Below, in pieces: positions 1 through 64,000 of a stretch of DNA of 64,000 nt. The position numbers were made by a program, and so were the translations under genes. The DNA is from Candidatus Scotarchaeum otlingeri (GTDB lineage Archaea > Thermoproteota > Nitrososphaeria > Geothermarchaeales > JDFR-13), in NCBI GenBank assembly GCA_002011075.2, contig MTMA02000006.1:1604599-1668598 (forward strand). The letters run 5' to 3'. Position 1 is the first letter of the stretch, and each line of letters starts with the position of its first letter. The notes beneath the pieces are model-generated. The model was not told the origin of the DNA, ran no database searches, and saw only the letters and a program-made list of their open reading frames with translations.

Positions 1-1
1 G

Positions 2-244
2 TATTATCCTTTAAGTGTTTTTCCCATAGCATTACAAGTTGTCGCATCAGCGTTTCCTTTGGCCATAGGGTTAGATGGTATAAGGCGGAGCCTTATATAT
101 GGCGAAACATTTGGATCATTAGCAGTCCATATGATATTACTTGTTGTTATGGCTATAATTCTTCTTAGAATCGGATTATGGGCCCTTGAGTACATGGAGA
201 ATAAAGCAAAGAAAGAAGGGAGGCTGATCTTAAGATGGATGTAG
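2..244 (+). CDS. ABC-2 type transporter permease, C-terminal part (truncated by window start)
   Basis: Frame 2 is open from base 2: YYPLSVFPIALQVVASAFPLAIGLDGIRRSLIYG...; hydrophobic and ABC-2 permease-like; overlaps the next permease gene by a few bases. Confidence 0.6.
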   Translation, partial: YYPLSVFPIALQVVASAFPLAIGLDGIRRSLIYGETFGSLAVHMILLVVMAIILLRIGLWALEYMENKAKKEGRLILRWM

Positions 245-1071
245 AGAATTATCTTAGGAAAATATATGCAATTATGTGGTTCTCGTGGCAAGAATTAAGC
301 AACTGGACTAAGCCTCATATATTTATTGCCTATCTAATGGTTAGGCCAATATTTGGTCTGCTATTGTATGCATATATTTATATAGCTTTTGCTGTCACCA
401 GCGGCTTAGTGGACCCACAACGGGCTTTCTACTTAATTACAGGAATCGCATTTTATAACTTCATTGGAAATGGGATATATGGCGTTGTATGGATAATCCA
501 TGAGGAAAGGGAACATTATAACATCTTGAAATATACATATATTTCATTTCCTAAACTCAGAGATTACCTTCTAGCTAGGAGTATAGTATACTATATTATA
601 GGTATAGGCTTATCTATAGTTGTATTGCTTATAGGTTTACCGCTTGTGGGATATAACCCTTTATTGCTGAAGCCAAATGTGCCCTTATTAATATTTATTT
701 TTCTAATTGGTTTTGTATGGAGCGCTTTTCTATCTATAGTTATGTCTGGATCGAGCCTATTTTCATCTGAATTTGGACCCTTGATATCAGAGGCTTTCGG
801 GGGACTGCTATTTCTTTTGGGTAATGTATTATTCCCCATAACCTCGTTACCAGAATGGCTGCAGCCAGCTGCGTATGCATTGCCGATGATGGATTGGATG
901 GAGTTAGCGAGATTTTCTATTAACCCGGCATACCCGATAGATCCGGTAAATACAACTATTATATTGGTCATTAAGACGCTCGTATATGTTATCATAGGCA
1001 TCGGGTTCTTTGCATTAGCTGATAAACTTGCACGAGATAGGGGTTTATTAGAAACATCGCTTTACCACTAA
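235..1071 (+). CDS. ABC-2 type transporter permease
   Basis: 278 aa, about six hydrophobic segments, overlaps the upstream permease. Confidence 0.7.
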   Translation: MDVENYLRKIYAIMWFSWQELSNWTKPHIFIAYLMVRPIFGLLLYAYIYIAFAVTSGLVDPQRAFYLITGIAFYNFIGNGIYGVVWIIHEEREHYNILKYTYISFPKLRDYLLARSIVYYIIGIGLSIVVLLIGLPLVGYNPLLLKPNVPLLIFIFLIGFVWSAFLSIVMSGSSLFSSEFGPLISEAFGGLLFLLGNVLFPITSLPEWLQPAAYALPMMDWMELARFSINPAYPIDPVNTTIILVIKTLVYVIIGIGFFALADKLARDRGLLETSLYH

Positions 1072-1156
1072 TAATCTTCAGCCGATAAATAGAGATTTAT
1101 TATATACTGTTATAGATGTAATTGTTGTATCATACATTATTTTTGGTGGAATCAAC

Positions 1157-1837
1157 ATGTTTAAGCAACTACCAGAGTTAGCGAAATTAATTGACCATAC
1201 CAATTTAAAGCCTACTGCGACATTTACCGATATTGTTACTCTGATAGATGAAGCACGGAAGTACGGCTTCTATGGTGTATGTATAAACCCCGCTTATATA
1301 CCCCTAGCTAACGAATTGAGGGGAAGAGATAAATTTAAATTAATAAGTGTAGTTGGGTTTCCCTTGGGAGCAACTGGTACTGATGTTAAGATATTTGAGG
1401 GTAGCCGTGCTATTGAAAATGGTGCTGAGGAGTTAGATATAGTAAGTAATATAGGTTTCCTCAGAAGTAAAAGATATGACTTATTTCAAGAAGATGTAGA
1501 AAAGGTTGTTAAGTATTTTAGAACCCAATATCCCGATGTGGTTATTAAGATTATAGTGGATGTTCCATATTTAGATGTAGAAGAACTAAAGATCGCTGTT
1601 AAGATAATTAATTATACTAAACCAGATTTCATAAAGACATCCACTGGTTATGCTCCTAGGGGCACAAGTGTAGATGATGTTAAACTAATTAAGAAGTTAT
1701 TAGCGGGGGATATTAAGATCAAGGCTGCCGGTGGTATAAGAACTCTGGATCAAGTTATTGAGCTTGTGAACGCAGGTGCTGAACGTATAGGTACAAGTAC
1801 CGCTGTAGACATAATTAAAGAAGCAATGGAGAGATAA
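1157..1837 (+). CDS. deoC: Deoxyribose-phosphate aldolase
   Basis: LIDHTNLKPTAT, GFPLGATGTDVKIFE, DFIKTSTGYAPRGTSVDDVKLIK, KAAGGIRT motifs. Confidence 0.95.
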   Translation: MFKQLPELAKLIDHTNLKPTATFTDIVTLIDEARKYGFYGVCINPAYIPLANELRGRDKFKLISVVGFPLGATGTDVKIFEGSRAIENGAEELDIVSNIGFLRSKRYDLFQEDVEKVVKYFRTQYPDVVIKIIVDVPYLDVEELKIAVKIINYTKPDFIKTSTGYAPRGTSVDDVKLIKKLLAGDIKIKAAGGIRTLDQVIELVNAGAERIGTSTAVDIIKEAMER

Positions 1838-1872
1838 GGCATTTATTTATAGATGTTATATATCGTAGGGCG

Positions 1873-2706
1873 TTACAAGTTTAATATATAAGAAGTAATT
1901 GAGAGGCTTATAATCACGGCTTCTTCCATTCGTATCGTCGCAACCATTTGGTTGGGAACAAAATTTATAACTTTATTTGTAAAACTGTAGGGTGACGCTT
2001 CATAATATTCTAAGATTTCAAATAGGCCATATGATGGACCTCCAAATACTATCGCCAAACGTTCAGCCGAGACATTTTTTATATCATCTACCATGTCATA
2101 AATGGGCTTTCCTTTTCTTGAAGTGAGTATCAATTCTCCTTCATATTCGCCTAATAACGTAGGTAATTTTGTTTTTACGTTGACAACTCTATATCCGGTG
2201 TATATTGGAACATCTTCCCGTTCAACTATAACACCATGCATATAATTAGCTGATATCTTTGTTATCTTTACGATTACATTTGTACCTTTCTGTAATTTGG
2301 TGTTAACTACAACATCCTTATCCAGGCCGACATCGATAATAGATTTGTTTCGCCTCGAACTTATCACGATCCCTTCTCGATATTCTGGTAGGCTTAGTTT
2401 ATGGAGAGGCAGCTTCTCTTTATGTAGTGGAGTTCTCAGAGGAGGCAACATTCCGACATACTCTAAATCTCTATCCAATCTGAAGAACTTGCGTCGAAGA
2501 TAAGGAGCCATACTCATATATCTTAGTATCTTAACTATAATCCTACGGGAATTAGGGTCACGAACCAATGGATCTGGATAAATATAGATATTGTCAACAC
2601 CATATATGGAGGCCGCTCTAGCTACCATAGCAATCGCCAGTGTTTTCTGGACTAAAGAAGATAAATTACTAGTAAATGAAGAAGGGATTATTAGATCAAT
2701 ATGCAT
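1873..2706 (-). CDS. SPOUT-superfamily RNA methyltransferase-like protein, next to the ribosomal L3 operon
   Basis: ORF 1873..2721; second Met (MHIDLIIPSSF) preferred as start. YGVDNIYIYPDP, LPPLRTPLHKEKLPL and FGGPSYGLFEIL fit the archaeal DUF171/SPOUT family usually found upstream of rpl3. Confidence 0.75.
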   Translation of the reverse strand: MHIDLIIPSSFTSNLSSLVQKTLAIAMVARAASIYGVDNIYIYPDPLVRDPNSRRIIVKILRYMSMAPYLRRKFFRLDRDLEYVGMLPPLRTPLHKEKLPLHKLSLPEYREGIVISSRRNKSIIDVGLDKDVVVNTKLQKGTNVIVKITKISANYMHGVIVEREDVPIYTGYRVVNVKTKLPTLLGEYEGELILTSRKGKPIYDMVDDIKNVSAERLAIVFGGPSYGLFEILEYYEASPYSFTNKVINFVPNQMVATIRMEEAVIISLSITSYILNL

Positions 2707-2903
2707 GAGCAGCCCCCACAAGATACATTGATAATATAATGATGAATCCTAAGTTTAATAATCATTAAAATTTGGTGCTCAACCTTTAGGTATTTAATAT
2801 TCATACTTTTATAGGTTTATGATTAACCTATACTATTGAATGAACAGTTATATATTACCTATAATTATTTCTATGAAGATGAAGATAGAGTGGTGTACAA
2901 GAG

Positions 2904-3908
2904 ATGGGGGCACGGAAGCGTTCAGCGCCGAAGAGAGGTTCATTAGCATTCGCTCCACGTAAAAGAGCGAAAAGTCTAGTACCTACTATAAAATATTGGC
3001 CTAAGCTTGATTTACCCGGTGTAATTCCACTCGGATTTGCAGGATATAAGGCGGGGATGACAGGGGTATTTTATGTTGATAATTATAAGAGATCGCCTAC
3101 CTTTGGCAAAGAAATATATTCGGCTGCAACCATAATCGAGGTCCCTCCGCTATATGTTCTGGGTGTAGTAGGGTATGCAATAGATAAAGTTAAAAACTCA
3201 TTGAGAAGTGTAGAAACAATCATCTCTCCTGAGGTTCCAGATTTTATTAGAAGGAGAATAGTCACATTAAAAGGTGGAAATGGTAAAAAAATAGATTTTC
3301 TAGAGTCTCGACTTGATCAGATTAATGCTATTAGGCTATTGGTGTCAATGCAGCCCCATAAGGCCGGTATACATAAAAAGACACCCGAGATATTCGAGAT
3401 AGAGTTAGGAGGAAATAGCTCGATAGAAGATAAATGGCGATTCGCTAAGGAAAGACTTGGTTCAGAATTAAATATAACTGATGTTTTTAAGCCCGGCGAT
3501 TATATAGATGTGGTGGCTGTAACAAAAGGAAAGGGATTTCAAGGACCAGTAAAAAGATTTGGGATAAAGATACTTAGTCATAAAGCACGAAAAACCAAGA
3601 GAAAGCCGGGTGCTTTAGGTCCATGGAAACCGAGTGCAACCATGTATACTGTACCCATGTTTGGCCAAATGGGATTTCACAGAAGAACATTCTATAAACT
3701 AAAGATACTGGATATAAAGAACCCAGATGATTTCGATAAACCACTCGAGTTCAGGAGATATGGTGTTATAAAAAGTCCCTTCTTGATAATTAAAGGCTCT
3801 GTACCAGGTCCGGCTAAGCGGCTAATAAAGATGAGGCATACAGTTAGACCAGTATCTCATGAGATGAAGCAGCCTGTTGAGATTACATTTAGTTACTTAG
3901 AGGTGTAG
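2904..3908 (+). CDS. rpl3: 50S ribosomal protein uL3
   Basis: MGARKRSAPKRGSLAFAPRKRAKS...; GKGFQGPVKRFG; GQMGFHRRT. Confidence 0.97.
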   Translation: MGARKRSAPKRGSLAFAPRKRAKSLVPTIKYWPKLDLPGVIPLGFAGYKAGMTGVFYVDNYKRSPTFGKEIYSAATIIEVPPLYVLGVVGYAIDKVKNSLRSVETIISPEVPDFIRRRIVTLKGGNGKKIDFLESRLDQINAIRLLVSMQPHKAGIHKKTPEIFEIELGGNSSIEDKWRFAKERLGSELNITDVFKPGDYIDVVAVTKGKGFQGPVKRFGIKILSHKARKTKRKPGALGPWKPSATMYTVPMFGQMGFHRRTFYKLKILDIKNPDDFDKPLEFRRYGVIKSPFLIIKGSVPGPAKRLIKMRHTVRPVSHEMKQPVEITFSYLEV

Positions 3909-3911
3909 TGA

Positions 3912-4715
3912 ATGAAGAAGATCCCTATATTCAGTTTAGCTGGTGATGAGCTTGAAAAAATAAGCATACCAAGGATTTTCTTAGCGCCTATTAGAGAAGA
4001 TGTTATACATAAAGTGTTTGTTCACCAGTTATCGCATCGGATTCAGCCTAAAGGGAGATATCCTTTAGCTGGAAGAGAAACCAGCGCTGAAAGCTTCGGG
4101 GTAGGCTTAGGCTTAGCCAGATTACCTAGGGTCAAACATGGACCTCTTAGAGGAGTGGCCGCTGTATCCAATATGGCTAGAGGTGGAAGAAAACCTCATG
4201 TGACAACTCCTGAAAAGCGGATCTATAAGCAGCTCAATAAAAAAGAGAGGCTCTTAGGCATTGCTGCGGCTGTCGCCGCTACAGGTAGTAAATATTATGT
4301 TGAGAGAAGGGGGCATATTATTGACAAGGTCTTATTTTTGCCCCTCATTATAGAGGACGACTTAGAATCTATTGATAAAACAAGGGAATTCAGGGAATTC
4401 TCCCTCAGAGTAGGAATTTATGAGGATATTTTGCGCGTTAGGAATAATGTTAAACTGGTCGGTGGGAAAGCGAAGTGGAGAGGGAGAAGAAGAAAGGTTA
4501 GGAAAGGACCGCTAATAGTTTATAATGAGGACAGAGGGATAGTTAAGGCTGCAAGAAACATAGAAGGTGTAGATGTAGTATCAGCTAAGGAAGTAAGTGT
4601 TATCCATCTTGCGCCTGGTGGAGTTCCAGGTAGGCTAACAGTATGGAGTAAATCTGCCGTTGAAACAATAGAAGAGCGGTTAGGATACGTGTTGCGTAGG
4701 GTGGTAATGAAATGA
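3912..4715 (+). CDS. rpl4: 50S ribosomal protein uL4
   Basis: AGRETSAESFGVGLGLARLPRVKH; RGGRKPHVTTPEK; operon position. Confidence 0.97.
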   Translation: MKKIPIFSLAGDELEKISIPRIFLAPIREDVIHKVFVHQLSHRIQPKGRYPLAGRETSAESFGVGLGLARLPRVKHGPLRGVAAVSNMARGGRKPHVTTPEKRIYKQLNKKERLLGIAAAVAATGSKYYVERRGHIIDKVLFLPLIIEDDLESIDKTREFREFSLRVGIYEDILRVRNNVKLVGGKAKWRGRRRKVRKGPLIVYNEDRGIVKAARNIEGVDVVSAKEVSVIHLAPGGVPGRLTVWSKSAVETIEERLGYVLRRVVMK

Positions 4716-4990
4716 GTGAAGTTAAGCCTGATCCATTCTATAAATTCATAAAGACGCCGCTAATAACGGAGAAGACAGTTTTGCAAGTTGAGAAATTAGG
4801 TAAAATTACATTCATAGTAGATATTAATGCAAACAAAAAGATTATTAAAGATCTTATCGAGAAGAGGTTTGATGTAAAGGTTAAGAAGGTAAATACTATG
4901 ATTTCTCCTAGAGGCGAAAAGAAGGCTATCGTTACATTTATGAATGTTGATGATGCCATGAAAGTGGCAGTAGCACTTGGAATATTTTAA
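4712..4990 (+). CDS. rpl23: 50S ribosomal protein uL23
   Basis: PLITEKTVLQVEKLGKITFIVD; operon position; 4-nt overlap with uL4. Confidence 0.95.
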   Translation: MSEVKPDPFYKFIKTPLITEKTVLQVEKLGKITFIVDINANKKIIKDLIEKRFDVKVKKVNTMISPRGEKKAIVTFMNVDDAMKVAVALGIF

Positions 4991-5005
4991 TGAGGTGTAT
5001 ATCAT

Positions 5006-5719
5006 ATGGGTAAAAGAATATTGGCGCAAAGAAAAGGACGGGGATCGATCTTTAAAGCATTGACTCATAGAGCTGTGGCTCCGTCAAGAATTCCACCTTT
5101 TATGGAAGCAACAACTGCTGTTGTAAAAAATATTATTCATAATCCAGGTAGGGGAACTCCTCTTGCACAATTGAGAACACAGGACGGAAATGAATTCTAT
5201 ATCCATGCCGTTGAAGGTCTTTATATAGGTAAAACAATACGTATAAATCAGTCTGTTAAGCCTTCTCCGGGAGATATTTTAAAGCTGAAGGATATTCCTT
5301 CCGGTACAATTATTTCTCATATAGAGAAAGTCCCTGGTGATGGTGGGAAATTTGCTAGGTCTAGTGGGGCTTATGCCCAATTGATAGGTCCATCCGCAGG
5401 AGGAATAGAAGTTCGTCTACCCTCCGGCAAAACAATAACACTAAATCCGGAGTGTAGAGCGGTAATAGGGCCTATATCTGCAGGTGGAAGAGTTGATAAG
5501 CCGTTTTTAAAGGCAGGCAAAAAATATCTGTGGCTTAAAGCTAAATCGGGAAAGAGATATCCAAGGGTAAGTGGAGTAGCTATGAATCCCGTGGACCATC
5601 CTTACGGCGGGGGCGCCCACCAACATGTAGGTAAACCTAAAACTGTAGCCAGAACTTCGCCGCCTGGTAAGAAAGTAGGAAGTTTTGGAGCGCGAAGAAC
5701 TGGTAGAAGAAAAAGGTAA
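5006..5719 (+). CDS. rpl2: 50S ribosomal protein uL2
   Basis: MGKRILAQRKGRGSIFKALTHR; GVAMNPVDHPYGGGAHQHVGKPKTVAR. Confidence 0.98.
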   Translation: MGKRILAQRKGRGSIFKALTHRAVAPSRIPPFMEATTAVVKNIIHNPGRGTPLAQLRTQDGNEFYIHAVEGLYIGKTIRINQSVKPSPGDILKLKDIPSGTIISHIEKVPGDGGKFARSSGAYAQLIGPSAGGIEVRLPSGKTITLNPECRAVIGPISAGGRVDKPFLKAGKKYLWLKAKSGKRYPRVSGVAMNPVDHPYGGGAHQHVGKPKTVARTSPPGKKVGSFGARRTGRRKR

Positions 5720-5833
5720 GTACTTTTTATTATATTTAGCGTAACTATATGTGAATAGTCAAATCGTAATTTAGAGGTAAGGTAGAGATTCTAGCTAGCA
5801 TTTTCCTACTGAGTAAGCATGTAAAAGATTATT

Positions 5834-5877
5834 TCTTTAAGATATTCTCAAGTGAGCCTCTCAGTATATCTTAAAGA
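5834..5877. repeat. Inverted repeat TCTTTAAGATAT-N20-ATATCTTAAAGA between uL2 and uS19
   Basis: 12-bp perfect arms at 5834-5845 and 5866-5877, read directly. Confidence 0.75.
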
Positions 5878-6061
5878 TTTTCAATTGCATAAATAAAGCT
5901 CATATTTGATACAAAAAAATCATTGTAAACTGTTAGACAGCGTCAATATGGCGAGATGAATTTTTATCCAGAGATAGATATTTAGATGGTTGCGGTTATA
6001 TCTCTTAGTAGATGATAAAATATTTATATATGAATTGGTATAAGCATGGGGTAGAGGAGCG

Positions 6062-6469
6062 ATGGTTAGAAGAAAATTTACATATAGGGGATATACTTTA
6101 GAACAGCTAAAAGAAATGAGTTTAGAGGAATTCGCTAACTTATTGCCTAGCAAAGAAAGGAGACATATATTAAGAGGAAACTTTACACCTGAGGAAAAAG
6201 CTCTATTAAAGAAAATATATAAAATTACACAGAATAATGAAGGAAATAATAAATCCATTAAAACACATGCTAGGGAAATGATAATTCTACCTATAATGGT
6301 AGGATTGACGATTCATGTACATAATGGCAAAGAATATGTGCCTGTAGAGATTAAACCGCAGATGATAGGTAAGAGATTAGGAGAATTCGCCATAACCAAT
6401 AAACCAGTAAAACATGGTCAACCGGGCGTAGGGGCTACAAAAAGCTCATTGTACATACCAATCAAATAA
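6062..6469 (+). CDS. rps19: 30S ribosomal protein uS19
   Basis: [56 protein letters not shown]. Confidence 0.97.
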
Positions 6470-6523
6470 GGGGATTATTTTAACATATTAATCGTTACAT
6501 CCTCTTAACTTATCGTCCGAATA

Positions 6524-7252
6524 TTATAATTTTATTTTTAATTGTTTTACCCAGTCTAAATGACCCGGCAGATATATTGCCTCATATATAAAGTGAGTGG
6601 CTGCTGCTAAGATCCCTAAGATAAAGCTCCATGAATGAATAAAAGTATTTGGACCAGACCTTATAACAATAAAACTCAGTGGACTCCCTATAATATAATT
6701 TGGTATGAAAACAAACATAGCTATATTAACTATCCATAAAATAAAGTTTTTTATGCTTGAAGTGTATCTATCAAACTCTTCATAGATCAATGCGGGCATT
6801 ATACTATTTGAAATCGAGAAGAACAGCACTATTCCTATAGCAGCATATACAGCTCCAGAGGAGCCAATCGCAGATATATGTGGGAATAATGTTATCCATG
6901 TTAGATTGGCCGCGATAGCTGAGGCAAATACACCTATAGCGAACGTCTTTGCACGGATATATCTTATATCACTTGGAAGCCCTGAATTTATTAAAATAAA
7001 TATTAATACAAAAAATGAAAAGTATATCATATTTGAATTGAAATGTTGTATATCACTATGGATAAATATTGAGGTTATAATTCCCCAGGGAGAATCGCTA
7101 GATGCAGACAAAAAAGCTCTATTCCATTTTATAGGGAAATATAGAGCTAGAGCACTTATACCTAGAATTGTTATGAATAGGACCAGTACGGGCCGATAAT
7201 CATTCACAAATATCTTTATAATGTGAAAGAAAGATCTCAAATATTTTTTCAC
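6524..7252 (-). CDS. Rhomboid-family intramembrane serine protease
   Basis: HSDIQHFNSNMI (H/N motif), GSSGAVYAAIG (GxSG) and a late-TM His (IHSWSFILG) in a multi-TM protein. Confidence 0.8.
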   Translation of the reverse strand: MKKYLRSFFHIIKIFVNDYRPVLVLFITILGISALALYFPIKWNRAFLSASSDSPWGIITSIFIHSDIQHFNSNMIYFSFFVLIFILINSGLPSDIRYIRAKTFAIGVFASAIAANLTWITLFPHISAIGSSGAVYAAIGIVLFFSISNSIMPALIYEEFDRYTSSIKNFILWIVNIAMFVFIPNYIIGSPLSFIVIRSGPNTFIHSWSFILGILAAATHFIYEAIYLPGHLDWVKQLKIKL

Positions 7253-7275
7253 GTGGTCACCCTAAACCATTTATT

Positions 7276-7290
7276 GTGTTTATTAAACAC
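7276..7290. promoter_or_regulatory. Palindrome GTGTTTA-T-TAAACAC upstream of the rhomboid gene
   Basis: Perfect 15-bp palindrome 24 bp upstream of the start codon at 7252. Confidence 0.45.
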
Positions 7291-7536
7291 TAGAAGCCTC
7301 CTTACCCTTGATGATAAAGTAACTTGTAAAATATTGGCTATATGATAATACTTTATGCTTCTACTATGTATAAAAGGCGATTCTACTGGTATTTTCATCT
7401 ATAAGATACTATTTATTAGATGTAAAATAAATATAATTAGTTGTTAATTTAGATTAATAATGCTAAGCAAAATTTTTGATATTATTTATAGCGGAGGATT
7501 TGTAAAAAACTGAAGCACCATAAGTCTTTTTAATGT

Positions 7537-8256
7537 TTATCTTAATACCAGGCCGAGACTTAATAATACAAGAAATGTTCTTATGAATTCGATAATTCCA
7601 TATGTCTTTATAGCAATGTTGGCTGAGACATTTAGTATCTCCTGTACTACTCTACTTACTACATCTATTACCACTATGTATATTGTGTAGATACTCAAAG
7701 GTCCGAAAAGAATAACAACGTATATCAGAATCATAGATAACATGATGTAGTATATGAAAGCGACTATACGGACATAACCCATTACTTTTAAAGAGGCTTG
7801 TGCAGTAGCCATTATAGAATATATTATCGGAAAAAAGTATATTGAAATATTAGTTACGTTAGAGGCAATTAATATAAATATGGTGTGAGTTGAAATAAGG
7901 CCGCCTCCCACGATTGTTGATCCATAAGTTACGGGTTTTCCTCCCCGTATGTAATGAAGGATCAATATATATAGTAGTAATATGATGACCAATGGAGGAA
8001 TAGAATAATTAAATTTATTGATTATTATAGGAAGATAAATAGCTGAGAGAATACCAATGGATACAGAACATTTTAGATAATGTCTATATGCAGTACATAG
8101 TAATAGATAATCTGATGATAATAATAAGATAAGAGACCCGGATAATGCGGTTAAGAACAGTAAGTTTATCTCTTTTACCTGTAGTAGTGAATATACTAAA
8201 CTTGAAAACCATATTGATGTGATTCCGTGTTCTCTAGGTATACTAAATATCCTCAT
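7537..8256 (-). CDS. YwiC-like integral membrane protein (PrEHG motif)
   Basis: Likely start MRIFSIPREHGITSIW within ORF 7537..8382; multi-TM with N-terminal PREHG. Confidence 0.55.
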   Translation of the reverse strand: MRIFSIPREHGITSIWFSSLVYSLLQVKEINLLFLTALSGSLILLLSSDYLLLCTAYRHYLKCSVSIGILSAIYLPIIINKFNYSIPPLVIILLLYILILHYIRGGKPVTYGSTIVGGGLISTHTIFILIASNVTNISIYFFPIIYSIMATAQASLKVMGYVRIVAFIYYIMLSMILIYVVILFGPLSIYTIYIVVIDVVSRVVQEILNVSANIAIKTYGIIEFIRTFLVLLSLGLVLR

Positions 8257-8335
8257 TTTATGAATATGATTATTTCTATATTTAATATATATAATTAACG
8301 AGAGTTTGCAGAGAAAAGCTTTATATTTATAATCC

Positions 8336-9274
8336 TTAGAAAAGTATTTTTTCACCTGGAACTCTTCGAAATAGCTGTACATCTCCTACGTGCCTAGCGC
8401 CTATAAGAAACCTTATAAATCGCTCGATTCCAAGCCCGCCGCCAGCACTGGGTCTAAGGAACCCTTTTCGGGCCATATAAAGGTAATTCTTGAACCCTTT
8501 AAAGCTGATTACGTCACTACATTCGCCAACTCTATTAACTATTTTATCATATTGCCACTCTCTCTCCCCTCCTGATAAAGCTTCTCCATATCCTTCCGGC
8601 CATACTAAATCATAATTTCTAAAGTGGCCTGGTTTTTCTGGATCTTCTCTATCATAAAATTCTCTTTTATGGCAAACTACCCATACCGGGTCCTTATGTA
8701 TAATACTCACTTTATATTCCCATTCTTCCCCAAACTCATCTATAAGCTCATGGGTTGTATATCTTTTGAAAGGTTTTCGAGGGATTGTTAAGCTACGGTT
8801 AAAGCTTTCTATAAGCCCTTTACAACTACCCAGTAACTTATTAATTACATAGATTATCATATCTTCAACGAGATCCATCACAAAATTCATATCTCCATAC
8901 GCGATTTCAAAGTCTAACTGAGTAAATTCAAAGAGATGCCGCCCTGTCTTTCCTCTATCTCTTCTTTCAAGTCTGATATTAGGAGAGAACACAAATATTC
9001 TATCAAGCCCAGAAACTAGTGAAATTTGTTTGTGTAAAATCATGCTTTGGGTCAAAACGAGCTCTTCATCATAATATTTTATTTTAGGAATACCAATTAT
9101 AGATGAACCGGGATCCGGCGCAAGAGGATCTGTTGCAACCGATGTTATTACCGGCATCAATTCTATAAAGTTATTATCTACTAGAAAATCTCTGAGGGCT
9201 TTTATTACCATTGTTTGTATTACTAACAATCGTTTCCATCTGCCATTACATAGGTAATCATCTAAGCTCATCAT
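8336..9274 (-). CDS. Archaeal asparagine synthetase A-type enzyme related to AsnRS (class II aaRS core without anticodon-binding domain)
   Basis: LTQSMILHKQISLVSGLDRIFVFSPNIRLERRDRGKTGRHLFEFTQLDFEIA and GGGLGIERFIRFLIGARHVGDVQLFRRVPGE (class II motifs 2/3); only about 310 aa with no OB-fold. Confidence 0.8.
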   Translation of the reverse strand: MMSLDDYLCNGRWKRLLVIQTMVIKALRDFLVDNNFIELMPVITSVATDPLAPDPGSSIIGIPKIKYYDEELVLTQSMILHKQISLVSGLDRIFVFSPNIRLERRDRGKTGRHLFEFTQLDFEIAYGDMNFVMDLVEDMIIYVINKLLGSCKGLIESFNRSLTIPRKPFKRYTTHELIDEFGEEWEYKVSIIHKDPVWVVCHKREFYDREDPEKPGHFRNYDLVWPEGYGEALSGGEREWQYDKIVNRVGECSDVISFKGFKNYLYMARKGFLRPSAGGGLGIERFIRFLIGARHVGDVQLFRRVPGEKILF

Positions 9275-9372
9275 GATAATAGGCTGTCTATTCTTTTTAA
9301 TAAAATTTTTATTCTTTTTACTGTATTATTTTCAATAATAGATATTTACTAAAATAATTTTCTGAAAAAATT

Positions 9373-9870
9373 TCATGAAACCGATTCTAAATCTATAGGA
9401 ATTTCAAGGGATTCTTTTGCAGTGTCAAATACCAGACAAGTAAGAGTCTTCTCGATTCCTTCGATAAGTCTTAATCTATCTAATACAAGTTTGCCAACCG
9501 CATTTACATCCCGTGCCTTAACTTTTATGAGGATATCCCAATCACCACTAATTATATGAACTTCCTGGACCCCAGGTAGACCGGCGATTCTTTTAGCTAT
9601 TTCTCTTTGAGATATCATCTTACCTTTTTCTATAATTTTATATTTGAATGAAGCCAAGATAAATGCTGTTGTGCTTAATCCGAGCTTCTCCGCATCCAGT
9701 ATCGCCTTGTATCCCCTTATTATCCCCAGCTTCTCAAGTCTTTTTATCCTTGAGTATACTGTTGTTATAGGGCTCGATAATCGTCTTGATAATTCTTTTA
9801 ACGATACATTAGAATTTTTTTGAAGGATACTCAATATTTTCAAATCTTTGTTATCCAATTGTCCGATCAT
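9373..9870 (-). CDS. Lrp/AsnC family transcriptional regulator
   Basis: LDNKDLKILSILQKNSNVSLKELSRRL...TTVYSRIKRLEKLGIIRGY plus RAM-like C-terminal domain. Confidence 0.9.
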   Translation of the reverse strand: MIGQLDNKDLKILSILQKNSNVSLKELSRRLSSPITTVYSRIKRLEKLGIIRGYKAILDAEKLGLSTTAFILASFKYKIIEKGKMISQREIAKRIAGLPGVQEVHIISGDWDILIKVKARDVNAVGKLVLDRLRLIEGIEKTLTCLVFDTAKESLEIPIDLESVS

Positions 9871-9927
9871 ATGTAAAAATTACGTGCCCTCACAAAAATA
9901 TTTTAATTGAAACGTTTTTAAGCTGGG

Positions 9928-10458
9928 CTATTCTATGGTCATATCTTTCATAAGTATCTCTCTAATTAGATTGAATATTAGAGGTTTATTTTCAGATAAC
10001 TTTTTAATACCTTTAATTTTTCCCATCTGAATTTTTGTGGCTTTATTGAATTCTTCAATAGAAACATCTATCTCTTTTGTTTTATCCAGAAATACTAGCA
10101 GCTCTCTTGACTTATCTTTTCGATGTGATTGCCCCCACGAAGTATTAGAAACCTTGATTGCTTCATTTAGTTGATAATCATCTTCATAAGTAAATGGATA
10201 TTTAAAAGCGATTCTTGCAAAACCCACTATTTTATTATTATGATAAAATAAAAGGATATCGTCTTTTTTCATTTCTTTCCAGGTCTCACTATGATTCTTT
10301 GAGAACCCCCATAAGAAAACTTTTCCTTCTTTGTATTTTTCTTTTATTTGCTCTAATAGTTTATCGTCTGATACATTTAGTCCTTCTTTATTAACTCCGT
10401 TGGCAACTGTTTTCTCGAAGCTGTCTAGGTCGCAATGAACTACATATATGTCCACCAT
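9928..10458 (-). CDS. Standalone EVE/PUA-like domain protein (putative modified-base reader)
   Basis: FLWGFSKNHSETWKEMKKDDILLFYHNNKIVGFARI resembles EVE-like domains; start MVDIYVVH preferred. Confidence 0.5.
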   Translation of the reverse strand: MVDIYVVHCDLDSFEKTVANGVNKEGLNVSDDKLLEQIKEKYKEGKVFLWGFSKNHSETWKEMKKDDILLFYHNNKIVGFARIAFKYPFTYEDDYQLNEAIKVSNTSWGQSHRKDKSRELLVFLDKTKEIDVSIEEFNKATKIQMGKIKGIKKLSENKPLIFNLIREILMKDMTIE

Positions 10459-10538
10459 ATGAGGCACCAAAAATATTTTTACGGCGTATAGAGATAAGTA
10501 TTCAGATGTTTAGTAAAGAAATATTGATGATATGCTTT

Positions 10539-11183
10539 CTACAATTGTAACAATTCATCTACACTAATTTGCTTAAGACTTGAAACTACCATGTCTGCAT
10601 TGATATCCATCATACTTTTATCATTAATCACAGCAATACATTTCATACCCGCTCTTTTAGCTGCTTGTATACCACTCGCGGCATCCTCAATAACAAGACA
10701 TTCATGGGGTTTCAGCCCCAATCGTTTCGCTGCTAATAGAAATATTTCTGGATCCGGTTTTCCACGGCTTACTTCCTCTACACTAACTATTGCTTCAAAT
10801 AGTTCTTTTATACTTAGTTTATCTAAAACAAGATGAATGAACTCTGTTATGGATGATGAGGCAACCGCGGTCTTAATACCTCGTGCCTTTAGTGCTTTTA
10901 TTAACTCAATTGCGCCGGGCATCGGCTCTACAACGGTTTCAACATACTCTATCATTACTTTCCATTTTTCTCTAATTGTTTTATTTATATCGATCTCAAT
11001 GTCTACGTTTGATGTTACTTCTTTTAGAAAGATTTCATCCGGGATACCTGCATATTTTCTGGTTATTTCATCTGGCGATATATCAATGCCATATTTCTTC
11101 AATATTCTAGATTCTATAATAGCATGTAAGCGTTGTGTGTCAGAGATAACTCCATCCATATCGAATATTACTGCTTTTATCAT
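10539..11183 (-). CDS. HAD-superfamily hydrolase (beta-phosphoglucomutase-like)
   Basis: MIKAVIFDMDGVISDT; AVASSS; GKPDPEIFLLAAKRLGLKPHECLVIEDAASGIQAAKRAGM. Confidence 0.92.
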   Translation of the reverse strand: MIKAVIFDMDGVISDTQRLHAIIESRILKKYGIDISPDEITRKYAGIPDEIFLKEVTSNVDIEIDINKTIREKWKVMIEYVETVVEPMPGAIELIKALKARGIKTAVASSSITEFIHLVLDKLSIKELFEAIVSVEEVSRGKPDPEIFLLAAKRLGLKPHECLVIEDAASGIQAAKRAGMKCIAVINDKSMMDINADMVVSSLKQISVDELLQL

Positions 11184-11240
11184 CCTAAAAATCAACCCGA
11201 CTGTTTAAATGATGGAATAATGATTATTATATGAGCAAGG

Positions 11241-13919
11241 TTATATTGTCGATCTATATTGCTTGACTTTCTTTAGGCTGGCTTGGGCTGCAGCCAATTT
11301 AGCAATAGGAATTCTATAGGGTGAAGCGCTGACATAGTCAATGCCTACATTAAAGAAGAAATCGATGGACTCCGGGTCTCCGCCATGCTCTCCACATACA
11401 CCGATATTAATATATGGTTTGATCTTTCTCGCTTCATTTACTGCCCACTCGATTAATTTTCCGACCCCATCTTTATCTAAAGTTTCAAATGGATCGCGCT
11501 CAATAATCCTATTTCTAAGGTAATGACCAAGAAACTTTGCTTCGGCATCATCTCGGCTAAAAGCCCAGGTTGCTTGTGTTAAATCATTCGTACCGAATGA
11601 TAAAAAGTCGGCATATCTAGCTATTTTACCTGCTGTTAATGCACCTCTAGGTGTTTCTATCATCGTACCGACTTTGTAATCAGGCAAGGAATCATATCTT
11701 TTTTTAACTTCATATGCTGCCTTATCTATTATTTCACGGGCCCTTCTAAACTCCTCTGCCTCTGAAACTTGAGGCATCATAATTTCCACTTTTACCTCAT
11801 ATCCTTCCTCCATCAATTCTGCACACGCTTCTAGAATTGCAGCTACCTGCATTTCATAAATTTCGCTATGAACTAGGGCCAGCCTGACACCTCTCTGTCC
11901 CATCATAGGGTTATGTTCTTTTAACTCCATCACACGCTTTAATATCTTCTCTTTCTCTTTTAGCATAGGATTAGTTGGGTCAGTAATTCTTAGTCTTTCT
12001 ATCTCGGGCAACAATTCCTCCAATTTAGGTAAGAACTCATGCAATGGAATATCCAGTAACCGGATTGTAACAGGATAACCTTGCATAACTCTAAATATTT
12101 CTTTTAGGTCGCTTTTTTGGAATTCCTTTATCTTATTTAGATACCTTTGTCTCTCTTCTTTACTATCAGCTAGTATCATCGATTGAACAAATGCAAGTCT
12201 ATCAGGAGCATTAAACATACGTTCCGTCCTAGTAAGTCCGATACCCTCCGCCCCCATTTCACGTGCTCGCTTAGCTGCCTCAGGCGTATCCGCATTTGTT
12301 CTAATGCCCATCTCCCTAATTTTATCAGCCCAAGATAACAACTTTTCTGCCTCCCTGGTTAGTTGAGGCTCTACTGTCGGGATATTGCCCATATAAACGG
12401 TGCCGTCTCCTCCATCTATGGTAATTATGTCCCCACGTTTTATTGTTCTCTCGCTGGCTTTAAATATCTGGTTTTCTAGGTCTATCTCTAGTGACTCGGC
12501 TCCAACGACACAGGGTTTACCTAGTCCTCTAGTTACTACTGCAGCATGACTGGTCATCCCTCCTCTTGAAGTTAAGACACCTGAAGCTGCTAATATTCCA
12601 GCTATATCCTCTGGAGTCGTCTCCGGACGAACCAAAATAACATTCTCGCCTCGTCTAGCAGATTCAACACACTCATCAACACTAAACACCACCTTACCTA
12701 CTGCTGCCCCTGGAGAAGCAGGTAGTCCTTTTGCAACTGGTTTTATTTTCTCTTTGACAGAAGGGTCAATCTGTCTATGCAGTAGATATATAATTTGGTT
12801 CGGGTCCACCCTAAGAACTGCTTCCTCTGGGGTTATAAGACCCTCTTCAGCCATATCAACAGCTATCTTAACGGCTGCTTGAGGTGTTCTCTTCCCATTT
12901 CTTGTTTGAAGGATATATAGTTTTCCTCGTTCAATGGTGAATTCGATGTCTTGCATATCCCTGAAATGTCTTTCCAATTTCTCTGCGACCTCTTCCAACT
13001 GCTCATATACTTTTGGCATTTTGATCTTCAGTTCATTGATAGGGCTGGGTGTTCTTACACCCGCTACGATATCCTCACCTTGAGCATTTTCAAGCCATTC
13101 TCCATAGAGTTCTTTAACGCCTGTAGAGGGGTTACGTGTAAAAAATACGCCCGTTCCAGAGCCTTCACCCATATTTCCGAATACCATTGTAACAATATTT
13201 ACCGCTGTACATAATTCATCTGATATTTTGTAATGCCGTCTATACTCCATTGCACGAGGATTCCACCATGAGTCAAAAACCGCTTTTATAGCTAGTTTAA
13301 GTTGCTTATAAGGGTCTTGAGGTAAGGCTATTCCTGCATTTTTATAAATATATTCTTTAAATTTCTCAACCGTTTCTTTCCATCCCTCAGTAGGCACTTC
13401 TGTATCATATTTTACATTATATTTATTCTTAATCTCCTCGATTATCTTCTCAAACTCTTCGCCATGAAGCTTCATAACTATCTTTCCAAACATTTGAATA
13501 AAGCGTCTATATGTATCATAAGCAAAACGCTCGTCTCCCGTTAATTTAGCTATTCCCTCTGCGACCTTATCGTTTATTCCTAAATTAAGAATAGTGTCCA
13601 TCATGCCGGGCATTGAATATGGCGCTCCCGATCTAACAGAAACGAGAAGGGGATTGGAGGGATCTCCAAATTTTTTACCAGTTTTTTCTTCTAATTCATT
13701 TATTAATGTGACTACATGTTCCCAAAGCCCACTTGGCAACTCTCTATTATTTTTATAATATTCTCTGCACATTTCAGTTGTTATAACAATACCTGGAGGA
13801 ACAGGAACCCCTAATCTAGACATTTCAACTAATCCGAAGCCTTTTCCTCCCAATTGAAATTTGTTTAATCCCAGTTTTGCGGCTTCTTCAAACAAATATG
13901 CACCCTTACTCATAACCAT
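11241..13919 (-). CDS. ppdK: Pyruvate, phosphate dikinase
   Basis: GKGFGLVEMSRLGVPVPPGIVITTE; GGMTSHAAVVTRGLGKPCVVGAE; SFGTNDLTQATWAFSRDDAE; GVCGEHGGDPESIDF. Confidence 0.97.
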   Translation of the reverse strand: MVMSKGAYLFEEAAKLGLNKFQLGGKGFGLVEMSRLGVPVPPGIVITTEMCREYYKNNRELPSGLWEHVVTLINELEEKTGKKFGDPSNPLLVSVRSGAPYSMPGMMDTILNLGINDKVAEGIAKLTGDERFAYDTYRRFIQMFGKIVMKLHGEEFEKIIEEIKNKYNVKYDTEVPTEGWKETVEKFKEYIYKNAGIALPQDPYKQLKLAIKAVFDSWWNPRAMEYRRHYKISDELCTAVNIVTMVFGNMGEGSGTGVFFTRNPSTGVKELYGEWLENAQGEDIVAGVRTPSPINELKIKMPKVYEQLEEVAEKLERHFRDMQDIEFTIERGKLYILQTRNGKRTPQAAVKIAVDMAEEGLITPEEAVLRVDPNQIIYLLHRQIDPSVKEKIKPVAKGLPASPGAAVGKVVFSVDECVESARRGENVILVRPETTPEDIAGILAASGVLTSRGGMTSHAAVVTRGLGKPCVVGAESLEIDLENQIFKASERTIKRGDIITIDGGDGTVYMGNIPTVEPQLTREAEKLLSWADKIREMGIRTNADTPEAAKRAREMGAEGIGLTRTERMFNAPDRLAFVQSMILADSKEERQRYLNKIKEFQKSDLKEIFRVMQGYPVTIRLLDIPLHEFLPKLEELLPEIERLRITDPTNPMLKEKEKILKRVMELKEHNPMMGQRGVRLALVHSEIYEMQVAAILEACAELMEEGYEVKVEIMMPQVSEAEEFRRAREIIDKAAYEVKKRYDSLPDYKVGTMIETPRGALTAGKIARYADFLSFGTNDLTQATWAFSRDDAEAKFLGHYLRNRIIERDPFETLDKDGVGKLIEWAVNEARKIKPYINIGVCGEHGGDPESIDFFFNVGIDYVSASPYRIPIAKLAAAQASLKKVKQYRSTI

Positions 13920-13978
13920 AACTTCTAAGACCTTATAGATAGATAAAAATCTTTATAGATAAGTAATTATTCAAATAT

Positions 13979-15118
13979 TTACTCTTCTCTACGCTGAGGT
14001 TCTTTGATAAATAACGTTACAACCAATAATATTAAGACTCCTATGAATAGAGTGAATAAGAATGGAGTTTTGGGATCAAATTGATATAGTAATCCACCTA
14101 TTGTAAAGGCGGGAACCATAGCTATTATATTTAATGTACCAATTATCCCCATTATTCTTCCTCTTTTATCTTTAGGAACCATATCAGTGATTAAAGCCTG
14201 AAATGCAGGTCCTATCATTGTGGCTCCAATCCCAAATAATATGAATACAATAATAAGGTCAATTATACCCTTTGAAAATACAAATAATAACGTAGTAAGC
14301 GTAAATATGAGATAAGAAAGTAATATTGACCGCCTTCTCCCAATTATATCAACCAGTTTTCCCATAGGAATACCAACTATTAAAGAAGTGATGATCCAGA
14401 AGGTTGTGGCAATGCCCCATTGAAACTTTGTTATACCTACGACATCAAGTACATATAGCGAAGCGAATTGCATATAGATTGGATCTTCAAATGAGCTAAT
14501 TATTACAACAATAGTTAGTATCTTGAGATTTCTGGGAATAGTTCTCCATGCTTCAATAATTGAAGTAATAGATTCTTTATATACGCTTTTTAACTCGACC
14601 AATCTAATAGGTTCTGCAGTTTCTAATGTTTCTCTGAGAAAGAGCCATCTGACCATTGCTGCTGCCATAGCTAATGCGATTACTATTAAATATACAATTC
14701 GCATGCCATTTACCAAATCATATACAGTCACGATATATGCTGCGACAAGGGGAGACGCGATAGTTGGGATTGAAGGAACCACCCTAGCAATTGCAAACCC
14801 TAATCCACGTTTATCTGATGGTATAGAGTCTGCAGTTATAGCTTCAAGTGCGGGTTGATAGATAAGGCAGAAATTACTTAATATAACCCCAATTAATATG
14901 AATCTCCAATCAGGTGCTAATGCGTAAAATAGATAAGAAACTGACACGCCGAAAGTCATTAAAACAATAATCTGTTTTCTCCCGTATCTATCGGCGATAT
15001 ATGACCCTGGAATCCTGACTAATGTAAGGGTTAGTGAACCGACTGAACCTATAACGCCTATGATAAATGGTGAAGCACCTAACGCTTGGATATATGGAGA
15101 CTCATATGGAAACGTCAT
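13979..15118 (-). CDS. MFS transporter
   Basis: IADRYGRKQIIV and LVDIIGRRRSILLS loops; about 12 TM. True N-terminus may lie upstream of the ORF start. Confidence 0.85.
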   Translation of the reverse strand: MTFPYESPYIQALGASPFIIGVIGSVGSLTLTLVRIPGSYIADRYGRKQIIVLMTFGVSVSYLFYALAPDWRFILIGVILSNFCLIYQPALEAITADSIPSDKRGLGFAIARVVPSIPTIASPLVAAYIVTVYDLVNGMRIVYLIVIALAMAAAMVRWLFLRETLETAEPIRLVELKSVYKESITSIIEAWRTIPRNLKILTIVVIISSFEDPIYMQFASLYVLDVVGITKFQWGIATTFWIITSLIVGIPMGKLVDIIGRRRSILLSYLIFTLTTLLFVFSKGIIDLIIVFILFGIGATMIGPAFQALITDMVPKDKRGRIMGIIGTLNIIAMVPAFTIGGLLYQFDPKTPFLFTLFIGVLILLVVTLFIKEPQRREE

Positions 15119-15334
15119 AGAGAAAGCAAAGCTGAAAAAACCCAGCTAATAATCAACACCAATAGATTTCCCTTTACAAATGAAAATTCTCTGACTAACC
15201 AGCCCAGCATTTTCGGCATCTATGTCACTCTCCAATCATTCTTCTTAAGTATGATTTGTGATATTGATACTCTGTATAGGTTATAAATTGTCTGTTCTTT
15301 TGTGGTCAACAGAAATTATAGATATAAAGATCAC

Positions 15335-16537
15335 TTAGTTTGCTAATTCTTCTACAAAATTAGCTATATATTTCACAGCCGCTTCTATCCTCTCCTCAGA
15401 CTCAGTTACAAAAGAAAATCGCACAAATCCTTCGAATGAGTTTCCGAAGAGGGCTCCCGGTATCAATGCAACGCCCTTCTTCTCTAACAAGCGTTCTGTG
15501 AACCTAATTGAATCTATATTTAACCGGCATAAGTATGATGAAAGATCGACAAACATAAACATTGATCCCTGTGATCTGAAATATCGTGATTCTGGAAGGT
15601 ATCTATCAAGTGCATAACAAAGCGTGTCACGCCTACTGCGATATATCTCAAGCACTTTAGGTAAAAATTTCTCTCTTAATCTATTTTTTAAATAGTATGA
15701 TGCGGCCCATTGTGATATTACTGGAGGACAATATACAAGCTCTTCATTTACAAGCTTTACAGCCTTAATAAGATCTTTATTTGCATATACGTATCCTAAT
15801 CGCCACCCCGGAAAACCTGGGTCCTTCGAAAAAGTGTTTATCCCTATAACATGTTCAGGCGCGTACTTCCAAAACCAAAAATGCTTTCCTTCATAAACTA
15901 TAGTTTTATATGCCTCATCTATTAATATCCAGAAGTCATATTCAACCGCCAGATCACAAATTGCTTTTCCAATTTTCGGTTCTAGTATCCTCCCCGTCGG
16001 ATTATCAGGTGAAACAATTATTAAGGCTTTGGTCTTACTATTTACTTTCTCCTTAAGATCTTCTATATTTGGTTGAAAACCATTCTTGAGAGACGTCTCT
16101 ATATAAGTGATTTTTCCTCCAAAATAATCAATAAGAGGTTTATACCCAAAATAAGATGGGTCTGTTAAAATTACCTGGTCTCCACCCTCTATTATTACTG
16201 ATAGAGTCGCAAACATCCCCTCCTGCCCTCCCGCTGTGACAACAATGTTTTCATCTGGATTTAATTCTATCCCTCCCAGCAACATAAGGTCTTCGGCTAT
16301 GGCTTCTCTTATTATTGGCAAGCCCCTACTCTGAGTATAACCATAATATTTCATAGTTTCCTCCATCAAGATCTCAGCTACATACTTCCTCATCTCCATA
16401 GGCGGAGGGATGCTAGGTTGTCCAGTGGACAGCAGATAAATATCCTTCCTTTCCTTGCTAAGCTTTTCTTTAATGATATCTATACGACGGGTCGGTGACT
16501 CTCTCAATTTGAAGGTATTTCGATTAATTCGCCGCAT
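15335..16537 (-). CDS. Pyridoxal-phosphate aminotransferase, class I/II
   Basis: SPDNPTGRILEP; IDEAYKTIVYEG; NTFSKDPGFPGWRLGY (PLP lysine). Confidence 0.9.
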   Translation of the reverse strand: MRRINRNTFKLRESPTRRIDIIKEKLSKERKDIYLLSTGQPSIPPPMEMRKYVAEILMEETMKYYGYTQSRGLPIIREAIAEDLMLLGGIELNPDENIVVTAGGQEGMFATLSVIIEGGDQVILTDPSYFGYKPLIDYFGGKITYIETSLKNGFQPNIEDLKEKVNSKTKALIIVSPDNPTGRILEPKIGKAICDLAVEYDFWILIDEAYKTIVYEGKHFWFWKYAPEHVIGINTFSKDPGFPGWRLGYVYANKDLIKAVKLVNEELVYCPPVISQWAASYYLKNRLREKFLPKVLEIYRSRRDTLCYALDRYLPESRYFRSQGSMFMFVDLSSYLCRLNIDSIRFTERLLEKKGVALIPGALFGNSFEGFVRFSFVTESEERIEAAVKYIANFVEELAN

Positions 16538-16604
16538 CTAGGATCACAAATTTACAGCATAACTTAAGCTTTAAATATGTTATTGATTATTGTACGTAAT
16601 TTTT

Positions 16605-17648
16605 TCATAATTCTTCTACTATGGGCTTCTGTCCATATTCAAACTCTCTAGCAGTCAATAAGGTCTTGCCTAGTTTTTCAGCTGTTTCCCACACTATTTG
16701 CGTCCTTTTTCTATATCTTCTTTCTCTAGGAAGATGATGGTCCCAGATCATGAACTGAAAATCTACATTTTCAACTATTTTTACAGCGTTCTTTAGAATT
16801 CTGTTAAAATTGATTAGGTTCAAAGTATAGCCTAGCATATAAGTCATCGGTCCATCTAAGATAATTATTTCTGGAGATTCTCTTATGATAAAGTCTGCAT
16901 AGTCTTCTATAATAGGGCCATTGAGATCAGATGAGTGAAGAATTTTAGTGTCACCATATTCTATAATCGTGGAAAATACCCAGCCAACACGTGAATATTC
17001 AATACCATGAAACATCGGCTTTGTAAATCTTAATTTGGTACTACCAAACCTAAAAATTTTTCCTTCTGGGTAGATGATTTCAATATCTCTGGTCTTTATT
17101 TCTGGAATATGCCCCCATCTAAGCCATTTATCTCTCAATCTAATAAACCACTTTTTCCCTTTATTTAGCAGCTCTTTCCTCCTGTTATTATAATCTCCAA
17201 AATCTTTATTTATCGACCCCAGCTCTTCGGCGGTATCTGCATATTCTCTGTCTTCAGCGTTACGTAAATCGAGTTGTTTATTTATATACCTTTTCCACAA
17301 GTTTTCAAAAAACTCTATAGCTCTATTTCGTTGAGACTCGTTTATATAGTTATTAGGATTCTTTACCAAAATCTTTTTGCCACTATATATATCCAAGTTA
17401 TCTGGTAGGAAATGATCCCAATGATAGTGCGAAATTACGATTATATCTGTATTCTCTGCAGCTCTAATAATAGCTTTCTTTCCAGTAAGTAGCCATTTAA
17501 CTTTATCTTCATATTCAGCCGGGAAAGTTGGATGCATAATAGCGGCTCCAGGATCAATCAATATCGATACATCAGGCGTCTCTACTGATGTACAACTGCT
17601 TTTTACACCATAAGAATCAAAACAAATTAACTTAACCTTTATTTTCAT
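16605..17648 (-). CDS. Metallo-beta-lactamase-fold protein (UPF0282-like)
   Basis: VISHYHWDHFLPDN (HxHxDH) and GVKSSCTSVETPDVSILIDPGAAI N-terminus. Confidence 0.8.
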   Translation of the reverse strand: MKIKVKLICFDSYGVKSSCTSVETPDVSILIDPGAAIMHPTFPAEYEDKVKWLLTGKKAIIRAAENTDIIVISHYHWDHFLPDNLDIYSGKKILVKNPNNYINESQRNRAIEFFENLWKRYINKQLDLRNAEDREYADTAEELGSINKDFGDYNNRRKELLNKGKKWFIRLRDKWLRWGHIPEIKTRDIEIIYPEGKIFRFGSTKLRFTKPMFHGIEYSRVGWVFSTIIEYGDTKILHSSDLNGPIIEDYADFIIRESPEIIILDGPMTYMLGYTLNLINFNRILKNAVKIVENVDFQFMIWDHHLPRERRYRKRTQIVWETAEKLGKTLLTAREFEYGQKPIVEEL

Positions 17649-17768
17649 TGGTTATTTCCCAATAACTATAATATCTAAAATATTTTGATAAAAAGAATCA
17701 GCATTTAATAATAAATGTAGAATTTGGATATTCTGGAAAGGGTATATTTGATGTTAACGTGACATGAG

Positions 17769-18179
17769 ATGGATAATCAATTAGGGAGAATCCAGTATAT
17801 TTATATTAAAAGAGAGATGGTAGATGATTTCGTGTCTAAGGCAATAAATTCTGATATAGAAATCGTTGGTCTACTAATTGGTACTACAGAGGAGAATTGT
17901 GCCTTTGTTAGACGTTTGGTTATAGGAGAAAATGTATTAAAAAGTAGTGTAAGATTTGAGCTCGATATAAATACAGTAGCTAAGACCTTGGAGACGCTAG
18001 CTAATGATGAAGATATAATAGGAATAATACATTCTCATCCTGCATCTCCTTATCCAAGTCTCATAGACAGAAATGGAATGAATTACTGGCCCGTTATTTG
18101 GGTGATCATTAATTCTATAACTGGTGATGTGAAAGCATGGTTTTTTGACCGCGAAGTAAAGATAGTAATAGAAGAATAA
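17769..18179 (+). CDS. JAB1/MPN (JAMM) metalloprotease-like protein
   Basis: IIHSHPASPYPSLIDRNGM matches HxHPxxxxxPSxxD; Glu-rich N-terminal strand IVGLLIG. Confidence 0.82.
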   Translation: MDNQLGRIQYIYIKREMVDDFVSKAINSDIEIVGLLIGTTEENCAFVRRLVIGENVLKSSVRFELDINTVAKTLETLANDEDIIGIIHSHPASPYPSLIDRNGMNYWPVIWVIINSITGDVKAWFFDREVKIVIEE

Positions 18180-18267
18180 TAGGCGGATCACGTGATATCA
18201 TTGATTATAAGTTGAGACATATTCTTTATTATTTTAATTCTCTAGATGATTATTGTTTTTAGTAATC

Positions 18268-19042
18268 ATGAGCTCGCGAATAGTAGCTGTTGATAATAAG
18301 AATTTTGACGTGTTTTGGGAATTCGTGCATAGTGATATCTTGGATTATTTTTTCTTCATATTTGACTGGGTATACTATAAGGATAGAACCAAATTCTATT
18401 TGTATCTTGAAAATGATGAGATCCAAGGCGTGATGCTGATCTATAATAACTCTATTGTACAATTAAGAGGGAGTACTCGGGAAGTTATTTTAAAGTTCAT
18501 CGATAAAATCCCTAAAAAACATATCCAGATCACTGTGCCGATTCAATATCAAGAAGACATACTTAGAAAGATTAATGTCACTAAACAAAGAGAATTGATT
18601 CTTATGTATGCAACTCAAGAATCAATTCATCTCTTTAAGACCGTTAGACCACATAAATTAGGAGTCAGTGATATACAGCAAATATCTATTTTATTGAAAG
18701 AGGCTTTTGGTGAAGATTTTAGATTAACGCGCAGAGAGATGATAGAAGAATTTTAAGAATTCTCTATGGTTAGGAATCAAAGAAGAAAAACTGGTGTCTT
18801 TGTGTAGAGCAAGGACCGTAGAAAACATTTCATTTATAAGTGCTGTTGTTACACATGAGGAATGTCGAAATAAAGGCTTTGCCTCAAGCCTCTTGTCATA
18901 TATGCTTGAAGACCTATTTAAGAAAGTAGATATTGTGTTATTATATGTTTCAAAAGAAAACGAACCCGCTATACGCCTGTATAACAAACGTGGATTTCGG
19001 TCTTACAAATCCTATGCAAATGTATGGGGCAACATAGAATAG
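18268..19042 (+). pseudogene. GNAT-family acetyltransferase split by a +1 frame change (ORFs 18253..18756 and 18794..19042)
   Basis: Second frame is open through WLGIKEEKLVSLCRARTVENISFISAVVTHEECRNKGFASSLLSYMLE (GNAT acetyl-CoA motif). First frame ends REMIEEF*; junction GAA TTT T AAG. Confidence 0.6.
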
Positions 19043-19081
19043 TATATTAATTTATTAGATATCATATGGAAAGCTATATTT

Positions 19082-19462
19082 ATGAAAGAAGCGATATTTA
19101 CCGAGAAAGCTCCGAGACCTCTAGCTAAATATTCCCAAGCCATTCGAGTAGGTAAACTACTATTTATCTCAGGGCAAGTAGCTATAGACCCCGAAACAGG
19201 AATATTAGTAGGAAATGATATTAAAACACAAACAATAAGAGTTATAGAAAACATTATGGCGATAATAAAGAAAGCAGGGGGAACACTTGATAATATTGTC
19301 AAGATCAACGTGTATTTGGCTGATGCAGCATTTTATAGAGAATTCAATGAGATATACAATAAGTATTTTAAAGACGTACCTCCAGCACGAACGACAATTG
19401 CTACAAGTCTACCTGGAAAGAAGTATTTAATAGAAATGGACGCCATCGCTTATATAGAATAG
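19082..19462 (+). CDS. RidA/YjgF family 2-iminobutanoate deaminase
   Basis: KAPRPLAKYSQAIRVGKLLFISGQVAIDPETG; PPARTTIATSLPGKKYLIEMDAIA. Confidence 0.95.
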   Translation: MKEAIFTEKAPRPLAKYSQAIRVGKLLFISGQVAIDPETGILVGNDIKTQTIRVIENIMAIIKKAGGTLDNIVKINVYLADAAFYREFNEIYNKYFKDVPPARTTIATSLPGKKYLIEMDAIAYIE

Positions 19463-19478
19463 CGCCTTCTATAGCTAA

Positions 19479-19940
19479 TCACCTAACAATAATGTCTGGC
19501 GTTATATACCACTTTATACGCCACTTGAGGTCATCACCTTTTTCTAGACATAAAACACCAGAGTTCCTGAATACAATTACCTCGGTAGTAACTTCTAATA
19601 ACATACTCGCAAGTCTGGATAAATACGGCATATGACCTATGATCATTATGTTCTTATCGATATTCTTCAGTCTATTATACCATATTTTTGGGTCGTCAAG
19701 AGGCGCCAAGCCTTTCTCTTCCTTAACTACACTATTAGCCAAATATTCACTTATTATTTTAGCCGTTTCCTTAGCCCGTACCTTACCACTATGTATTACC
19801 TTATCTATCTTCAATTGTATCTTATTTAGATGATTGGCTATCGCCTTTGTCTCGGTGATTCCTTCTTGCGTTAAATGTCTATCCGGATCTACTTCTTTAA
19901 AGAAAGCTTTACCGTGATGAACAAGATATAGATATGTCAT
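19479..19940 (-). CDS. SixA-like histidine phosphatase (HHG variant)
   Basis: MTYLYLVHHGKAFFKEVDPDRHLTQEG; VIHSGKVRAKETAKIISEYL; IIGHMPYLSRLASML. Confidence 0.82.
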   Translation of the reverse strand: MTYLYLVHHGKAFFKEVDPDRHLTQEGITETKAIANHLNKIQLKIDKVIHSGKVRAKETAKIISEYLANSVVKEEKGLAPLDDPKIWYNRLKNIDKNIMIIGHMPYLSRLASMLLEVTTEVIVFRNSGVLCLEKGDDLKWRIKWYITPDIIVR

Positions 19941-19984
19941 AAGTAAAATTATCATTTTCTAATTTATTAATAAACCTCTTAAAA

Positions 19985-21166
19985 TCACCTCATTATTTCT
20001 TCGATAGAGGCCAAAATTTTATCTTCACTTTCGATGAAAACTAGTATGAGTCCGCCGAGGAGGAGAATAAGCGAATATATGCCAAACAAAACATTTATCG
20101 GGATAAAATAGGAAATAATTCCTCCTGAGGTCGATCCTATAAATACACCTATATCAAACATATTGAAAAATAGCGCCATACCTACTTCCTGCTCTTTTTC
20201 TCCTAAAGCAATACCTATGTAGCTTACACTTGAAACCGCCCTCATTCCCCACCCCACTCCAGATAGTGCCAAAGCTACAAATAGAGAGTATAAGGGTAAT
20301 TTTAGGAATATAATAATGAAGGAAAAAGATGTAATTATCATGCCGGAAATTATCAGTTTCTTGATGCCGATCTTACTACTAAATTTCCCCGTAAGCGGCC
20401 GTATCATCACATTAAATAATCCTCTAACTGTAAATAAGGTACTAACAAATGCAGCGTCTAGTAAATATGTTTCTTCAACATATAATGGGAAAAATGCTCT
20501 GAAAAACCCTAGAGCCAGACTATAAGTTAATGCAGAAAGCGAAATAAGGAGAAAATTCCTATTAGAAAGAATGGCTTTAATATTTCCTCTCAATGATACT
20601 TTCTTAGGTGATTCATAATTATCGTTATTTTTATAAAACATTATTATAACTGCAAAAATTGATGTTGGGATGGCGGCTAGTATAAACAGTTCTGAGTACC
20701 CTATAAAGCTTAATAAGATAGCTGCTAATCCTGGCCCTACAACAATAGCTATTGCGATTACAGTAAGATATGTGCCCACTACTTCACCTTTTTTCCGTAT
20801 GGGTGCTAACAAAGATACTGATGCTATAGCTACGGGACCAAACGCCGCTATAGCCAAAGAATGAAGAATTCGGGCCATGTAAACTAATGAAAGTGAGTTA
20901 GCCAAGCCGTAAAATATAAGGGAAAGCGCATTGATTAATAGTGCAATTCCTAGAAATCTGAATCTTCCAATTTTAGCCACACCGGAGGTTAAAGGGACTC
21001 GGAGAAAAATGGATAGTAATGATGGTATAGCTACGATAAAGCCGACTTCTGCTGGTTGGGCGCCGAGGTCTGATACAAACAAAGGGAAAATTGGACGTAG
21101 CATGTTTATTGAAAGCCAGAAAGAAAGCGCCGCTAGAGTTATTGTGAGGAGTATCCTGTTTTTCAT
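19985..21166 (-). CDS. MFS transporter
   Basis: About 12 TM segments, MFS loop motifs. Confidence 0.85.
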   Translation of the reverse strand: MKNRILLTITLAALSFWLSINMLRPIFPLFVSDLGAQPAEVGFIVAIPSLLSIFLRVPLTSGVAKIGRFRFLGIALLINALSLIFYGLANSLSLVYMARILHSLAIAAFGPVAIASVSLLAPIRKKGEVVGTYLTVIAIAIVVGPGLAAILLSFIGYSELFILAAIPTSIFAVIIMFYKNNDNYESPKKVSLRGNIKAILSNRNFLLISLSALTYSLALGFFRAFFPLYVEETYLLDAAFVSTLFTVRGLFNVMIRPLTGKFSSKIGIKKLIISGMIITSFSFIIIFLKLPLYSLFVALALSGVGWGMRAVSSVSYIGIALGEKEQEVGMALFFNMFDIGVFIGSTSGGIISYFIPINVLFGIYSLILLLGGLILVFIESEDKILASIEEIMR

Positions 21167-21205
21167 AGCTAAACATAGATTATATACTTAAATAAAAATT
21201 ATTGT

Positions 21206-23128
21206 TTAAATACTGGTTCCTCTAAGAGAAAGAATTTTATATATGAAAGAAAGAATATCTGATGCTTCTTTAGCTAGATTCTCGGGTGATGACCCTATGT
21301 GGCCACTAATCGTCTCAACCCTTAAAAGAACTTCGTTTCCAGATTCTATTAATTTAGCTGCGAATTTAAATGCGTGAGCAGGATGTACACGATCATCACC
21401 AAGTCCAGTATATAACAATACAGGAGGATATCGTACTTTATCAGATAAGTTATGTAATGGAGAATATGCCTCTAAAATCCTTCTGTCTTCTGGGTTCTCC
21501 GGATCTCCATATTCTGGTATCCAAGCAGCTCCGATATATAACTTATGGAAACGAAGCATATCTATTACGGGATATCCAATTACAGCGCCATCCAGAAGTT
21601 CCGGTCTAAGAACCATTGTGGCTGCCACTAATAAACCTCCATTGCTCCGTCCTAAAGCAACAATCTTACAGTTATACTTACTCTTGATATCTTCTATGAC
21701 CGAAATAAAGTCTTCGAACACTTTTGGTTTATTTTTTCTCATACCAGCTTTATGCCATTGCTCGCCATATTCACTGCCACCACGTAGGTTTGCCATTACA
21801 AATGTACCACCATCTAGAACAAACCTCAGGACGAGAGGCATGTAACGCGGCGTCAAAGGAACCCTAAAACCACCGTATCCATATACAACAGCTTTATTTG
21901 GGATTACATCTTTCTTCTTAAGTATAAAGTAATGTATTTTAGTTCCATCTTTTGAGTATGTCCAAGCTTCAGATAACTCACATGCACCGCAGAGATTTTG
22001 ATATTCAGAAACCAGTGTTATATCTACATCTTTTGATATTGCATCTAATTTGAATATCCTATAGGGATATGTAAAGGATTGATATATTAGGTATGATGTT
22101 TTGTTATGCGTATTATATAGCAATATGGAACCCTTGGGTTCGAGATCTAAAGTCGAGATTGATTTATCGCCGAGATCAATTATTTTTATGAATGAAGCAG
22201 CGTCCTTTAGGTAAATAGTTATTAATTTATTATTCACTATCCATCCTGTTCTTAAAGGATTATGAGTATCTTCAGGAATAAACTCCTCTATTTTAGATCT
22301 TGAGACTTTTAATATTCTGCCTAGTCCATTCCCATCATAAACCGCTATATAATAGTATCTATTCTTATATCCTATTGGATAAGAAATTACATCCTTATCC
22401 CCATATATCGAATTCCATCGTTCAGGGTCAACTAAAGGACCTCCATAACTTTTACTCCAACTCCATCCATAACTCACTGTAACTAATGCTTTTTTATTAT
22501 CATGAGATTTGTTTAAAGATATAAAATGGGAGGAGGGTAGATTATAGCCGAAAACCATTTCCTCTGTACCATCCACGTCTCTGAGAAATATTCTTTCAGC
22601 GGGAGGTGCAACACCGTCAGGAGTTTTCTCATCTCTATAAAATCTGCCATAATAATACTTAGAATCATCTATCCATAGTACATTGCCGAAAGAGCCCTCT
22701 AACACATCTATAAAATTCTTAGAAGCGACATCCATAACAGCAAGAAAGCCTTTATCTGATCCACCTATTGAATATTGAATCGCTATAAGGTTCCCACTGG
22801 GGGATGATGAGATACTCCATGCCACAATCTCTCTATCTATATCACTTAAGTTTATTATCTTAATCTGGTCTCCTGATTTGTCAATTAATTCTATAAAGTA
22901 ACTATCGCCTCTCCATAGAATAAATAATCCTTTCTTTGAACTGGATATACTGATTGGCAACGCTATTGAATATAATTGTTTAACTAAGGGAAAAAGCTTC
23001 CTTGAATCAGATGATAAATATGAGCGGCATTTTTCATTTAGGGTTCTATACCATGATACAACTTTAGGATCAGATAGGTTCTCCATCCATGTATACAGAT
23101 CTTCCTTTATCGACATGTCTATATACAC
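21206..23128 (-). CDS. Prolyl oligopeptidase family (S9) peptidase
   Basis: YGYGGFRVPLTPRYMPL; ANLRGGSEYGEQWHKAGM; ALGRSNGGLLVAA; catalytic Asp/His GDDRVHPAHAFKFAAKL, ISGHIGS. Confidence 0.92.
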   Translation of the reverse strand: MYIDMSIKEDLYTWMENLSDPKVVSWYRTLNEKCRSYLSSDSRKLFPLVKQLYSIALPISISSSKKGLFILWRGDSYFIELIDKSGDQIKIINLSDIDREIVAWSISSSPSGNLIAIQYSIGGSDKGFLAVMDVASKNFIDVLEGSFGNVLWIDDSKYYYGRFYRDEKTPDGVAPPAERIFLRDVDGTEEMVFGYNLPSSHFISLNKSHDNKKALVTVSYGWSWSKSYGGPLVDPERWNSIYGDKDVISYPIGYKNRYYYIAVYDGNGLGRILKVSRSKIEEFIPEDTHNPLRTGWIVNNKLITIYLKDAASFIKIIDLGDKSISTLDLEPKGSILLYNTHNKTSYLIYQSFTYPYRIFKLDAISKDVDITLVSEYQNLCGACELSEAWTYSKDGTKIHYFILKKKDVIPNKAVVYGYGGFRVPLTPRYMPLVLRFVLDGGTFVMANLRGGSEYGEQWHKAGMRKNKPKVFEDFISVIEDIKSKYNCKIVALGRSNGGLLVAATMVLRPELLDGAVIGYPVIDMLRFHKLYIGAAWIPEYGDPENPEDRRILEAYSPLHNLSDKVRYPPVLLYTGLGDDRVHPAHAFKFAAKLIESGNEVLLRVETISGHIGSSPENLAKEASDILSFIYKILSLRGTSI

Positions 23129-23282
23129 CTAACTTAGTTGGCCACCCATGATAAATCTACTAAATATCTATTTAAAATTGAATATAAGTATCTATAACCT
23201 AATTAGACCGCGAAAAATCATAAACAAATGTCTTATGTCTTCTTTCAAGATTTATCTTAATAAGAAACATATTTTGTATTTA

Positions 23283-24641
23283 ATGAACATATATAATTTT
23301 TTCAATATCGTTGACCAAAATAAAGAGAGTTTGCTTCAAGAAGTTAGGTCTTTTCTAAGAATGCCAAGCATATCAGGCACCGGCGAAGGAATAGAGGAAA
23401 CCGCCAGGTTCTTGAGAGACTGGTTACACACAAAGCTAGGGGCAGATGTTCAACTATTAAGATATGGAGGGCACCCCATTGTTTATGGCTATCTCGACGA
23501 GAATGCTGAACATACACTCATTTATTATAATATGTATGATGTTCAACCCGTAGATCCTTTAGATAAATGGATAGCACAACCTTTCGAAGCAAAAATTATT
23601 GAAAACAAAATTGTTGCAAGGGGGGCTTTAAACACCAAGGGCAGTCTAATGAGTGGATTGCTAGGAATGGAATTATTTAAAAAAGAAAATGGAAGGCTTC
23701 CGATGAATATTATATTTGTCTTAGAAGGCGAGGAGGAGCTCGGAAGCCCAAGTATGCCCAGATTAGTAGAGGACAAGAAGAGTGAATTGGCCAACGCATC
23801 TGTTGCGTACTTTGCCTTTCCAACGGAAACTCTGATAAGTAAACCAAAGGTTATTTTGGGCAATAAAGGGATAATGTTTGTTGAAATAAACGTAAAGACA
23901 AGCCAATATGATGTGCATAGCAGTCTAGGACGAGGACTTTATAATCCGGCTGTAATACTATCCAAAATCGTTAGTAGTTTGATAGACCCGTTAAAAGGAC
24001 CCATAGTTGACTGGCTTGAAGAAGATGTCATAACACCTACAAGTAAAGACCTTCAATATCTAGATGAAATAAAGGAGGCTTCACCAATTGAAGTAGTCAA
24101 GGAATTATATGGTATAAAGGAGACTAGATTATCGGACGAGGAACTATACATCGAGGTTTACTTCAAACCAAATATTAATGTAGATGGTTTTACGTCAGGA
24201 TATACCGGGCCAGGACCCAAAACCATCGTTCCGGGAGAAGGCAAGCTTCGATTAGATTTCAGACTAGTACCTAATATGGATGGGAAAAAGATATATGATA
24301 ATTTTATAAATCATTTAAAAAAGCTTGGTGTATCCAGATACATCGATGTAAAGCTACATGACTTATATCCCTGGAGTAAAACTGATCCAGATAGTATAGT
24401 TGCAAATTCAGCTAGAAAAGCATATTCTATGATAGGTATGAAACCTTATACTATTCCTATGCTTCCGGGCTCAGCGCCTATGTACTTATTTACACATGTA
24501 TTGAATGTTCATGCTGTTGCGGCGGGTCCAGGTCATGGAGGAAGGGCACATGCGCCTAATGAATATATAACTATTGAAACTGTGCCAGGAATTGCCAAAT
24601 ATACAATGGCCTTCATCAGCATATGTAGTGAAGCATTGTAG
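23283..24641 (+). CDS. M20-family dipeptidase/carboxypeptidase
   Basis: YNMYDVQPVDPLDKWIAQPFEAKI; EGEEELGSPSMP; AAGPGHGGRAHAPNEYI. Start inside ORF 23148..24641 chosen at MNIYNFF. Confidence 0.9.
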   Translation: MNIYNFFNIVDQNKESLLQEVRSFLRMPSISGTGEGIEETARFLRDWLHTKLGADVQLLRYGGHPIVYGYLDENAEHTLIYYNMYDVQPVDPLDKWIAQPFEAKIIENKIVARGALNTKGSLMSGLLGMELFKKENGRLPMNIIFVLEGEEELGSPSMPRLVEDKKSELANASVAYFAFPTETLISKPKVILGNKGIMFVEINVKTSQYDVHSSLGRGLYNPAVILSKIVSSLIDPLKGPIVDWLEEDVITPTSKDLQYLDEIKEASPIEVVKELYGIKETRLSDEELYIEVYFKPNINVDGFTSGYTGPGPKTIVPGEGKLRLDFRLVPNMDGKKIYDNFINHLKKLGVSRYIDVKLHDLYPWSKTDPDSIVANSARKAYSMIGMKPYTIPMLPGSAPMYLFTHVLNVHAVAAGPGHGGRAHAPNEYITIETVPGIAKYTMAFISICSEAL

Positions 24642-24688
24642 TCTTTATAAAATCGATTTTCGATAAGAAGAATTAAGGAGAAAGAGAG

Positions 24689-25099
24689 ATGAGCATATAT
24701 AGTAAGACCTATAGAGTCTCGTGGGTCGAAACGGATGCGGCGGGGGTTGTTCACTATACAAATTATTTTCGATATTGCGAAAGGTTGGAAGAGGATTTTC
24801 TTAACGATATTAATCTTGATTTTGAGGCTATAGCCTTGAAATATGGTGTATGGTTTCCTCGCGTCTCAGCTGTGGGACATTTTAAGTGGCCCCTTAGATT
24901 TAATCAAAGGTTCAGAGTCGATTTAATAGATATATCTTTAAGAGATAGGTCTATTAGATATAAATTCGAGATATGGAATCTGGATGATGAAAAGATCTCT
25001 GCTGAGTGCGAAATTGTTATTGCATGTGTAAGTATTACTCAGAGAAAATCCATTTCCATTCCTGCCGAGATAAGAGAATTATTCGCTAATCTCCGCTAG
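24689..25099 (+). CDS. Acyl-CoA thioesterase (hot-dog fold, 4HBT-like)
   Basis: YRVSWVETDAAGVVHYTNYFRYCERLEEDFL. Confidence 0.9.
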   Translation: MSIYSKTYRVSWVETDAAGVVHYTNYFRYCERLEEDFLNDINLDFEAIALKYGVWFPRVSAVGHFKWPLRFNQRFRVDLIDISLRDRSIRYKFEIWNLDDEKISAECEIVIACVSITQRKSISIPAEIRELFANLR

Positions 25100-25166
25100 G
25101 TATTACTTTATGGTTTAATTAAATGTTATATTCTACTTTACAATAATTTATCTAAGGTGATTAATT

Positions 25167-26114
25167 TTGGAAAAAGTTGTATTTGGTTGGACAGGAGAAA
25201 AAGTAAGCCAGATTGGACTTGGAACATGGCAATTCAGTGATGCGTGGGGAGTAAAGGATTATGAGACAGCTAAGGAAATTATTGAAGCTGCATATAACTT
25301 AGGTATCAATTTTATCGATACTGCAATTGTATATGGAAGAGGGTTAAGTGAGGAATTTATTGGTAAAGCTTTGAAAGAGCTTGGGATTCGTGATGATATA
25401 TTCATAGCCACAAAAATACCCGGAGAAATGTTGTCGAGAGATGATGTATTTAGGGCGGTGGATAGAAGTCTTGAAAGACTTCAAATGGATGTAATTGATT
25501 TAATGCAGGTTCATTGGCCGCCATTATGGAATAATTTCCCTACATATGAGTATATTGGAGCATTAGAGCAGCTGGTTAATATGGGTAAGATAAGGTATAT
25601 CGGACTAAGCGATTTCCCTGTTGAATTGATAGATTCTGCTCGGGCATACTTATCAACAACGGATATTGCAAGTATACAGATAAGATATAACCTTATTGAG
25701 AGAGATGCAGAAAAAGAATTAATACCATATGCATTACGTGAGGATATGGTTGTGATACCTTGGAGTCCACTAGCAAAGGGTGCACTAACAGGAAAGTATA
25801 CTCCAGAGAATCTACCTCAATTTTCGGATGTCAGAGGTAATGATCCTATATTTAGACCTGATAACTTTATGGAAGTTTATAAGGTTGTGGAGGTTTTAAA
25901 TAAAATAGGCAGTAAATATGGTAAGACCCCTTCTCAAGTAGCTTTGAATTGGATTATCACGGCGTACCCAAATATGATACCGATACCTGGTGCTAAGAGC
26001 GTTGAGCAGGTGAAAGCTAACGCGGGAGCTGCTGGATGGAAACTGGAATACAGTGATTGGCGGGAGCTCGACGAAATAAGTAGGAAGGTATATATTAATA
26101 GGGTAATTTATTAG
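25167..26114 (+). CDS. Aldo/keto reductase
   Basis: GLGTWQFSDAWG; NFIDTAIVYGRGLSEEFIGKAL; IRYIGLSDFPVE; PIPGAKSVEQV. Confidence 0.95.
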   Translation: MEKVVFGWTGEKVSQIGLGTWQFSDAWGVKDYETAKEIIEAAYNLGINFIDTAIVYGRGLSEEFIGKALKELGIRDDIFIATKIPGEMLSRDDVFRAVDRSLERLQMDVIDLMQVHWPPLWNNFPTYEYIGALEQLVNMGKIRYIGLSDFPVELIDSARAYLSTTDIASIQIRYNLIERDAEKELIPYALREDMVVIPWSPLAKGALTGKYTPENLPQFSDVRGNDPIFRPDNFMEVYKVVEVLNKIGSKYGKTPSQVALNWIITAYPNMIPIPGAKSVEQVKANAGAAGWKLEYSDWRELDEISRKVYINRVIY

Positions 26115-26137
26115 TTGTATTTTTTACTTTTTCTTTA

Positions 26138-27442
26138 TTATACAAATCCGCCTTTAACCATCTTTTCCAAGTCTAACAACTTATTAATTTCATCGTCTTT
26201 ATAGCCTATTTCTCTTAGCGCATCTCGGATAGAAAGTCCTGTAACAATCTTGTTGGCTAACTCGGTTGCCTTTTCATAACCTATTATTGGAGATATTACT
26301 GTTATTAATGCGAGACTTTTATTGGCAAGTTCTAAGCATCTTTCCTTGTCTGCTCTAATTTTGCCTATTACATTAACAGCTAGTTTAGTCATTGCTTCTG
26401 ATAATAAGGTTATTTGTGCTATAATATTATAGCCTATTAATGGTATTCCCATACTTAATTCAAACTCACCCAGCATTCCGGCCATCTGATTTGCATGGTC
26501 TAACCCGACTATTTGACTTGAAGCCAGTAATGCGGCTTCTGCTGTCACAGGGTTGGTTTTACCTGGCAGCATACTGCTTCCAGGTATATCATGAGGGATC
26601 TCTATTTCTCCTAAACCTGTATATGGTCCTGAGAACATCAGTCTAATGTCTTGGCATAACCGATATAGGTTTAAAGCCGCATTTCTGAGGTGACCGCTAA
26701 GCATCAATAAATCGTCCAATAGTCTCATTGCTCTGAATCTATTGGAAGCAGGTTTTATTGGCAACTTGGATATGGCGGCAAGTATAGTGATAGCCCTAGC
26801 TGGATATTCTGGGTGGGTATTGAAACCGGTTCCGACTGCTGTGCCTCCTAAAGGAACCTCAGAAATATATTCCAAAGTGTTTTTGATATAAAAAAAGCTG
26901 TTATTGAAAGCGTTTATATATGCCTCAAATTCTTGTCCCATTGTAATAGGTAATGCATCTCTTAAATGAGTCCTACCAGGTTTAATTATATCATTAGTTT
27001 TCTTGGATAGATCTTTAAGTTTATCGATAAATATCGAATAAGCAGGCAACAATTTATCATTTACTTCCTTAATTGTAGCCATCCGTATTGCGGTAGGCAC
27101 GGTGTCGTTGGAAGACTGACCAAGGTTTACATGGTCATTTGGATGTATTCTTAAATCATCTTTTGAAGCGATTTCAGCTATCAACTCGTTTATAGCCATG
27201 TTTAGTCCTGTGCCACTACCAGTTTGAAATACATCTACCTTTATTTTATCATCGTATTTTCCTTCTGCAATCTCTAATGATGCCTTCATTATAGCGTCTG
27301 CATGTTTTTCATCGATTAGCTTAAGAAATAAATTTGTTTTTGCAGCTGCATATTTGATAAGACCCATCGCCCAGATTATGCTTCTAGGGAAATAAGTTCC
27401 AGTTTGAAGGAAAAAGTTATGGGCTTTCTTAATATAACTCAT
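26138..27442 (-). CDS. fumC: Class II fumarase / aspartase family lyase
   Basis: DVFQTGSGTGLNMAINE; HPNDHVNLGQSSNDTVPTAIRM; GRTHLRDALPITMGQE; GSSMLPGKTNPVTAE. N-terminus short relative to the family. Confidence 0.9.
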   Translation of the reverse strand: MSYIKKAHNFFLQTGTYFPRSIIWAMGLIKYAAAKTNLFLKLIDEKHADAIMKASLEIAEGKYDDKIKVDVFQTGSGTGLNMAINELIAEIASKDDLRIHPNDHVNLGQSSNDTVPTAIRMATIKEVNDKLLPAYSIFIDKLKDLSKKTNDIIKPGRTHLRDALPITMGQEFEAYINAFNNSFFYIKNTLEYISEVPLGGTAVGTGFNTHPEYPARAITILAAISKLPIKPASNRFRAMRLLDDLLMLSGHLRNAALNLYRLCQDIRLMFSGPYTGLGEIEIPHDIPGSSMLPGKTNPVTAEAALLASSQIVGLDHANQMAGMLGEFELSMGIPLIGYNIIAQITLLSEAMTKLAVNVIGKIRADKERCLELANKSLALITVISPIIGYEKATELANKIVTGLSIRDALREIGYKDDEINKLLDLEKMVKGGFV

Positions 27443-27503
27443 ATGTTTACACCTATTATTCTAATTCTATAATCAAAGAAATACTTTATCTTTAATCGGT
27501 TAT

Positions 27504-28142
27504 TTATTTAGATAATAATCCTTTTACTATGTTAAATCGAGGAACTCTAGCGATGTATCTCTTGTATTCTTCTCCAAATTTCTTTATCAACATCCTCTCT
27601 TCCTTTATTGCTTGTTTATAATATAGATATAGCAAGATAGGGAACATAATCAGCGTCGGTATTGTAGGCCATTGTATTATAAATGCAACTATAATTATAA
27701 TTATACCTAGATATTGAGGATGTCGAACCACAGAATATAGCCCGTTTACAGCTAATGTATCTTTATATCTATATATATGTATCCATCCACCAATTAATAA
27801 GAAAAGTCCTATTATTATCAAAATAATACTGACAATCATAACTAGTAAAACTCCCAACTCAAGCTCTAGAACACCATATATGTCAAGAAAAGTTGCTAGC
27901 AAATGTCCTGTTAAACCAGAAGGGATAATGTCTAAATGGAAAAATGATGATAAAATATATATAGTGAATGGGATTCCGAACATCTCAGTAAATAACGAGA
28001 TGATGAAGGCCTCTGTAAGTCCATATGAACGCCAGTCTAACTTTTTTGGTTTCGCCAAAAAAACCGTAAAAATAAAAGAGGCTACCAATATGGAGGCTAA
28101 AACAATTTCCCAGTTTCCATACCAATCAGAGTTATGTACCAT
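27504..28142 (-). CDS. Isoprenylcysteine carboxyl methyltransferase-like (PEMT/ICMT) membrane protein
   Basis: NGLYSVVRHPQYLGIIII; KEERMLIKKFGEEYKRYIARVPRF. Confidence 0.88.
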   Translation of the reverse strand: MVHNSDWYGNWEIVLASILVASFIFTVFLAKPKKLDWRSYGLTEAFIISLFTEMFGIPFTIYILSSFFHLDIIPSGLTGHLLATFLDIYGVLELELGVLLVMIVSIILIIIGLFLLIGGWIHIYRYKDTLAVNGLYSVVRHPQYLGIIIIIVAFIIQWPTIPTLIMFPILLYLYYKQAIKEERMLIKKFGEEYKRYIARVPRFNIVKGLLSK

Positions 28143-28234
28143 TTTAATTCACTTATTATTTTTCTATTTACAAGAGAGATTTAAATATACTTCTCTTTCC
28201 ATAATGAAAAAGATTTGATTAGGTGGTTGTTCTA

Positions 28235-29917
28235 TTAATAGGCAGTCATCTTAAGACTGGCTTCCAAATTTAGTGGCGGCATATCGTCTTTGTGAATAAT
28301 TAGGTCTAAGACAAATGCATTATCACTATTAAGCATTTCATCAACAGCAGACCTAATATCTGAATCTCTATTTATCATCAGGCCCTCTGCTCCAAATTCG
28401 TGTGCAAGCCTATCAAATCGTGGATTGGTTAATAATGTGCCTAAGTATCGACCCATTTTTTGTATTTTCTGTCTATAGTATAATACTCTATAGCTATAGT
28501 CATTGACAACAATAATCTTTATTGGAATATGTTCGCGAATAGCGGTCTCTAGATCTTGTATAGTCATCATAAACTCTCCGTCACCTACAACGCATATTAC
28601 CTCTTTCTCAGGATACACTATTTTTGCTGCTAGTGCAGCGGGTAACGCAAATCCCATAGCACCGAGGTTTGTTGCTGCCATAAACGATTTAGGTTGCCTA
28701 ATTTTCAGAAAACTATATGTATAAACTATGTGCATACCCTGGCCCGCCACAATAATAGTATCATCTTCAATCTTTGCATTCAATATGTCAAAGAATTTAG
28801 AAGGATTTACATGATTTTCATATTTTCGATTTAAGGCATCCTCTATTATGCTGTTCCACTCGTTTTTCCAAGCCATTATTTGTTGAAGCCAATCGCTATA
28901 TTCTTTTGTAATATTTTCTTTTTTGACCTCTTCTACCAGCATCTTGAGAAATAAATTGGCATCTGTATAGTACCATTCTGAATATGGAATGGGCCTCTCT
29001 TCGGTTAGGCTATCTAGGTTAACGATTATTATATCGCCTTTTGGCATTATAGCATATGAATAGGTTGTTATATCAGATAAGCCACAGCCCAAAGCTAATA
29101 GAAAATCTGCGTTTTCAAAAGCTCTGTCCGCATATATACTCCCCCCTCCAAATCCCACTCTTCCAAGATTAAGAGGATTAGTTTCTGGAAAACTACCTCG
29201 TCCATTAGCTGTTTCTGCTATAGGGATCTTTAGATATCTATGAAGTTTTTCTATATGTATTGGTGTTTTATAGTTGTTCACTCCGCCTCCTAATAGCAGT
29301 AAGGGTTGCTGCGCTTGCTTTAAGTATTCAATGGTTTTTCTTATGTCTTCTGGGTTGGGTGGTGGAGGCTTATTTGGATTTACTTTGCAGATAGAGTGAT
29401 CATAATCTGTATTAGATAGCCATATATCTTCAGTTATTTCGATAAATACTGGGCCATATGGTGGAGATAATGCAGTGTTATATGCCTCTACGATATTTTC
29501 TTGTGCAATATTTGGATCGTCTATTCTATACTGTGCTTTTGTAATAGGGGCAATCATCTCAAGTTGTTTAACCTCTAACCAAGAATCTAGTTGTGATAAT
29601 CGTCTTCGGACAGCTCCTGATAGAAGGATGAGGGGTGACGAATCTTTGTATGCATTTGCTACACTTATTAGAGAATTTAGGAAACCAGGACCCGCGTGAA
29701 CCGCAGCAATGCCAGGGGTATCTGTTAGTCTTCCCTCTGCGTCAGCCATACTTACTGCTACTTGCTCGTGACGGGTTGTAATATACCGTATCTGTTCTCG
29801 GTAGTCATATAGGGCGTCGATAAAGTCTAATATGGAGGTACCTATAATCCCGTATACCCTTTTGGTACCTAGTTCGACAAGGCACTTAACCATACATTCA
29901 GCAACAGATATAGCCAT
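28235..29917 (-). CDS. Thiamine pyrophosphate-dependent enzyme (acetolactate synthase/benzoylformate decarboxylase-like)
   Basis: RHEQVAVSMADAEGRLTDTPGIAAVHAGPGFLN; GDGEFMMTIQDLETAIREHIPIKIIVVND (TPP motif). Confidence 0.9.
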   Translation of the reverse strand: MAISVAECMVKCLVELGTKRVYGIIGTSILDFIDALYDYREQIRYITTRHEQVAVSMADAEGRLTDTPGIAAVHAGPGFLNSLISVANAYKDSSPLILLSGAVRRRLSQLDSWLEVKQLEMIAPITKAQYRIDDPNIAQENIVEAYNTALSPPYGPVFIEITEDIWLSNTDYDHSICKVNPNKPPPPNPEDIRKTIEYLKQAQQPLLLLGGGVNNYKTPIHIEKLHRYLKIPIAETANGRGSFPETNPLNLGRVGFGGGSIYADRAFENADFLLALGCGLSDITTYSYAIMPKGDIIIVNLDSLTEERPIPYSEWYYTDANLFLKMLVEEVKKENITKEYSDWLQQIMAWKNEWNSIIEDALNRKYENHVNPSKFFDILNAKIEDDTIIVAGQGMHIVYTYSFLKIRQPKSFMAATNLGAMGFALPAALAAKIVYPEKEVICVVGDGEFMMTIQDLETAIREHIPIKIIVVNDYSYRVLYYRQKIQKMGRYLGTLLTNPRFDRLAHEFGAEGLMINRDSDIRSAVDEMLNSDNAFVLDLIIHKDDMPPLNLEASLKMTAY

Positions 29918-30948
29918 TACTTGTTCACCACATATAAGGGCTCTTCGCCTTTTAATACACGAATTACATTACGAATGGATATGTCTATGATGCTCTGCCT
30001 TGCCTCATTCGAAGCTCCCGCAATATGTGGCGTTGCGATGATGTTTTCTCCTTTTAGTTGCAATAGTGGATGGTCTTTAGGAGGAGGTTCAATTGAATAT
30101 ACATCGACGCCTACACCAAATATCCATCTATTTTTAAGAGCCTTAGCCAATGCACGTTCATCTATTATTTCACCTCTAGATGTGTTTATTATTATAGCGG
30201 TACTTTTCATTCTTCTAAGCTCTTTCTCTCCTATCATGTGTTTAGTGTCAGGGGTTAATGGAACATGTATACTAATAACATCTGCCTCTGCTATTAACCT
30301 GTTTATAGGTCTATATTCCGCTTCCAACTCTTTTTCCTTTTCTTCCGGTAATCTCACAATATCGTAATAATATATTTTTACACCAAACGACCTAATCCTC
30401 TTTGCTACCTCTCTTCCTATTCTCCCCATCCCTACTATGCCCCATGTTTTATTTCTTAATTCGAAGATTCCCAAGTTAAAGAATTCTTGTTGTGCCCATA
30501 TTCCATCCATAGTTTTTTGATGTGCCTGAGTCAGTCTCTTTAATAAAGATAATGCTAATGCGATTGTATGCTCAGCTACCGAGATGCTGTTGGCACCGCC
30601 AATGTTTGAGACAGGTATATTGGCTTCTTTAGCTGCCTCTATATCGATATGATCATATCCTGTGCTTGGTTGCTGTATAAGTTTGACCTTTTTCATATAT
30701 TTAATCATTTCCTTGTTTATAGGTCTTTCAAATGTGAAGTCTCCGATTATTATATCCGCCTCTTCCAAAGCTTTGTATAACATTTCCTTATTAGATAGGT
30801 CAGTTATAACCTTAAATTCTAGTTCAGCGTCTAACTGCATTTCTGCCTTATAAGGTAGAAATAGTGCATTTAGAATCTCCGCTGGATACGGGGAGAAACT
30901 TATAATTTTATAGACTTGCTTGCCGTTCATATGCCTCACAAAAATCAA
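29917..30948 (-). CDS. D-isomer-specific 2-hydroxyacid dehydrogenase
   Basis: GIVGMGRIGREVAKRIRSFG; INTSRGEIIDERAL; ATPHIAGASNEAR. Confidence 0.92.
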   Translation of the reverse strand: MIFVRHMNGKQVYKIISFSPYPAEILNALFLPYKAEMQLDAELEFKVITDLSNKEMLYKALEEADIIIGDFTFERPINKEMIKYMKKVKLIQQPSTGYDHIDIEAAKEANIPVSNIGGANSISVAEHTIALALSLLKRLTQAHQKTMDGIWAQQEFFNLGIFELRNKTWGIVGMGRIGREVAKRIRSFGVKIYYYDIVRLPEEKEKELEAEYRPINRLIAEADVISIHVPLTPDTKHMIGEKELRRMKSTAIIINTSRGEIIDERALAKALKNRWIFGVGVDVYSIEPPPKDHPLLQLKGENIIATPHIAGASNEARQSIIDISIRNVIRVLKGEEPLYVVNK

Positions 30949-30986
30949 AATACATGGCTAAAGAATTATATGTTAAAATTTAAAGA

Positions 30987-32276
30987 TTATCGTATTGTTT
31001 CTATCTCAAAATCTATTGGAAAACCTATTCGTTCGAATTTGTCCATGAAAATGTTCGGGTCAACAGCCTCCGGCGCAATTACTCCCGTTGGAACTTTCTT
31101 CTCGGCACATAATATTGCTCCTACGGCTGCCGGTAAGCCTACTTGTATTTTTGTGGTTCCAAATTTATTGTACAATTGGATTCTATCCTTAATGTCTATA
31201 GGTGGAATAAAATTTTTATAGATAAGTTTTTTCTTAACTGCTCCGTCATTATCTTCTCCTTCTGCCTCTATAACTATTATTTCACATATAATATTTGTCT
31301 CATCGGACGTGAGGCTCTCGATATCTTCATCAAGAAAATCGTGTACAGGTTGTCTGAGCAGTTTTAGAAGGACATCTCTAGGAATAATCTTACAATCACC
31401 TATTTCAATGGGTTCATTATTAGCAAAACCCAATTTAATTAGAGCCCATGCGATGATATCCGGTGGATTTTTATAATCTACATACCTTATCCCTTTATCT
31501 ATAAATTTTGGCAGGGTGATCGGCTCTTCATGATCTACAAATGTATTTAGACAATTGCCAACAGGCTCAGGAAAATGATATTCTTCTAATCCACTATATG
31601 GTTCTAAATGTTTGTAAATTCCATCTTGATATATTACTGGCTGTGTAGCTCTATAAAGAAAAGAGACTTCGGGGGACCACGAAGGTGAGATTATCTCTGT
31701 ATATTCAGCTATTGATTTAATTATCTCGGGAACATCGCCTTTTACTAGCTTAGTGCCCACTCTAAACTTTATCTTCGAAACCCGATTTAGCGTATCACAT
31801 AAATACCGAGCTAAGATATTGGATAATCCAGGAGTAGATCCGCATGATATAATAGCTGTTAGGTCCTTTTTCTCGAATTCAGGATCCAACTTCATCTGTT
31901 CTAGAACCATTTTATCAATTGAATATAACTCATAATTTGGTCCGCTAGCTGTATCTATATAGTGTGTTTGGGCATCTAATGCTGCTCTCATAAGAGTTAT
32001 ATTATATCGTGGCGGTGCGAGATTTATGAGCACATCCATATTTTTTAAAGAATTTATTACCTGGCTTTTATTACCTGCATCTATTTTGATCGCACTAAGC
32101 TTTTCACTCTTGATTTTATCTTTTACTTTATTAGCAAGCTTTATGTTAATATCGGCCAGAACTATCTTGTTTGCTTCCTCTAGTTTTGATAAAATAGATG
32201 CACATGCGGCGCCTTGCGCGCCAGCTCCTATAACTAGAAAGTTAAAGGCCATTCCTAACACCATTTCGGTAAGCAT
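30987..32276 (-). CDS. Saccharopine dehydrogenase-like oxidoreductase
   Basis: VIGAGAQGAACASILSKL; ALDAQTHYIDTASGP; ISCGSTPGLSNILARY. Confidence 0.85.
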   Translation of the reverse strand: MLTEMVLGMAFNFLVIGAGAQGAACASILSKLEEANKIVLADINIKLANKVKDKIKSEKLSAIKIDAGNKSQVINSLKNMDVLINLAPPRYNITLMRAALDAQTHYIDTASGPNYELYSIDKMVLEQMKLDPEFEKKDLTAIISCGSTPGLSNILARYLCDTLNRVSKIKFRVGTKLVKGDVPEIIKSIAEYTEIISPSWSPEVSFLYRATQPVIYQDGIYKHLEPYSGLEEYHFPEPVGNCLNTFVDHEEPITLPKFIDKGIRYVDYKNPPDIIAWALIKLGFANNEPIEIGDCKIIPRDVLLKLLRQPVHDFLDEDIESLTSDETNIICEIIVIEAEGEDNDGAVKKKLIYKNFIPPIDIKDRIQLYNKFGTTKIQVGLPAAVGAILCAEKKVPTGVIAPEAVDPNIFMDKFERIGFPIDFEIETIR

Positions 32277-32452
32277 TTATAATTATAGTATAGCAGTATA
32301 ATCTAGATAATAATTTTGTATGGAAGAGTAATAAGTGTATGTTATATAGATATTAATTATAAAAAGATTGAGTTTCAAAAATTAGTTGATGTAAAAGATA
32401 GTAGAATAGTTTAAATCGTTGTAGTCTCAACAATTACTTTAGAGGGCATTTT

Positions 32453-33175
32453 ATGATAGTGCTTCCAGTCATTGATGTAATGAATGGAAAGGTTGTACGT
32501 GCAATCCGGGGTAACAGAAATATATATAGGCCTCTTTATTCTTGGCTCACTAATAACGCTGAACCAATAGAGTTAATTAATAATTTAATTAAGATAGGTT
32601 TTAGCAAATGCTACATAGCGGATTTAGATGGAATAAGAGGGATTCATAGAGATACTAAGCTATACAGCAATATAGCTAGAAAAATTTCGGTATATTTGGA
32701 CAGTGGAATTCAGAAGATAGAAGATATAAATATGCTTTTACAGACAGGCGTTTCTAGAGTTGTTATAGCCACAGAAACTATTTCTGATCTTAACATTATA
32801 TTCCGGTCGATTAAGATGTATGGAAGCAACAAAATCATAGTTAGCATCGATTATAAGAATAAAAGGATATTATCAGCATCTGAAAACATTGGAGCTCAAA
32901 ATCTAAAAAAATTCCTAGAAGAAATTAGAGATGCAGGTGTAAAAGACATTATATTTATAGATTTGGACAGGGTAGGTGGGCTTTGCGGAGTAGAGATTGG
33001 GCTTATAAGGGAATTAACCACTTTACCCTTTAACTTATATGTTGGCGGCGGGATTAGAGATATTAATGACATTATTTCTCTTGAAAATCTAGGGGTGTTC
33101 GGTGTATTAGTTGCCTCTGCACTTCACCTTAAAAAGATAACTATCAATGAACTCAGGAATTATGGATATATATAG
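32453..33175 (+). CDS. HisA-related TIM-barrel protein (proFAR isomerase-like, C1-metabolism-associated family)
   Basis: VLPVIDVMNGKVVRAIRGNR; YIADLDGI; FNLYVGGGIRDINDI. Confidence 0.85.
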   Translation: MIVLPVIDVMNGKVVRAIRGNRNIYRPLYSWLTNNAEPIELINNLIKIGFSKCYIADLDGIRGIHRDTKLYSNIARKISVYLDSGIQKIEDINMLLQTGVSRVVIATETISDLNIIFRSIKMYGSNKIIVSIDYKNKRILSASENIGAQNLKKFLEEIRDAGVKDIIFIDLDRVGGLCGVEIGLIRELTTLPFNLYVGGGIRDINDIISLENLGVFGVLVASALHLKKITINELRNYGYI

Positions 33176-33228
33176 TCTCTTTGCTACATTATTCTTCATC
33201 TAAATAAATATAATATTTTGGTGGTGAT

Positions 33229-35034
33229 ATGGATCCGTCGAAAGTTCTTTTTAATGAATTTAAAATTAATGATCTAATAGAATATGTATACAAATTAAGT
33301 AAGTTTCATAGAATTCAAGGAACTGATGAATTAGAGAGGGCTGGAGATTACATATTTAATTTATTAAAAGATGTTCAGGAAGGAAAAGTTACACTCCATA
33401 AGTATGATTATTATAAGCGTTATGGTGCGTTTGACCCAGTAGTGGGGTGGTCCGTCACTAATGGAGAACTGAGGATTATCAAGCCTAAAGAAGAGTTTTT
33501 ACATTCTTTTGATGAATCTAAGACATTTGTAGTTGCACATAGCCCGGGCGGGAAGGCTAGCGGGTCTGTTGTTTATATAAAAGATGGAGAAAACCCCTCT
33601 AGCTATAATGAAAAAGTAGGTGGGAAAATTATATTGACATATGGAGATCCCTATATTATATATAAAAATGCATTAGAATTCGGAGCCTTAGGAGTTATAC
33701 TCTATAAATATGAGGCTATTGAAAAGGGAGTTCCTTATATGGGTCTATTTCTATCGCCTGATGAAGCTAAATCCGCCAAGATTCCGATAGTTTCAATTTC
33801 ACGAAGTAATGCAAATAAGATTATTAACTGGATAAATAAGGGAATAGATGTGAAGGTTAGTATATCTGTCCAATCAAGTTATAGAGAATATGCTCAGATA
33901 CCTGTTATTACATACGAGGTAGGAACTGGAGATAGTGAGATACATTTATATGCTCATTATTGTCATCCTGCTAATACGATAAATGATAATGTTAGCGGAG
34001 CAGCCAGTTTACTAGTAGCCGCTTTAGCTATCGACGACTCGATTAAAAAAGGCCATATCGAGGTGCCTGATAAACATAAAATTAGGATAATATGGTTTCC
34101 TGAGTATGCAGGCTCATTAGCATATCTATCACAAGAAAAACCTCAAGTTTTGTTTAGTATTAATCTCGATATGATAGGGGAAAAACAGGAACTTACGGGA
34201 TCTACTATAAATTTCATAAGACCGCCACCTCAATTATTTCACCCTTATGAGGCTATATTATATCACATTATAAGAAAAAATATATCATGTAATACTCCAT
34301 ACTCTTCAGGCAAAAAAGTTTTATGCTATAAATTTGACTCAGCGCCATATAGTGCAGGTAGTGACCACGATATTTATATACATTATAAAGTCCCATCGGT
34401 AATGATTAACCAATGGCCCGATAAATTTTATCATAGTGATCTGGATACCATTGAAAAATTTGATGCTGTTCTTGCAAAACAAATAGCTGTATCCGCATTG
34501 ACAGCTGCATATATATCTTCAGTATCTAAATATGAGGATTATATCGGAAGATTGTCTAGAGCCTATTTTCATATCTATATTGGACAAGAAACGCTAGATA
34601 CTCCAACAAAACAAAAAAATGAGAGATATCAATATTTAGTGCATATGATTGGTAGAAGATTATTAGAGTATACTTCTCAAATGGAAATAAAAGAGATGAT
34701 AGAGGCCACGCCTTATATAACAATACCTGATGATGGAGAATACTATAGGTACATTGGTGAGCCCGGCGTCTTTCGCTTAAGATACATATATAATAAACTA
34801 GGATGGCATAGATATAGAGTCCTCAAAACCCTTATAGATGAAATGAAGTTTATGAATACTATTATTAGAAGTATAATTCCACTATACCTAGAAGAACCAC
34901 ATACACTGGAATGGTTAAGAAGAAAACTTTATTTAGATTTCGGAGTAGATGTAGACTACAATAAACTAAAGAAAATAATCAGCATACTCCAAGAATGCAA
35001 TCTAATTATAAAAACTGGTAAATTAAAGAAATAA
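33229..35034 (+). CDS. DUF4910/M28-type aminopeptidase with C-terminal helical/winged-helix region
   Basis: AHYCHPANTINDNVSGAASLLVAALAI; WFPEYAGSLAYL; DSAPYSAGSDHDIYIHYKVPSVMINQWPDKFYHSDLDTIEKFD. Confidence 0.8.
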   Translation: MDPSKVLFNEFKINDLIEYVYKLSKFHRIQGTDELERAGDYIFNLLKDVQEGKVTLHKYDYYKRYGAFDPVVGWSVTNGELRIIKPKEEFLHSFDESKTFVVAHSPGGKASGSVVYIKDGENPSSYNEKVGGKIILTYGDPYIIYKNALEFGALGVILYKYEAIEKGVPYMGLFLSPDEAKSAKIPIVSISRSNANKIINWINKGIDVKVSISVQSSYREYAQIPVITYEVGTGDSEIHLYAHYCHPANTINDNVSGAASLLVAALAIDDSIKKGHIEVPDKHKIRIIWFPEYAGSLAYLSQEKPQVLFSINLDMIGEKQELTGSTINFIRPPPQLFHPYEAILYHIIRKNISCNTPYSSGKKVLCYKFDSAPYSAGSDHDIYIHYKVPSVMINQWPDKFYHSDLDTIEKFDAVLAKQIAVSALTAAYISSVSKYEDYIGRLSRAYFHIYIGQETLDTPTKQKNERYQYLVHMIGRRLLEYTSQMEIKEMIEATPYITIPDDGEYYRYIGEPGVFRLRYIYNKLGWHRYRVLKTLIDEMKFMNTIIRSIIPLYLEEPHTLEWLRRKLYLDFGVDVDYNKLKKIISILQECNLIIKTGKLKK

Positions 35035-35090
35035 GTATTTTGAGTATTTATTTCCTTATTTAGTAGAGACAGTTTTACTATGGGGTTTTT

Positions 35091-36182
35091 ATGAATAGAA
35101 TTTTGGGATGGGATATCGGAGGGGCAAACCTCAAATTAACATACATATCTGGAAAAAATAATAAAATAATTGAATCCAAGATCCTTACTAAATATTTCCC
35201 TATTTGGAAAATGGGAAAAGAGAAATTATACTCTGCTTTAAAGGAGATGGTAAATAGTATAGGTGTAGACGATGTTGATGTGATTACAGCCACTATGACC
35301 GCTGAATTATCAGATGTGTACTTCTCTAAGAAGGAAGGTGTTCATCACATAATTAATATTTTATGCGATTTATTTGAAGAACAAAGACTCTTATTTTTAG
35401 ATGTCTACGGTAATTTATTAACACCCGAAACGGCTAAAGCAGAATATTTGACCGTCGCTGCCGCGAATTGGTATGCTATAGGGTGGCTAGCGGCACAATT
35501 TTCAGATAATTGTATAGCTATTGATATGGGTAGTACATCAACATCGGTAGTACCTGTATTGGGCGGAAAAGTTAGACCTAAAGGACTTAATGATCTAGAA
35601 AAATTAATGGTAGGAGAACTTATCTATACTGGCGCATTAAGAACAAACATTATTTCGTTAGTATCGCATCTACCATTTAAAGGGAAGTTGGTTCCTGTTT
35701 CTTCCGAGTATTTTGCACAGACTGGTGATATCCACTTGTTATTGGGAAATATATCTGAAAGAGACTATATTGTGGACACCCCGGATGGCAGAGGGATTAC
35801 ACGAAGAGAGGCTTCAGCAAGATTAGCCAGAGTAATATGTGGAGACTTAGAGGTTGTACCTAATGATGAAATTATAGAAATGGCCCGATACATATATCGA
35901 GCTCAAATCAGATATGTGGCAAAGGGATTATCAAGGTTTAAGAGAAACCATAATATCAACGAAGATATACCTGTTTATGTAATGGGATTGGGAGGTAATT
36001 TTGTTGTAGTACCTGCCCTAAAACAGGTAGGTTATAAGGACATCAGATTATTTTCTGATTATGTAGGTATTGAAGCATCTAGGGCAGCACCATCATTTGC
36101 CCTAGCCCTTATGGGTTTTGAACTGCTTGAGGGAGGAGATTCAATTGGATGCATTATTAAAAATAGGAGGAAGCTTGAGTAA
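35091..36182 (+). CDS. mfnF: MfnF-like / H4MPT-linked C1 transfer pathway protein (hydantoinase/ASKHA-related)
   Basis: ILGWDIGGANLKLTY; FLDVYGNLLTPETAKAEYLTVAAANWYAIGWLAAQ; IDMGSTSTSVVPVLGGKV. Confidence 0.8.
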   Translation: MNRILGWDIGGANLKLTYISGKNNKIIESKILTKYFPIWKMGKEKLYSALKEMVNSIGVDDVDVITATMTAELSDVYFSKKEGVHHIINILCDLFEEQRLLFLDVYGNLLTPETAKAEYLTVAAANWYAIGWLAAQFSDNCIAIDMGSTSTSVVPVLGGKVRPKGLNDLEKLMVGELIYTGALRTNIISLVSHLPFKGKLVPVSSEYFAQTGDIHLLLGNISERDYIVDTPDGRGITRREASARLARVICGDLEVVPNDEIIEMARYIYRAQIRYVAKGLSRFKRNHNINEDIPVYVMGLGGNFVVVPALKQVGYKDIRLFSDYVGIEASRAAPSFALALMGFELLEGGDSIGCIIKNRRKLE

Positions 36183-36786
36183 ATATCCAAAAAAACTTAA
36201 ACGTTTATGTGTCGAGATTAGTAAGCTAGTCGGTATAATAGATATTATCATAGTGCCTGGAGGTGGCGAATTTGCCGATCTAGTTAGGAAGCATTATGAG
36301 ACATTCGATATAACGCAAGAAACAGCGCATCAAATGGCTATAAGAGCTATGGATCAATATGGACTGTTATTAGCCGACATAACTCCTAACTCTGTTATGG
36401 TGGAATACATATATGAAGCATATGATGCTATCACTCAAAATAAAGTACCTATTTTACTTCCATACTCTCTTGTGAAAGACACACATGAACTAGAAGCCTC
36501 TTGGGATGTAACATCAGATAGCATCTCTCTATACCTAGCTTATATAATTGGATGTAAAAAGTTGATTTTGTTAAAAGATGTGGATGGGATATATGGAGAT
36601 GATGAACTTTTACAGACAGTTACTACTAAATGGTTAGCTGACCATCCCTCATGTATAGATAAGTATTTTCCTAAGCTATTGTCAAAAATGTATGTAGATA
36701 CGTATATTGTTAATGGTCTATATCCAGACCGCCTATTGGCCGCGTTACAGGAATTGCCGGCCATATATACACGGATAATAAAATGA
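36145..36786 (+). CDS. mfnE: Amino acid kinase family protein, MfnE-like
   Basis: LLKIGGSLSKYPKKLKR; VPGGGEFADLVRKHY; ASWDVTSDSISLYLAYIIGCKKLILLKDVDGIY. TTG start at 36145 with an upstream GGGAGGA. Confidence 0.8.
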   Translation: MDALLKIGGSLSKYPKKLKRLCVEISKLVGIIDIIIVPGGGEFADLVRKHYETFDITQETAHQMAIRAMDQYGLLLADITPNSVMVEYIYEAYDAITQNKVPILLPYSLVKDTHELEASWDVTSDSISLYLAYIIGCKKLILLKDVDGIYGDDELLQTVTTKWLADHPSCIDKYFPKLLSKMYVDTYIVNGLYPDRLLAALQELPAIYTRIIK

Positions 36787-36787
36787 A

Positions 36788-37504
36788 TCATAAATATTTC
36801 TTTATTTCTTCGTATAATCTTATTACTTTAGAAGGGTCGATACGTGCCTTAAGCCATTCATAATTATTGCATACACTTCTCCTAACCCCCATAATGTCCA
36901 CATCAAGCTGAATAAGTGTTTCTACATCATTAATACCCAGTCCTCCAGCTAAGGCGATGGTAAGATTATAATTGTGGCACTCTTTCACAATCCTTCTTAA
37001 TTCTTTAGCCTCTATAAAATCAAAGACACTACTACCCGACTTATTCTTGATATCAATTAGGACCCCTTCACATCCCGATTTATAACCTATCATAGGTAAT
37101 GTAAAGGGAGAGATAGAATTAATTTGCTGATAATCAGCATATGCACAAGCTATGACCTTGACATCATTGGACTCGTTTTTTACAGCTTCTACTATCCACT
37201 TCATGATATTAACAGCTTCATTGATGGTTCTAACTCCATATAATCCAGCCTTTATATAATTTACTTTTGTAGTGGCCATACCTAATGCAGCTAGGGCAGC
37301 AGTACCAGGTAAATATGGTAGGTCACCTATAGTCCCACTTATTTCTCGGCGGCCGTCTATAATTTCGACTATTTCCCTAACAAGGTTAGGATGACTAGCA
37401 CCTAAAGACCCCTCTTCTGGATTTTTTATATCAATTATATCGCATTTTGCCTTTAGAACAAGATGTGCTTCATCGATATCCCTAATACTAACTAAGAGCC
37501 TCAT
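36788..37504 (-). CDS. mfnB: (5-formylfuran-3-yl)methyl phosphate synthase
   Basis: MRLLVSIRDIDEAHLVLKAKCDIIDIKNPEEGSLGASHPNLVREI; ALAGGLGINDV. Confidence 0.92.
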   Translation of the reverse strand: MRLLVSIRDIDEAHLVLKAKCDIIDIKNPEEGSLGASHPNLVREIVEIIDGRREISGTIGDLPYLPGTAALAALGMATTKVNYIKAGLYGVRTINEAVNIMKWIVEAVKNESNDVKVIACAYADYQQINSISPFTLPMIGYKSGCEGVLIDIKNKSGSSVFDFIEAKELRRIVKECHNYNLTIALAGGLGINDVETLIQLDVDIMGVRRSVCNNYEWLKARIDPSKVIRLYEEIKKYL

Positions 37505-37541
37505 ATCTTACCAATAATTTTTAGCAACTTAGTTTTAATAA

Positions 37542-37563
37542 TCTAATGATATTCATCATTAGA
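37542..37563. promoter_or_regulatory. Palindrome TCTAATGAT-ATTC-ATCATTAGA in the divergent mfnB / SelW-like promoter region
   Basis: Perfect 9-bp arms, 4-nt spacer. Confidence 0.6.
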
Positions 37564-37629
37564 AATGGTTTAAATAGCATATATTAAAGTTAAATCATAG
37601 ATGCAAAAATTAATTTAATCTAGTGAAGT

Positions 37630-37887
37630 ATGATGGTAAAAGTCAAGATAGTAATTAAATACTGTGTTCCATGTGGGCATCTGCCAAAAGTAATAGAGCT
37701 CACGCGTGCGATTCTGAACAGCCTTGGGCAAGAGCTAAATAAAAATATTGAGTACTCTATAATTCCATGGGATGAAGGAGTCTTTGAAGTTTGGATTAAT
37801 AATGAGATAGTTTTTAGTAGAAAGGATGAAAAAAGGTTTCCTGAGCCTGATGAGATAGTCCAAGCAGTCAAAAACAGATGTGCATGA
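37630..37887 (+). CDS. SelT/SelW/SelH (Rdx)-like thioredoxin-fold protein, Cys form
   Basis: KIVIKYCVPCGHLPKVIELTRAIL; WDEGVFEVWINNEIVFSRKDEKRFPEPDEIVQAVK. Confidence 0.82.
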   Translation: MMVKVKIVIKYCVPCGHLPKVIELTRAILNSLGQELNKNIEYSIIPWDEGVFEVWINNEIVFSRKDEKRFPEPDEIVQAVKNRCA

Positions 37888-38011
37888 TAAACGTTTTCGA
37901 TATATATTTTATGTTAAAGTACCATTTTTATTTTTATCATAATAAGCAAAAATTTTCTTTCTTACTGATATATATTGTTTACTATTTAACTAACTACTTC
38001 CATATTAATGA

Positions 38012-38446
38012 TTGTGTGGTGAAAATTTATTGTCTATTGTTGGTAAAGAGAATGTTATCAATCGTGTTTCTGCACGTTTTGATGATGGATGGATTGTATT
38101 TCTGTCGTTGATAGGCCCGATGGAAGTAATGAAGAATTTACAAGAAAACATTTTTCCTGTAGATACTGATCTTGAGAAAGACTTTGAGGTTGCTGTTGCA
38201 AGAACAGCGGAACAATTAGCTATATTTTACATATTCAAGAATATCAGGAATTTAGATGATTATCTTAATAAAAAAGCTGAGGCAAGTGAGTTCCACGAGC
38301 TACTTAGCTCGCAATTTAAGAAGTTTAGAAATAAATCTGGTCTTTTTTTATTGATATACGAGGATCCTGAAACCGAAAATTATGTTTTAAGTGTTTCTGA
38401 CGATAAGAAAGTTATGGTTGATCTTTTATCTCAACTATTAACATAA
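38012..38446 (+). CDS. Hypothetical protein
   Basis: 144-aa ORF; no motif recognised. Confidence 0.55.
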   Translation: MCGENLLSIVGKENVINRVSARFDDGWIVFLSLIGPMEVMKNLQENIFPVDTDLEKDFEVAVARTAEQLAIFYIFKNIRNLDDYLNKKAEASEFHELLSSQFKKFRNKSGLFLLIYEDPETENYVLSVSDDKKVMVDLLSQLLT

Positions 38447-38485
38447 GTGTTGTTCATAATTATTATGTAATTCTTTGCATTCATA

Positions 38486-38953
38486 TTATCTTTTTTCTAC
38501 TATCCGCCAACGCTCTATTAAGAGCCGATCCCCATATTCTTTTTCTTTTATTCTTGTTAATTTATAACCAGCTTCTTCTAGAGCTGCGTGTAAAACCGGC
38601 GTCAATATTAAGCTTGGAACCATACCTGAGGTTCGGAGCTTTACATTCATATTCCAAGTTATCGGTTTCCTTATCGTTACTTCAATAATGTCATCACATA
38701 TCTCTTCAATTGTCATACTTTCTATGAAACCCATATTTTTGAAAAAATTTCCTATTTTGTCTAAGATAACCCTAGGAGGGTCTTCATTGGAAATACCCAT
38801 TTTATCCTTTAATTCGTCATACAATATCTTGCCACTATGCCAAACAATATCCCATGCCTCATCACCGATCTTTTGATAAATAGCTTTATAAAGAGCATAT
38901 ATAATTAAACTCGCAAATGGTTTATCAAGGGGCACAATTTTTTTCCTAGACAT
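38486..38953 (-). CDS. Hypothetical protein
   Basis: ORF 38486..38983; start at MSRKKIVPL plausible; no family recognised. Confidence 0.6.
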   Translation of the reverse strand: MSRKKIVPLDKPFASLIIYALYKAIYQKIGDEAWDIVWHSGKILYDELKDKMGISNEDPPRVILDKIGNFFKNMGFIESMTIEEICDDIIEVTIRKPITWNMNVKLRTSGMVPSLILTPVLHAALEEAGYKLTRIKEKEYGDRLLIERWRIVEKR

Positions 38954-38993
38954 AATTAAACTACCACCGGTAACTACTCCCAATATCGTTATA

Positions 38994-40430
38994 TTATAAA
39001 CCTATGATATAAAAGCGTAAATACAGTATTGCAACCGCCATTATAAAGCTGGGTACAGCAGTTATCACCCCTACTTTTACCCACTGCCTCATAGCAATTG
39101 TGCCTATTTTCCTTCTCTCTAATAAGCCCATAACCACTATAGACGCTGTTGCACCTACTGGGGTTAGCAAAGCCATAAAGACCCCACCAAAAAGTAACCC
39201 CCACCATAATGGAAAGATGTTGATGCCTACTTCAGCAATACTATGGACAACAGGTGAAAATGTCGCGACAGCCAGAACGTTGTCCATAACTGGACTTAAA
39301 AGGCCTACAATAATTGTGACCAATAGAAAAATTATATTATCATTTCCACCTGCTAAGTTAAATATATATCCAGCAATTAGATTAGTTATTCCGACAAGCT
39401 TCAATGTACCTACCGAAGCGAAGAAAGCCATAAAAAAAGTTAAAGTCCACCAGTCAACTTTATGTACAATAATATCATGTGCGTGATCTTTCTCGAATAA
39501 TAATGCTATACCAGAAAATATTAAAGGTATGGCGAGCAATATTGTCTCTGGTGAGATATACGCATTATATATATAGCCTAATAAATCTGCTATCTGCTTG
39601 TGAATAACTATTCCGCCTACTGTTCCTAAAAATATGAACCAGAGTTTCCTTAGTTGGTTAGGTTCTATCTGGTACCTAAGCTCCGATACCTCCTCTAACT
39701 TTACCTCTTTCATACCTTCTTGAAGGTCTTGAATATTTTCCTTAAACAGCTTTAGCATTATCCAGATAATGTAAATTGTTGCTAGTATAGTTATTGGGGT
39801 CGCCCATCTCAAGAAATCTGTCATTGTTAAATTTCCTTCAAATGCTACAATTATGGCTACAGGGTCACCTACAACTGTTGCACTTCCACCGATTATAGTG
39901 GTAAATGTAATTCCAAGTATGAGGTTTAACGGATCCGTATTATATAATCTGGCTATTTCCCAGGTCATCGCAGCCATGAATAATATTGCTGTTACTTCGT
40001 CAACTAACGCACTAAATACCGCGGACAAAGCCATTAATATGGCTACTAATCTATTAGCATTAGTACCTACTATTCGGATGATACGTATCGTAATATATTC
40101 AAAGAAGTGTGCTTCTTCCAGATAACCAATTATGGTCATCATCGCAATTAGAAAAATGATTATATCTATGTGTGCGAAGGCGATTAATGTTGATATGTCT
40201 AGTAATCCCAGCATCAGCAACATTGATACTCCTATTAACCCGAAAGGTAAACGTAGATTCCAATAAAGTAGTGTTCCTGCTATCAATGAGGCAAATACAG
40301 CTAGTGAGACTATCTGTCTTAAACTAAGTCCTGACAAAACACTGAGTATAATAATAACTGATAATACACCGAAATATATTATTTTCTTGTCGATTCTGAC
40401 CATCATGTTCACCTCTCTTAAAGAAATCAT
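38994..40430 (-). CDS. ArsB/NhaD-type ion transporter
   Basis: IALLFEKDHAHD; GDPVAIIVAFEGNLTMTDF; SPVMDNVLAVATFSPVV; about 11-12 TM. Confidence 0.85.
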   Translation of the reverse strand: MISLREVNMMVRIDKKIIYFGVLSVIIILSVLSGLSLRQIVSLAVFASLIAGTLLYWNLRLPFGLIGVSMLLMLGLLDISTLIAFAHIDIIIFLIAMMTIIGYLEEAHFFEYITIRIIRIVGTNANRLVAILMALSAVFSALVDEVTAILFMAAMTWEIARLYNTDPLNLILGITFTTIIGGSATVVGDPVAIIVAFEGNLTMTDFLRWATPITILATIYIIWIMLKLFKENIQDLQEGMKEVKLEEVSELRYQIEPNQLRKLWFIFLGTVGGIVIHKQIADLLGYIYNAYISPETILLAIPLIFSGIALLFEKDHAHDIIVHKVDWWTLTFFMAFFASVGTLKLVGITNLIAGYIFNLAGGNDNIIFLLVTIIVGLLSPVMDNVLAVATFSPVVHSIAEVGINIFPLWWGLLFGGVFMALLTPVGATASIVVMGLLERRKIGTIAMRQWVKVGVITAVPSFIMAVAILYLRFYIIGL

Positions 40431-40787
40431 GTTTATGGGTAGGCTTTATATTCTCTTAACAATATAATCTTTATATTATTGAGCGCAAGCATGTATATAT
40501 GCTATGATATATAAAAATCAATAAGTAAGTTATTATATTTCATAAAGATGCTCTAAGAATATGAGTAACTAGGGTAATTATAAAAAATTAACTTCTCAAT
40601 CTATATATGAAGTTATCTTTCTTATATATAATGAATTTATAATATCTATATTTGACTTAGATAATAGCTATATTATTCTCAGTATATAGTTATAAAAAAT
40701 ATAGTAATCTATCAAACAAGACCTTAGTTTTGTTTTTCGCAAAAATTTATTTATTATCTTAACGAAATATAAAATGAGGTGTAATAA

Positions 40788-40982
40788 ATGAATAAAGCCA
40801 TAATATTGTTGGTCCTAGTTTTAACACTGATGTTTTTGCCGACCGTCGTAAACGTAGCAGAAAACATACTAACAACAGTACTTCCCTCCTTTGTAAAAGT
40901 GCACCTACCAATAGCATTCGACGCATCTATACAAGGACCCGGTGGTGGAGACGAAATAGAAGACCCAGTATACCCGGCATAA
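40788..40982 (+). CDS. Small predicted secreted peptide precursor (64 aa)
   Basis: Strong SD GAGGTG upstream; MNKAIILLVLVLTLMFLPTVVNVA signal-like segment, then ENILTTVLPSFVKVHLPIAFDASIQGPGGGDEIEDPVYPA; a T-rich tract follows the stop. Confidence 0.65.
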   Translation: MNKAIILLVLVLTLMFLPTVVNVAENILTTVLPSFVKVHLPIAFDASIQGPGGGDEIEDPVYPA

Positions 40983-41034
40983 AAACCCCATAAACATTTT
41001 TTATATTCCATTTTTATTTTTATTATGAGCGAGT

Positions 41035-42186
41035 ATGTATGCAGCTTCGTTAAGAAAAATAAAAAAATATAAACAGTTTGATTCAATGGATCTAATAATA
41101 GTTGAGGCTTTAGGAAAATATGGTCCTAGAAATATACTGAAAATCGCTAATTACTTAGGATTGGCAGAGTCAACACTTAGATATCGTATAAACAATATGA
41201 TAAAGAGAAAGCTTCTTAAATTACACACAAATGTTTACCACACATCTCTCGGGCTTAAAAAGGTATTAATATTCGCTGATATTGATAAAATGTACAGCAC
41301 ATTAATAGAAAAATTCATGACTATAAACGATTTCTGGGCATTTATATCTAGAATACATGGACTGAAAGAAGGGATACATGCGCTATATACGGTGCCTATA
41401 AGATATGTAAATAAACTTAATGAATATCTTGAAGCACTGGCTAGCCACAACATTATAAGAACGTACGAAATATACTATTCTACATGTTTTCATAGAGTCA
41501 ATCCTACAATGACATGGTTTGATTTAAAAATTAATGATTGGAGATTTGATTGGCAAGGACTTATTAAAGAAATTGAAATCAGTAGTACGTATTTGCCTTA
41601 TACATTGCGTGATCCTGCTGATTTTCCTATTTTGGCTGATGAGATGGATGTTTTTATATTAAAGGAATTAGAGAAGAATGCCATTGTCTCTTTTAGGGAG
41701 ATCGCTAAAAAAACAGGGACTACGCCGCAGAATATTTATTACCATTATCATCATCATATTGTTGCAAACAGGTTAATTGAAGATTTTCAGATATATCTAA
41801 GAAAGTATGATCCTATGTGTAGTGTTTTGCCATACTTTATCATCGATTTTCATGATAAAGATATTTTTGCTAAGGTAGCTAATTCGTTGAGGAATAAGCC
41901 TTTTGTGGAGGTTTTAGGAAAGATTTTAGGTCGTAATACTTTGTTTATCTCGGCTAATTTACCTCTGAATGAATTTGTGAATATGTTGAATACTTTGAAT
42001 GAAATGGTTGCGCTTGGTTATATCAATGAATATAGGTATTATCTCTCCTATCCTCTTGAGGGTGGTAGACGGCAAACGATACCTTATAAGAACTTTGTCA
42101 ATGGTTCGTGGATGTATCATCACGATGAGTATATGAGAGAATTGGAGGATCTATATAAAAAAGTAAAAACAGAACTTAAGTCTTAA
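41035..42186 (+). CDS. Transcriptional regulator with two Lrp-like HTH/effector modules
   Basis: HTH1 LKIANYLGLAESTLRYRINNMIKRKLLK; HTH2 FREIAKKTGTTPQNIYYHYHHHIVANRLI. Confidence 0.75.
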   Translation: MYAASLRKIKKYKQFDSMDLIIVEALGKYGPRNILKIANYLGLAESTLRYRINNMIKRKLLKLHTNVYHTSLGLKKVLIFADIDKMYSTLIEKFMTINDFWAFISRIHGLKEGIHALYTVPIRYVNKLNEYLEALASHNIIRTYEIYYSTCFHRVNPTMTWFDLKINDWRFDWQGLIKEIEISSTYLPYTLRDPADFPILADEMDVFILKELEKNAIVSFREIAKKTGTTPQNIYYHYHHHIVANRLIEDFQIYLRKYDPMCSVLPYFIIDFHDKDIFAKVANSLRNKPFVEVLGKILGRNTLFISANLPLNEFVNMLNTLNEMVALGYINEYRYYLSYPLEGGRRQTIPYKNFVNGSWMYHHDEYMRELEDLYKKVKTELKS

Positions 42187-42381
42187 ATTATTTACCAATA
42201 TTCTTTTATAATACACTCAATTAAAAATATTAGAAAATATATAAGGTGGACCTTAGGAGCCTAAAAAGGCCGTTATAGGTACTTTTTCTTTCCGTACTTC
42301 TATGTTCACGGAGGAGACAATAGGATATAGTAATGATAGTTTAATTATACAGTTGCATTATTTATTTTTTGGTGATATTAT

Positions 42382-44130
42382 TTGAAAAAGCATAAAATTA
42401 TTCTAGTTGTAACTATATTAATAATACTTTTAGCTGGATTTGGTGTACAAACATATATCACTGGGATATGGTCAAGCTGGGTTGACTATAGATCACCGTT
42501 ATCCGGATTCGTTGTGGCTGGTGATGACTGGTCTAGTTCTGCCATTGGTAATCGCGTCATTATTATACTTATAGATGGGGCCCGGCCTGATGTAGTCGAT
42601 GAATACTCATCAAAAGGCGTATATCAATTTATTAGGCAAAATGGTGTTTTGTTTAGCAATGCTTATGCCGTTACCCCCACTTATTCTGTACCTGCTAGAG
42701 CCGCTATATCAACAGGATTACCACACGAACTCTCCGGAGTATCCAGTAACTGGTATGATGCTGGAACGCTCGAGATTCCAAGTATTTTTTCACTGGCGCA
42801 TAACAGGGGATTATATGTAGCAGCTATAGGCGACGGGTCCATAGAAACATTATTCGGTGACTATTTAGATGTATATATAGAAATCGAGGAGAAAGAGGGA
42901 CATATGTATGATTCTATAAATGCGGCGATAGAGCTCCTTGATAGTAATAATCCTCCTAATTTACTATGGATAGGATTAGCAGATGTCGATCATTATGGGC
43001 ACCTATACGGTGCTAAATCTAGTGAATATAAGTCTGCGGTTGAGGAGGCCGGCACTCTTATCGAGGATTTTATTCAGTTTTTGATGGATAAGAATATATT
43101 TGATGATACTCTGCTGGTGGTTGTGAGTGACCATGGGCATCTTGACAGAGGGGGACATGGTGGAGAAGAAGAAGTCGTAAAACGGATTTACTTAGGTCTG
43201 GTAGGAGGGGGAGTAAAACAAAACTTGGAGATAGTTGAAAGTGTTTATCAAATGAGTATTGCCCCGACAATATTAGCTTATTTAGGCCTTTCACCTAATT
43301 TGATAGCTTATTCACCGCCACTTCATAAAGCCTTTATGGACGAATATCAAGAAATATTTTCTAGGTATTCGTCTAGGCTTATCGAAATATATTTAGATGC
43401 ATTATATTATTTAATGCAGGAATATGACATAGACCCTATATTATATCAAGATAAGCTAGACCAAGTTTTAGAGTACAAAAATCTTATATCGAACAGCATT
43501 TTAAATAAAGACTTCGTTCAAGCATTGAACTATTCATCACATGCTTATTCTAATTTAGAAGATATTTATGGAGAGATACGTAACTCAATAATCACGAGGA
43601 CATCGGCTATACGATATTCCTTAATAAGTGTTATAGGTGTTATTTCTGTCTTGCTTCTTTATATCAGTTATAAATTGCTGCTAGGACGACAGTTAATAAT
43701 ACCATTTACATCCGCAGTTATTATTTCAGCTGTATTTTGGACCATGTTCATAGGGCTATTTGGCTATTCGACATCGATGTCTGCTATTAATGTACTTGAA
43801 GACTATATAACTGCGGTCATGTTTTCTACATTACTAGCAGTAATAATTGGAGCGGTCGTTGCATCTATATGGCTAAGAAAAATTCTTATGTATGTAGATA
43901 AGTGGTTCATCATAGTTTCAGTATATTTAATAACTATACTTATTGCAATGATTATTCTCAGTATACCTACTATGATCATGATATTTCAGTATGGATATAA
44001 AGTGATATTCCCGTTTCCCAATTGGACGATTGGATATCTATATTACACATCTGTTCTTTCCATAATGTTTATGATGCTGTTTAACTGGATTATAGCAGTT
44101 ATATTGGTTGTATTTTTATATAAAAAGTAG
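42382..44130 (+). CDS. Membrane-anchored alkaline phosphatase-superfamily phosphodiesterase/sulfatase-like protein
   Basis: IILIDGARPDVVDEY; NAYAVTPTYSVPARAAISTGLPHELSG; GLADVDHYGHLYG; VVSDHGHLDRGGHGGEEE; C-terminal TM helices. TTG start. Confidence 0.85.
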   Translation: MKKHKIILVVTILIILLAGFGVQTYITGIWSSWVDYRSPLSGFVVAGDDWSSSAIGNRVIIILIDGARPDVVDEYSSKGVYQFIRQNGVLFSNAYAVTPTYSVPARAAISTGLPHELSGVSSNWYDAGTLEIPSIFSLAHNRGLYVAAIGDGSIETLFGDYLDVYIEIEEKEGHMYDSINAAIELLDSNNPPNLLWIGLADVDHYGHLYGAKSSEYKSAVEEAGTLIEDFIQFLMDKNIFDDTLLVVVSDHGHLDRGGHGGEEEVVKRIYLGLVGGGVKQNLEIVESVYQMSIAPTILAYLGLSPNLIAYSPPLHKAFMDEYQEIFSRYSSRLIEIYLDALYYLMQEYDIDPILYQDKLDQVLEYKNLISNSILNKDFVQALNYSSHAYSNLEDIYGEIRNSIITRTSAIRYSLISVIGVISVLLLYISYKLLLGRQLIIPFTSAVIISAVFWTMFIGLFGYSTSMSAINVLEDYITAVMFSTLLAVIIGAVVASIWLRKILMYVDKWFIIVSVYLITILIAMIILSIPTMIMIFQYGYKVIFPFPNWTIGYLYYTSVLSIMFMMLFNWIIAVILVVFLYKK

Positions 44131-44143
44131 CTTCCTATATTCT

Positions 44144-46570
44144 TCAACTTTTTCTCTTAATCTCAGGAGTATATCTCTTCATCAGCAGACTCCATGATGT
44201 TACAGATACCGAGCTGAGAGCCATAGCTATACCTGCTAATGCAGGATATAGAAGGCCCATAGCGGCTATAGGTATTAGAATCGTATTATATATAAATGCC
44301 CAAAACAGATTTTCTTTGACCTGTCTGATCGTCCTTTTGCTCAACTGTATAGCCGCCACAACGTCTCTAAGGTCATCTCTTATCAGAATAATATCTCCAG
44401 CCTCAATAGCTATATCTGTCCCGCTTCCTATAGCGAAACCTACATCAGCTTGAGTTAAGGCAGGTGCATCATTTACACCATCCCCAACCATTCCAACTTT
44501 ATAACCTTGTTCCTGCAGCTTCTTTAATTCTTTTGCTTTAGCTCCCGGTAGCACATTTGCGAGGACCATATCGATACTCAACATTCTACCCACTGCTTTA
44601 GCTGTCCTTTCATTATCTCCCGTTATCATCCCTACTTTAATGCCCATTCTTCTAACTTCCTCGAGCGCTATCTTAGCTTCAGGCCGCGGTGTATCCATAA
44701 TACCTACAAGTCCGACAAGTTTATTGTTTAAGGCTATGGCAACAACCGTTTTACCTTGCTCCATTAGTTCATTAGCGATTCTCTCATGCCCATTCATGTC
44801 TACTCCTTCTTCCTTTAGTAGTCTAAGGCTACCTATAAGTATACTGTGTCCATTGTAAGATGCCCATGCGCCTTTTCCTGGTATTGAAATGAAGTCATCA
44901 GGCTCTTCGATCTTTATGCCCTTTTCATCTGCTGCCTTCATTATCGCTTTAGCTAATGGATGCTCAGAGTTTTTTTCAGCGATAGCAGCTAACCGTAATA
45001 TTTCATTTGCAGCATCTTTACCGCCATTAGTGGATATGTCAAGTGTAATTAAGGGTACAACATCAGTGACCTCTGGGCTACCTTTAGTTAATGTTCCTGT
45101 TTTATCAAATATTAGTACGTCTAATTTACCAGCTAATTCTAGGGCCTCTCCACTTTTTATTATTGTTCCATATTCAGCGCCTTTACCCATACCTACCATT
45201 ACAGCCGTGGGTGTTGCTAATCCCAATGCACATGGACAAGCTACTACCAAAACTGCAACCATATTTATTAATGCTTTTGAGATTGGTGCTCCTAAGAAAA
45301 AGTACCATACGCTGAATGTAGCAATAGCTATACCTATTACTAGGAGAGCAAATCTTCCAGCTACCATATCCACTATTTTTTGTATAGGAGGCTTACTGCT
45401 TACTGCCTCTTCCACAAGTTTAACTACTTGGGCTAAAAAAGTATCATTGCCTATTTTAGTGGCTTTTATTTTTAGTGCTCCTTCTCTATTCACTGTACCT
45501 CCTATAACTTCGTCTCCTGGCTTCTTCTCTACAGGTATTGATTCGCCTGTGACCATGGATTCATCGACAGCTGAGTGACCCTCTATTACGATGCCATCTG
45601 TAGGAATCTTTTCTCCGGGTCTAACAAACATTATATCTCCGACTTGTATTAATTCTATAGGAACCTCTTTTTCTCGGCCGTCTATGAGTAATGTAGCTCT
45701 TTTAGGTCTTAGTTCAAGGAGTTTTTTGATGACTGCCGATGTTTTGCCTTTTGTTTTGGTTTCAAGGTATTTACCGAGTAATACAAAAGAAATAACTACC
45801 GCCGAGACATCGAAATATAAGTATTGCCATTGCGGTAGAGGAAAGGTGTACCAAACACTCATTACATATGCCGCTGTAGTTCCAATAGAAACTAGCGTAT
45901 CCATGGTCGCCGTATACATTTTAGCGGCGCTATATGCACCTTTATAAAAAGGAAAGCCTACATAAAACTGTACTATACCAGTAAATAAGATAAGGATAAT
46001 TCCTGCCATGAGAGTATTCGCATATGGCAGGAAGCTAAATATCTCAGGATAATTATATAGTACTATTATTGTTGATAATAATAATCCTAATGCAACTGAT
46101 TTTTTTAATTTCTTGGCTTGAAGTTCTTCTGCAGTCAATGCGAATTCTTCGCTTAGCACCTCCAATCCATAGTCTGCAATAACTTTTTTTATGTCAACTA
46201 GAGATACTAGTGTGGGGTTATACTCTAGTTTAATCATATTACCAACATAATTTACAGACACATTTCTAATTCCATCTAATTCCCTGAGTTTATCTTCAAG
46301 TAAGTTTGCATCTATCTGGTCCTTTAGACCGCTAATCCTGATCGTTATTCTTTCATAAACAACGTCATAACCTGCGGCCCGCACAGCCTCCTCGATTTTA
46401 TCTAGGCTAACTATCTTTGGATCGAACGTAACCATTGCTTTTTCTGATGCAAAACTTACTTCAGCTTTTTCAACACCTTTTAATTTGTTTATATTGTTCT
46501 CTATCGTTGTTGCGCATCCTGCGCAATGCATTCCCCCTATTTGTAACACTATTCTCTTTTTTTCTGTCAT
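44144..46570 (-). CDS. copA: Copper-translocating P1B-type ATPase
   Basis: [15 protein letters not shown] domain; [19 protein letters not shown] (CPC); [38 protein letters not shown]. Confidence 0.97.
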
Positions 46571-46629
46571 TCTTCATCGCCTCCCTTTATGAACAAAAAA
46601 GAGGGGGTATATGGATTTTATTCTATAAT

Positions 46630-46794
46630 CTAATGGCCGTGATGATGCTTAGAATGTAGATATTTATGAGGGTTTTTATCAAACTCTGCTTTACAATGTC
46701 CACAGCAAAAATAATATTTTTTACCCTCAAATTCGCTGATATATGTTGTTTTACTCTCATCTACTTCCATACCACATACTGGGTCTATTGCCAT
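46630..46794 (-). CDS. YHS/TRASH-like small metal-binding protein, 54 aa (absent from the ORF track)
   Basis: Manual translation: MAIDPVCGMEVDESKTTYISEFEGKKYYFCCGHCKAEFDKNPHKYLHSKHHHGH*; DPVCGM and CCGHC. Confidence 0.9.
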   Translation of the reverse strand: MAIDPVCGMEVDESKTTYISEFEGKKYYFCCGHCKAEFDKNPHKYLHSKHHHGH

Positions 46795-46844
46795 CTTATA
46801 TCACCATACCTTTTAATCTACTTATTATGATATGAAGCTTATTT

Positions 46845-46859
46845 TTTCCATTTTGGAAA
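46845..46859. promoter_or_regulatory. Inverted repeat TTTCCA-TTT-TGGAAA in the divergent copper-locus promoter region
   Basis: 6-bp perfect arms between the YHS gene (-) and HTH gene (+). Confidence 0.4.
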
Positions 46860-46927
46860 GGCATCAATCTGTTAATTTGCTTAGAATCTATTAATTAAAA
46901 ATTTCATTAATAATTTAGGGGTGTGGT

Positions 46928-47689
46928 TTGAGGAAAGATGTCTTCGATGCTATCGGGAATCCGGTTAGAAGAAAAATACTTCTTTTGTTAGATAAAAAGG
47001 CAATGAGTTATAAAGAGCTGACGAGTGAGCTTAATATAAGCATTGGGAGTTTATATTATCATTTGAATTATTTAAGGCCATTTCTTATTCAGGATCAAGA
47101 AAGAAAGTTTATGTTAAATGAAGAAGGGAGAGCCCTTGTTAGGGACCTTATAACCGGCAGAGTTGGAGAACAAATGCCTACCAAAATAAATAAACTTATC
47201 GATATAATCACTTTACATCCAATATTAGTTATAACCAGATTCAATCTGTTTTTCTCTATCATTTTGGGAGGATTATTACTTTTAATTGAGTATTCAATGC
47301 TCGATTCGACTAGAACATCCATTTTTCTAACTATGCCATATATCAATATCGAGACCCCTGTATTGATACCTCTGTATTATGGTATAACTCTATTAATTAT
47401 AGCATTAACAGTCATTGTATTATCAGTATTTTATGGTAGAAATGTAGGTTACATTAATTTATTACTACATATTCCATTAGCAATTTTTCCTATAACTCTC
47501 TACGCATATATATCCATCTTTACTTTTTGGCCTTATGGATTAAAAGAGATCTTATATTATCCCTTTACATTGTGGTTTATAGGATTACTCGCACGAATCC
47601 TTAAGGATATCTCTGGTGTTAATTATATCTATAGCTTGGTATTTGGGTTGATATTGAGTTATATATCTCTTATATCTATCTTCTTCTAG
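46928..47689 (+). CDS. ArsR-like winged-helix protein with C-terminal multi-TM domain
   Basis: DAIGNPVRRKILLLLDKKAMSYKELTSELNISIGSLYYHLNYL, then about five hydrophobic segments. Confidence 0.85.
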   Translation: MRKDVFDAIGNPVRRKILLLLDKKAMSYKELTSELNISIGSLYYHLNYLRPFLIQDQERKFMLNEEGRALVRDLITGRVGEQMPTKINKLIDIITLHPILVITRFNLFFSIILGGLLLLIEYSMLDSTRTSIFLTMPYINIETPVLIPLYYGITLLIIALTVIVLSVFYGRNVGYINLLLHIPLAIFPITLYAYISIFTFWPYGLKEILYYPFTLWFIGLLARILKDISGVNYIYSLVFGLILSYISLISIFF

Positions 47690-47758
47690 CCAAAAATTAT
47701 TACTTATTTGCATCTCGATATGTACATGTAATAAACTTATAATGGAAAAATAATTTAG

Positions 47759-48361
47759 TTGCTAAATTTAATTATGATATTTAGGATGAGTATAAATCTT
47801 GATAAGATAGATTTTGAAATTCTAAAGATTTTGATGGAAGATTCAAGGACTCCGATAACCCTAATAGCTAAAAAACTAGAAATTAGTAGACCTACAGTTA
47901 GACAACGGATAAGAAAATTAAAGAAAATGGGGATAATACAGAAATTTACAATTACAATAAATGAGAATATAGGAGGAAACATAAGGACCATCATAGGCTT
48001 CAAAGCGCACGATGTAAATGAATTGATAAATATTATTAAGAATAGAGATGAGATTACAGAGATATATATCACCGGGGGTGAGCGCAATATAATTTGTAAA
48101 GCCGTGTTTCCCGATACCTCCAGCCTAAAGGATTTTATCATGGAGTTCCTTGAAAAAAATATACCTATTGACGTATCCATTATTCTTGAAACGGTTAAGA
48201 AAGAAACGGGTGTTATATCACAGTCTATATTTCAATTAAGATGTGACTATTGTGGTAAAGAGATAAAGGATAAGCCCTATACACATGTATTATATAATAG
48301 AACATTTAATTTTTGTTGCCCCACCTGTCTACGTGATTTTAAAAGAATAAGGGAATTCTGA
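47759..48361 (+). CDS. Lrp/AsnC-type regulator with C-terminal TRASH domain (copper-responsive regulator-like)
   Basis: TLIAKKLEISRPTVRQRIRKLKKMGIIQKF; C-terminal CDYCGKEIKDKPYTHVLYNRTFNFCCPTCLRDFKR. Confidence 0.9.
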   Translation: MLNLIMIFRMSINLDKIDFEILKILMEDSRTPITLIAKKLEISRPTVRQRIRKLKKMGIIQKFTITINENIGGNIRTIIGFKAHDVNELINIIKNRDEITEIYITGGERNIICKAVFPDTSSLKDFIMEFLEKNIPIDVSIILETVKKETGVISQSIFQLRCDYCGKEIKDKPYTHVLYNRTFNFCCPTCLRDFKRIREF

Positions 48362-48365
48362 TGCT

Positions 48366-48941
48366 CTATTCAGAAAGTTCATTGCCCTTTATTCTTTTTA
48401 ATATCCAGTCTTCTAAAATTATTTCGTTTGTATTGCCTACTGCCCGCTTTTTCACAATACCACGTTCTATAAGTCTAGTTATAATTCTATGAGTTTTTAA
48501 TCTAGTATACCCTGTTTCCCAGCGAATATCTTTTTGATACATTTTTCCATTATTTTTAATTAATAGCTCTAACACCCGTCTTTCATCGTTCTTTAGAACT
48601 TTCAAAATATCATTAAGTAAATCCATTGGTTGTGGCTTTACCGACCTTTGTTCAAAGATCTGCTTATCACTGGGCTCTGGTGATTTTCTAGTAATAACAT
48701 TGTATAATATGCCGAATACTCCTACTAAGGTAATTATTAAAAAGGAAAATGTTAGTATCCAAATGTAAATAGGTACATGTAAATTCCATGAATGTGCACC
48801 CATCATACGACGCATCATCTCCTCCATTCCACCCATAAAGGAGGAGGAAGCCGTATGCATGCCAATAAGATATATGGAAATCAGGAAACCGAAAATACCC
48901 ACTGCAAATACCAATATTAACGCTAAATCTCTATTTTCCAT
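48366..48941 (-). CDS. Two-TM membrane-anchored winged-helix protein with Met-rich external loop
   Basis: TM1 LALILVFAVGIFGFLISIYLIGM; SFMGGMEEMMRRMMGAH loop; TM2; C-terminal HTH YQKDIRWETGYTRLKTHRIITRLIERGIVKK. Confidence 0.8.
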   Translation of the reverse strand: MENRDLALILVFAVGIFGFLISIYLIGMHTASSSFMGGMEEMMRRMMGAHSWNLHVPIYIWILTFSFLIITLVGVFGILYNVITRKSPEPSDKQIFEQRSVKPQPMDLLNDILKVLKNDERRVLELLIKNNGKMYQKDIRWETGYTRLKTHRIITRLIERGIVKKRAVGNTNEIILEDWILKRIKGNELSE

Positions 48942-49006
48942 CGAATCATAACCCCGAATTATAAGATATAACTATAAATTTATATCTAATGGTATTTTGG
49001 TATTTG

Positions 49007-49840
49007 CTAGCCGTATATCTTTTTATATAAGAATTTTATCAAATCATCGTATGATATAGGAATTTTCTTATCAAGCTTTCCAGTAAGTGTTTTATAAATT
49101 TTCACGATTAATGGAAGCTCCAATCCTACTTCAGCTAATAATTTCTCATTGATAATAATGTCTCTGGGTTCCCCAGCTGTCACCCCATTTTGCTTCATAA
49201 CTATTATATAATCGGCCAGACCCATAATCATATTTGTATCATGCCAAGTATATATAACACTACCACCATGTCGTACGAAATCTTTGATTGTTTCTATTAT
49301 CTTTAATAAATTATTATATGAAAGTTCGGAGAACGGCTCGTCAAATAACAATACAGAAGGGTCTGTTGAGAGAGCTGATGCTACTGCAACCCTTTTTTTC
49401 TCGCCACCGCTTAATTGATAAGGAGCTTTATAAAGTAGGTGGGTAATGTCTAATTTTTTAGCTAATCTAAATATCTTATCTTCTATCTCGTTATTATTTA
49501 ATCCTAGTTGTCGAGGGCCAAATGCAATTTCGTCATATACTGTCGATGTTATAAGTTGATCTTCCGGTGTCTGAAATACTATAGATACTTCTTTTCTAAA
49601 ATTTTGATACTTGTCGATCTCTGTACCTCTAAATAAAACTTTTCCTCTTGATGGTTTCAACAATCCAGCTAATATTAGAAGCAATGTTGTTTTCCCGGAT
49701 CCATTAGGACCGATTAAAGCAGTTATTTTCCCTGTGGGTATATTGAGTGATATATCTGTAAGAGCTATCGTGCCATCGGGGTAGATATACTTGATATTTT
49801 TACATATGTAAAGCATCTTACTTAACATCATCTTACACAT
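49007..49840 (-). CDS. cbiO: Energy-coupling factor ABC transporter ATP-binding protein (Ni/Co type)
   Basis: ALIGPNGSGKTTLLLILAGLLKP; YQLSGGEKKRVAVASALSTDPSVLLFDEPF. Confidence 0.93.
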   Translation of the reverse strand: MCKMMLSKMLYICKNIKYIYPDGTIALTDISLNIPTGKITALIGPNGSGKTTLLLILAGLLKPSRGKVLFRGTEIDKYQNFRKEVSIVFQTPEDQLITSTVYDEIAFGPRQLGLNNNEIEDKIFRLAKKLDITHLLYKAPYQLSGGEKKRVAVASALSTDPSVLLFDEPFSELSYNNLLKIIETIKDFVRHGGSVIYTWHDTNMIMGLADYIIVMKQNGVTAGEPRDIIINEKLLAEVGLELPLIVKIYKTLTGKLDKKIPISYDDLIKFLYKKIYG

Positions 49841-50639
49841 TCACTCCAGATAATAGGATAATAGAGTATATTACAATTGAAATGATAATTAAAAACATAA
49901 TATCATATTTTGTATATCTGCAGGTTTCCAAGAAGTTTTTCTCGATGTAGAGTTTTCTGGCGGATAGTGTTAATTGTAAACGAAAAGCTCGGTTATATCC
50001 TTTTATAATTATTTCACCCAAGGCTGTTGAAAGTAAATACCATATTAATTTTAAGTCGATATTTCGGTATATTACCCTTGATTTTCTTCCTATCAAGATC
50101 TTGGTAAGTTCCCTTAACATAATGGGAATAAAAATGATTGTTAGTATGAGTATATCCACCCATTTTTTAGGCATCCCTATCCTTATTAGTGTATATTCTA
50201 ACTTCTGGATCCCCATTATGTATATAATTAAGACTAAAATTCCTGAGGATACAGAGGTTCTAAGTAATAAAGGAAGGAGGCCCTTCGCCTTATCTAATAG
50301 TAGAATAGATAACGTTATTGATTTTTTTGTAATAAGTATTTGATAAGTATACATGGGTAAATAGATAAAGGAGACAAATATTGACGTTATAAGAATGATT
50401 TTTAGTAGATATAGAAGATCCATCCGATGAAAAATTGCTAGCGAAATTAATGTAATTAATGATAATATAGGTGCTATGATACCTATAGAAAGCGAAGTAA
50501 CAATAGAAAATGCCATCAATGACACTAAAAGTATGTTAGGGTTCAATTTCGACTTGTAGTGAGGGCTATCATATATTTTCCTGAAAATATCAGAAAAGGA
50601 AATAAGAAAATCAACTTGTGTAATTTTTATATATTTCAT
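49833..50639 (-). CDS. cbiQ: ECF transporter transmembrane protein
   Basis: Multi-TM; operon position; charged coupling-type segment IGRKSRVIYRNIDLK. Confidence 0.85.
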   Translation of the reverse strand: MKYIKITQVDFLISFSDIFRKIYDSPHYKSKLNPNILLVSLMAFSIVTSLSIGIIAPILSLITLISLAIFHRMDLLYLLKIILITSIFVSFIYLPMYTYQILITKKSITLSILLLDKAKGLLPLLLRTSVSSGILVLIIYIMGIQKLEYTLIRIGMPKKWVDILILTIIFIPIMLRELTKILIGRKSRVIYRNIDLKLIWYLLSTALGEIIIKGYNRAFRLQLTLSARKLYIEKNFLETCRYTKYDIMFLIIISIVIYSIILLSGVNV

Positions 50640-50950
50640 TTTGTCTCCGACTCATCTTCTTTTATGTATATTCGAGATGCCGATATCACAGTCCCAATTA
50701 GGATTATGATTAAAACTCCAACCGCGCCCGACAACATATATCCAAGTATTGATGGTAGCCCTGGAAAAGTATAATCAGCAAAAGGCGTCCAGAAAAACTC
50801 ATATGAAGATTCATTTAGACCTAGCTTCTCAGCGGCGATATCTAAAGGTTCATGATAGCCCACCCAATCGGCCAGTATAATTCCAAAAATAGGGCTAATA
50901 AGAAGACAGATTATAACGAATAACAATGATCTTCTACTCAATCTTCCCAT
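50636..50950 (-). CDS. PDGLE-domain/CbiN-like component
   Basis: HEPLDIAAEKLGLNE...PFADYTFPGLPSILGYMLSGAVGVLIIILIG. Confidence 0.85.
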   Translation of the reverse strand: MGRLSRRSLLFVIICLLISPIFGIILADWVGYHEPLDIAAEKLGLNESSYEFFWTPFADYTFPGLPSILGYMLSGAVGVLIIILIGTVISASRIYIKEDESETK

Positions 50951-51602
50951 CTATCAACTTCACCCCAGATCTAGATAAATATAGAAAATCTGGTCTACGT
51001 GATAGATAATCAAATGTTAACGCGGTTATAATTCCCTCGATAATACCAAGTAGAAAATGCCATGTTACCATTATAGGTACCGTAATAGAAATATTAAATC
51101 CAAAGTAAAAGGAATAGCCTATCTCTAATCCACATGCTAGTCCAGCAAGAGTTATCCCCATCCATCCACCTATAAAAGCACCAACCACTCCAGCTCGTTT
51201 AGAATTTGATAATGAAGTTATGAGTTTATAGATATAATATCCTGCTAGAACATCGATAATAGCCATGTTTATTGTATTTGCGGCTAGTGTTGTTATGCCT
51301 CCGTCATGAAAAACTAACGCTTGAATAGCTACGACAATAAACATCGTTAAGAACCCGAGTTGGGGTCCTAATATTATTCCAGCTATGGCTCCTCCAACAA
51401 GATGCAAGCTAGTTCCTCCCGGCAGCGGCCAATTTATCATTTGTGCAACAAATATACTTGCTGCAATAATTGTTATAAGCGGTGCTTCCTCTGTAATCTT
51501 TGAATTCTTCATATATCTAACGTTAAATAATATATAGAATATTAGTATGATGTATGTTATTACTACAGTTATGGGATCTAAAAATCCATCCGGTATATGC
51601 AT
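50934..51602 (-). CDS. cbiM: Ni/Co ECF transporter substrate-binding membrane protein
   Basis: MHIPDGFLDPITVV; PLPGGTSLHLVGGAIAGIILGP; FHDGGITTLAANTINMAI. Confidence 0.95.
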   Translation of the reverse strand: MHIPDGFLDPITVVITYIILIFYILFNVRYMKNSKITEEAPLITIIAASIFVAQMINWPLPGGTSLHLVGGAIAGIILGPQLGFLTMFIVVAIQALVFHDGGITTLAANTINMAIIDVLAGYYIYKLITSLSNSKRAGVVGAFIGGWMGITLAGLACGLEIGYSFYFGFNISITVPIMVTWHFLLGIIEGIITALTFDYLSRRPDFLYLSRSGVKLIDGKIE

Positions 51603-51606
51603 TGAA

Positions 51607-51633
51607 GTGCACCATTAATTATATTTGGTGCAC
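51607..51633. promoter_or_regulatory. Inverted repeat GTGCACCA-N11-TGGTGCAC just upstream of cbiM (putative metal-regulator operator)
   Basis: 8-bp perfect arms 51607-51614 and 51626-51633; upstream (on minus) TATA-like AAGTATATATAG. Confidence 0.6.
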
Positions 51634-51806
51634 CCTTATTTTACTCAAAATATGTCTCTATATATACTTAAACTATATTATATTTAATTTATCCATTACG
51701 GTCCCAAAAAGAAGATTATTTAGTTTAGATGTGACTCAAAAGTTATGCCCTATCGGTACAATTATAGAGATAAACCCGCTTATTCAACCTCATCACTTGT
51801 TAAATA

Positions 51807-52466
51807 TTGATGGAGGCGTTGTTAGTGACTGATTTTAAAACTATGTGGACAGGTAAAGATAAAAAGCTATCAAGCGAAATAAGGAAACAATTATCACCTA
51901 AGAAAAAGCTAAGAGATAAGATACAGCAAGCTACACATTCACTCGAGCTTCAAAATAGAAAATTGGATGTCGCACTTAGAACACTACGAGAGAAGGATAA
52001 ATATTATTACACAAAGGTCCTTGAGGCATTAAGAACACATGATAGAAGCAGAGCGATTCTATATGCAAATGAGTTAGCCGAATTAAGAAAGGCATTAAAG
52101 TCGATTAGTGCAGCTAGACTGGCCTTAGAACAAATTACATTACGACTAAATACAGTTAAGGATATAGGGGATATAATGGTTGCAATATCACCAGCGATGT
52201 CGGTTGTAAAAGGAGTGAGGGAGAATATAATGCATGTCTTGCCTCAAGCGGAAGATGAGCTATATGGTATTCAAGAAATGCTTACGCATATACTTGTAGA
52301 TGCTGAACAAACAGCCGGTATAAATATAGATTTCACAGCTGCTAATGATGAAGCTGAGCGCATACTTAGAGAGGCAGAGGCTCATGTAGAGAGAGAGATG
52401 AAAGAAAAGCTACCTGGAATCCCTGCAGTAGGAGAAGAAGAAAAGCACTCTGAATTTATGTATTAA
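51807..52466 (+). CDS. ESCRT-III/Snf7-family protein (CdvB paralog)
   Basis: Coiled-coil charged protein, KKKLRDKIQQATHSLELQNRKLD...VVKGVRENIMHVLPQAEDELYGIQEML; MIM2-like EKLPGIPA. Confidence 0.88.
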   Translation: MMEALLVTDFKTMWTGKDKKLSSEIRKQLSPKKKLRDKIQQATHSLELQNRKLDVALRTLREKDKYYYTKVLEALRTHDRSRAILYANELAELRKALKSISAARLALEQITLRLNTVKDIGDIMVAISPAMSVVKGVRENIMHVLPQAEDELYGIQEMLTHILVDAEQTAGINIDFTAANDEAERILREAEAHVEREMKEKLPGIPAVGEEEKHSEFMY

Positions 52467-52541
52467 AAGCAACCCATCTTTTTTATCAAATTATAAAAAT
52501 ATTGTTGATCCTTGTATTCTCTTTATAGGCAGAAATAAAGG

Positions 52542-53015
52542 CTATGTAGGTTTAAAGTATAATATATCAGATAGGTTACCTGCGCGCTCGTCTCGGGGTT
52601 TTAGTACCGCTTCAACTTCCATATCGATATAAACGTCTTCCGGCTCTACTTCTCTTATATAATGTATTATCCCGCCAACAGCATTTGGTAACGCGATTAA
52701 GGCTATTATTAATGGTTTTTCAAGACGTTCACCGTGATAATCTTCATATACAATTGTAAATGTTTCTATATAGCCTTTTGGCTCCAGCTCTTCATACACA
52801 GTCAACTCAGAAAAACAGTATTCACAGAAAGAACGAGGTGGTACGAATATCACTTCGCATTCATCGCACCTACTTCCCGTTATGACACCCTTGTCCTTCA
52901 AATTTTTCATGAATATTTCTCCTGCTATACCCATTGTATAGATGTGCTTCTTTACCTCCATGTCGCCGAACCATCTTCTTAGTATCCTTGGATCTCCTGA
53001 TTTATCCCAACTCAT
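52542..53015 (-). CDS. DUF35 OB-fold/zinc-ribbon acyl-CoA-associated protein
   Basis: GSRCDECEVIFVPPRSFCEYCFSEL; TFTIVYEDYHGERLEKPLIIALIALP. Confidence 0.93.
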   Translation of the reverse strand: MSWDKSGDPRILRRWFGDMEVKKHIYTMGIAGEIFMKNLKDKGVITGSRCDECEVIFVPPRSFCEYCFSELTVYEELEPKGYIETFTIVYEDYHGERLEKPLIIALIALPNAVGGIIHYIREVEPEDVYIDMEVEAVLKPRDERAGNLSDILYFKPT

Positions 53016-53539
53016 TTCTCTTCACCTCCAGTTATCGGTACAAAGTATTTAATATCGTTTATACTACCTTCTCTTTCAGCTTCAGGCTTCCATACCGCTT
53101 TAACACGCATTCCAAAGACCTTTCTATTTATAACATCCTCTGGATTCACGCCTTCCAGGTAATGGAATAGTCCGGATCCCCCGGTACCTTCTATTTCTAT
53201 CACCGCGATAATAAGCGGTTTTTCGAGTTTTTCACGGGTGGTTGTTATGTAGCTGACCACCGCTGTATTCACGGTTCCTATAGGTTCCACATATATCCAT
53301 TCATCTGTAGCTCTAAAGCAAGATTCACAATACATTCTGGGAGGTATTAAAATCCTTCTACATTTATTACAACGCCGACCTATTAATTTTCCCTTTTTCA
53401 ATTCCACAAGAAAACGGCTAATTGCTTGTCCTGCTGTCCAAGCATATTTAGCGGTGCTACTTCGTTCTACTGTTATCGTCTCATCAAATCTTTTTATTGG
53501 TGTTCCTTTTAACCTAACTTTCTCATCCATGTTTATCAC
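53012..53539 (-). CDS. DUF35 OB-fold/zinc-ribbon acyl-CoA-associated protein
   Basis: GRRCNKCRRILIPPRMYCESCFRATDEW; overlaps its neighbours. Confidence 0.93.
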   Translation of the reverse strand: MINMDEKVRLKGTPIKRFDETITVERSSTAKYAWTAGQAISRFLVELKKGKLIGRRCNKCRRILIPPRMYCESCFRATDEWIYVEPIGTVNTAVVSYITTTREKLEKPLIIAVIEIEGTGGSGLFHYLEGVNPEDVINRKVFGMRVKAVWKPEAEREGSINDIKYFVPITGGEEK

Positions 53540-54717
53540 CCCGCACGTAACACTATAACTGTACCTACTTGCATCAAATCACCCCAAGCTTGGGCCAATC
53601 CAGTATATACCGGCTTTTTTACCTGTCTTTTTCCTGCTTCGCCGCGTAATTGCCAATAAATTTCTGTAACTTTCATCATCCCAGCAGCTGCAATTGGATT
53701 TCCAACTCCCAATAAACCACCGCTTGGATTAATCGGTAAATCACCATCTCGTTCTGTTATACCTTCTCTAGTTAAAATTGGTGCTTCACCTTTTCTAGCC
53801 AACATTAAGCCCTCCATGTGATGTAATTCTTTGTAATCAAAGGGATCATAGACTTCTGCTACATCAATCTCTCTTGCTGGATTTGTTATTCCTGCCATTT
53901 TATATGCCATTCTCGCGGCGCATTCAACATATTTGGGATAAGCTAAATCCCGTCCTGTCCAATGTACAGTATCCAATGACCAACCTACACCTTCTACCCA
54001 GACAGGCGAGTCGGTTATGCGTCTAGCTATATGTTCTGAAACCATTACTACCGCCGCCGCACCATCCGATACAGGACTTATATCCAAGCGTTGAACGGGA
54101 TATACAAGCATTTCACTATTAAGGACATCCTCAACTGTTATTTTCGCTCCTAGTTGAGCCGCCGGATGATCTAAGGCGTTCCTCTTATTCTTAACACTAA
54201 CTCTGGCTATATCTTCTTTTTTAATGTTATACTTGTACATATATCTATGCATCTCTAGTGCAAATATCCATATTAAATTCGGTCCAATCGGTCTTTCTAT
54301 TATAGGGTCCCATATATGAGCAAATACAGATTGAGGATGAGGCATTGCCGGACTCATCTTCTCCTCTGCTACAGCAAGCACTACATCAAACAGTCCTGAG
54401 GCCACATGCCACCATCCGGCTATTGGTGTAAAGACACCAGTTCCACCGCCTACATATACCCGCATAACAGGTTTACCTGTGCCACCTGACCCATCGGCCA
54501 AATATTCACCTTTCATATGTATACCGTCGAAGGCATCGGGCGCGGTGCCTATAACAACGGCATCTACATCCGATAATTCTAATCCAGCTGATTCTAAAGC
54601 CATTTTAGCGGCGGCCCAAGCTAATTCCTTAGGGGTCTCTTTTAGTCGCCTTCGAAATAATGTTAATCCGGCTCCCACTATGGCAACACGGTTTTTCAAA
54701 TTTATATTCATTTTCAT
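53536..54717 (-). CDS. Thiolase-like protein lacking canonical catalytic residues
   Basis: INPSGGLLGVGNPIAAAGMMKVTEIYWQLRGEAGKRQV and thiolase-fold N-terminus; MRVYVGGGTGVF where a Cys is expected. Confidence 0.88.
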   Translation of the reverse strand: MKMNINLKNRVAIVGAGLTLFRRRLKETPKELAWAAAKMALESAGLELSDVDAVVIGTAPDAFDGIHMKGEYLADGSGGTGKPVMRVYVGGGTGVFTPIAGWWHVASGLFDVVLAVAEEKMSPAMPHPQSVFAHIWDPIIERPIGPNLIWIFALEMHRYMYKYNIKKEDIARVSVKNKRNALDHPAAQLGAKITVEDVLNSEMLVYPVQRLDISPVSDGAAAVVMVSEHIARRITDSPVWVEGVGWSLDTVHWTGRDLAYPKYVECAARMAYKMAGITNPAREIDVAEVYDPFDYKELHHMEGLMLARKGEAPILTREGITERDGDLPINPSGGLLGVGNPIAAAGMMKVTEIYWQLRGEAGKRQVKKPVYTGLAQAWGDLMQVGTVIVLRAG

Positions 54718-54723
54718 AATTAT

Positions 54724-55896
54724 TTACACCTCCTCATTACTTAATACCACTACTGCCCCTGTGGCAGTCGGAATATCTCTCCATGATTGTACAACACATC
54801 TTTTAACACCCTTCACTTGTCTACCTACAGCTTCTCCTCTTAACTGTAATGTAGCCTCAAGAAGTTTAATTAGTCCGCCGGCTTCTAACCCATGGCCTAT
54901 GCCTATGAAACCACCACCGGGATTGACAGGCAATGGGCCATTCCTATTAAATTCTCCTCGTTCAAGATCTAAGTGCGATGAGTATCTATTTGATAATTTT
55001 AGCGCCTCAACATGCATCAGTTCTTTATAGCTGAATTTATCGTCTATCTCCGCTAAATCTATCTGTTTCTTTGGATCTTCAATACCGGCTAGTCGATAAG
55101 CCATATCCGCGGCTATTCTTGCATAAAGGGCTTCACCAAAGTTTCTGGTCTCTATATAATTTGTCTCTGTTGCCCAGCCCACACCCTCTATCCATATTGG
55201 ATTATCAGACAATTTTTTAGCTTTGTCCTTAGTAGCTAACACAAATACTATTGCTACGTCGATAAGTGGCGCTATATCCATTACAGATAAGGGGTATACT
55301 ACATATTTTGCTTCAAGTATTTCGTCAACTGATAATTTTGATCCATAGCTGGCGAGTGGATTGGTTATCGCGTTTCTTTTATTTTTTTCCACAATCATGG
55401 CCAGATGTTCCCTTCCGACGCCAGAGGTGAGCATGTAATAGTTGGCTTCTAGACCCGCCAAATAGTAAGGGTGGGCGTCTATGTGGCTTGTATATAAGGG
55501 GTCAAAACCAAAATTCATAATTTCATGGAAAGTTAGAATGTCGCTGGCTTTACTATGTGCTTCCACAACCACTGTGTCAAACAGCCCTGTTTTAATTTTC
55601 ATATAGGCGGAGGCTATTCCTTGTAAACCATCTCCAGCTACGGTGTAAACAGGCTTTAGGACGCCTCCTAATTGATCTGGCATGAATTCATCTGTAATAC
55701 TGATGCCCGCCCAGTAATCTTCTTCACATGTAACAAAAGCATCAATATCTTTTCTTGGATCTAGGTCTCCAGCATCTTCATATGCGGATACTGCCGCCTC
55801 AAACGCCATTTCTCTGAAGGATGCTTCGAGGGTTACAGGAGAGAAACCATACCAACCAACGCCGATTATTGCTACATCACTCAACAGAGACACCAA
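54724..55896 (-). CDS. Thiolase-like protein lacking canonical nucleophilic Cys
   Basis: PVNPGGGFIGIGHGLEAGGLIKLLEATLQLRGEAVGRQV; VYTVAGDGLQGIASAY where a Cys is expected. Confidence 0.88.
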   Translation of the reverse strand: MVSLLSDVAIIGVGWYGFSPVTLEASFREMAFEAAVSAYEDAGDLDPRKDIDAFVTCEEDYWAGISITDEFMPDQLGGVLKPVYTVAGDGLQGIASAYMKIKTGLFDTVVVEAHSKASDILTFHEIMNFGFDPLYTSHIDAHPYYLAGLEANYYMLTSGVGREHLAMIVEKNKRNAITNPLASYGSKLSVDEILEAKYVVYPLSVMDIAPLIDVAIVFVLATKDKAKKLSDNPIWIEGVGWATETNYIETRNFGEALYARIAADMAYRLAGIEDPKKQIDLAEIDDKFSYKELMHVEALKLSNRYSSHLDLERGEFNRNGPLPVNPGGGFIGIGHGLEAGGLIKLLEATLQLRGEAVGRQVKGVKRCVVQSWRDIPTATGAVVVLSNEEV

Positions 55897-56050
55897 TCAA
55901 ATAGATTGTCTATTCTCTAAGAATAATCTTTTGAATTAATATTATAGTCATATAATTACGTTAACTAGAAATATAACTATAATCGACATACTGAGATTAA
56001 TTTTATGTGTTCTTTATTATTGCGGTGATACTAACCATGTTATTGGAAAA

Positions 56051-56464
56051 ATGAGGGATAAGCCCACAATCTTATTGGTTTTATTGTTTGGAATGGGATT
56101 TGTAACATCACTCTGGTATAACTATTTATTTCTGATTAATGAATGTGGTTGTGCTGCAAATGGTAGCAATTTGGTAGTTATTTTAGAAGCCCCGACTATA
56201 ATATTTTTCATTCCATTGAATTACTGGGCAAGCATAGGTTTTGGCATAGCGCTTATCCTGAGTATGTTAGTATTATTTTTTAATTATGCAAAAATAAAGT
56301 TGATTCTGATTATTGGAACTATAGTTAGTGGCATATTTATTGTGCCATATTCTATCTTTTTGGAAATCAATTTATTCAATAGGATATGCGGATTGTGTAC
56401 TGTGATGCAGATAGTGATTATATTGTCAGCATTATATTCGGCATACTTTCTTATGAAAACCTAG
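56051..56464 (+). CDS. Vitamin K epoxide reductase (VKOR)-family protein
   Basis: About 4 TM; ICGLCTVMQIVIILSALYSAY (CxxC) and N-terminal INECGCAAN. Confidence 0.82.
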   Translation: MRDKPTILLVLLFGMGFVTSLWYNYLFLINECGCAANGSNLVVILEAPTIIFFIPLNYWASIGFGIALILSMLVLFFNYAKIKLILIIGTIVSGIFIVPYSIFLEINLFNRICGLCTVMQIVIILSALYSAYFLMKT

Positions 56465-56553
56465 GTTTGCGGTTGGAGTTTTGGGGGTAATACTTTAATC
56501 ATAAACAATAATGTTATATCCATCTATTCTATGTAATAATTTTTGAGAGAATA

Positions 56554-56985
56554 ATGATACTTTTAGCCGATAAATGGAGGAAATGGAGAGTAAGTATATC
56601 TATCGGAGAAGAAACTAATGAAGTTATTTTATATGATACATCTCGAGCGAGCCTTATATTCAGCAGTAGATTTTTGTCGTCTTTAAAAATGCTTATTGCT
56701 AAATACCCACATTATATGTCTGGAGAAATTATTAAGAAATTATTATCGCCGGAAGATGAAGATTATTCCGGGTTTTCTGTGTTTATGGTAATGTGTATCT
56801 TTAAGAAAAGAGTAGCGGTACGTGTAGGAAAAATACATTATTTTTTGTTTGCTATTCTTAGGGAGGGAGGAGTTGAATTAATTGGAGTGAGTGATGAAAA
56901 AATCACTGATAAGACTTTTTTGGAAGCCATAGGTATTATCATAGACAGCCCCGATAATGTCCAATCTCTTATAATGGCTTTATAA
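56554..56985 (+). CDS. Hypothetical protein
   Basis: 143-aa ORF without recognised motif. Confidence 0.5.
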   Translation: MILLADKWRKWRVSISIGEETNEVILYDTSRASLIFSSRFLSSLKMLIAKYPHYMSGEIIKKLLSPEDEDYSGFSVFMVMCIFKKRVAVRVGKIHYFLFAILREGGVELIGVSDEKITDKTFLEAIGIIIDSPDNVQSLIMAL

Positions 56986-56998
56986 AAAAGTAGAGGGG

Positions 56999-57295
56999 TT
57001 ATTTTTTCAATTCTTTGATAAACTCGTCGACTCTAATTGCGGGCAGAGTTATTGTTCTTATTGTTCCTCTGCTTGCTAATTCGACCATCGCTTTCATAAC
57101 AGCTAGATTATTTTCAGCTTCTATGATATTTACAAAATCATACTCGCCAAACACAATATACTGATCCAAGACTTTAATACCCATTTTTTCTAGCTCTACA
57201 TTAACTTCTTTAACCCTCTCAGGCCTTTCTTTCAATGTTAGGGCTCCGGAGTCTGTTAATTTAGAAAGCACTATATATATCGCCATAATAATCAC
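56999..57295 (-). CDS. GYD-domain protein
   Basis: YIVLSKLTDSGALTLKERPERVKEVNVELEKMGIKVLDQYIVFGEYDFVNIIEAENN. Confidence 0.9.
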   Translation of the reverse strand: MIIMAIYIVLSKLTDSGALTLKERPERVKEVNVELEKMGIKVLDQYIVFGEYDFVNIIEAENNLAVMKAMVELASRGTIRTITLPAIRVDEFIKELKK

Positions 57296-57416
57296 AAATT
57301 ATAAATGGGTATTTAGAATTATAAAGAGAATAAACTCTTAAGTTGGTTAGTATCAACCTGATATGGTGCAGTATCATATTTTAACTGATATTAACATTTA
57401 ATTCTTGTGAATTGTC

Positions 57417-58568
57417 ATGAGCATGGAAAAAACATTTTATTTTACTGGAGGTAAAACTCCTCCAGAGACATTTCCAACGGATGCATTAGCATTGATTTCT
57501 CAGAAAGCAATTAAAAAAATAGGGGGTGCATTCGCCTTTTATCCTAGGCAACATGAGTATTCTTCATATTCTGATCTAGGGTATAAAGGGTTAAGGGAAG
57601 TTGTGTCTTTAAGATATAAACGTAGAGAAGGTGTGGCATTACCTATTGACAATATAGTAGTTACATCAGGTTCTATGCAAGCTATAGAGTTGGTCGGTAG
57701 AGCTTTACTTAAGCCGGGGGATATCATAATTACCGAAGAATTAACATATTATGGTTCATTAGAATTCTTTAGATACCTAAAATTGAATGTTATAGGTATA
57801 CCTGTAGATGATAAAAGGGGTATGGAAATTGACATATTAGAAGACACATTGAAGTGTTTCGATCGATTAAATCTTAAACCCAAGATTATCTATACAATTC
57901 CTAATCATCATAATCCTACAGGGGCAATAATGACAGAAAAAAGAAGAAAAAGATTGTTAGATCTAGCATATTCCTACAATATCCCTATATTTGAAGATGA
58001 TTGTTATGGAGATATAGATTTTTATAAGGATAGAAAACCCAGGTCCATAAATACATTAGATGATGAAGGAAATGTATTATTTGTCGGCTCATTCTCCAAA
58101 ATCTTAGGTCCCGGTATTAGATTAGGATACTTATATGCTAAAGATAACTACCTTAATACTATTTTGTCTCATAGATGGGATTTAGGGACTAGTGTTTTAG
58201 CAAGTATAATAGTAGCAGAGTATTTGAAGGAAAAAATGTGGGATCATTTAGAAAAGCATATAAAAGTTATTAAGAGAAAGATGGATATTACTTTGAAAGC
58301 TCTAGGAGAATACGCTGGGGAATATACTAAATGTACACCTCCTAGAGGCGGATTATTTATTTGGGTTAAGATCACGCAAAACATAGATATGGAAAAACTC
58401 AGTTTGTATGCTGAGAGACGTAATGTTAAGTATGATGAGGGAAAATTGTTTCATTATAGGGAAAGAGAGTTAAAGGCTCTTCGATTGTCTTATGCTCACA
58501 TTCCCGATGAAGAGATACCAATAGGTATAAAAAGATTATCTGAGGCGATACGAGAAGCAATTATTTAA
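57417..58568 (+). CDS. PLP-dependent aminotransferase (2-aminoadipate/LysN-like subgroup)
   Basis: TSGSMQAIELVGRALLKPGD; IPNHHNPTGAIMTEKRRKRLL; VGSFSKILGPGIRLGYL. Confidence 0.93.
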   Translation: MSMEKTFYFTGGKTPPETFPTDALALISQKAIKKIGGAFAFYPRQHEYSSYSDLGYKGLREVVSLRYKRREGVALPIDNIVVTSGSMQAIELVGRALLKPGDIIITEELTYYGSLEFFRYLKLNVIGIPVDDKRGMEIDILEDTLKCFDRLNLKPKIIYTIPNHHNPTGAIMTEKRRKRLLDLAYSYNIPIFEDDCYGDIDFYKDRKPRSINTLDDEGNVLFVGSFSKILGPGIRLGYLYAKDNYLNTILSHRWDLGTSVLASIIVAEYLKEKMWDHLEKHIKVIKRKMDITLKALGEYAGEYTKCTPPRGGLFIWVKITQNIDMEKLSLYAERRNVKYDEGKLFHYRERELKALRLSYAHIPDEEIPIGIKRLSEAIREAII

Positions 58569-58638
58569 AGGATATATTAATCGAAATAGGAATTATTCTT
58601 AGAATTCATATTTATCTCATATTATTTTCTTATTATGC

Positions 58639-58974
58639 TTATAGTAGGTTGAAGACATGATCTATGACGTCATCCTTCAATGGTCTTAAAATCGTATAAT
58701 AAATTGATTTGGGATCCTTACCCATCTCTTCGATCGAGATTTCCTTAATCTCGCCGCTTGAAGTATATTCTATAGCCTCTATATCAGGAGCAAGATCCAC
58801 TTTTTTAGTATAAAGTATGTACCAATTATTCCTACCTAAACTTGATAGAATATATGCGATATCTTTGTAGATACGAATTTCACCATATCTATATGCTACG
58901 ACGGTGCCAACTAAATTTCTCGACGCTTTTATTAAGTCTAATAAATCTTTAACTTCTGTTTTTGCAACTTCCAT
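58639..58974 (-). CDS. Hypothetical protein
   Basis: Start MEVAKTEVKDLL preceded by SD GAGGTGA; no family recognised. Confidence 0.6.
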   Translation of the reverse strand: MEVAKTEVKDLLDLIKASRNLVGTVVAYRYGEIRIYKDIAYILSSLGRNNWYILYTKKVDLAPDIEAIEYTSSGEIKEISIEEMGKDPKSIYYTILRPLKDDVIDHVFNLL

Positions 58975-59052
58975 AATTTTCACCTCAATACTATAATGGT
59001 ACGAGGCACTATTCAAATAATATTTAATGATAGATATTTGGGATGCTTTATT

Positions 59053-60585
59053 TTATACTAATCCTAGAGGTATTCCTTCACCTCTAATATCACAGTAACT
59101 GATTCTGATATTATCGTCTCGTAATATACTCGCCGCTGCTACTCCCATCCTTGAGGGATATTTTCGTTTTACTGTAATATATTTATAGATACCGCACTCT
59201 TCATATCCGTTTTCAAATTCTATTTTATTAGTGTTAGGTATCCATATATAACGTGGATATTCTAAAGCTTCTTGTACATTCATATTATAAATTAGGATGT
59301 TAGTAAGTATTTCTGAGTGCAGTTGGGGTCTATAATGTCCGCCCGATAGGCCTAATGCAAGTGTATATGATGTAGAGTTAGCTATTATGCTTGATAAGGT
59401 ATGAAGAGGTTTTTTACCAGGATATAAGCAGTTTATATGTTTTTTATTTAATGAGAATGAGGATGCCCGTGAGTTGAGGGTAATACCGTATGTAGGTTCG
59501 GTTATTAGTGAGCCAAAGGGATGAAATAAGCTTTGTATACCTGAAATGATGTTTCCTTCATTATCTATAATTGTGAAATAAGTTGTATCTCCGTCACGTT
59601 TAGTATATGGTTCTGCATTCTCCATATGTATTGATTTTAAAAACTCAGATGATAATAACTCGTCTATTGTGTGATGCATATATTTGGGATCAGTTATATA
59701 TTGATCTCTAATGTAGTAAGCGATTTTGAATAAATCTATTGATGTTTTGATTCTATTTATGGAATTAGGCGATAACTCTGATAGGTTGGTCTCTTCAAAT
59801 AATTTAAGGATCTGTAGTGTTGTGACGCCTTGTGTATTGGGAGGCATTTCATAGATTAAATTGCCATTAAACTCTATAGTTAATGGTTCGACCCATTCAG
59901 CTTTATATTTTTTTAGATCTTCATATTCAATTACACCACCAGAGTCGGTTACATAATGCTGAATTGATTCGGCTATCTCACCTTCATAAAAGATACGATG
60001 GTCTTCTGAAATTAGTTCAAGTGTTTTATATAGACCTTCGAATCTAATAGGAGTGCCATAAGCTGCATCGTCCAATTTTTTATATGTAGTTCTTGAGCCG
60101 GCGTCTCTCAGGAGATCTACCTTATATTTGCGATATGCGTTTATCAAAGAATTACAAGCGGAGAACCCTTTGCCGTATAAACTATATACCTCTTTAATAA
60201 GTTTAGACCAGTCTGTGGTACCAAATTTCTTCCACATTTGGTATATGCCGTCTAATAGTCCCGGGATCGTAATTGACAGGGGTCCCTTTTCAGGCATATT
60301 CTGGTATCCGGCATTATGTAGGTGCTCTATACTCAGTTTTTTTGGCGCATATCCACTTCCATTAATGCAATAAACCTTATTTTTATCTGCAATGTATATT
60401 AATGCCAAAAAATCACCGCCCAATCCGCCTAAATGAGGTATATTTAATGAAAGAGCTATACTTGTTGTCACCGCTGCGTCTATGGCGTTACCCCCTAACG
60501 CTAATGTTTTATATCCAACTAACGAAGAAACATAATTTTCTGTAGCTATAACCGCTTTAGAAGATGGGAATGGATTTTTAAACAA
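59053..60585 (-). CDS. ggt: Gamma-glutamyltranspeptidase family protein
   Basis: ALGGNAIDAAVTTSIALSLNIPHLGGLGGDFLALIY; KRDGDTTYFTIIDNEGNIISGIQSL (catalytic Thr context). Confidence 0.92.
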   Translation of the reverse strand: MFKNPFPSSKAVIATENYVSSLVGYKTLALGGNAIDAAVTTSIALSLNIPHLGGLGGDFLALIYIADKNKVYCINGSGYAPKKLSIEHLHNAGYQNMPEKGPLSITIPGLLDGIYQMWKKFGTTDWSKLIKEVYSLYGKGFSACNSLINAYRKYKVDLLRDAGSRTTYKKLDDAAYGTPIRFEGLYKTLELISEDHRIFYEGEIAESIQHYVTDSGGVIEYEDLKKYKAEWVEPLTIEFNGNLIYEMPPNTQGVTTLQILKLFEETNLSELSPNSINRIKTSIDLFKIAYYIRDQYITDPKYMHHTIDELLSSEFLKSIHMENAEPYTKRDGDTTYFTIIDNEGNIISGIQSLFHPFGSLITEPTYGITLNSRASSFSLNKKHINCLYPGKKPLHTLSSIIANSTSYTLALGLSGGHYRPQLHSEILTNILIYNMNVQEALEYPRYIWIPNTNKIEFENGYEECGIYKYITVKRKYPSRMGVAAASILRDDNIRISYCDIRGEGIPLGLV

Positions 60586-60638
60586 TACAGGTTCACCTAC
60601 ATAGTTTATTAACTTTATCTTAAGAATTTATTCTTAAG

Positions 60639-60848
60639 CTATTTTTTAAATATGTTAATCAGATTTACTGTTAAGAATAACGCTGAAATTATTGTCGCAA
60701 ATATTATCCCAAACAAAAATAATAGCGTGTGACTTGCGCCTGTTGAAAATAGTATACTATATCCTACTCCGAGGGCAATAAATATAGTTAAAGAGAAAAA
60801 CCATAGAAATATACTTATTAGTAATAATTTTCTTAGCATTAATGCCAC
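60639..60848 (-). CDS. Small two-TM membrane protein
   Basis: 69-aa ORF with two hydrophobic segments. Confidence 0.45.
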   Translation of the reverse strand: MALMLRKLLLISIFLWFFSLTIFIALGVGYSILFSTGASHTLLFLFGIIFATIISALFLTVNLINIFKK

Positions 60849-60907
60849 CTGTTCTTTTTACATATACTAGCATGGGCACAATATAAAAGTTTGTGGAAAC
60901 TTATCTA

Positions 60908-61273
60908 CTATAATAATTGGTTATATAAGTCTTTTCTTGCTTTAATATATTCCCTAAATCTGTTATCCTCCATTAATACTTTGTGTGTAGCAAAGCGGTC
61001 AATCAGTTTTACAAGATAATCTTTTTCTGAAACTGTAAATGATGCTCTTATCATCTCCTCAATCGATACTATACCGTCATCGCTTAATTTGTGGATTATG
61101 TCTTTAAGTCTATCAAGATCGCCTTGGCCGCCAACCAGGGAATACATAGTTAGTATTTCTGATTCAATCTCCTTCATCCATAATACTCCATTAAATAGGT
61201 TTAGGACCCTGATTACGTCGCCTGCCAATTCATCTTCCACTATAATGTTACGAATCAATTTTTCGATTTCCAT
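60908..61273 (-). CDS. Hypothetical protein
   Basis: Start MEIEKLIRN preferred; no family recognised. Confidence 0.55.
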   Translation of the reverse strand: MEIEKLIRNIIVEDELAGDVIRVLNLFNGVLWMKEIESEILTMYSLVGGQGDLDRLKDIIHKLSDDGIVSIEEMIRASFTVSEKDYLVKLIDRFATHKVLMEDNRFREYIKARKDLYNQLL

Positions 61274-61376
61274 AAATATAATCATGATTAGCGTTCAATT
61301 TATTTTAATAAGATGATAATAGATACTGATAGCATGTTCAAATCTTTACACTCAGTTTTTATTTTTTTATAGTAAT

Positions 61377-62405
61377 TTGTTTATTAGGGGTACTATGAAA
61401 GCTGTAGTTCTAGAAGAAGTGGGGGCTGAGCCGGTATATAGAGAAATAGATAAACCTATTGTTTCAGAAGAAGATGATGTTCTTATAAAAATTGAGAGAA
61501 CAGGTGTGTGTTATAGAGACCTTTTGACAGTGGACGGCTTCTTTCCTCGTGTTAAACTTCCTATTATTTTAGGCCACGAGATTGCTGGGAGGGTTATCGA
61601 AGTAGGAGATAAGGTAAGTAAGGTTGGTGTGGGAGATAGGATAGTTTCATTAACATATATTCCTTGTGGAGAATGTGATTATTGCCGTAGCGGCAGAGAA
61701 AATTTGTGTATTAACAGAAAATGGTTTGGTGAAGATTTACATGGTTCATATGCTGAATATGTATTAACTAAAGAAAAAGCTGTAGTGAAAATTCCTGAGA
61801 ATGTCGGCTGGAATGAAGCTGCTATAAGTGCATGCGTTACTGGTATGTTGATTCATGGATTCGAAGATATGGCAAAAATATCTTCTGGCGAAGTGGTACT
61901 TGTTACGGGGGCTGGGGGAGGAGTAGGCATTCACGCGATACAGGTGGCGAAAGCATATAATACAAAGGTGATAGCAGTAACTACATCAGAAGAAAAAATT
62001 AAGTATATAGAAAAAGCGAGGCCAGATGAAATAATAGTTTCTAAAGATGATTTCAGCAAAGAGATCAAAAAAAGGTTTGGAGGTGTTGATTTAGTTCTTG
62101 AATCTGTGGGAGAACCAACATTTAGAACCAGTCTAAAAAGTCTAAAATGGGGTGGAAGAATAGTAGTTGTCGGTAATGTAAATGTCAAACCTGTGAACCT
62201 TAATTTAGGTATCATCATACTTAGGGAAAATATGATCATTGGAAATCTGAGTAGCACTATTAAAAGCTTAGAAAAAGCATTAACTCTATATCAAAAAGGC
62301 CTTGTAAAAGCAATAGGGTCTGTGTACCCGTTAAAACAAGCTACATATGCCCACAAACTTCTGAGGGACCGAAAAAGTATAGGTAGGATAATGCTTAAAC
62401 CTTAG
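61377..62405 (+). CDS. Zinc-dependent alcohol dehydrogenase (MDR family)
   Basis: GVCYRDLLTVDGFFP; GHEIAGRVIEVGDKV; PCGECDYCRSGRENLC; VTGAGGGVGIHAIQVAKAY. Confidence 0.93.
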   Translation: MFIRGTMKAVVLEEVGAEPVYREIDKPIVSEEDDVLIKIERTGVCYRDLLTVDGFFPRVKLPIILGHEIAGRVIEVGDKVSKVGVGDRIVSLTYIPCGECDYCRSGRENLCINRKWFGEDLHGSYAEYVLTKEKAVVKIPENVGWNEAAISACVTGMLIHGFEDMAKISSGEVVLVTGAGGGVGIHAIQVAKAYNTKVIAVTTSEEKIKYIEKARPDEIIVSKDDFSKEIKKRFGGVDLVLESVGEPTFRTSLKSLKWGGRIVVVGNVNVKPVNLNLGIIILRENMIIGNLSSTIKSLEKALTLYQKGLVKAIGSVYPLKQATYAHKLLRDRKSIGRIMLKP

Positions 62406-62630
62406 AAAACATTCCTTTTCTTGATATACATTTGAATTTTATCTATACACAAGAGATATTCTATTACGTGTTATTTTGTGCGGCAAGTGTAAACAAGGTG
62501 TAAAATCCCAATTAACAAATAATAAAATAATCATTTATCTAATTTATATACCATCTTTAACGCTTGTCTCCTTTAAATGAAGGAAACAGAAAAATATTAT
62601 TTATAATTCCGGATATAGTTAAGATATTAT

Positions 62631-62950
62631 GGTGGCGGGGTAGGGCTGGGGGGCTGGCCGTCCCCTATAACCTGAAACCGGCCATATGCAGGGGCCAGTA
62701 ACCCCTGGGTAAACACCGAAAACCACATCTTAACCCCATTACAGGGGAGATGTGGCCTCCGCCATGGGGAGATATACTGTGGAGACCCTCGTTGGAGGAC
62801 GAGGGAGACCCACTAAGGGGTGAACCGGGTTAGGCGCGGGAGCGAGCGGCCCTAAGCCCCGGTGTATCTGCTCCATGATACGGGGGTTGAATCCTTTGTA
62901 ATGGGGAGGGTGTGGGAGTACGGTGGGAACCAGGGGAGCCCGCCACCACC
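62631..62950 (+). ncRNA. Archaeal 7S signal recognition particle RNA
   Basis: 5' GGTGGCGGG pairs with 3' CCCGCCACC; Alu-domain GGCTGGCCGTCCCCTATAA; S-domain GGTGAACCGGGTTAGGCGCGGGAGCGAGC; GC-rich island with upstream TATA-like TTTATAA. Confidence 0.93.
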
Positions 62951-63077
62951 TATTCTATCTATCTAAAAAGGTTAGTGCATAAGGTAGTAGTCTAAATTAA
63001 AGTTATTCGTATTATTCCACTCTCAACTATTTATATCCAATTAATTTTTAAATATATTGGCTAAGAAATTTAGTTAT

Positions 63078-63213
63078 GCCGGGAGCCCGCGTCATGGGCC
63101 GGGATACGTATTGCCCGAGGCCCGAGAGGTTAAGGGGCCGGCCTGCTATATGGCTAATGTAGATAGCCGGTGGTCGTGTGGCCGCGTGGGTTCGAATCCC
63201 ACTCCCGGCGCCA
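63078..63213 (+). tRNA. tRNA-Ser(GCU) precursor with probable introns (anticodon loop about 16 nt, plus about 34 extra nt in the 5' half); CCA encoded
   Basis: GCCGGGA...TCCCGGC acceptor, CCGGC-CTGCTA...A-GCCGG anticodon arm, long variable arm, GTGGG TTCGAAT CCCAC T-arm, GCCA 3' end. Confidence 0.8.
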
Positions 63214-63318
63214 TATTTTAACTTCTAGAAGTGTGTATATTTTGTTCACTTTTAGTAGAAGTTACCCAAAAGGATATATAGTAGAATATCTTAAAACAAA
63301 AATGGATATTATATTTAG

Positions 63319-63391
63319 GGGTCCGTGGTCTAGTGGCTATGACGCCTCCCTGACGCGGAGGAGGTCGTGGGTTCAACTCCCACCGGACCCA
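63319..63391 (+). tRNA. tRNA-Val(GAC)
   Basis: GGGTCCG...CGGACCC acceptor; CCTCC CTGACGC GGAGG anticodon arm; GTGGG TTCAACT CCCAC; no CCA encoded. Confidence 0.95.
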
Positions 63392-63552
63392 TTTCAATCA
63401 TACCTTTCACGTATTTTTCTTCAAGAAAGAAACTGTAAACTATATCTACTTATTGGAGGCGGTTTCTCCATCTAATCTATATAGCTTGATATTATTATTG
63501 TCTAGGTAATTACCTTTTGACTTTAGCGTGATCTTACTATATCGATTATTGA

Positions 63553-64000
<448 letters not shown>

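Follow-up and report, generated by a model that had tools for sequence, protein, structure and literature searches.

A conserved archaeal operon of two thiolase-fold proteins without catalytic cysteine and two DUF35 proteins as a candidate CoA-dependent retro-aldolase

The locus lies in a 64,000-nt stretch of DNA from Candidatus Scotarchaeum otlingeri, called the window here as a whole. It comprises four genes in the order T2-T1-D1-D2, all on the minus strand:

T2, 54724-55896, minus strand, protein of thiolase fold lacking a catalytic Cys, PRK06066 family
T1, 53536-54717, minus strand, protein of thiolase fold lacking a catalytic Cys, PRK06065 family
D1, 53012-53539, minus strand, second zinc-ribbon/OB-fold DUF35 protein
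D2, 52542-53015, minus strand, zinc-ribbon/OB-fold DUF35 protein, SSO2064 ortholog

An earlier note on this DNA had described four packed open reading frames, and all of them are present at these coordinates. There is a 4-base overlap at D2/D1 and another at D1/T1, with a gap of 6 bases between T1 and T2, so that the four genes likely sit on a single transcript and are probably co-transcribed. The statement that each thiolase-like protein is linked to a DUF35 protein was too strong: the gene order leaves the DUF35-thiolase pairings unfixed, and a one-to-one pairing was dropped for want of support from that order. Within the window, no acyl-CoA metabolism genes were found beside the operon, a point against the aldolase reading proposed below.

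As DUF35 proteins, D1 and D2 each exceed the curated cut-offs of PF01796 and PF12172 (43.2 and 34.3 bits for D2; 35.7 and 33.2 bits for D1). The top PDB match of D2 is SSO2064 (3irb, E=3.7e-31), while D1 matches the same structure (E=1.3e-14) and the DUF35 domain of ChsH2 (6ok1_B, E=4.3e-5). SSO2064 was the earliest DUF35 structure, solved in 2010 with no function given, and the D2 protein in a Sulfolobus copy of the operon is 81% identical to it. The four-Cys ribbons, described earlier as intact, indeed read C-x2-C-x10-C-x2-C in both D1 and D2, a spacing that matches the zinc ligands Cys49/52/63/66 of SSO2064 (PMC2954200). A scaffold or CoA-binding subunit is the probable role of D2. Our literature search found no paper in which SSO2061-2063 or orthologous proteins are given a function.

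T1 scores 755.4 bits against NF004721 (PRK06065; cut-off 455). Thiolase C-terminal Pfam models match both T1 and T2, and T1 is predicted to adopt the thiolase fold; its AlphaFold2 model, made from 8 close orthologs, had a pLDDT of 39 and was left out of the fold search. The earlier note had reported that the nucleophilic Cys is missing from T1 and that the thiolase His is replaced by Asn (GVGNPIAAAG), and both readings hold across the family: Gly91 occupies the nucleophile position and Asn340 the His position, each in 79/80 sequences, and Cys is found at none of the 176 positions (out of 393) that are invariant among 30 orthologs with a mean identity of 77%. Tyr290 and Pro292 are equally frequent (79/80 each), the single exception among the 80 sequences looking like a canonical paralog in an automated collection. 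With respect to the thiolase motifs, Cys has become Gly, HDCF has become YDPF and GHP has become GNP, and AWGDL stands at the C-terminal catalytic site. A Cys elsewhere in T1 was considered as nucleophile and rejected: positions 53 and 110, often Cys in other T1 sequences, are Ala and Phe here. Comparison across archaeal phyla places the active-site residues of T1 with the best conserved of the protein, and we propose T1 as the catalytic aldolase subunit.

T2 scores 545.3 bits against NF004722 (PRK06066; cut-off 516) and has a mean identity of 56%, compared to 77% for T1. The nucleophilic Cys, HDxF/NEAF and the C-terminal site of thiolases are absent from T2 too, and the thiolase positions are variable among T2 sequences. 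The substitutions in T1 and T2 are family traits, not single-sequence errors. The His said to be retained in T2 (GIGHG) is there in the protein of the window; as a family trait it does not stand, and no functional meaning was attached to it since only 15/73 T2 sequences keep it. The AlphaFold2 model of T2, from an 11-row alignment, has a pLDDT of 86, and its top Foldseek match is 6esq_A (TM 0.88). T2 is proposed to be a non-catalytic partner of T1. PRK06065 and PRK06066 are named families without assigned function; SSO2064 (3irb) and these two families, orthologs of D2, T1 and T2 respectively, are thus all functionless, though the structure of SSO2064 has been solved.

Elsewhere in the same genome, a separate canonical Cys/His thiolase is accompanied by its own DUF35 protein, an acyl-CoA dehydrogenase and an adjoining 3-hydroxyacyl-CoA dehydrogenase. 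A second Tyr-type pair occurs with a DUF35 protein, a MaoC hydratase, an acyl-CoA dehydrogenase and an AMP-ligase, and no 3-hydroxyacyl-CoA dehydrogenase was found within 18 kb of it. At least 510 relatives were found, and the order T2-T1-D1-D2 is kept in Thermoproteota, Bathyarchaeota, Thorarchaeota and Archaeoglobales. Acyl-CoA dehydrogenase genes lie close to the operon in several different placements, 30 against 1.7 expected, counted over loci that are phylogenetically not independent. Acyl-CoA ligase, enoyl-CoA hydratase and methylmalonyl-CoA mutase are other neighbours in the relatives, and the mutase adjoins the operon in Bathyarchaeota. In Sulfolobus acidocaldarius the order is ACAD-T2-T1-D1-D2 with an adjoining acyl-CoA synthetase, which by gene order corresponds to saci_2230-2235, genes reported to be co-regulated (PMC8578740, PMC11486757). 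Taken as a whole, the gene context supports a role in acyl-CoA catabolism. In S. acidocaldarius, 3-hydroxyacyl-CoA dehydrogenases lie some 12-26 kb away from the operon, and this counts against an aldolase.

By analogy with characterized systems, we consider it reasonably probable that the operon encodes a heteromeric CoA-dependent retro-aldolase with T1 as the catalytic and T2 as the partner subunit. The earlier note had argued against acetoacetyl-CoA thiolases, in agreement with the absence of a nucleophile or conserved Cys and with the canonical thiolase elsewhere in the genome. Its suggestion of an aldolase complex is supported by analogy, with a conserved Tyr base and a fitting gene context. 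Where it allowed for one or two complexes, a single heteromeric one appears likelier and two less likely, because the four genes stay together as a set.

Observation covers the sequences, their conservation, the aligned active site, the operon and its surroundings; what T1, T2, D1 and D2 catalyse, on which substrate, how they assemble and what each subunit does is inferred, as follows. The four proteins would form one complex in which a DUF35 protein sits on either side of a thiolase-fold pair, like the DUF35-thiolase-thiolase-DUF35 assemblies of Ltp2-ChsH2 and Sal-Shy. It would act after acyl-CoA ligase, acyl-CoA dehydrogenase and enoyl-CoA hydratase, bypass 3-hydroxyacyl-CoA dehydrogenase and most likely split 3-hydroxy fatty-acyl-CoAs by retro-aldol cleavage. 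Given Gly at the nucleophile position of T1, no acyl-enzyme is possible; Tyr290 would take the proton off the 3-hydroxyl of the 3-hydroxyacyl-CoA, after which the C2-C3 bond would break to give an acyl-CoA (acetyl- or propionyl-CoA) and an aldehyde or ketone. The diverged T2 would supply the other half of the dimer and probably the rest of the substrate pocket, and D1 and D2 could clamp the thiolase-fold pair and help bind CoA or pass on the substrate. More tentatively, and with some doubt on our side, the operon could be an ancient archaeal retro-aldolase, found from Thermoproteota to Asgard and Archaeoglobales, that releases propionyl- or acetyl-CoA from branched 3-hydroxyacyl-CoAs, these deriving from branched amino acids or isoprenoid chains, in a four-protein version in which the dimer and the DUF35 pair are each split into distinct subunits. 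If so, the Tyr/Gly aldolase site of the thiolase fold would have arisen outside the Ltp2/Sal line, with actinobacterial Ltp3/Ltp4 as a relative.

Alternative functions have to be weighed against this proposal. Other chemistry on CoA esters in the T1 pocket, for example hydrolysis, isomerisation or the decarboxylation of CoA esters of the malonyl or 3-oxo type, retains a small but appreciable probability, as T1 lacks the proton donor expected of an aldolase. However, the neighbours form a dehydrogenase/hydratase series ending at 3-hydroxyacyl-CoA, and decarboxylating condensing enzymes use a His/Asn pair, unlike the Tyr290/Asn340 of T1. TbSLP, with YDCF, does decarboxylate malonyl-CoA slowly, but CtSal is without malonyl-CoA decarboxylase activity (PMC12329534). 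Aldol chemistry is reversible, and the enzyme might work in the synthetic direction, joining an acyl-CoA enolate to an aldehyde or ketone to yield branched 3-hydroxyacyl-CoAs; the S. acidocaldarius genes go up on overfeeding, a rise that the study connects with the storage of fatty acids (PMC11486757). We regard this as unlikely, the acyl-CoA ligase, acyl-CoA dehydrogenase and methylmalonyl-CoA mutase neighbours suggesting degradation instead.

A thiolase or acyltransferase with an unusual nucleophile, either an acetoacetyl-CoA thiolase or a PhlABC-type C-acylase, would agree with the thiolase fold, the DUF35 partners and the nearest folds of T2, which are thiolases. It would also agree with the public annotation as acetyl-CoA acetyltransferase (PMC11486757) and with PhlABC, in which active and inactive thiolase-like subunits likewise come together with DUF35 (PMC2954200). 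Yet PhlC and the archaeal thiolases keep their Cys, whereas T1 has no invariant Cys, none near the nucleophile position and Asn in place of His, and the canonical thiolase alongside 3-hydroxyacyl-CoA dehydrogenase is a separate one, making such an enzyme very improbable. Finally, T1 and T2 might both be dead and their complex non-catalytic or regulatory, binding a ligand or having to do with RNA as has been suggested for Trf: neither is fit for thiolase catalysis, and Trf, a DUF35 protein, works in translation (PMC6996347). The strong conservation of the T1 active site, as expected of an enzyme, and the metabolic neighbours leave this with little probability.

Archaeal genomes hold a great many genes called acetyl-CoA acetyltransferase, and these feed metabolic models for fatty acids, mevalonate and carbon fixation. 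T2-T1-D1-D2 is among the most conserved of these, yet its catalytic residues exclude ordinary thiolase chemistry. A retro-aldolase, as predicted by analogy, would give archaea a way around branched acyl-CoAs at which ordinary beta-oxidation stops short, explain the purpose of SSO2064 and indicate that the thiolase fold yielded aldolases beyond steroid degradation. S. acidocaldarius is a genetically tractable host, and the idea is thus directly testable on saci_2230-2235.

Among known systems, TcLtp2-ChsH2 (PDB 6ok1) shares with the operon the thiolase fold, a DUF35 partner, a Gly-rich loop for Cys (GGG in the alignment), the Tyr of YDxF and the ACAD/MaoC gene context. CtSal-Shy (PDB 9myr) shares Gly at the Cys position (PMC12329534), the catalytic Tyr in YDxx and an amide residue at the Ltp2 Tyr344 position, Gln in Sal and Asn in T1. 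Tyr290 of T1 aligned with TcLtp2 Tyr294 and CtSal Tyr302, both essential by mutation (PMC12329534). The differences lie in the known proton donors, which are not kept: Ltp2 Tyr344 corresponds to Asn340 of T1 (the phmmer alignment with 6ok1 closes with T1 340 opposite 6ok1 344) and the catalytic Cys304 of Sal to Pro292. Moreover, the His of YDHF is Pro in T1, and the thiolase part of Ltp2 is homodimeric. Of the catalytic Tyr residues of Ltp2, whose conservation the earlier note proposed to check, Tyr294 has a conserved equivalent in T1 and Tyr344 does not. In our trees the Ltp2/Sal clade (support 100/100) leaves out T1 and T2, which led us to reject T1 as a direct member of that family; the common Tyr and Gly may accordingly be convergent or ancestral. 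Ltp2, the analogue first put forward, holds for the Tyr base and Gly loop; the separate clade and the absence of the second Tyr and of the YDHF His make Ltp3/Ltp4 the better one.

The archaeal thiolase/HMG-CoA synthase/DUF35 complex also combines thiolase and DUF35 in archaea and is the nearest T2 fold, but it keeps Cys, HDCF and GHP and has HMG-CoA synthase as partner. PhlABC resembles the operon in its thiolase-like pair plus DUF35 and differs in that PhlC is Cys-dependent, T1 having no conserved Cys. The closest functional analogue of T1 is the actinobacterial Ltp3/Ltp4 pair (PRK08313/PRK07937). To our knowledge, sterol degradation is not known in archaea carrying the operon. In the literature, pairs of this type bear the name of aldol lyases acting on the side chains of C24-branched sterols (PMC6593523, PMC7807495), and our literature search found no report on the activity of isolated Ltp3/Ltp4. 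T1 and T2 stay below the cut-offs of these families (280.7 vs 514 bits for PRK08313; 114.9 vs 419 for PRK07937), and T1 forms a clade of its own instead of a single clade with Ltp3. Ltp3 has Val where T1 has the Asp of YD, and the DUF35 domains are fused in actinobacteria but separate proteins, D1 and D2, in archaea. Both systems nevertheless consist of two adjacent thiolase-like proteins and two DUF35 domains with ligase genes nearby, in which the catalytic-looking Ltp3 resembles T1 (Gly at the Cys position, YVPF of the YxPF type, and NP) and Ltp4, the diverged thiolase-like member of the pair, resembles T2.

The four ORFs that the earlier note had claimed at 52542-55896 are present there, with 6 bases between T2 and T1 and 4-base overlaps at T1/D1 and D1/D2:

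54724-55896, minus strand: ORF of T2, thiolase fold without catalytic Cys
53536-54717, minus strand: ORF of T1, thiolase fold without catalytic Cys
53012-53539, minus strand: ORF of D1, DUF35 protein
52542-53015, minus strand: ORF of D2, DUF35 protein

The assembly (1.69 Mb, six contigs, 88% complete) is archaeal. T1 matches NCBIfam PRK06065 (755 bits, cut-off 455) and T2 matches PRK06066 (545 bits, cut-off 516), families whose sole name is 'thiolase domain-containing protein'. D1 and D2 exceed the Pfam cut-offs for DUF35, and D2 matches SSO2064 of S. solfataricus (PDB 3irb, E=3.7e-31), itself 81% identical to D2 in a Sulfolobus copy of the operon. The families are therefore already catalogued, one member with a solved structure; the literature found assigns no function to those of T1, T2 and D2. 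By eye, a helical, ESCRT-III/CdvB-like protein adjoins D2 on the opposite strand (51807-52466), and four genes at 49007-51602 resemble a cobalt/nickel ECF transporter set of CbiMNQO type.

In T1 the thiolase Cys is replaced by Gly91, HDCF by YDPF (Tyr290) and GHP by GNP (Asn340), and all three residues are kept in 79 of 80 T1 sequences, so the proposed loss of the nucleophile and the GHP His extends across the family. Another conserved Cys, sought as a refutation, occurs at none of the 176 positions invariant among 30 orthologs. The catalytic residues of the steroid aldolase TcLtp2 are Tyr294/Tyr344 (PMC12329534); in the alignment with the 6ok1 sequence the first falls on Tyr290 of T1, and the second stands opposite Asn340 by residue spacing from a common GG motif. 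The phmmer match terminates with T1 340 paired to chain residue 344; MAFFT places a gap two columns later, yet Asn340 and Tyr344 remain opposite. T2, too, proved to be thiolase-like without thiolase residues, varying across sequences at positions fixed in T1. Its AlphaFold2 model has a confident thiolase fold (pLDDT 86), nearest by Foldseek to archaeal and SCP2 thiolases. Since T2 is less conserved than T1 (mean identity 56% versus 77%), sequence comparison suggests a partner role.

Taken together, a heteromeric acyl-CoA retro-aldolase of T2, T1, D1 and D2 is the best-supported reading and, in our judgement, a reasonably probable one. In maximum-likelihood trees T1 and T2 fall outside both the Ltp2/Sal clade and the Cys thiolases; because the tree is unrooted, Cys gain and loss are indistinguishable. 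T1', the catalytic-type member of a second such pair in this genome, groups with actinobacterial PRK08313 proteins (support 96/92); Ltp4-type placement is unsure owing to long branches. Tsukamurella and Streptomyces show the order double DUF35 - PRK07937 - PRK08313, and family names, lengths and gene order point to PRK07937 as Ltp4 and PRK08313 as Ltp3. The Ltp3-type protein has Gly, YxPF and NP in common with T1. Following gene studies in Rhodococcus, cited in PMC6593523 and PMC7807495, Ltp3/Ltp4 are described as aldol lyases for C24-branched sterols. Two actinobacterial clusters (L170 2916-6152, L171 2984-6161) carry two DUF35 domains fused in one protein beside Ltp4-like and Ltp3-like genes. 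A catabolic cluster on Rhodococcus qingshengii plasmid pLP1 (L078 7090-9688) holds mycofactocin-coupled SDRs, a DUF35 protein and two each of acyl-CoA dehydrogenases (ACADs) and MaoC proteins; it also encodes a T1-like protein (YAPF) and a short T2-like one that is annotated hypothetical.

The T2-T1-D1-D2 order is held in the Thermoproteota loci examined. Bathyarchaeota, Thorarchaeota and Archaeoglobales have it as well, and T1 identity is at least 71% throughout the 80 best loci, from at least 510 relatives. Among the matches listed, the closest T1 outside this genome is 86% identical (record titled Candidatus Geoarchaeota). Automatic gene calling recovered all four genes in this order at 58 of 79 loci; contig ends or mis-called overlapping frames account for many of the remainder. 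T1 exceeded the cut-off in 59 and T2 in 41 of 300 Thermoproteota genomes. Neither occurs in a large family belonging to the same class, whose members are probably ammonia oxidisers. Two contigs binned as Anaerolineales or bacterium (L141, L158) bear T1 more than 70% identical to archaeal T1 and are probably mis-binned archaeal DNA.

ACAD genes are enriched in the operon flanks (30 observed, 1.7 expected from genome density). In Pyrobaculum and Archaeoglobales they lie downstream, in Sulfolobaceae upstream, and in soil Bathyarchaeota on the opposite strand; given these differing placements, the association has probably arisen on more than one occasion. Genes for an AMP-forming acyl-CoA ligase and an enoyl-CoA hydratase also adjoin the operon, and six Bathyarchaeota-type loci additionally have MeaB and methylmalonyl-CoA mutase, a part of propionyl-CoA metabolism. 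The mutase and the Ltp3/Ltp4 parallel suggest branched substrates for the putative retro-aldolase. The Sulfolobaceae chromosome with ACAD-T2-T1-D1-D2 and a divergent acyl-CoA synthetase, which we take to be that of S. acidocaldarius, matches saci_2230 to saci_2235 in gene order. Those genes are reported to lie within one co-regulated group (PMC8578740); saci_2231-2235 are reported to be upregulated on overfeeding, and the two thiolase-like genes are annotated acetyl-CoA acetyltransferase (PMC11486757). Just downstream of D2 there, on the same strand, are two putative 2-oxoacid:ferredoxin oxidoreductase subunits (indolepyruvate type, by eye; L167 1582-3989), which may hint at amino-acid-derived acyl-CoAs.

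Two further clusters lie on contig C6 of the same genome:

C6:1054470: Cys/His thiolase, then DUF35, ACAD and, in a 666-aa frame, a 3-hydroxyacyl-CoA dehydrogenase domain
C6:951-954 kb: second Tyr-type pair, in the order T2'-T1'-DUF35-MaoC hydratase-ACAD-acyl-CoA ligase

Thiolases require a 3-keto group and therefore a 3-hydroxyacyl-CoA dehydrogenase; an aldolase does not. No such dehydrogenase was found in 18 kb at the second pair. The Cys-less pair there (C6:942000-960000; L160 5283-12437) has YDAF and NP, and a hotdog thioesterase also lies in the cluster. A further DUF35-linked thiolase-like protein (C6:1306436-1307916; L002, L010) has Glu at the nucleophilic Cys position (DAAEASSG), about where ST0096 (4yzo) has Ser, and INDDY for HDCF with GHP retained; by sequence it is another apparent non-canonical variant.

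In gene content the second-pair cluster resembles the steroid igr operon and matches a Novosphingobium operon (ligase, ACAD, MaoC, DUF35, aldolase) whose last gene is Ltp2 (E=3.7e-174 to 6ok1). In CtSal, whose catalytic residues are Tyr302/Cys304, Gly replaces the nucleophilic Cys, and Gln occupies the position of Tyr344 (PMC12329534). T1 thus shares with the Ltp2/Sal aldolases the aldolase base Tyr and differs from them in having no known proton donor; like CtSal, it lacks the nucleophilic Cys and carries an amide residue, Asn, at the Tyr344 position.
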